A stretch of 33,172 nucleotides of DNA, taken from the NCBI GenBank assembly GCA_000310025.1, contig FN649751.1, positions 2,731,849 to 2,765,020 on the forward strand, written 5' to 3'. Source of the stretch: Ectocarpus siliculosus. Taxonomy: Eukaryota > Sar > Phaeophyceae > Ectocarpales > Ectocarpaceae. Below the pieces are notes generated by a model. It did not search any database and was not told the origin of the DNA. It saw only the letters and a program-made list of their open reading frames with translations. The stretch's first letter is position 1. Every line of letters starts with the position of its first letter. Shown here one piece after another: positions 1-33,172 of the stretch. The position numbers and the translations under genes were made by a program.

Positions 1-119
1 CACATTCATGCCCCTCCCCTCCTCTCCCCGATAGACAAAAAAAAAGAGAAACCGGATTTTGTCTGTTTCATGTCGCTGCACCCTGGTTGGCAAAGGCAGC
101 ACTACTAACTGGTCATGGT

Positions 120-257
120 GCCGCCGTCTTGCGGGATGATCGTCAAAGTAAATTACGGCAATTAATGCCGCCGTCTTGGCGGGGGATGATCGTCAAAGTA
201 AAATTTCGGCAATTAATGCCGTCGTCTTGCGGGGGATGATTGTAGCAGCAAACAAAT
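120..257. repeat. Tandem repeat, about 50 bp unit, three degenerate copies
   Basis: Three consecutive units each begin with GCCG(C/T)CGTCTTG(C)GGGGATGAT and carry a following CAAAGTAAA..CGGCAATTAAT or a diverged version of it. The first two are nearly identical, and the third diverges after GGATGAT. It lies beyond the third exon of the unknown gene, presumably in the next intron. Confidence 0.7.
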
Positions 258-294
258 TGCGGCAAACTAAATTCGTCGCATACACAACACTCAC

Positions 295-710
295 TAGTGC
301 GCCACCACGACTTGGAGGACGGGGTAGACCGGACCGCGGTGCCGTGGTCCAGGTACTCCACGACCATCGCGAACGAGTCCGAGGGAAGGTAGAAACCCCC
401 CATCAGCACCGCATCCACCATCCCCTGCGCACGCGTTGTGACCCCCCCCCGCGCGCGCGCATGCCGGTTAGCGCGGTCGATGCGGTTCAAAGAAACCGAC
501 AACACGTTCAGGAGGAGACGAGGCAAGGAAGAAACGACTCGATAGATAGGGTGGGAGAACAGGAAGGAAGCCAACGATGATGAAGGGGAGGCGGTGCTTC
601 TGAGGGACGACGGGTAGAAATGAGCGCTACATACGAACGTTGAGAGGAGAAAGTGGTGCGGAAGAGAGCAAGGGCTTCAATCTATCTGATCTGCCATACA
701 TACATATAGG

Positions 711-747
<37 letters not shown>

Positions 748-2123
748 TGACGCCCCGTCAAATTCCAGATCATGGCCTATACCCTTCCCTTTGATTGGAA
801 CGTGTTGGCGTTTTTCGTCCCGCTGCAATAACAAGATTGCCGTCTTTTCATTGGCCAACCGGTTAGCGCGGTCGATGCTAATAATAAAGACATACACACG
901 CAGCCTCCCCCATGACGTCTCAGATCATGGCCTACCCTTAGGCTCCGGCCGGCCTTATCTGTTTCACTTACCCTTAGAGTAGAAAGTGTTGGTGTGTTCT
1001 GCTACAAGACTTTGACTTGTTTCATGGGTCAGCCGGTTAGCGTTGTCGATGCTAACAATCAAGACACACGCAGCACACCTTGTCCTCGGAGGCGAAGGTG
1101 GCCTTCCTCTTCCTGTCCACGTCGGCCTTCCAGCGGGAGTCGAGGAGGGACAAGCCCCGCCGCATGCACCTGAGCTCGCCGCCGTTCCTGCGGGCGCTCC
1201 GCGGGAACAGCTGCCCGAGGAAGGCGCACACGCTCATCACATCGCCGCGCTCAATCGCAGCTTTGTTTACATGTACAGCAAAACCACGTATGTATGTGCC
1301 ACAAGAGTTACAGTAAGTCAGGAGTGGGTCGTTGGAGTAACACCACGAAAAAAAGTGGAGCGATAGCGATGAAAAAAGCAGGCAGGAGGGCGCGGGGAGC
1401 AGCGGGCGAGGGAAGGGGTGGCGAGTGGGAGAGAGGGATGGCGGAGAAAGTTGGGGTTTGCGTTGGCACCGGAGACTCGGGGGGGTGGCAGAGAGCAGGT
1501 CCTTTACTTCCTGGCACAGGGGCCTCCTACCTCTACATGACCGACTGCTGTATCTGCGCAACAAATGGATTTTCTACATGTATCCGATCCGCGAAAACAT
1601 TGTGCTGCTCGACGAAAAGCCGTAGAAGCACAGGTACGTCATGTAGCACTATGAGTATTGATCGCTAGTTTATCCTGGAGCCTTATCTACTGACAAGAGA
1701 ATGATCCTGTGTGTTGATGTGTTGATGCATGGAATCTGGAGAAAAAAAAAAGATATCCGTGCGGATTTAAAAAGTCGCGAATTCGCGACGGGGAGAGAGA
1801 CTTCTCATCTTTTTGGGGACCTTCTTGATGACCTTTCTGATCTAGACTTCCCAACGAGCATGTTCCCCAAATATTCTACGGCTTGTGCAGCAGCGGAGGA
1901 GATACCCCTGCACAGACTTGCTGCAGCACGCACCAGCAGCGTCCTTCTCGGTCATGGTGCCTCGCTTGTTGTCTAGAGCGGGAACGGCAGCAGCAGCATC
2001 TTCGGTGGAACTAGCAACTGCTGCTGCTGCATTCACACGGCGGGCCTTTCCTTTTCCCTTGCCCTTTCCCTTTCCTTTGCCCAGGGGAACGCCGGATGAA
2101 ACTGCCTTTTGCTTTGGGGGCAT
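295..2123 (-). CDS. Unrecognised gene, 5' part only (three proposed exons, continues past the left edge)
   Basis: Proposed exons on the minus strand are 2123-1934, 1260-1079 and 424-295. The first begins ATG CCC CCA AAG and encodes a basic, low-complexity N-terminus (MPPKQK, then a Gly-Lys repeat, then an Ala-rich stretch). It ends at GTGCGT after one base of a codon. The second supplies the two missing bases and ends at AAG/GTGTGC in phase 0. The third starts after a CAG acceptor in phase 0 and ends at GTGAGT after one base. All three phases fit, which is the main support. The second and third exons have GC-rich codons typical of the real exons in this window. They encode a globular-looking stretch including FLGQLFPRSARR and DSFAMVVEYLDHG. 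I do not recognise the family and assign no function. The acceptor at 1261 has a poor pyrimidine tract, so exon 2 could start elsewhere. Exon 1 is the least certain. No following exon was found in 1-294. Confidence 0.42.
713..744. repeat. (CA)n microsatellite
   Basis: An uninterrupted CA dinucleotide run of about 16 units, inside the intron between exons 2 and 3 of the unknown minus-strand gene. Confidence 0.95.
745..1075. repeat. Imperfect tandem duplication, unit about 165 bp
   Basis: Two adjacent units share the same order of blocks. Each has ATGACG(C/T)C..CAGATCATGGCCTA, then ACCCTT, then GTGTTGG(C/T)GT, then a CCGGTTAGCG..GTCGATGCTAA block, then CAAGACACACGCAG or its variant. The first unit runs from about 747 to 903 and the second from about 910 to 1075. 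The second unit reaches the donor of exon 2 of the unknown gene at 1078. The duplicated block also carries the short motif found at 463 and 6661. Confidence 0.65.
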
Positions 2124-4128
2124 TGTGCTCGGCTCTGTCTCGTATCGTTCTCTATGCAGTTGTGTCAAGCAAGATCATGCATGTCATATGGTCCGAAGGG
2201 GGCACCGCAACACCGAGAGAAAAGGTGCCGGGGTATGCAGGGGGGTGCGTGGATTGTGTATTCATGTTGTGTTTTGGTTTGACTGTTGAGGCAGTAGTGT
2301 TTACACATGGACAGGGGATCTTTAGGATTACGGCAAGTTACACCCTCTCGTTTGGAGGTGCCTGCGGTGCATGGAAATAGTATACTTCTCGAGCACGCAA
2401 AGATCAGCAGTGTGCCCCCATCTGTTGAATGAAATGGAGACGAGAAAGTGCAAGTTACTCTTTTTGTATGCTAGGATGCAAGAAATCATCAGCATTGGAC
2501 AGGGTGTGAAAGCTAAAGCTTGGCACCTGTTGTTGCCGAGTTCGGAGTGTGCTCAGAAGCTACATGTGAAACTTCATATCGCTTTCACCAGGGAGTATGA
2601 TATTTACATTACCACGACGTTCGAAATAATCTCTCGTCAGAGTGCCCGACACAGAGGGCCCAGATGGTACCTCTATCCGCACGCCACAAAAGACGACCTA
2701 CAACATGCGAAACCGAGTCTTTATTGGGGGTGCGCGTGTGTTTTTGTGGTTATCGGTGATTGGGGGGTAATTATCGCAAGTACACCGCATGTTTTATTAG
2801 CTCAGGTTCACCAAGGCTCGAGATCTGAAGCGTTTCACGTGTGTGTAACGGAATTTTTTCGCTATCTTCTTTGTCATATTGACGAAGCAGTCCACTCTCT
2901 GAAATCCCGTAGTTGCCCCGTGTCTTTTGTCCCCCCACACACAACGGCTACACACTACATATGTTGTGCCCTTTCATGCTCTCTCGCCCCCACACCCGGG
3001 ATGAACTTAGCGCGGCAACAAGTAGAGCACACATGATGCGTCCAGTTGATTGTTGCAAAACAAAAACCACCGGTTCTTCAAGACTTTCAACATCGGATGT
3101 ACGTTACTCGTTTCACAACGCCGGCACAACATTATTGTGAACAAGAACCTGAAGCCTCTCCAACAACAAAACAGGAATCTCGTCAAGTCTGGCACGGCGG
3201 AACACACGAACAGGAGCCTCTACCTCTGGCGGCGATGCCTTTATTGTCGCAGCACTCCAACACGTTCTGTCAGCAACCAACGGAAAACATAGTACGCATA
3301 CAAAACTTACACGCCGTCAGGAGCCAACCAAAACAAGTTTTTACACTTCCACGAACAGCGGCGCTTGGCCTCCATCATCAACGTCCAACCATGGTGTCGC
3401 AAGACAAACCGGATGACGTCATCAACCGCCAAGCCAGACGTCGGCAAGCCAGATTTCGGCCGGAAGGAGCAGACTCCACCAAGGAAGGAAAAGCGCGGGC
3501 GTTCTCTTTACCCCTCTGTTTCATCCTCATCCATCTCAACAACATCGACTACTGGCTACCGCGGGATGAAAAACAGACGGTGGCCATGAGGTGACCCAGC
3601 CATCCCCTGTTTCTCCCAAAACACACCCGACAATCCGGGCGAAGGAGGCGGGAACGCGAAATAACTGACCATAGTTGAGTCAACCAAACGCTCGGCTCTC
3701 ATCACACCGTGTTTTTTTTTTGCCCGCACTCGTCTAGCGTCCGCATCGTCCCCCCGCCGCCCCGCCCCGCCGCCGCGGAACCTTAACTACTGTGTTGACT
3801 ATTTTCTAGGTCGGTTAGGACGCAAGGGGATTAATTTGTTGCGACAGAACCCAAACCTCAACGTACACAAAACAATTGGGAAAGAATCGACAGGAAAGAC
3901 AACGTGGCCGGCAAAAACGCGTGGTGATCGGGAAGGGTCCGCCAATTCCGCTCAACGCAGCGAACGTCTTCTTTTGGCGGTGCGCGCGCGTCCGGTGCTC
4001 CCCCCCCCCGCCCCCCCCGGGGCGCGCTGCGAGCCTGCGGGATACCATCCCCTTCGACAGTGGGTACCTCTCGAACGGGTAGTCTCTCTTTTGCCTGTAT
4101 AGTACGCATACATGTTTCCTAAAAAAGT
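2124..4128. other. Gap between genes; likely includes the KIN17 3' UTR
   Basis: Two kilobases between the proposed start of the unknown gene and the KIN17 stop codon. Open frames of 221 codons (2371-3036) and 182 codons (3046-3594) exist on the plus strand. Their base composition and lack of third-position GC bias differ from the real exons here, and I recognise no domain, so they are not called as genes. The part next to 4128 is presumably KIN17 3' UTR. C/G-rich stretches occur near 3750-3780 and 4005-4025. Confidence 0.5.
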
Positions 4129-7100
4129 TCAAGCCTCCGACACCGGCACAGCCTTGCAGATGTCCTCGTACTCCACTTTGTCGAGGACGGTGCCGAGGTC
4201 CGGGCCGTCGCTCGTTATCCTAACGCTGGCGGAGAAGGCTTCGGTGTCGAGAGACAGCAGCGTTGCGCGCTCCCCGCGACACCGGCCGTTGACGACGACC
4301 ACCTCGCCGCCCACCGCGGGGATGACCTGGTGATGGTTTTGGATCGTGGCAGGGGCGACATGCATGCCAACGGGTTATTGTACGCGTGCAAGAGAGAAAA
4401 CGGTGGCGTTGTGTGCGGGAGCAGCGGCTCAAAAAAACTGAAAGACGGGTCCTGCAGGGAAACAGGCGACGAAAAAACGAATCCTCCTGGGAGACATGAA
4501 AGCGAGGAAAAACGGGGCAGGGGGGGGGGCGGGGGACGTTCCTGGTTTTTCTACCTGGGTGAACTGAAAAAGAAAAAAGGGTAGACGATCACACACACGT
4601 GGGTCGATCTGTCCAACGAAAGACCACAAAAATGTCTCAAGCCGAAGACGCATATTGTTCTCCGACAAAATGCGACAACCCGGAAGCAACATTCGCCCCC
4701 ATACCCCTATGTACGAACGCGCTCTTTTCCTACCCCTCTTTTTTGCCTCTACCACCCGTTTTTCTGACCGACCTCCCACCTTACAATAAGGGGATTTTGT
4801 AGAATTTTGTCAGAAAACGATAACAAAGCACGAAACGTGTCAGCAGCATCGAAGTAAACCGCGCTCTTACCGTCTCTAGGTCATCCTGGTCCACCCTCAG
4901 GCGGTCCCCGGAGTCGATCATCTTCACCTCTCCGACGTACCGCTCGACGACCTTCCTCAACCTGGCCTTCTTCTTGTAGTACTTGCCGCCTCCGACCCTC
5001 TTGTTCATCACCTTCACCACGATGCCCTGCCGCAGCCAGTAGTCCTTCCTGCTGCTACCCTTGGCCTTAACCTCCGCCGCTGCAGCCGCCCTCTCCTCCT
5101 CCTCCTCCTTCGCCTTCTTCTTCGCTCGCTCCTGCTCCATCATCACCTCCATCATGCTCCGCTTGGCGCCTTTCCCCTTACCCTTGAGGGGCCCTGCCGC
5201 CGCCGCCGCCGCCGCCGCCGCCGCACCCCCCTCCCCGAAGGCACCCGACAGCTTCGGTCTCTTCAACAGGCCACCGCTACCGCTACCGCTGCTGCCGCCG
5301 CCGCCGCCGTTCGCCGCGACCAGATTCCCGGCGGCGGTGGTCAGGTCGCTGCCGCTACCCCCGCCCGGCACGAACGTCTGGGCGCGCGACTTGAGGCCTA
5401 TTCGGAGGGAAGTTTGACCCTCCTCACGGCGGAGCTCTGTCGGGCCCGCCGCGGCGGCGTCGGTGTCGGCGCGGCCATCGTCGCGGGCCTTCGCGGCCTG
5501 TATCTGTTTCTCGATCGCCCTTGCCTGCACGGAGGAGGCGGCGGCGGCGGCGGCGGAGTTGTAAGGAGCACGTGGTTGAGGGAGTTGTTAGGAGTAGGTG
5601 GTTGAGGGAGTTGTTAGGAGTAGTGTTCAGGTGGAGTTGTATTGTAAGGAGTAGGTGGTTGAGGTGGTGGCGGTGGAGTTGTAAGGAGTAGTGTCAGGTG
5701 GGGTTGTATTGTAAGGAGTAGGTGGTTGAGGTGGTGGCGGTGGAGTTGTAAGGAGTAGGTGGTTGAGGTGGTGGCGGTGGAGTTGTAAGGAGTAGTGTCA
5801 GGTGGGGTTGTATTGTAAGGAGTAGGTGGTTGAGGTGGTGGCGGTGGAGTTGTAAGGAGTAGGTGGTTGAGGTGGTGGCGGTGGAGTTGTAAGGAGTAGT
5901 GTCAGGTGGAGTTGTATTGTAAGGAGTAGGTGGTTGAGGTGGTGGCGGTGGAGTTGTAAGGAGTAGGTGGTTGAGGTGGTTGGTAGTGGCAGACAATGGT
6001 GCAGAGCGGAAGACAAAGAGGGAAGGAACACCACGCATCGGTAAGACAAGGAAAACCGACTGTATGTTGGAAGCATCTAGAAAGGGGCAGAACGAATGTA
6101 CAGGTGTCATCTCATGCCGCAGCAGACACGCCTCATTGATATCAAAGTAGAACGAGTGAACACGCACGACGAAAATTGCTAACTCTCGTACAACACCGAA
6201 ATCTTGACCACAGCGCGCGGCGGGGGAAGGGGGGGGGAGGCACGCAGGCAAGGCCGCACCAAGCATCCCTGGGCCTATGCCCTTTGGTTGGATATACATC
6301 ACGCAGACGATGCATGCATCTCTTGTCCGAGCTCACCTCGACAACAGCTCTACAGCAGAAGAAAGAGGGCGTTTGATGGAATGACTAGAAAGCACGTGAA
6401 AAAAAAACAGCAAAAATACAGATCTTCTCCTATCCCCATCGGCGGTAGACACAACGCTAGGGCGTCGCCCTGCCTCTGAACTTGTTGGTGTGACCGAAGG
6501 CCTTGGTTGTCTTCTCCGCTCTTCAGAACAACCGCAACAACATTCAAACCCAGCAACAACAGACACGAAGCACACACCAGACGCCTTCCTTCTCTTTTCT
6601 CACGCACACGTTCATGGCCGTTTCCGTTTTCAACCGCGCTGAGACTGGCATATTTTCACTGGTCAGCGCGGTCGATGCAAAATAAAAAACACACACAAGG
6701 CTCACCTGCTTCTCTTCGTCATCTAAATCGGACTTTTCCCTTCTGGCGGCGGCCTCCTGCATCGCCAGCAAGCGAGGGTCTCGGTCCACCCACTGGATGT
6801 ACCAGCCCTTCTCGGTCTCGTCCACGACCGCCTTCTTCATCTGTTTTTCATCGTTTTTCGAGTGCGGCTCAGGGTAAGATTTGCTGAAAAAAGAGAGGTA
6901 TGTATGTACATATGCACGCCAGACCACCGATTGTACGATGTGTTTCACGTACTGCATGTCATGTCTTGTCCCGCTCTTGGCGTGTTGCGTCCCGAATTCT
7001 TCTCATTTGCTCATTCTCGATTTCTTCGACCCCCTCCCCCCCTCCCTTGATCTCTCTGAAACTTTGGAAACCAGGTTTTGGCGTTCGTGTTTCTACGTCA

Positions 7101-8577
7101 GTACCCTGAATCGAGTGCTCTGCGCTTCACACCGTTCCTTTCGGCGGTGGTAACTCTTTTTAGGAGATACGGTACCTCGTCGTACCATATGGCATGGTGA
7201 GGGCAAAAGTAGTATAATATGACGAGTCGAGTATGGTCTTCTTGTACCGTGATTTTGTACAAAAAACAAGACTGCACTGCGGTTGCTACCCACACGTCAA
7301 GGTGTAACAAGCGCCGAGTACGGCAAAACGGCGCGTGTGCGTCCAGACGAACGTTGCCGACTCGAGGACGCCTGTATGACAGCAAGCGCAGCAAGCAGGC
7401 AGGCAGGCAGGCACTTCACCTTTCCAAGGTAGAGGACGAACGAGGTCAGCGTCTCCCAGTGCGTGGAGTTCATGTGGGTGTGGGTCTTGTGCGCGATGAA
7501 CTCGTTGTAGACCAGCGACGCCCGCACGCGCTTGGTCCCGTGGCGCCTGCTGAGAACGTCCAGGAACTCCTTCTCGAAGTCCTCCGAGTACTGCCAAACA
7601 AAGCATTTTTAGGCCAAACACATTGTCGCGCGAGCGACGGCCGAGATAAAAGTACGGGTTGCATTAGCCACAACATAATCTGAAAACATTGCAGGGCCAA
7701 ATACATGGTAGGCTAACCCAATCTGGTATAATGTAGGTTACGTCGGTATGGGGCACACCGCGCTCTCTCTCTCCCTCTCTTGCGCGAGTTTTCTCCCTCT
7801 TGTAGACCCCGTCTTGCCTGTCTGCGCCCCCATGCTACAAATGAATGCCTTTCTAGGAGGAGAGAGAGCGAGCCAGAAATACCTCGAAAACCGCTTTAAA
7901 AAGAAACTCGTCAGAGCCATGGCATTCTTGCAGATCCCATTGCGCGGATCGGACTGAGAAGTGACCGGAGGTGCGCCTCAAAAGCGCTCTGAAACCACGC
8001 CTGGTCGAATCACGCCGCGCTCTGAAACCAAATCGCTAGGGATGCCCTTTGCAACTCAAAACCGTAAATTTCATTCGTGCCTCTCGACGAAACGCATTCG
8101 GAGTACAGTGCGATGACCTCGCTCAACAAATACCACTTACGTTTGCGAGCATCTATTAATACATCACTCTCGACATGCGCAGTCTTACGCATAGAAGTTG
8201 TCTAGGATGTACAGCACATCGATGTACACAAGCAGTCGTCTAGACGTCTAGACCTCCAAAGGCTGCTGCTGTTGTACCAGCGCAAATATCCAAAACAAAC
8301 AGCTACTTCGACACCGACACGCCGACACCCGACGACCAACAACAATGCCCATGCCCTCCCCTCCACCTGCGCACACCTGCTTCATCACAGCCTCAGGGTT
8401 CTCGGCGAAGATTCTCATCTGCCTGAGGTGACCCTCGCTTGTCTGATGGCACTTGAACCCGTTTTCGTCGCGGCACTGCTTCACGCACATCTCGCAGTAC
8501 CAGCGCAGCTTGCACAGACCCTTGGCCTTGATACGATTGCCGATCGCCTTCGGCGTGAGGAACCCATGCTTGGGCAT
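4129..8577 (-). CDS. KIN17: KIN17-like DNA/RNA-binding zinc-finger protein
   Basis: Five exons on the minus strand, all GT-AG and all joined in phase 0: 8577-8377, 7590-7420, 6840-6706, 5524-4871 and 4326-4129. They encode 452 residues (human KIN17 is 393). The start MPKHGFLTPKAI matches the family's invariant N-terminus, so upstream in-frame codons are ignored. A C2H2-type finger is visible (C28, C31, H44, H50) in WYCEMC..GFKCH. The conserved winged-helix-like core follows (residues 68-170, with YNEFIAHKTHTHMN, WETLTSF and KGWYIQWVDRDP). Then comes a low-complexity Gly/Ala/Lys linker. The C-terminal tandem SH3-like/KOW-type region starts near DYWLRQGIVVKV and includes VKMIDSGDRLRVDQDDLETV, GRCRGERATL and YEDICKAV. 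The family is nuclear and linked to DNA replication/repair and RNA processing. The linker, with polyalanine encoded by GCC repeats, accounts for the extra length. Divergent from ASL with about 200 bp between starts. Confidence 0.96.
5530..5990. repeat. Minisatellite with higher-order structure inside KIN17 intron 3
   Basis: Two unit types alternate. Unit A is about 37 bp (GTAAGGAGTAGGTGGTTGAG plus a GGTGGTGGCGGTGGAGTT tail). Unit B is about 30 bp (GTAAGGAGTAGTGTCAGGTG plus GGGTTGTATT). After three diverged units at 5561-5645 the order is A B A A B A A B A A', a higher-order period of roughly 104 bp. Between the array and the exon 4 acceptor (5525) lies a GGC triplet run (about 5536-5556). On the minus strand the array reads as a repetitive open frame, which is not a gene. 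Confidence 0.9.
8238..8253. repeat. Perfect 16 bp palindrome
   Basis: GTCTAGACGTCTAGAC, an 8 bp palindrome repeated twice, so the whole is also self-complementary. It lies in KIN17 intron 1. No role can be assigned. Confidence 0.6.
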
Positions 8578-8781
8578 GGCGAGCACGTACGTGGAAACGA
8601 CAGGCTTGTTGTGGAGCTGTGGCTGCTTGCCGCGTCGGAGAAGCAAGGATGGGAGCAGGCCGTGTTGGGCTTATTGTGCCGCCCGCGGGCCACCACACCG
8701 CCCCGAAATCGATTTTGCGGAGCCTCCTGAAGTGCTCCTCGATGGCAGCGCCCTGCTCACTCACCGGCCTATCTCACGTTA
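8578..8781. promoter_or_regulatory. Divergent intergenic region between KIN17 and ASL starts (likely bidirectional promoter)
   Basis: About 200 bp separates the KIN17 start codon from the proposed ASL start codon on the opposite strand. Both 5' UTRs and both promoters must lie here or overlap the neighbouring gene. The stretch is GC-rich (for example CCGCCCGCGGGCC near 8680) and shows no clear TATA box. The role is inferred only from position. Confidence 0.5.
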
Positions 8782-11700
8782 ATGAGAGACATCACAATGC
8801 CTGGCGATAAGGTGGGCAACGTGGCACAGAGGATTTGATGCATCGCCGTGGTGCACCAAGCTGTGGAGGGTAAAGTTACGGATCATGTATTTCGCGCATT
8901 TTTCGTATCACCGACCTGCGGATTCTGGTTCGTTTAGAGCCGCACAACACCCTGTTTCCCGCTGCTCACCCTTGCTTGCGGCTGACGATGACAATCCAAG
9001 CAGGAAGTCAAGAAAGCGCGGCTGTGGGGCGGTCGATTCCGCACGGACACTGACCCCGTCATGGAGAAGTTCAACGACTCCCTCAGATTCGACAGGTACA
9101 ACCTTACTGGTACCTCCGTTGTTACTTGCCGTGTGATGTGATTGATCCATGCGTACCCGGGAGGGAGCATGGTGCACATCATTGCTTGTGATGCGTCCTT
9201 ACATCGGTGCAACGGCCGGCCAACTGCATCGCTGTTCATACGTGGGTGTTTCGTATTCATAGCGTTAGGTGTTATCCGCTCTTGGTCTGCCTGCCTCGTT
9301 CGCGCTCAGCATGCGTACATTTTCGTATTTTGTGTTTGGGCCCGCGGCGGCCGATCTTGACCGTTGTGCAGCATCATCCCACACTCACCTGCAACGACTC
9401 CCAACACATCCGACTCGACTGCTGTGGTTATACCTCCAACGGGTAGTCTTTCTGTGTTTGTATTTATTTTTCCTAAGCCCACCGTAAGCAGGAGGTTGCA
9501 CGGCGAAAAACAGGCAGTTTTTTTGTTTTTTTTTCCCATGTAGCAGTTTTTTTTCCCCAGGTACTGCTGTAAAGAGTTCAACACACCCTGTTCGACTTTA
9601 GGATAATGGTATACATCTCGCAGTCTTTCCGTGTAAGTGTGTGTGTATTTTTCTAAAACAATTAAGTGCTGCTGGGTTCATCCCGCGAACATCAATGCGC
9701 TTCACCCGCCGGAGTCCCATCGTCTTGCCCTCAATCGCCTTGCGGCACAGGTGCATGTGGTCTCAGGACATCGAAGGGAGCGAGGCATACGCGAAGGCCC
9801 TGCGGAAGACCGGCATCCTCACCGACAAGGAGACGGAGGAGATCTGCCAGGGGCTGGACAAGGTCCGCGCGGAGTGGGCAGCGGGGGAGTTCAAGGTCGT
9901 GGTGAGTTTTTAAACGCCCGGGGTGAAGTGTGTTTTATTCCCGTGCTGTTGTTGTTGGCGGGATTCGTTATAGTTGTTGTTGTTGTTGTTGTCTGCTTGC
10001 GCTTGAGTCGATCGTTCGTGCCGCAGAGGCTCGGTCTGATCCAGCACTGAAGAAACGACCGGAAGTGATCACGATCTAGATTTGTTTGGGGCCAGCCGAT
10101 GCCTGCAAGCCCTAACTTATACTTCATCGAGTCGATATCACCGTCATGATTTCTGTGGCGGTTTTTGCTTGTCCTTGCTTTGCGTTAGCTGCTACTGTCC
10201 GTGTGCGTTTAGCATAAAACGTCGGTGCCGCCTCCCCCCGTGCCGTAATCTCAAGGCGGGAGACGAGGACATCCACACGGCGAACGAGAGGCGACTGACC
10301 GAGGTCGCGGGGGAGGCAGGAAAGAAGCTGCACACCGGCCGCAGCCGTAACGACCAGGTACGCGTCCCCGTCCCCGATGATTGGTCAACGTGCCACCCAC
10401 CCACAGCCAGCTGCTGCTGCTGCTGCTGATGATGATGATGATATCTCTGGATATACCATGAAGCACGCGGAGAGTTCACCGACGGTCTGTCTCGATAATT
10501 GGTGTTTCTTGACTACGGTTTTGTCCTGTGGCATTCGTTCATGGGTCGTTTAAGTCTTTCTGTGATTTTGAGTGGGCGGTCACCCATTGCTGCGTTCGTG
10601 ATTTGTGAAGCGGTTGCGACCACACGGACGTCACGTGTCGGTATCCCGTTCTAAAATCCCTCAGACAAGGGCACGGAGGTGCTGCCAGTCTCAACGTTGC
10701 CCACCCCGCTCCCCTCTTCCGACGGCTGACTTATATCGCTATTCTGCGCTCTTTTGTGTGCAACCCCGGTGTTGCCGCTCTTAGTCTGACCTCACCGAAT
10801 GATCTTTTTGCCATGCCTTTCCCTCTGCGCGACATCGTCTTTTTAGGTCGTGCTGGACACGCGGCTGTGGCTGCGCGCCCAAGTGAACCAGGCGACGCAG
10901 GACATGTCTACCCTTATGCACGTCTGCTGCGAGGCGGCGGAGACTCACATCGATGTTCTCATGGCGGGGTGAGCGCTTGTTGTCGTTGTTGTTGTGCTGT
11001 GTAAATTGGGAAAACCTCCGCTGTTTGCTCGTCAAAGCGGCGACCAGGTTACTCTGCTGAATCGCTCGCGGGGTTTTGCAGCCAGTTCCGCGTAGAGAAC
11101 TTTGCCACCAATGATAAGGATCCATGATTGTGTGGACAGAACGTCTGCCTGATACAACCCCAAGTCACTACAGATGCCGAGAACTGAACGCCCTCCTCTA
11201 TCACCTCTCTTCCTTTCTCTCCATCTTTTCGTTTGGGCGTCGGATGCTACTCGTGTCGCATGTTCTTCTGGATCTGCTCTTCTTGCAGCTTCACCCACCT
11301 ACAGCCGGCCCAGCCCGTAAGGTTTAGCCACTGGCTCATGTCACACGTTGCCGCTCTCCAGCGGGATTGCCAGGTAAAAATTACATCTCGAGGTTAAGTA
11401 TCTCTTCTTGTGCCGTTCCCCCCCCACCGTTCCTCGAGGACGCGTGGCCAATACTCTAACCGCGAAGGCATGCAAAAACTCGAGTACGCCTCCCCCCCCC
11501 TAGTCAACAAGATGTCGAGATTCGTCCCATACAGGAGGAAAGGGGAGATATGTTGCGCGTAGTTGATGCCTTGGCGGAGGTTCAAAATAGCGATGTCCCC
11601 GATACAAGACGTCAACACATGTCGCCTTTCACCTCCCCTGCACACAATTGCCGCCGCCGCCACCCACCGACCGGGTCTGTTCCTTGCGTACAGCGCTTGC

Positions 11701-13480
11701 AAGACATGGTCCCTCGCGTGAATACTCTGGCGTTGGGGTGCGGCGCTCTGGCCGGGCACGCGTTCGGCATCGACAGGGAGTTTTTGGGGGAAGAGATGGG
11801 TTTCGACGGCATCCCCCTCAACAGCATGGTGATGTGTATGTGCCTTTTGTCACGCTTGACCTGTTCGTGTGTTTTTCGTGTTTGTGGACAACGTAGCCAG
11901 CACACACGGCGTTGTAGAGAAGCTCACATATGCAGCCTCTATCTCTCTCTCTACCGCACGCCCCCCCCCCCCCCGACACTAGTCTAGGTAGGGGGGGAGT
12001 CGATGTTGGCTAGTATGTGGTGTGCCCGAAGGCTTGTATGGTAGGAATGCTGGTGCCGTGCATGCTTGCTCGCCAACTATTTGATGTTGGTGAACAAGGT
12101 GACAAAGAATCGATCGGCAGAGCCTTTGTAGTTTATTTCGATACACAAGCCGGACTTCCACCACCTAACTTGCACTTGACCTGTAGACCATACTCGCGAT
12201 CTGGGAGACAAAAGGTGAGGGCAGCAGAACATGCTGCGACCAGGTGTCCTTGTGTTGTACATCAACTTTCGCTGTTTCATCCTTCATCGGTGTTAAATGA
12301 AACTGCATAATTACACCTTTTGGGCAAACGGAGGAGACCGTCTGGTCGCACAAACCACACCATGCCCCCGCTGTCCTGCGTCTCCGCTGACGCCAACAAG
12401 ATGGAAGTACATAGCTCAAAACCAGCCGAAACGTACCCGCGGCAAGCAAACAGACAGACAGACAGACAAAGTACCAGCGAACAAACATATACGAAGGCGA
12501 GCGAGTCATCCAACCAGGCCTGACACGACCCGACTCATCCGCCCGCCCACCCCCCCAAAAAAGGACACCGTGTGCGACCGAGACTTCGTGGCGGAGTACC
12601 TCTGGTGGGCGTCCCTGACGCTGACCCACCTCTCCCAGCTGGCGGAGGACCTGATCATCTACAACTACACCAAGGGCGTCTCCCTCTCGGACGCGTACAG
12701 CACGGGCAGCAGCCTCATGCCGCAGAAGAAGAACCCGGACGCGCTGGAGCTGCTTCGGGGCAAGGCCGGCAGGATCACGGGGCACCTCTCGGGGTTCCTC
12801 TCTACCCTTAAGGTACGGTTGGTGGTGGTGATGGTTGCCCTGCTGGTGGTGGTGATGCTGTTCGGGATGCTTCCACTGCTCGTGCTGTAGGTGCGCAGCC
12901 GCGTAGGGGGTGATGCCTGCGGCCCGTACATTTACCCAATCCGACGACTCGCGAACATACGTCGGGTCGGTCGGGTCCAGATGAACACTGCAAACAACCC
13001 ACCCCCTCCCATCCCGCTTCCTGACCCCCGCACCCTTCTCCCTCCCTCTCTCTATTTCTCTCTCTTCTCTCTCGTTCTCTCTCTCTCTGCTACCTCCCGC
13101 GTCCTCACGTACACTATACCTCTACACAAAACAATACTGTGTGATGTGCTCCCTCACGCCCTCCCTCGCCCGTATCCCAGGGTCTCCCACGCACGTACAA
13201 CAAGGACCTGCAGGAGGACAAGGAGCCCCTCTTCGACGCGGTCGAGACCGTGCACGACTGCCTCCGCATCGCCGCCGGGGTCGTGGCCACCATGACGCCC
13301 AACGCCGACAACCTCCGGGCGCAGCTCGTGCCCGAGATGCTGGCGACGGACCTCGCGGACTACCTTGTTCGCAAGGTGTGTGTGTGCGATGTTGGGTTGG
13401 GGGGTCGGGGAGAGCTTTGTAGAAGGAAGCACTCTCTCTCTTTGGCAGGGGGTAGACGAGAGAGAGAGAGAGAGACGAGA

Positions 13481-13517
<37 letters not shown>

Positions 13518-15273
13518 GTAGTTGGCGATGCTGCCGCCGAAGTGCGGGCGAACGTATAGGTGTGCGATGTGGCTGAAGACATCGCTTTTCCCACAACCAC
13601 GAAGGGTGCTGTCGAGAAACACGACGGACACGTGCAAGGAAAGCTCTCTCTCTCTCTCTCTCTCTCTCTGGGCGCGGTCTGCCGCAAACGACCCTTTCGG
13701 GCGTTGGTAGCCTCGTATGGTTGTAGAGGAATCGATATTTTAACAATCGGTCGCACACCTGTGCATGCGCCCGGATTCGTACGGTGCACCTCATTAGTGG
13801 TGCCGGGTTGCACACAAAGAGGAAGCAGGCTCCTTCCTGCCCGTCTCAGCTGCACCGCGTGAAGGTTGCTGATACACAACATGGCATGCTTTTATTTTGT
13901 TCTTCGTGAGGTGCGGTCAAGTCTCTGAAGATTCAACCGCCCCCGTCCTCCTGGCTCTGCTACCTGATTGATACTACTGTAGCGCTTTTTGGTGTGCATG
14001 CCATGTCACTCGTGGGCGCTTACGACCGTGCAAATGACCCCATGGCCACCTTGCGACCGCCCCACCCCTTACCCCTATCACGTCGTCACCAACACGACGT
14101 CACCAACCGTCACTTTTACCGCTCACAAACTACAGCAGTACACTCAAGAAACAACGAATTGTATTCTCGTGTTGATCTGTCTTTGTAGCCTTTTTCTTTT
14201 GGAATACATATATTTTTTTATTTTCAGTTTTGGGGACTTGAATAATATCATGGCAACGCCCACAACTCTACACCTTTGCTCCACACCACCATCGTCACCA
14301 CCGTAACACACAGGGGGTGCCTTTCCGCGAGACGCACCACATCTCCGGGGCGGCGGTTAAGATGTCAGAGGACCGGGGGGTGCCTCTGGACTCGCTCACC
14401 CCGGCGGACCTCCGCACCCTCCACAGCGCCTTCGAGGACGACGTCCAGGACGTCTGGAACTACGAGACCAGGTGTGTGTGTGTGTGTGTGATGGTGTGCG
14501 CGGAGCACGTGTTTTCGCGATGTGTGTGTTTGCCGAGTCCGTCCGAATTCCATCCAGCACCTTCTTTGTTGAGCTATATGGGTGTTTTGACATTGTAAGC
14601 ATCGATCCGGTTCAGCAATCCAATGTGTTAGTTTTCGAAGTACATACACCTTGAAACTTGACAGTCCTGCTTGGTGTAGTGGTCACCGTCCTTTTCATTT
14701 TTTCTGGTAGTGGAGACCTGGTGAGATATCAAAGAGTCTCATGACGCTTAACTGCTGTGTGGATAATGGATACAGACCTCCCAACTACCCCTTGCTGGCC
14801 CACTGACATGACAGCGAACCGTTCGTTCGGTCTCGTCTGACACTGCCGCGCATACAAAATACGATCTGTCTGTGTGAACACGCTTCCCCCCCATCACCCC
14901 CCCGCTAGGCTAAAAGTACTGATACCATTACAGTGCATGAATGNNNNNNNNNNNNNNNNNNNNNNNNNNNNNNNNNNNNNNNNNNNNNNNNNNNNNNNNN
15001 NNNNNNNNNNNNNNNNNNNNNNNNNNNNNNNNNNNNNNNNNNNGTACCATCACATCCCCGTATCCCCCCCTGATGATGTTGAAGGATATTTGGAAGATTT
15101 GAAGCTCATGAGTACGCGCCACCCCCCCCCCCATCTCCGACGGTGCTGTTTTGTTTTCCAGCGTGGAGCGCAAGAACTCCCCGGGTGGAACTAGCCGTAG
15201 CTCCGTGACAGCACAGATCAAGACTGTGCGGGAATACGTGGCCTCTCTACCACCTGCTTCGACTTCTGCATGA
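8782..15273 (+). CDS. ASL: Argininosuccinate lyase
   Basis: Eleven exons on the plus strand: 8782-8811 (inferred), 9004-9095, 9751-9901, 10256-10357, 10847-10968, 11289-11373, 11694-11828, 12564-12812, 13181-13375, 14314-14471 and 15162-15273. Every junction is GT-AG with fitting phases, giving 476 residues (human ASL is 464). The enzyme splits argininosuccinate into arginine and fumarate. Visible family blocks are [37 protein letters not shown], the general-acid His block [28 protein letters not shown], the signature loop [12 protein letters not shown] with the catalytic Ser, [16 protein letters not shown] and the end block [12 protein letters not shown]. The first coding exon is inferred: ATG CCT GGC GAT AAG/GTGGGC at 8797 (or the in-frame ATG at 8782) joins in phase to exon 2. 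No obvious targeting peptide fits in so short an N-terminus, so a cytosolic location is likely. The last intron holds the assembly gap. Confidence 0.96.
9973..9996. repeat. (GTT)n microsatellite
   Basis: A short run of GTT triplets in ASL intron 3. A CTG/ATG triplet run follows in intron 4 at 10411-10440. Confidence 0.85.
11426..11488 (+). mobile_element. Severely 5'-truncated LINE 3' end (copy 3)
   Basis: About 60 bp in ASL intron 6 match the 3' terminus of the full LINE copy at 29076-29137. They share CTCGAGGACGCGTGG, CTAACCGC.AAGGCATGCAAAA and the terminal GAGTACG. A C-run lies just before the fragment (11418-11425) and another just after it (from 11489, CC then T then nine C). It has no coding capacity. 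Confidence 0.75.
12451..12470. repeat. (CAGA)n microsatellite
   Basis: Four to five tandem CAGA units in ASL intron 7. Confidence 0.8.
13456..13512. repeat. (GA)n microsatellite
   Basis: A GA dinucleotide run with two small interruptions in ASL intron 9. The complementary TC run lies 130 bp downstream in the same intron. Confidence 0.95.
13644..13669. repeat. (TC)n microsatellite
   Basis: A CT/TC run of 13 units in ASL intron 9. It is complementary to the GA run at 13456-13512. Confidence 0.95.
14472..14490. repeat. (GT)n microsatellite at an exon edge
   Basis: The GT run begins exactly at the donor of ASL exon 10 (CCAG/GTGTGTGT), so several GT dinucleotides sit next to the splice site. 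Confidence 0.9.
14944..15043. other. Assembly gap, 100 N
   Basis: Exactly 100 N, a conventional gap of unknown size, inside ASL intron 10. No ASL coding sequence is missing, because exons 10 and 11 join in phase across it. Confidence 1.
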
Positions 15274-16607
15274 TGGAATCTCTCACCGCCCTCGGTCACC
15301 CCGTGGCGTGTGACGGGGTGTTGTTTGTTTTGTTGATCCGGCTCTTTGGTTGCGGCGCTACTGCTGTAGCCGTTTCTTCTCGGCCGAAAGGGCACATGGC
15401 CCAGTCCTATTGCTGTGACCGCTGTACAGCGTCAGCAACATGCTGTTGATGGGATATAGATAGGCGCAGGGATTTCGTGCTTTGTAACGTCTATTTTAGA
15501 AGTTTTTTCATGCCGTCGCCAATGCCGGTTGAAACAGTGCTCAACCACATGCAGGTGGTTTTTTGGAGTTTGCTGCATCGTTTTTTTTACCTTTTGCGAG
15601 CGGAAGTCGCTCCGAATGTCTGCAAGTTGCTAGAGCATGTCATGGGGTGGGGTGGGGTCGGGAAGACGGTGCCAAGAATTCCCCATTCAATTTGGTTCGG
15701 TGTGAGGAAAGTGGTACCGATAATGGACTCAACTCAACAATTTGATGCATCCGGGGAACAACGCGCAACATCAGCCGTGTGCCAGCGGCAGGGAAATGCG
15801 AGCAATCAATCTCCAGCCGCGGTCGTAACACGAACAGCCAAGTTGTTATGCCAGTCGCGTGTTCATGCCCATCAGAGCAAAAGTCCATTCAAAGGCTAGG
15901 CCTTGTGCAAGACGAGCGCTCTCTTTTTGTTTTCCGTCCGACTGGGCTTGAGCCGCCTTGACCGCATCTTTCAAACGTACGGTAGGTCGCGGAAACGGTA
16001 CGGCTCACATCCAAAAACTCAAATCGTGCAAAGGCTTCAAAGTCCAGTAACACTTGTGACAAAGTCTAACCAAAACCCCACAATTCTTTCGCCGCCTTAC
16101 TTCCGTTTGATGAACCGTTTCTCGATGTGCCGGGTGAGAGTAATTTATGTACGTGTAGGCTACTCATGTCGACCACCCACCGAAAGACGGCGGCTGCATC
16201 ATTTCTAGAACCCCCCCCTCGCGGCCTTCACGTCCAAACCAAACCGTGCATGTCATGGAAAGAAAGCTGCGGCAATACCGAACCAACTCAGGCAACCATG
16301 CGAGCACGTCCGTGAGAGGCCTTCGACTGAAAAAGCCCTCTCGAAGCTCTGCTGGGCCTCTGCCAGCCATAACCGACATGTCCCAATCTTCACGGGGGGC
16401 AAGTGGGCCGGTCGGCATTCGAAAAACCAAATACCGGCCACAAAGAGATCGAAAATCTCCACATTACAGCAGTCAACCGAACACCACCTCTGGGGCGGCG
16501 GCCATCAATCCAGAGACGACTTCTTCTCAGCCCAACACACACAATCATCAGGCCCTGGAGCCTTCGACAAAACCGGGCGCCCAGTCTCCTCCTGCATCTA
16601 ACCCTCC
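15274..16607. other. Convergent region between ASL and RPL10, 3' UTRs
   Basis: The stop codons of the two convergent genes lie 1.3 kb apart. I see no further exon, RNA gene or repeat. The region probably consists of the two 3' UTRs. No clear AATAAA signal was identified. Confidence 0.6.
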
Positions 16608-19537
16608 CTATTCTGCTGCCGCGGCGTCCCCTTCTGGTGCGTCGTCCTCCTCCGGCGCGAACGCCAGCTTCACCGCGCGGCCGACCTTGGTCGGCACAAG
16701 GTTGATCGATCTGCCCAGCTTGGTGGGCACGCTGTTGACCGCGATCGCCAGGCGCTGCATGAGCTCCTTCTTGGTCGGCAGCTTGGAGATGGCCACGACC
16801 CCCGGTCCGTCCAGCACGTCCCCGCCGAACACGCCAGACTTGAACGGCGAGCCGCCCCAGCCCGGCTGCTCTCATCGGGCGGCGACGATGGGGCGGGTGG
16901 ACCGGCGCGCGACAACAGCGCAAGAGGGACACAACAAGGAAGGGAGAGAGTATCGTTCGTTAAGCGACTGCAGCACCGCCCAGTGCCGGGCGAAACATCC
17001 ACCACCACTACTACAGAGAGGGTGCGCCTATTTCGCCTACGCACGTTCCACTATCTACCGAAAAAATCCTCTCCATGCCCCGCCCAAAACAGCAACACAT
17101 GGAAAAAGAAGTGCGCCTCCCGACGCTAACCAAGCTCGGGACAACGACAACAGATGGACTCAACCGTACGTGTGCGTAGCGTTACGCTCTCCTGCTCCTC
17201 CTCCTCCTCCTGACTCACCGTGTCCTTGTCGAACTGCTTGGCGAACTCGGCCACATACTTGATGGGCTCGGCCAGGTTGTCCTCCCCCTCAATGAATATC
17301 CAGAAGTTCTCCCCGGTGGTCACGTCCGCCAGCTGCGCGAACTCCGAGCCGTCGCTGGCGATGCGCATCAGCTTGTTCTTCACCACCTTGGCCGTGCAGC
17401 CCTCCGGCAGGTCCTTTCGCAGGGCCACCACCTGGTTGGCCGAGATGTACGAGGAGGGCACCGAGAAGACCATCGACGAGCTCTCGAGCAGCGACTTCAC
17501 CTCCTCGATCACCTTCAGCTTCGCCGGGCGCTTCGTCAGCTTCGGCGGCTTGGTCGTGTCAATCACCGCCATGTTCAGCTGGCACACACGGGGTGGGGGT
17601 GGGAGTGGGGGGGGCGGTGGGGTTAGGGGGAGTGCATGATATGCAGGAGGAGGGAAGGAGCGGTTGACGAGAAGCACAAGATCTTGTGGAAACGGTTATG
17701 CGTTCGCGTTCGGCGGGAGTACCGATTACGCGGCGAGCGGTTGCGTGGCGGTTATTGCCGAAAAAGTTGTTGTACTGCAAACAGTGAACAACTGCCGGTG
17801 AGCTGCTCTTTAATGTAGCACGACCGCAATTGCAGTCGTGTTGCTGTGCATAGTGCCTCCTTTGTCACCGGAAGACACCAGCAGCAGGAGCAGCAGCTAG
17901 TACCGGGAGCCTGTACTGTGAGCTCTGCTTCGAGCAACGACGAGGCCTTCAACCCCACACGGATACTTCTATACGCATCATAGAGCAGCAAGAGAAAAAC
18001 ATGCCACAGCTGTTGTGCGGGTACAACGGCCATCTTCTTGGTACATTCGTGGGAGAATAAAAAAACGGGCGCGACAAAGGCCAAGGCCATTGCGAATTCC
18101 CTGATCTGCACCTACTTGTGTCTGCGTTCCGCCTTGTGCAAAGCTCGGGACGTGCTTCTTTACCAGAACCACTGGGAAATTACGTGCCCTCTGACTGCTA
18201 CCGTTGAGGGTGCTCTAAGCAGGCGGGGCGGCGATATCGTTCTTCTCCGTTACGGACTGGGCTCCACGGCGAGGGTGTTTACCGACCAGCGCTTGCCAAC
18301 CTTTCATGTCAAGAGGGTCTCTGATGTGAATCAGCATCACACGTTTCTTTGTCGGGGGACTGACTCGTCGAGGGGCCAGAGCGTAGGCGACGCTGGCAAA
18401 AATACAAGTATCAGGTTTCGTTGCCAAAGAACCACGAATATCACCCACGGTGAAGAGGTCGGTAAAGAAGGAGGAGGAGACGGGTGAGGTGGGCGGTGGG
18501 AGGTACATGGATGTGGGTCAGGCGGAGGAGCCACACCGTGATTTCAGAGGTGTACCTCCGCATCGATTTCCCTCTCGAGCGTAATACAACTGAATCAAGG
18601 TCCAATATTTTATCGTTGTTTGTCCCATCTATTTTGGCGCTAAACTCTAAACAACACCTTTACCACTGGTGTAATTGGCGTATCAGCCTGGGGGTCACAG
18701 CGGACAGGACCAAAACTAGGCACACAGCAGTAGTACTTCAAAAAACACTTCAAAACATCGTTCGCATACTGCATTGATTTAGCCGAAGTTTGTTGTTGAC
18801 GGGCTTCCCACCTCTCGCTGTGTTGGAGAGCGCAAGACTACTGCAGTACAACGGTTTCCCCGTCGGGACATACTAGAAGAACCAACTTTTGGGTGTACAC
18901 GGAAGGCGGTACATGACCACAAACAAGTGAAAAACGGAAAAGCGGCAGTTCAACTACAAATACATGACGGACGGAATATGAGAGGTGCTGACACACACAA
19001 CCAAAAACCGAAACTCCTGACGAACAAAGGCCTGCGAAGGCGACAAAAACGCAAAGGCAGGGCAAACGGATTGGACACCCTCAACGCACATAGTCAGGGG
19101 GTGGACGTTTCGCATTGACTCCGAAGCACCCAGCACCTCCTGAAGGTCGTTTGGCAACCGCAACTTCGTGGTCGCAGACCAGCACATGACTAACGTCTCC
19201 TCCCAAAACACAGCGCGGTGACAACACAACAACAAGACACACGCGCTCGCCCACGGTAACGGCACCGGTGCGGAGGCGGTACATGCTTTAGGCCTTGGCG
19301 GGACGACAGAGGGCCAAAAGCTGCGAGAAGCAGTAGCGGTATTGGTGTCAGACCTACCAAGAGCTCGGACAACACACGCAGCAATCATGTATCGATCGAT
19401 TCCTGCTGCTGGCTCACCGGTTGTGAGGACGAGTGCCTTCGTGTGGTGGCACATGCCTTTGGCTGCACAACGGGCGTCCCCACAAATGCACTCGCGCCCG
19501 CCGCACACAACACAACCGCCAATGTGGGAGCCTTCAT
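16608..19537 (-). CDS. RPL10: Plastid-targeted large-subunit ribosomal protein L10
   Basis: Three exons on the minus strand: 19537-19418, 17578-17219 and 16865-16608, all GT-AG and phase 0. They encode 245 residues. L10 anchors the L7/L12 stalk on the large ribosomal subunit. Residues 1-18 form a hydrophobic signal peptide (MKAPTLAVVLCAAGASAF) with the ASA/F cleavage motif of stramenopile plastid import. A Thr/Ser/Arg-rich transit stretch follows (TPVVQPKACATTRRHSSSQ). The L10 domain starts about residue 57. Its markers are KVIEEVKSLLESSSMVFSVP, VVALRKDLPEG, VVKNKLMRIA, the N-F-W-I-F-I block and, in exon 3, FKSGVFGGDVLDGPGVVAIS with LPTKKELMQRL. The C-terminus is acidic, followed by Ala/Glu before TAG. 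The first ATG is chosen because it starts the signal peptide. The 1.8 kb first intron separates the targeting exon from the mature domain. Family is certain; plastid location is strongly inferred from the ASAF motif. Confidence 0.95.
17579..19417 (-). other. RPL10 intron 1 (no further feature seen)
   Basis: The 1.84 kb intron starts GTGAGC and ends CAG. Several 100-150 codon open frames occur on both strands, but none has a recognisable domain or exon-like codon bias. Confidence 0.7.
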
Positions 19538-19785
19538 CTTAGTCGCTCCTGCTGTTGTGCGTGGGTAGGGCTGCTTTTGTTTTATGCTGCTGCTCCTCTC
19601 GTTGCCGGCTGCCACGCGCACTTTGCCCCCCCACCCAAAGGTACGCGCAGGGGGTATGTGCTCTTTCGGATTCTTTCCACGAACCCCCCTTTTGGGAACC
19701 AACCCACCCACCACCCTCAACAGCAAGCAAGACAGATTCATGCGAGGAGCGAGGAGCAGCAGTCTGCAGTAACTGAGAGCACGAG
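19538..19785. promoter_or_regulatory. Divergent intergenic region between RPL10 and HtrA starts (likely bidirectional promoter)
   Basis: About 250 bp separate two head-to-head start codons. The HtrA-proximal half is C-rich with CCACC repeats (near 19700). No TATA box is evident. The role is inferred from position only. Confidence 0.5.
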
Positions 19786-22700
19786 ATGAACCATCGTCGA
19801 AAAAATCGAGAGATAAACACCGCAACAGCAGTAGCGAGTCTTCTCGGCCTCGCCCTGTCGCGGTCTACGGCCGAAGCGCTGCGACCGGCTTTCGTCGGCT
19901 CTGGCAGCAATGCTCCTCATGGTGCCGCCAAGGCCGCCTCGGGTGCGGCGGGATCAGTTCAACATCATTGCTCGTTGTTGCCAGCACGACGCGGCGGTAG
20001 CATAGCACGCGCCGCCCGTCCTTACGGTAACAGAGAATATGCACGCATCTTGCGCCTACGAGCGGCTGGGTACGGCGCCGCGTTCGGACAGGGAGACGGG
20101 AAGGAAAAGGAGGACGAGGAGGAGAAGGAGGAGGAGGATGTTGCTGCCAAGAGCAAGCGATTGCTTCAGAGAGCAGCGGCAGCGGTGCGTACGGCAGACC
20201 AGGGTCAGCAAAGAGATCAAGGAGAACAAGAAGGAGAGCGCATGAGAAAACGCGACGTGTTTCGGCGTCGGCGGCGCAGAGCAAATGCGAAAATTCAAGC
20301 CGTCCCTGTCCTCGACTCTTCATGCGAACAGACCGCCGGCGGCGGTAGTGCAGAAGCTCCCATCCTCAACTTTGGTCAGAGGGGTAGGAGCCGCAACAGC
20401 AGTAGCGGTGCATGCAGCAGTGGTGCTGCTGTCGATGTGGCGGCAGCAGGGGGTGGCCACGGCAGCAGTAAAATTGAGCCGAAAAAGGACAGGAGAAGGT
20501 GGGGGCCAGCCGCCGTCGGCAGCGCCGTCTTCGTTACGCCTGTGCGTTTCGTGCGTCGAAAGGTTGACGACTGCAGATCCTTCGTCGTGAGCCGCGAGCG
20601 GGTGCACTGGGCGAGCCTGGCCATGGCGAGCTACATCTTCGCGACTTCCGTACTTCCTCGTCTGCCTGCCGGCACGTGAGTTTTGTGCGTGATAGAGGAG
20701 AAAGGATGTATCGCACGAACAAAAGCCCCCCCCCCCTGTCATGATAATATGATAGACAATAGAATGGGAGACATGTTGGAGGGGAAACAAGATCAGCGAA
20801 GGACAAGCTGGATTTAGACCAGATCGTAGTTGTGTAGACCATGTATATACGTTGAGTAAAATCATCCAAGGTAGGAAAGACGCCGGGCGTACGACATACT
20901 GTTTCTTCCTCGATATACAAAAAGCCTACGACACCGTATGGCGCAATGGATTGTGGAAAAAGATGTGGGACATCGGCATCCGGGGGAAAATGTGGAGGAT
21001 GTTGAAAAATATGACAGAATGCACAAGAAGTGCGGTGATGTTGGATGGGGAAATTTCGAAGTACGTGGATATACTCCAAGGAGTCGCACAGGGCTGTACG
21101 ATGTCACCCACTCTTTTTAAGATTTACATCAACGATTTGACAAGGGCGGTTGAAGCAGTAAGACAGGGAGTCCAAGTAGAGGGAAAGAGTGTGTCCGGAC
21201 TGATGTTTGCAGATGATTTCGTGGGGGTATCCGAAACACCAGAAGGGTTGCAAGAACAAATAGATGCGGCGGTAGGATACACCCGAAAATGGAGACTGTC
21301 GGCGAACGTAGGAAAATGCGCAGTAGTGGTCTGTAACGAAGATAAGAAAAATCCCGTAGAATTCAAATGGAAATGGGGGGAGGAAGAACTACCGGTAGTA
21401 GACAAGTAAACGTACCTGGGAGTAGAGATTTCGAAGGAGTGCTCATGGGACGCACACATAGCGAAGTTGATTGGGAAGGGTAAAGCTCAGATAGGCAAGA
21501 TGGATGAGATCCTTACGGACCCACACCTAGACACTAGGATTAAGAGGTGTATTCTCTTGAAGGTGATTGTACCTAAGCTAGAGTATGCAGGAGAGATATG
21601 GGAAGGTAACGAAAAGGCCGTCAAGCAGCTGGAAACGGTGCAGATGGCAGCGGCCAGAAAATACTAGGATGTTCAAGTACAACGAGCAACACTGTATTGA
21701 GAGCAGAATTGGGAATGTACTCTCTTAAAACAAAGAGAGACATGCAGAAGTTGAAGTGGCAGTACAAGGTAAGTAGAATGTCGGACGATAGACTACCAGC
21801 CATGGTTGACGAGGCAGCTTGGGGAAAAGCGACTCCAGGGAAGAAGGGAATCAGATGGGACAAGGTGGTAGAGAAGGTTTGGAAGGAGATAGGAGACGAG
21901 GAGGAGACGTTGGACACGGAAGGGTTCGGGGGGTTCAAGACGAAAGTCAAGGAGATGCTAGAGAGTAGGGAGGAGACAACCCTTCGGAAGAAGGTACGAA
22001 GCGAAGACCACTTGGAGATATACGGGAAGTTGAAAGAAGGGATAGGGAAGAAGAAGTACTTGGACGGCCCCATGGACTATGCGAAAAAGCTGAAATTGCA
22101 ATTTCGAGTAGGCGATCTGGACTTGCCAGAACGGAGGAAGAGGTATATCCAGCCGTAGGAGAGAGGAAGAGGAGGATAGACACACATGTCCATGTGGCAA
22201 ATCGGAGGAGAGTAGACCCCACATAGTTGGGGAGTGTGAGTTGTACAGGAAGGAAAGAGAGGATCTCGAGGAGGAAATGAGACAGAGAGGGTGTGACATG
22301 GACAAGTTTGGTAAATTAGACAACAGCGAAAAAACGATCGCGATAATTGGGGATAGATGGTGGGCACAAGAGGCCCTAGAGGACGGGGATAAGATGTGCA
22401 AGAAATTTTTATGGAGTTTGTGGCAGAAACGTAAAGAGCTCCCAAATGTTGGTGGTGTCTCTAGTAGGTGTAGGAACGGTGCTCCGTCTCGAAAGGGACG
22501 CGTGGTCAATGGTCAAATGACTACGGCAAGCAACAAATGAGTACGCCCCCCCCCCCCCTGTCAAAATCGCAACGCGTCCCCAGCACCGCGCCTCTTTCAT
22601 GGCTCTCCCCACTTCGAACGGCGTGTTTGTCATCTGCGTCGCCGAACGCACCTCAATACTCGTACCTGTCTGGAAACAGCAGTAGTCAGCGGTATCGCAA

Positions 22701-25700
22701 GCGCAGAGGAGATGGCAACCATCGGTGAGATCAAGGTCAAGCATTACATCAAGCCATGGTACCATCGAGGAGCCAAGCCCCCCTCGCAACCGGTCCTCTT
22801 TGTCGGTCTTTCGTCACCCCCACTCCCGTTCCCGACCTCCCCCCGAAAACACAATTCCCCCTGCTGTTTGTCACTTCCCGACAAGGTCAACGGGGGGCTC
22901 TACCGCTGGCAAGGGCAGGAGCTACGGCGGCTACAACTACCACGACGACGACGGGGAGGACTCCACGCTCCCCTCGCCGGAGCTCCACCCCTACGACGAC
23001 TCCCCGGCCATGACCAGCAGGCGGCGAGGCGGCTACCGGCAGCGGGCGGACTACTACCACGACGACGGAGGAGGCATCGGCACCACCATCACCCACCTCG
23101 ACGACCACGCCGAGCAGCTCTGGCACAACAGCCCGGCGATTCGAGCCGCCGCGGCGGCGGCCGCGGCAGCCGCCGCCGAAGCCGCCGGAGATTCTCTCGA
23201 CCGAGAGGCCGGCCCGTCCACCCGAGTCGGAGCACCGCTGCCGTCGCGTGGTGCGGCGGCATCTGAGCGGGAAGCTTGGGAGGAGGACCCAGGAAAAGAA
23301 GAACAACACCGAGTGCCGAGAGAACCGTTCGATGGCAGCGGCGAGAGGGAGGGCTTGTTCTCCGATGGGGACGGGTTGGATGGCGGTAGTCTCGCCGTTG
23401 ACGACAATGGTGTCGGCGTCGACCCCGATCTGCGCACGCACTTCGACTTGGGAGACCTAGAGCTTGCGGCAGAGAAAGCGCTCGATTTGTTGCGAGACAG
23501 CGGTGACATTTCCGGAGGTGATGGCGGCGACGGCGCCACTGAGCCTGAGGCTGATATAGACGAGAGCGGCCCTGAATTGCGCCCGGACCTAGAAGATCTA
23601 GAGCTCGCGGCGGAGAAGGCGCTCGACCTGTTGCGAGACGGCGGGGGAGGGGCCAGGGGTCAGGATAGCGCTGGCAGGCAAGATGATGGGGGCACTAGCG
23701 CCGCCGCCGCCGCCGCCAGCGTCACCGGTAGATCGACGAGGGTGCCCGTGCGACTCAGCGTAGGCGTAGACACGGAAAACGCCGCCGCAGTGCCCGCGCA
23801 CGGGGGTGCGGCACCCCTGTCTGCTGATAGCTCCCAACAAGATGCGAACAGGCAGCAGGAACAGAAAGAGGAGGAGGGTAAGTCCTCCTCCTCTACCGGA
23901 GTGGCGGTGGTAGGAGGCAAGGAGAAGACGAGCGGTGGGCGATTGACCCTACCGTCGCCGCCGGCGCCGGCGCCGAAAGTACCGCCGGCGCCCGCTATCG
24001 GAGGTAGCGGGGGCGGTGGCGGGACCCCGGGGCGCCACAGCACGAGCTTCGTCGCGGTGGCTGCGCGGGCCGTGAGCCCCGCCGTCTGCCGCATTGACAT
24101 GGAGAGGCTGGTGGGCACGCGCCACGACGGCTCCCCCTTCACGGACGTGGAGACGGGTCAGGGAAGCGGCCTCATCTTCAGCAGCGAGGACGGGCTGGTG
24201 CTGACGAACGCGCACGTGGTGGCCGGGGCGAGGAAGGTGAGATACAGCTACATAGTACCGGCGGCACAGCAGCTAAAATTTAGTGGGTTCGGTCGTGTAC
24301 AGGTATGGACTTGAAGGTCGATTTTTTTTCCGGTCCGCGAGAACGCACTCTCAAAATCACCGCACGCCTTCTCTTTAGATGCGTGTTGTTGGTTTAGTGC
24401 TCAAGATGGTAAGATGCTCAACATGGTAAGATAGAAGCTTTCGTTGAATTTGAACACCGGCAGAGGCAAACCGCAGCACAGCAGAGTACAAGGTGAGGAT
24501 GGGAATGGCCACTTCTGGTTGTTGTTCACGCTGTTTGTTTGTTTTTTTCGTTTTTTTCTGGTGGTAGGTGCTCCCGTGAGACACGCTGCGTTTCCAAGAA
24601 AGTGGCAGCTGCATTTCCAGCACTGCCTAAGAGCGTCGTGCCAGCAGTTCCTCCTCCTTTGTCCTCTTGAGTTCGAGGCGGAACGCTTGCATGTAGCCAG
24701 TCTCCTGGGCTTGAAACGTCGAAATGTTGGGGCACTGAATTTCTGGAACGCTTCCAGAGCGGCGGTAGAGCTATGGTGTCTTTGAGTCGACCATGCGAGC
24801 AAAGTCTGTTGTCGACTCCTTCTTGTTTGACAACGGTACATGGTGCGATTTTCACCACACGCTTGGCTCGTACGAAGAGTTGGTGGAGGTAAGGGCTCTG
24901 AGGTCTTCTTGCGTTCCGGGTGGCATGGAATTGTCTGTGTGCCGTTTGGAAGGTCGAAAACCCTCCTCTGCTACAGCTTTGCCTTGCCTTGAACCGCCCC
25001 ATTTCGCTGTTGCTGTGGCCGCCTGGTTGCCGTCTGCCGTAGGTGACCGTCACGCTGACGGACGGCCGTAAATTCCTCGCCGAGGTGAAGGGAAGCGACG
25101 CGCTGAGCGACCTCGCCGTGCTAAAGATCGACAGGGACGCGAGCTTGGGCCAGACCCCGCTACCGGAGGTCACGTTGGGCGACTCGCAGGAACTACAGGT
25201 GGGGCGGGGTGTACTCATGTACTCATAGCCGTGCTTGCCGTAGCCGTTAGACCTTTGGAACTCGAGGTGAGGGTCGTATTTTTTGTGCTGAGGTCGCTCT
25301 TTTCGTGACGGAAAGGGGAGGGAGGGAGGGAGGTGCTCTCTCTTCTAGGGCCATGATTTCCCCCCCTCGCACGTCTGTGTTGCAGCCAATGCGTGTCTTC
25401 TTTCTGGTCACACACGGGTTTTGTGCCGTCGCCATGGCGTGGAGGTGAGCGAGTCGGGCAAAGAAATGCATTTTTTTGTTGTGCATATTCCGGAAGGCTC
25501 GTTCGTCACGATAAAAACGAAAACGGCTTGTACACGCATGATCCTGCTGCTTTTGGCAGGTTGGTGACTGGGTGATCGCCGTCGGCAACCCGGTCGGGCT
25601 CGACAGCACCGTCACCTTGGGGATCGTTTCGAGGTGAGTTAAGGAGGGCCAAATTTTTCGTGTCCCCCTTTCTTTTTCTTCGCTGCTCTTCCCATCTACA

Positions 25701-28700
25701 GCAGTCGTGAGCCCTCTCTTTTGTGCGGGAATTTGCGAACTTAGCCGGCTACCCACGCCGTTAATCCTGCCCTATAGTCAAGAGAGCCCGCTACCCATTT
25801 TTTTTTTTTCCTGTCACTTCAATCAGCGCTCGCAGCAAAAAGGGTATAAGCTCCAACCCGTGGTCATACATCTCTACACCGTTCATTTTATTGTCTCGCG
25901 TTTTCACCGGTCTATGTAGTAGGGCCGGACTCACACGCAAGGCTTCCTCCGCCAGGCACCCCTCTTGAGAAGCGTACATTATTCTTCTGCACCTTTTTAT
26001 GGAATTGTTTGTCCAACTTGACACGAGGGACATACCATCAGCCCTTATTCTCCTCGCCAGTCGAGTTTCCTGTTTAGACGCACCCCCGAACTACGGCTTG
26101 AATTCTTGGGAAGCAACGAGCTGATGGTGTTGAACGGTAGGAGGGAAAGCGATAAGCCGGAGTTCACCAGGCAGAGGGCAGTTTGCAATGAATACTCGAT
26201 CCTCGACTACATCCTGGTAGATAGGGGGAGCACACAGGTCCCGGAGCTGCACGTAAGTGCGATAGATATAGGTTCGACCGACCATTTCCTCATATGGGCA
26301 AACATCGGCCGATCTAGAAAGACGGAGAGTAAGAAAAAGAGGAGAGTGTTCCGGTGGAAAGTAGAGCGTTTGGGAGACGAGGGGACACGCAATGAATTCC
26401 AGAAGGGATTGGCTGGTAGTGTAGAACCCTTCAGGAAACTGCTGAGAAGCGTCGAAGACGGAAAGGTAGACGCACAAGCAGCAGGGGACAGCGTGATTGA
26501 AGGATGGGAGTCCATAGTGAACACAACGGCAGAGAGAGTAGTGGGAAAGAAGGTGGCACGATGTGGGGTATCGGTTAAGTGGTGGGATGACGAGCTGAAA
26601 GAAGAAATAGGGGAACGTAGAGAAGTCTTCAAGCAGTACCTGGGTGAGGGGTCTGAGGAGGGTTGGGAAAAGTACAGGGCCAAGAGGAAACAGGTGAAGG
26701 GACTAGTGAAAAAGAAGAAAAAGTGCATTTGGGACGAAGTAGTGCACAAGGCCAACGGAGGCCTGGAGGGGAACGTCAAGCAGATGTGGGAAGGGATTAG
26801 TGGGATGGTAAAAAAGACCGCGCAAGGGGGGGATACAGGGGTAGCAACATTGCGAGGTGTGAACGGTGGACTAGTCAGCAGTGGGAAGGGAAAAAGGGAA
26901 GTTCTAGCAGGACACTACAAGAGACTTGGAGTGCCTCCGGAGAATGAAGCTTTTGACCAAGCGTTTAAGAAGGAGGTGGACGCATGGGCCCAGAAAGAAG
27001 AAGAGACATCAAAGGCAGACGTTGGGAACGTAGAACTAGAAAAGGATTTCACTGACGACGAGGTTGAGGCGTGTGTGAACAAGCTGCAGTGCCACAAAGC
27101 AGCAGGGGCGGATGGGATAGTCAACGAGTTCATGAAGTTTGGGGGGAAGGGGATGATCCAGCTGATGGTACTGCTGTACAACTGGGTGTGGAAAAACGAG
27201 TATGCGCCAAGTAGATGGCGGGAAGGAGTGGTTGTGAACTTGTTTAAGAAAGGAGACAAGACTGACCCAGGAAACTACAGGGGTATCACACTGTTGAACA
27301 CAGTAGGAAAAGTGTTTTGTAAGCTGCTGAACGATAGGATAGTGGGAGTATTGGAGAAGAAACGTAGCATTAGTGAGGGCCAGGCAGGTTTCCGACAGAA
27401 GAGGGGGTGCGTAGCCCACGCATTCACGGTAGGGAGAATCATCCAAGGTAGAAAGAGGGCGGGAAAGCGGACGTACTGCTTCTTGCTGGACGTGAAAAAG
27501 GCATACGATACCGTATGGAGAAATGAGCTGTGGAAACAATTATCCAAGTACGGGATCAGGGGGAAAATGTGGAGAGTGCTGAAGAAGATGACAGAGTGTA
27601 CGAAAAGCGCGGTCATGCTAGACGGAGAACTTTCTAAATTCTTCGACATTGAGCAAGGGGTCCCACAAGGTTGCACGCTGTCCCCAACATTGTTCCAGGT
27701 GTTCATCAACGATCTGTTGGAAGTCGTAGAGGCAGTCCGGAAGGGAGTAAAAGTAGGGGACACGGAAACGTTGGTGTCAGGAATGCTGTTTGCGGATGAT
27801 TTTGCTGGTATGTCGGACACCCCTGAGGGACTGCAACTGCAAATTGACGCGGCGAAGAAGTTTACTGATAAGTGGAGATTGTCTGCCAACGTTACGAAGA
27901 GTGCCGTCATGGTATGCAACGAGGGCAAGGAGGAACCAGTAGAACATAGATGGAAGTGGGGGATCGAGGAGATTGCAGTAGTGGACCAGTACACATACCT
28001 CGGAGTAGAGATCGCAAAAGATTGCTCGTGGAATGCACACATGTCCAAGGTAGCGGAAAAGGGCAAAGCACGAGCAGGGAAGCTGCACCCAATACTCGCA
28101 AACCGGCACCTTGATACACGCATCAAATTGACGGTGTTGAAGAGCGTAATCGTACCGCCGCTAGAGTACGCCGGAGAAGTATGGGAAGGAAATAAGAAGG
28201 TAGTGAAAGAACTCGAGGCGGCGCAGATGAAAGCAGCGAAAATCATCCTAGGATGCTCCAAGTGCACAAGTAATGCAGCAGTCAGGGCAGAATTGGGGAT
28301 CCAATCCCTACGGTCGGGAAGAGACGTAAGGAAGCTGACATGGCAGTATCGCATGTGCGGGATGAGAGAGGAGAGGTTGCCGAGAATAGTATGGGAGGCG
28401 AAGTGGGCAAACAAAAAGAGGGGTAGACAACCCACGGAATGGGTCAAGGTTGTAGAGGACGTATGGAAGGGATTGGACATCGACGAAGATGAAACGCTGG
28501 AAACGGAGGGTCTACAGGGGTTCAAGAAGAAGATATCTGTTGCTTGTGCCGACAGAGAAGAACAGAATCTAAGGAAAGAATCCAAGGATAAGGAGGGTCT
28601 AGAAGTGTACGGAATGTTGAAAGAAGGAATAGGGTTCAAGGATTACCTACATGGACCAATGGATGCAGGGACAAAGCTTAAGGTCAAATTCAGGACCGGA

Positions 28701-31128
28701 GACATAGGCCTTCGCGAACGTCGACGAAGACATAGGACGGTAGACGACGAAGACGATAAGTTCAAATGCGATTGCGGCTTCGAATGCGAAGACAGTGTTC
28801 ATGTAGTCGCGGAATGTCCGTGGTACGAAAAGGAGAGGGAAGTGTACATGAGTGAGCTGGGAAGAATACAAGTGACGTACAGGGAGATGTTTGAGGCATG
28901 GAATAGAGAGGAGAGGACGGTAGCGGTACTGGGGAGTAGAAAGTGGTTTGAAAAGGCGGGAAGGGGACATCGGTAGGATAAGACAAACTAGGGAAGACAT
29001 TTTTGAGCCACCTTTGGCAAAGTAGGAAGGAACGATTGGCCATCGGTGATCGGTCCTGTGGGAACAATGCTCCGTCCTCTCGAGGACGCGTGGTCAATGG
29101 TCTAACCGCTAAGGCATGCAAAACATAAGAGAGTACGCCCCCGAACTACGGCCTGGCCTCCTTCCTACTTATGAAGGTCCGACTTGTCATGGTTTTCGGG
29201 TGGCCGTCAGTTCTTTTTCGTACAACTTTTTCGTTCCCTCTTTTCCGCACACAAGAATGTATCGAGTTTTGGGATTGTTGCTCCCGGGTTCCGTTCCTGT
29301 CATCCACCTGCACGGTTTCACCCATGTGAGCAATGCATGGAAGCCATTGAACAACGGTACCCGCTCTTGATTCATTCCTCTGGAAAATCACACAGAGACA
29401 GTTTTGGAATATGCATAGAAACGCCTGCATTATGTTGCGCCGGACAAGTGCGAGGGACTGAGCCTTGGGCGTGAGAGCACGGTGTATTTGATGATTTTTG
29501 TTTTTGGAATAGTTTAAAAGCTTTATGAGAGTCTCTGGTGTAGCTGTACGTACGTCCTACTCGACGTCACCTGTCCAACTGTTCCTCCGCTTGCTCTGCG
29601 GATCTTTCCGTGCGGTCCGCGCGCACCCGTATGTCACTGCTGCATATATATCTACTGCAACCGCCCAGATGGTTGTTTGTCGTCTCACGCCCGGGGGAGA
29701 TTCCCCGGTAGCGTGTCAGTGCTGTACCACGTCAGCACGCCAGCACAGACTGTGTGTCTGTGTCACCGCCTAGTCAGGTCGGTTCTGCGTCATCAGGGCT
29801 GCGGAGTGGTGTGCTGTGCACACCCCTCTTCTCCCCTCCTCTGTCACTCCTCTTCTTCCTTCCCTCTCATCCCAGAGACCGCACCGTTCGCTCTTCCTAG
29901 ATAACTACTCCTGTCCCGCAAGTCTGTGCACTAGCGGCTCCCCACCGTCGCTCCGGAAGTCTCCTCCGGTCACACAGTCGAGAGAAGGTTCAACCCCTTC
30001 CGTCGGTCTGAGATAGGTCACCCTTATTTATTTTAAAAATATTTAAAAAGCTTTTTTTTTATAAGGACTTTACTACTGCCGTCAGATTGGGGACAAGCAA
30101 TCAAAACCAACATGTGCACGACGCATGTGCCCCGTTCACGTGCTCCAACCGCCAGGCGTGTACGAAAACTCAACCCACGGTCGCCTTTTGGGCAAATCGT
30201 ATTGGGTACTGCTCGAACGCCCCCCACCACCCCGCTCTCTCGCTCCGTCGGTGTCGCCCCGCGTGTTAACGTCAACAACCCGACCCGTTTGTGTGTTCGT
30301 TCCTCGCTGGCGGCACAGCATGAAACGCTCGAGCGAGGAGGTGGGGTTCCCGGACCGTAAGGTGAACTTCATCCAGACGGATGCTGCCATCAACCCGGGC
30401 AACAGGTGTGCGGCTCTCTTCCTGGGAGGCAAGCAGCAGTACAATGGTCCCTGTTTAAGGCCTGTCACCGTAGTAGGACGGTCCCTGTACGAGGACGATC
30501 CCTGTAAACGGCGGTTCCCTGTGTAAGGCCGGTCCCTGTATATGGCGGTCCCGGTTTAATACAGGTCCCTGTATAAGGCCGCATAGAGTAGCGAGGGATT
30601 TGGCAGGCCTTTTAACCCGGCATTGCTACATACTAGAGTGTAGGACAAGCTCGAATATAGTAGCCCACGTGTGTCACGCGACTGCACTGCCCTTGGAACA
30701 GGGCGACCGGCCATGTTCATGCGGCCTCGTCGAAGACAAGACCACAACAACAAACAGGAAATGCAGTGAAATTGTTTGCCAGCTCCATATTTGAGTCTTG
30801 CCTTTCTCAAGCGGTTTAGGACGGCGATTTTTCTTCCGTGTTTCAAATGAAGCGACCAATCAAAAGAGAGCGAACGAGAGATGGGGTCACCAATATGCAT
30901 GTAGGTCAAAACTAAGCTTGCATGTCGTTCATAAGTGTGGACATCTACACCCGCCTAAACTCACCTTGATGCGATCGGTCGATCAATCCCCAGCGGCGGA
31001 CCCCTCGTGAACGAGTTCGGCGAGGTGGTGGGCGTGAACACGGCCGTAAGGGCAAACACGGAGGGCATCGGGTTCGCCATTCCCATCAACAAGGTGAGTG
31101 TTGGTGTATGTCCGACCCCCCGTTGTCG

Positions 31129-31168
<40 letters not shown>

Positions 31169-32204
31169 GATTTTTATTGTTGTCTTTGTTGTCTTCGTTG
31201 TTGTTGTTGTTGTTGTTGTTGGTATTGTCGTTGTTGTTGTTGTCGTCGTTGTTGTTGTTGCTGTTGTCGTTGGCTTGCCGCTCTTCAAACCTTGCCCTCT
31301 ACGGAATGTCCTCACTCCTTCCAAGGCTGTTTCTTCGCCAGCAGCGGTAGGATGTCTCTAATCTCCGTCGCGGCCATTGTACGTCCTGTTTGTTCCTCAG
31401 GCGAAGGCCATCATGTACGACTTGGCGAAAGGAAACCGGATCGAGTACGCCTACATCGGGATGACCATGACAACCATCACGCCCGAATTCGCGCTCCAGA
31501 ACAATCGTGACCCCAACTCCCACCAGCTTATCCCCGAGGTGAGAGGGTCGCCATCCTATGCGCATGTCACGGGTTGTTGCTCACCCCATGTTTTATCGTT
31601 TGCCGTTGGATTGACCGTCTGCGTTATGCCGCAATTATGAAGACGATAAAGATCACTACGGTAGCAGAGTAAGCAGACTGTAACAGGTAGTCTCATGCTG
31701 TCCCCCTGCTTACGATCAGGAATTTCGGTGTCTCCGATTTTGGCTTTTTTTCATTTTTTTTGTTTCGTCTTTGTTTTTTGTGAGTGTTGCGTTGTTTAAC
31801 GTCTCGTTTGAGATTTTTTTTTTTTTGGTACTCAAGAGTGGGTGCGACACCATTCTCTTCCACTCCGTCCTATTCTTTTACTTCTTCACACCCGGCAGCC
31901 CTTCTATTGTAGTTGAACTAGAATAGCGTGGTATGTTCCAAACCAACTGCACCGCGCAAGCCCTCGACAAAACCATGATCTTCTTGGCCACACCACGGAG
32001 TTTTGACAAACCTTGAAAAAAAAAAAACAGGTGAGCGGTGCCATCATCATGAAGGTCTTGCCGGGCACCCCTGCGGCCGACGCTGGCCTCAGGCGCCACG
32101 ACGTGGTGATCGAGATGCGAGGAAGGGCCATCCGCACGGCGGACGAGGCGAAGCAGGTCGTTGACGAGAGCAGCGTGGGCGACGTCCTCATCCTTAAGGT
32201 CTGA
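19786..32204 (+). CDS. HTRA: Large HtrA/Deg-type serine protease with PDZ domain and long N-terminal extension
   Basis: Proposed exons: 19786-20675, 22886-24236, 25043-25198, 25560-25633, 30319-30405, 30994-31093, 31401-31538 and 32031-32204. Junctions are GT-AG, phases fit, total 989 residues. Exon 1 encodes a hydrophobic N-terminus ([21 protein letters not shown]), a charged low-complexity region and a possible membrane segment near its end ([15 protein letters not shown]). It is linked only by phase; an unspliced reading would give a separate 297-codon gene. Exon 2 is mostly disordered (Asp/Gly/Ala-rich) and ends in the protease domain. The triad is H740 (LTNAHVV), D770 ([10 protein letters not shown]) and S853 (INPGN-S-GGP). 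IPIN(K) closes the protease domain, and a PDZ domain follows ([22 protein letters not shown]). The codon of S853 is split by intron 5. The protein stops right after DVLILKV, where HtrA proteins usually have one more strand. A signal-type N-terminus suggests an organelle, perhaps the plastid, but no ASAF motif is present. Confidence 0.93.
20726..20741. repeat. Target-site duplication, 5' copy (LINE copy 2)
   Basis: Eleven C followed by TGTCA. The same 16 bases occur at 22548-22563 after the 3' end of the element. Confidence 0.85.
20742..22547 (+). mobile_element. Decayed 5'-truncated LINE in HtrA intron 1 (copy 2)
   Basis: The insertion begins inside the reverse transcriptase region and ends with ATGAGTACG followed by a C-run. 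It lies between identical 16 bp duplications (20726-20741 and 22548-22563; the exact edge within the C-run is ambiguous). Reading frames follow the intact copy at 26098, with many differences at protein level. The element is in the sense direction relative to HtrA. Its age is suggested by a stop codon and frameshifts. Confidence 0.92.
20761..22440 (+). pseudogene. Reverse transcriptase remnant of LINE copy 2
   Basis: Motif A ([15 protein letters not shown]), motif B ([13 protein letters not shown]) and motif C (LMFADDFVG) are readable in 20852-21409. At 21407 the frame meets TAA where the intact copy has a Tyr codon (VVDQYTYLG against VDK-stop-TYLG). The frame then continues to 21667 ([23 protein letters not shown]), shifts after AAARK, and resumes in 21697-22158 ([10 protein letters not shown]-like, [12 protein letters not shown]). 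Further breaks precede the degraded C-terminus ([16 protein letters not shown] in 22210-22260, corresponding to the Cys/His end). It cannot encode a working enzyme. Confidence 0.9.
22548..22563. repeat. Target-site duplication, 3' copy (LINE copy 2)
   Basis: Matches 20726-20741 over 16 bases (C-run plus TGTCA). The total C-run here is 13. Confidence 0.85.
26083..26097. repeat. Target-site duplication, 5' copy (LINE copy 1)
   Basis: CCCCCGAACTACGGC, repeated without mismatch at 29138-29152. Confidence 0.9.
26106..28976 (+). CDS. LINE polyprotein fragment: endonuclease tail, reverse transcriptase, C-terminal Cys/His motif
   Basis: An open frame with no stop or shift. The listed first codon is TTG and not a true start; the frame is open from the insertion junction, so the protein lacks its natural N-terminus. 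Residues 1-60 are the end of an APE-type endonuclease (LDYILVD, then [12 protein letters not shown] with the conserved S/T-D-H). A Lys-rich linker follows. RT blocks are [32 protein letters not shown], motif [11 protein letters not shown] with catalytic D462, motif [14 protein letters not shown] (about residue 517), motif C FADD with D564 and D565, [10 protein letters not shown], and [14 protein letters not shown]. The C-terminus has a Cys/His cluster (C890, C894, H899, C904) ending in ECP, as in many LINE proteins. RT catalytic residues are all present, but without the endonuclease active site it should not mobilise by the usual route alone. The clade cannot be fixed from motifs. Confidence 0.95.
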   Translation: MGSNELMVLNGRRESDKPEFTRQRAVCNEYSILDYILVDRGSTQVPELHVSAIDIGSTDHFLIWANIGRSRKTESKKKRRVFRWKVERLGDEGTRNEFQKGLAGSVEPFRKLLRSVEDGKVDAQAAGDSVIEGWESIVNTTAERVVGKKVARCGVSVKWWDDELKEEIGERREVFKQYLGEGSEEGWEKYRAKRKQVKGLVKKKKKCIWDEVVHKANGGLEGNVKQMWEGISGMVKKTAQGGDTGVATLRGVNGGLVSSGKGKREVLAGHYKRLGVPPENEAFDQAFKKEVDAWAQKEEETSKADVGNVELEKDFTDDEVEACVNKLQCHKAAGADGIVNEFMKFGGKGMIQLMVLLYNWVWKNEYAPSRWREGVVVNLFKKGDKTDPGNYRGITLLNTVGKVFCKLLNDRIVGVLEKKRSISEGQAGFRQKRGCVAHAFTVGRIIQGRKRAGKRTYCFLLDVKKAYDTVWRNELWKQLSKYGIRGKMWRVLKKMTECTKSAVMLDGELSKFFDIEQGVPQGCTLSPTLFQVFINDLLEVVEAVRKGVKVGDTETLVSGMLFADDFAGMSDTPEGLQLQIDAAKKFTDKWRLSANVTKSAVMVCNEGKEEPVEHRWKWGIEEIAVVDQYTYLGVEIAKDCSWNAHMSKVAEKGKARAGKLHPILANRHLDTRIKLTVLKSVIVPPLEYAGEVWEGNKKVVKELEAAQMKAAKIILGCSKCTSNAAVRAELGIQSLRSGRDVRKLTWQYRMCGMREERLPRIVWEAKWANKKRGRQPTEWVKVVEDVWKGLDIDEDETLETEGLQGFKKKISVACADREEQNLRKESKDKEGLEVYGMLKEGIGFKDYLHGPMDAGTKLKVKFRTGDIGLRERRRRHRTVDDEDDKFKCDCGFECEDSVHVVAECPWYEKEREVYMSELGRIQVTYREMFEAWNREERTVAVLGSRKWFEKAGRGHR
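29074..29087 (+). other. Stem-loop near the LINE 3' end (copy 1)
   Basis: GTCCT, loop CTCG, AGGAC: a 5 bp stem with a 4-base loop, 50 bases from the 3' terminus. Equivalent hairpins are at 22486-22499 (GTCTC, GAAA, GGGAC) and, on the minus strand, at 32358-32345 (GTCCT, CCCG, AGGAC). Confidence 0.6.
29138..29152. repeat. Target-site duplication, 3' copy (LINE copy 1)
   Basis: CCCCCGAACTACGGC, identical to 26083-26097. Confidence 0.9.
29513..30053. mobile_element. Possible non-coding insertion of about 515 bp with near-identical flanks
   Basis: TTTAAAAGCTTT at 29513-29524 is matched by TTTAAAAAGCTTT at 30041-30053, with one extra A. The interior is GC- and pyrimidine-rich, unlike the AT-rich flanks, contains CATATATATC near 29644 and has no coding capacity. 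It could be a solo LTR or a short non-autonomous element. The flanks are A/T-rich, so a chance match is possible. Confidence 0.25.
30443..30582. repeat. Degenerate minisatellite, unit about 17 bp
   Basis: Seven units of GGTCCCTGTNTAAGGCC type run head to tail, for example GGTCCCTGTTTAAGGCC, GGTCCCTGTACGAGGAC, GGTTCCCTGTGTAAGGCC and GGTCCCTGTATAAGGCC. It lies in HtrA intron 5, just after the exon that ends in the split catalytic Ser codon. Confidence 0.75.
31122..31273. repeat. (GTT)n microsatellite
   Basis: About 150 bp of GTT triplets with scattered substitutions, 28 bp after the donor of HtrA exon 6. It creates Cys-, Val- or Thr-rich open frames that are not genes. Confidence 0.95.
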
Positions 32205-32296
32205 CGACGGGGTTCAAGGGGAAGGTCATTCATTACTTGCCCTGGTCGTGAACGGGGTATAGTGGGGGCTGAGAACGAGGGGAAGAGGGGGGGGGG

Positions 32297-32391
32297 CGTA
32301 CTCTCATGCTTTGCATTCCTTTGCGGTTAGACCATTGACCACGCGTCCTCGGGAGGACGGAGCATTGTTCCCGCAGGACCAATCACCGATG
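32297..32391 (-). mobile_element. Severely 5'-truncated LINE 3' end, minus strand (copy 4)
   Basis: About 95 bp match the reverse complement of 29042-29137: ATCGGTGAT.GGTCCTG, GGGAACAATGCTCCGTCCT, GAGGACGCGTGGTCAATGGT and CTAACCGC, ending GAGAGTACG. A G-run of ten (32287-32296, C on the element strand) abuts the 3' end. A GGGGGCGGGGG stretch abuts the other end. It lies 90 bp past the HtrA stop codon. Confidence 0.9.
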
Positions 32392-33172
32392 TGGGGGCGG
32401 GGGAGGCGTAATGTTTCGTTGCTTGCCCTGGTCAATGACCCTGCAACCTTCGGGCGTCAGCACCGTTTCTGCTCGACGCCAATAGATATTCGAGTGCTTC
32501 TTGCTCATCTTTCCCCCGTGCATGGTGTTGTTGCTGTTGCTGTTGGTGTTCTGTGGCCGCAATTTTTATCTCCTGTGACCTAGTCTTGTTACTTTCATCA
32601 TCCGAGGGCGTTTTCTCTTTGTCGCGTGTATACAGTTCGCGTTCCCCCACCCTCAGGAGTCCTGCCACATGATGAATATCCTTCGCATATCGTCGTTCTC
32701 GTCCGCCCCATCTTGTACCGGCGTGTCTACTTCTTTCTCTGGCGGGTCCAGACGCCCTGGTTGACAGTTTGGGTGTCTGCTATTCGCACAAGTCTAGAGG
32801 GGCATGGAGACACGCTTTGCTTCCCATGTAGTATTGCGGCATTTTTCCTTTTTGTCTTTAAGTGTTTCTCACGGATTTATTCGCATGTTGACGTATGCGT
32901 ATCTCCCATAATTGTTTCCGTCGACTGCACCGCATGCCCCCCCCCCCCCCCCCCCAACTAGGGGCTGGGGCTCCCTTTCCCCCCCGGCTTGGGCGGGCCA
33001 ATCTCAAAAACAAACCCCCGCCTGTTCCCCGACCCCCAAGCCTGGCCCCCCCTGGAGGGGCCGGCAGGCGGGGACCGGGGAATCAAAAAAAAGGTTTGGG
33101 CCCGGAACATGGCGGAAAAAAGGGGCAAACGGTCCCCCCGGAAGAATAAAAGCGGTTGCGCCCCCCCCCCCG
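32392..33172. other. No gene recognised; right end looks like poor assembly
   Basis: No exon, RNA gene or repeat with a clear identity was seen in 32392-32930. From 32938 the sequence is dominated by C and G runs (18 C at 32938-32954) and short homopolymers, as expected for low-quality bases at a contig edge. A missing last HtrA exon could lie here or beyond, but no frame continues the PDZ domain. Confidence 0.6.

Follow-up and report, generated by a model that had tools for sequence, protein, structure and literature searches.

The 33,172-nt stretch of Ectocarpus siliculosus DNA analysed here (the window; contig FN649751.1) carries several copies of one retrotransposon family, some with target-site duplications (TSDs). 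Their positions and strands are as follows.

11426-11488 (+): 63-nt tail copy, 5'-truncated, with a C-run upstream (11418-11425) and a C-tract at its 3' end (11489-11500)
20726-20741 (+): 5' TSD copy, C11TGTCA, duplicate of 22546-22563
20742-22545 (+): subfamily B LINE, 5'-truncated, with reverse-transcriptase and C-terminal part in an interrupted frame and a GAGTACG end
22546-22563 (+): 3' TSD copy, C13TGTCA, counterpart of 20726-20741
25210-25257 (-): 3' tail fragment of a non-autonomous element, with a doubled GAGTACA end that abuts CCCCGCCCC (25209-25201, minus strand)
26083-26097 (+): 5' TSD copy, CCCCCGAACTACGGC, same letters as 29138-29152
26098-29137 (+): subfamily A LINE, 5'-truncated, with the end of the endonuclease region, reverse transcriptase and 3' tail to GAGTACG
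29064-29137 (+): conserved 3' tail of the 26098-29137 LINE, in which TGCTC is predicted to pair with the terminal GAGTA
29138-29152 (+): 3' TSD copy, CCCCCGAACTACGGC, without differences from 26083-26097
32297-32391 (-): 95-nt 5'-truncated copy, inverted, with C10 at its 3' end (G-run 32287-32296 on the plus strand)

A preliminary description of this DNA had reported four copies that end in GAGTACG directly against a C-run, and all four are present. The copy that begins at 20742 had been extended to 22547, a bound that includes two Cs of the target; its start holds and its true end is 22545. The TSDs of both long copies begin with the C-run on either side, as had been claimed. The two short copies (11426-11488 and 32297-32391) are C-rich on both flanks, and a search for clean duplications around them found none; in the former, similarity to the family spans 11433-11477. 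The 25210-25257 fragment is a fifth family relative besides the four LINE copies, and the host site of the subfamily A LINE is an intron of an HtrA-like gene. By itself GAGTACG is weakly enriched, with 9 occurrences in the window against a shuffle mean of 2.9 (1 of 100 shuffles reaches 9). The real pattern is a C-run that follows the family tail, rather than bare GAGTACG.

The family consists of non-LTR retrotransposons with a common 3' tail: an autonomous LINE whose length is at least 4.7 kb, another LINE subfamily, and a non-autonomous element of ~670 bp. A reverse transcriptase is present (RVT_1 match, E 3.4e-32 in the 26098-29137 copy and 1.3e-32 in L124; genomic copies are designated by L numbers), and in L124 an apurinic-type endonuclease (Exo_endo_phos, PF03372, residues 195-425, E 7e-11) precedes it in the same frame. 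The closest solved sequences are those of LINE-1 ORF2p. The tail ends in ...GAGTACG in the LINEs and mostly in ...GAGTACA in the short element, for which the assembly contains 1641 exact tails. The ~670-bp element resembles a LINE-dependent SINE in its LINE 3' tail and in its type of insertion site. Single folds predicted for the tail have z-scores of -0.49 (29064-29137 copy), -2.89 and -0.39, and in the short element the fold closed by TGCTC and GAGTA is predicted to carry a penalty of 2.2 kcal/mol. A tRNA-like CCA end, suggested by a terminal stem that is followed by G or A and next by C, was rejected for subfamily A, as position +3 is C in 100 of 100 copies and never A.

We searched the whole 189-Mb assembly with the 21-mer 3' end of the 26098-29137 LINE and scored the flanks of genomic copies. 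The next letter is not C in just 11 of the 304 exact 3' ends of subfamily A and in 7 of the 215 of subfamily B; in both counts an end followed by N would fall in the C class. Among the first 100 subfamily A copies in listing order, position +1 is C in 97 and A in 2, position +3 is C in all 100, and in 95 the 25 nt beyond the 3' end contain a C-run of at least 5, compared with 8.0% of 361 control windows. The pattern reported for the window extends genome-wide. We also sampled 20 tails that are not directly followed by AGTACG (20 of the 26 places among the first 100 listed that are absent from the list of exact 3' ends); 19 of these reach a C-run of at least 4 and 18 one of at least 5. One copy of this sample, L166, adjoins CC only. 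C-runs occur in 19 of 20 subfamily B 3' flanks and in 19 of 20 3' flanks of the short element (20 of the first 21 places, the omitted one already lying within L023). In one genome-wide list, places on the reverse strand were repeated for each copy, and the forward strand alone was counted (768 of 876). An A-run of at least 8 within 30 nt of the 3' end was found in none of 160 copies (100 + 20 + 20 + 20), which agrees with the reported absence of poly-A; the poly-A or A-rich 3' tail of LINE-1-type elements was not found.

The C-run is also present on the 5' flank. Of 67 usable subfamily A copies, 46 have at least five consecutive Cs in the 25 nt preceding the element, as against 3.7% of 811 control windows; none has a G-run of that length, which occurs in 4.2% of controls. 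Rows without an end match (L097), or with a gap or too short a sequence (L028, L045, L101), were excluded. Subfamily B gave C-runs in 13 of 15 usable 5' flanks. Exact duplication matches of at least 8 letters, at least 4 of them other than C, occur in 11 of 79 copies, whereas mismatched pairs give 0.40 on average. Even interrupted tracts are the same on both sides (C6GC5TTGG in L067, C6AC5AA in L094), and in L134 and L136 the duplication takes in a G that precedes the C-run. A repeat that hosts insertions also exists as 184 uninterrupted exact units, each with the C8 site, and in L001, L024 and L096 a LINE occupies the C-run in the 5' repeat of the short element and has the repeat unit on either flank. 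That the C-run was in the target prior to insertion is well supported, as is insertion of the family at C/G tracts in a single orientation. Most copies thus occupy one pre-existing target class, as is characteristic of target-selective LINEs, and the family also displays the 5' truncation and the TSDs of varying length that are typical of LINEs.

The preliminary description had further held that the Cs belong to the target and are not a synthesised tail. Its first part stands, on the evidence of 5' flanks, duplications and paralogous empty sites; the second is right only in part. In duplication pairs the C-run grows from 4 to 12 in L077, from 5 to 13 in L109 and from 7 to 13 in L106 between the 5' and 3' sides, and L030 also has extra Cs. 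Blocks missing from the 5' copy appear on the 3' side of L048 and L110 (CCCCT) and L096 (CCCCA), and C-rich blocks are present in L107 and L162. Run length in subfamily A is greater at the 3' side (median 10 versus 7, p 0.008); subfamily B exhibits no such difference (p 0.43). Among 26 duplication pairs, which were picked by eye and in which the last run alone was counted for impure tracts (L107, L161), the difference in pure runs is not significant (p 0.23), and counting the extra blocks gives p 0.008. The tests free of this selection are the exact-duplication-match test and the flank run counts against control windows, and comparisons of single pairs are weak because C-runs vary in length. 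Since the 3' sides carry extra Cs and subfamily A runs are longer there, either slippage or the RNA end seems to be the source of some Cs. Runs are equal on both sides in L067, L094 and the 26098 copy, where RNA Cs are unnecessary. The first interruption is repeatedly preceded by a block of 3-4 Cs, an observation that is suggestive only, as impure tracts are common anyway.

Could the C-run instead be synthesised from a poly-C tail on the RNA, at unselected targets, in the way that LINE-1 carries poly-A? The longer 3' runs of subfamily A and the extra Cs and C-rich blocks just described would fit such a tail, as would the 16 of 67 copies in which no upstream C-run of at least 4 lies within 25 nt (9 of these 16 have none within 80 nt), and for those copies an RNA-borne C tail is conceivable. 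As a general account it is improbable, however, because it leaves unexplained the C-runs on the 5' side of 46 of 67 copies, the identical interrupted tracts of L067 and L094, the G within the duplications of L134 and L136, and the C8 already present in uninterrupted repeat units. A less distant alternative places all specificity in RNA-DNA pairing, such that the endonuclease cuts broadly and only the 3' ends of G-runs can act as primers, by pairing with a C-tract that terminates the RNA. The extra Cs are consistent with Cs on the RNA, C at position +3 in 100 of 100 copies would follow, and the site bias of LINE-1 may likewise be ascribed to cleavage or to priming (PMC12809410). In L134 and L136, though, the primer would end in ...GGGC, both Gs are kept and the site is still a C-run, and the equal runs of L067, L094 and the 26098 copy require no Cs on the RNA. 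We consider pairing as the sole source of specificity possible but rather unlikely. The G in the L134 and L136 duplications argues for a protein that recognises the tract beyond pairing at the primer's last base.

Two further explanations concern the data rather than the element. N stretches follow some C-runs (for example in L005, L031, L045 and L072), as might be expected if the runs were assembly or sequencing artefacts at gaps or in low-quality stretches; yet in 90 of the 100 3' flanks N makes up fewer than 20 of the 100 bases tested, the duplications match beyond the run, and the strand bias is complete, with G-runs in 0 of 67 copies. Artefact is thus a very remote explanation. It is just as hard to credit that a few C-run-flanked copies were multiplied by segmental duplication. 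The flanks of L076 and L175 are near-identical, but similarity above 75% links only 6 pairs among the 90 3' flanks usable from 100 copies, each pair lying in short-element sequence, and the 70 copies (of 99 placed) whose 5' junction falls inside the ~1 kb fetched have 62 distinct truncation points.

We therefore favour, with a probability of roughly 80%, target-primed reverse transcription at C/G homopolymer tracts by an apurinic-type non-LTR family that comprises the LINE subfamilies and the short element. The element machinery would nick the G-rich strand where the G-run ends, or close by (5'-GGGGG^N-3'), and the 3' end of the G-run would act as primer for cDNA, with the 3' end of the RNA (...GAGTACG or, mostly in the short element, ...GAGTACA) as template. 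Repair would then duplicate ~10-20 bp starting with the C-run. The short element presumably uses the LINE proteins, and a short C-tract on the RNA may pair with the G-run and so give rise to the extra Cs at some 3' junctions.

With a C-run at each end, a new copy leaves the landing site intact, open to further insertion in the same orientation. In all 29 flanks (27 copies) with family sequence beside the insertion, the two agree in orientation, but these are not independent events, since windows 350-500 nt upstream also give family matches in 7 of 49 cases, all in the same orientation. Part of the 29 flanks represents one short element that hosts a LINE. A bolder extension is that the process perpetuates itself: read-through transcripts would carry the flanking C-run, pair with a G-run primer and direct the next insertion to another C-run, so that the flank would hand down the choice of target, beyond what the endonuclease encodes. 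We regard both the process and this inheritance as doubtful. Related copies did not exhibit inherited interruptions (CCCCT, CCCT, CCCG, CCCCA) among 68 copies (mean distance, p 0.51-0.80), a test of low power with 2-4 copies per class; this result counts mildly against self-perpetuation.

Simple-sequence targets are shared with two other LINEs, whose targets are dinucleotide repeats in contrast to the C-run here. Waldo has an (AC)n microsatellite target. Togen, placed near the NeSL clade, targets (TG)n (PMC4640811). SART1 and TRAS1 are also apurinic-type LINEs with repeat-sequence targets, in their case telomeric (TTAGG)n rather than a mononucleotide run; SART1 RNA is poly-A tailed, and swapping the endonuclease domain alters the target (PMC7265360). 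LINE-1 resembles the present family in its apurinic-type endonuclease and reverse transcriptase, and in the proposal that a homopolymer strand primes on a complementary RNA tail; it inserts at 5'-TTTT^AA and has a poly-A tail (PMC12809410), whereas the tract here is G/C and the 3' end has no A-run. A LINE and a short element with a common 3' tail recall the stringent-type LINE/SINE pairs, which share a 3' stem-loop (PMC4176376, PMC5135761); the terminal structure here is a prediction. Ectocarpus sp. 7 has an abundant ~600-bp element, RTEX-N1, whose 3' end is common to the autonomous RTE-X LINEs RTEX-1 and RTEX-2 (PMC12477816). Our ~670-bp element, with a tail in common with two LINE subfamilies, is similar by description, and insertion of RTEX-1, RTEX-2 or RTEX-N1 at C-runs is not mentioned in the main-text passages of that report considered here.

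In its use of G/C tracts the family offers a natural parallel to human LINE-1, which inserts at T/A-rich sites and whose site bias may stem from either cleavage by the endonuclease or priming (PMC12809410). Hundreds of copies at G/C tracts make the question of cleavage versus pairing testable, and the junctions of L134 and L136 on the one hand and of L077 and L109 on the other seem to separate the contributions of endonuclease and pairing. Most reported target-specific families belong to the early-branched, Tx1 and R1 groups (PMC4640811); if this LINE is an RTE-X element, as its resemblance by description to the Ectocarpus sp. 7 elements suggests, the range of target-specific groups widens. 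Because the site outlasts each insertion, the family has self-renewing landing sites.

The preliminary description had reported four copies and two target-site duplications in the window, and all of these were present when the window sequence was checked. The C-run pattern drawn from them proved right, and its scale genome-wide is far larger. We searched the 189.5-Mb assembly (492 contigs, with the window at 2731849-2765020 of contig FN649751.1) for a 21-mer, CATGCAAAACATAAGAGTACG, that is the common 3′ end of subfamily A, the LINE type of window copy 26098-29137. This sequence occurs at 304 places and its reversed control at 0; the window A copy bears an extra AG and falls outside the 304. 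The next letter is other than C at 11 of the 304 places (A 8, T 3, G 0), and the same holds for 7 of the 215 places with the 3′ end of subfamily B, the type of copy 20742-22545 (G 4, T 3). The 100 A copies that head the listing (L021-L120) were fetched; position +1 is C in 97 of them and position +3 in all 100. Within 25 nt of the 3′ end, 95 of these copies carry a C-run of at least five, versus 8.0% of 361 windows further downstream. To avoid selection on the end itself, the 17-mer preceding the A end was also searched (382 places), and 20 of the 26 listed places without AGTACG directly after it were fetched. Nineteen of the 20 have a C-run of at least four inside 30 nt (at least five in 18), with locus L166 as the sole exception; two, L171 and L185, finish in GAGTACG after additional letters.

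The C-run is present in the target ahead of insertion. The 5′ junction lay inside the fetched kilobase for 70 of 99 placed A copies, and 67 were usable. Within 25 nt upstream of this junction, 46 of the 67 carry a C-run of at least five (3.7% of 811 control windows), and none carries such a G-run (control 4.2%). Sixteen of the 67 lack a C-run of at least four in this interval, and nine of these lack one even in 80 nt. For subfamily B, an upstream C-run was found in 13 of 15 usable 5′ flanks (20 copies fetched). Exact flank matches of at least eight letters, including at least four non-C, were found in 11 of 79 copies (seven from a genome sample and two from the window among them), whereas mismatched pairs averaged 0.40. 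The duplications C6GC5TTGG (L067) and C6AC5AA (L094) stand on both sides of their copies, and others are clear at L048, L130, L132, L141, L160, L162 and L176.

Further target sites are provided by N1, a non-autonomous element of ~670 bp. It starts with two or three tandem units of ~67 bp with C-runs of ~8 between them (L158:150-820, minus strand, and other loci). These 5′ repeat units bear AAGCCG-C8-GGTGTTTGCC. At L001, L024 and L096 a LINE sits at the C-run of a unit that, partly diverged, flanks it on both sides, and 184 uninterrupted exact units with the C8 site exist in the genome as paralogous, not orthologous, empty sites. The C-runs between N1 units act as LINE landing sites.

It had been claimed that the Cs belong to the target and are not a synthesised tail. 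The target run stands, but part of the data on 3′ tract length argues against a wholly target origin of the 3′ Cs. In 26 duplication pairs picked by eye, the 3′ tract is longer in 16, equal in five and shorter in five when extra blocks are counted (p 0.008), and longer in 13, equal in five and shorter in eight for the pure run alone (p 0.23). Where an upstream run exists, the 3′ run is longer in 30 of 53 A copies (equal 4, shorter 19; p 0.008) and in seven of 13 B copies (equal 2, shorter 4; p 0.43); L042 has six Cs on its 3′ side versus only CC at the target start. We take the surplus to reflect either slippage or, in some events, Cs carried by the RNA. At L134 and L136 the duplication takes in the G preceding the C-run, so that RNA-carried Cs are not needed there. 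Three or four Cs and one A or T precede the target run at the 3′ junctions of L144, L107, L162, L048, L110, L096 and L001.

The insertions are mostly independent: of 90 usable 3′ flanks, just six pairs exceed 75% similarity, each of them within N1 sequence, and 62 different 5′ truncation points were counted over 70 copies. The near-identical flanks of L076 and L175 probably reflect a segmental duplication. The C-run landing sites are self-renewing. Eighteen of 100 3′ flanks and 11 of 63 5′ flanks contain family sequence no further than ~45 nt away (27 copies; both sides at L024 and L096), always oriented the same way. Of 49 control windows taken 350-500 nt upstream, 7 hold such sequence, again without a change of orientation.

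Loci L121 and L122 have 4,683 bp in common, reaching the 3′ end; for L124 the shared stretch is 4,365 bp, as far as its fetched DNA extends. The match of L122 to L124 continues slightly further upstream and then meets a gap, and thus the 5′ end of the LINE is not fixed. L124 has a frame of 1,284 residues that is still open where the fetched DNA ends. It encodes an endonuclease of the apurinic type and a reverse transcriptase, and its closest solved-structure matches are LINE-1 ORF2p (E 3e-28). Two long copies hold an 11-G run in their 5′ region (L122:1130-1140 and L124:1723-1733).

Sequence comparison relates the A, B and N1 tails to one another. In the predicted fold of the A and B tails, TGCTC would pair with the terminal GAGTA; in N1 the same pairing is predicted to cost 2.2 kcal/mol. 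Exact N1 tails number 1641 in the genome, and five Cs lie no more than two letters away for 768 of 876 forward-strand tails. Among 20 fetched N1 copies, 19 have a C-run of at least five after the tail, and GAGTAC continues with A in 13, C in five, G in one and T in one. The final letters are repeated over a short stretch (AGTAAGAGTACGAGTACG, AGAGAGTACG and GAGTACATGAGTACA) at 3′ ends of L171, L185 and L019 and at window positions 29128-29137 and 25210-25224, as if reverse transcription had restarted on the element end. At L013 a further 10 nt, TAAGAGTACG, within the same C-tract downstream of the 3′ end is perhaps an extremely truncated copy.

Translations of the window place the 26098 LINE in an intron (~25637 to ~30317) of a gene whose exons, at 24155-32205, read as an HtrA-like serine protease; the C-terminal part of this protease is PDZ-like. 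The Trypsin_2 match of the first exon (E 0.0014) is under the Pfam cut-off. At 15110-15132 the window also has GAGTACG, five letters and then C11, with no other family similarity reported there.

No report of LINE targeting of C-runs was found by title or abstract in the open-access literature searched, and within it a C/G homopolymer as a LINE target has no printed precedent that we found. Ectocarpus RTE-X families are described in PMC12477816, whose main-text parts consulted do not mention C-run insertion sites. Past the choice of target, we infer the mechanism. The most fitting class for the family is that of target-selective apurinic-type LINEs.
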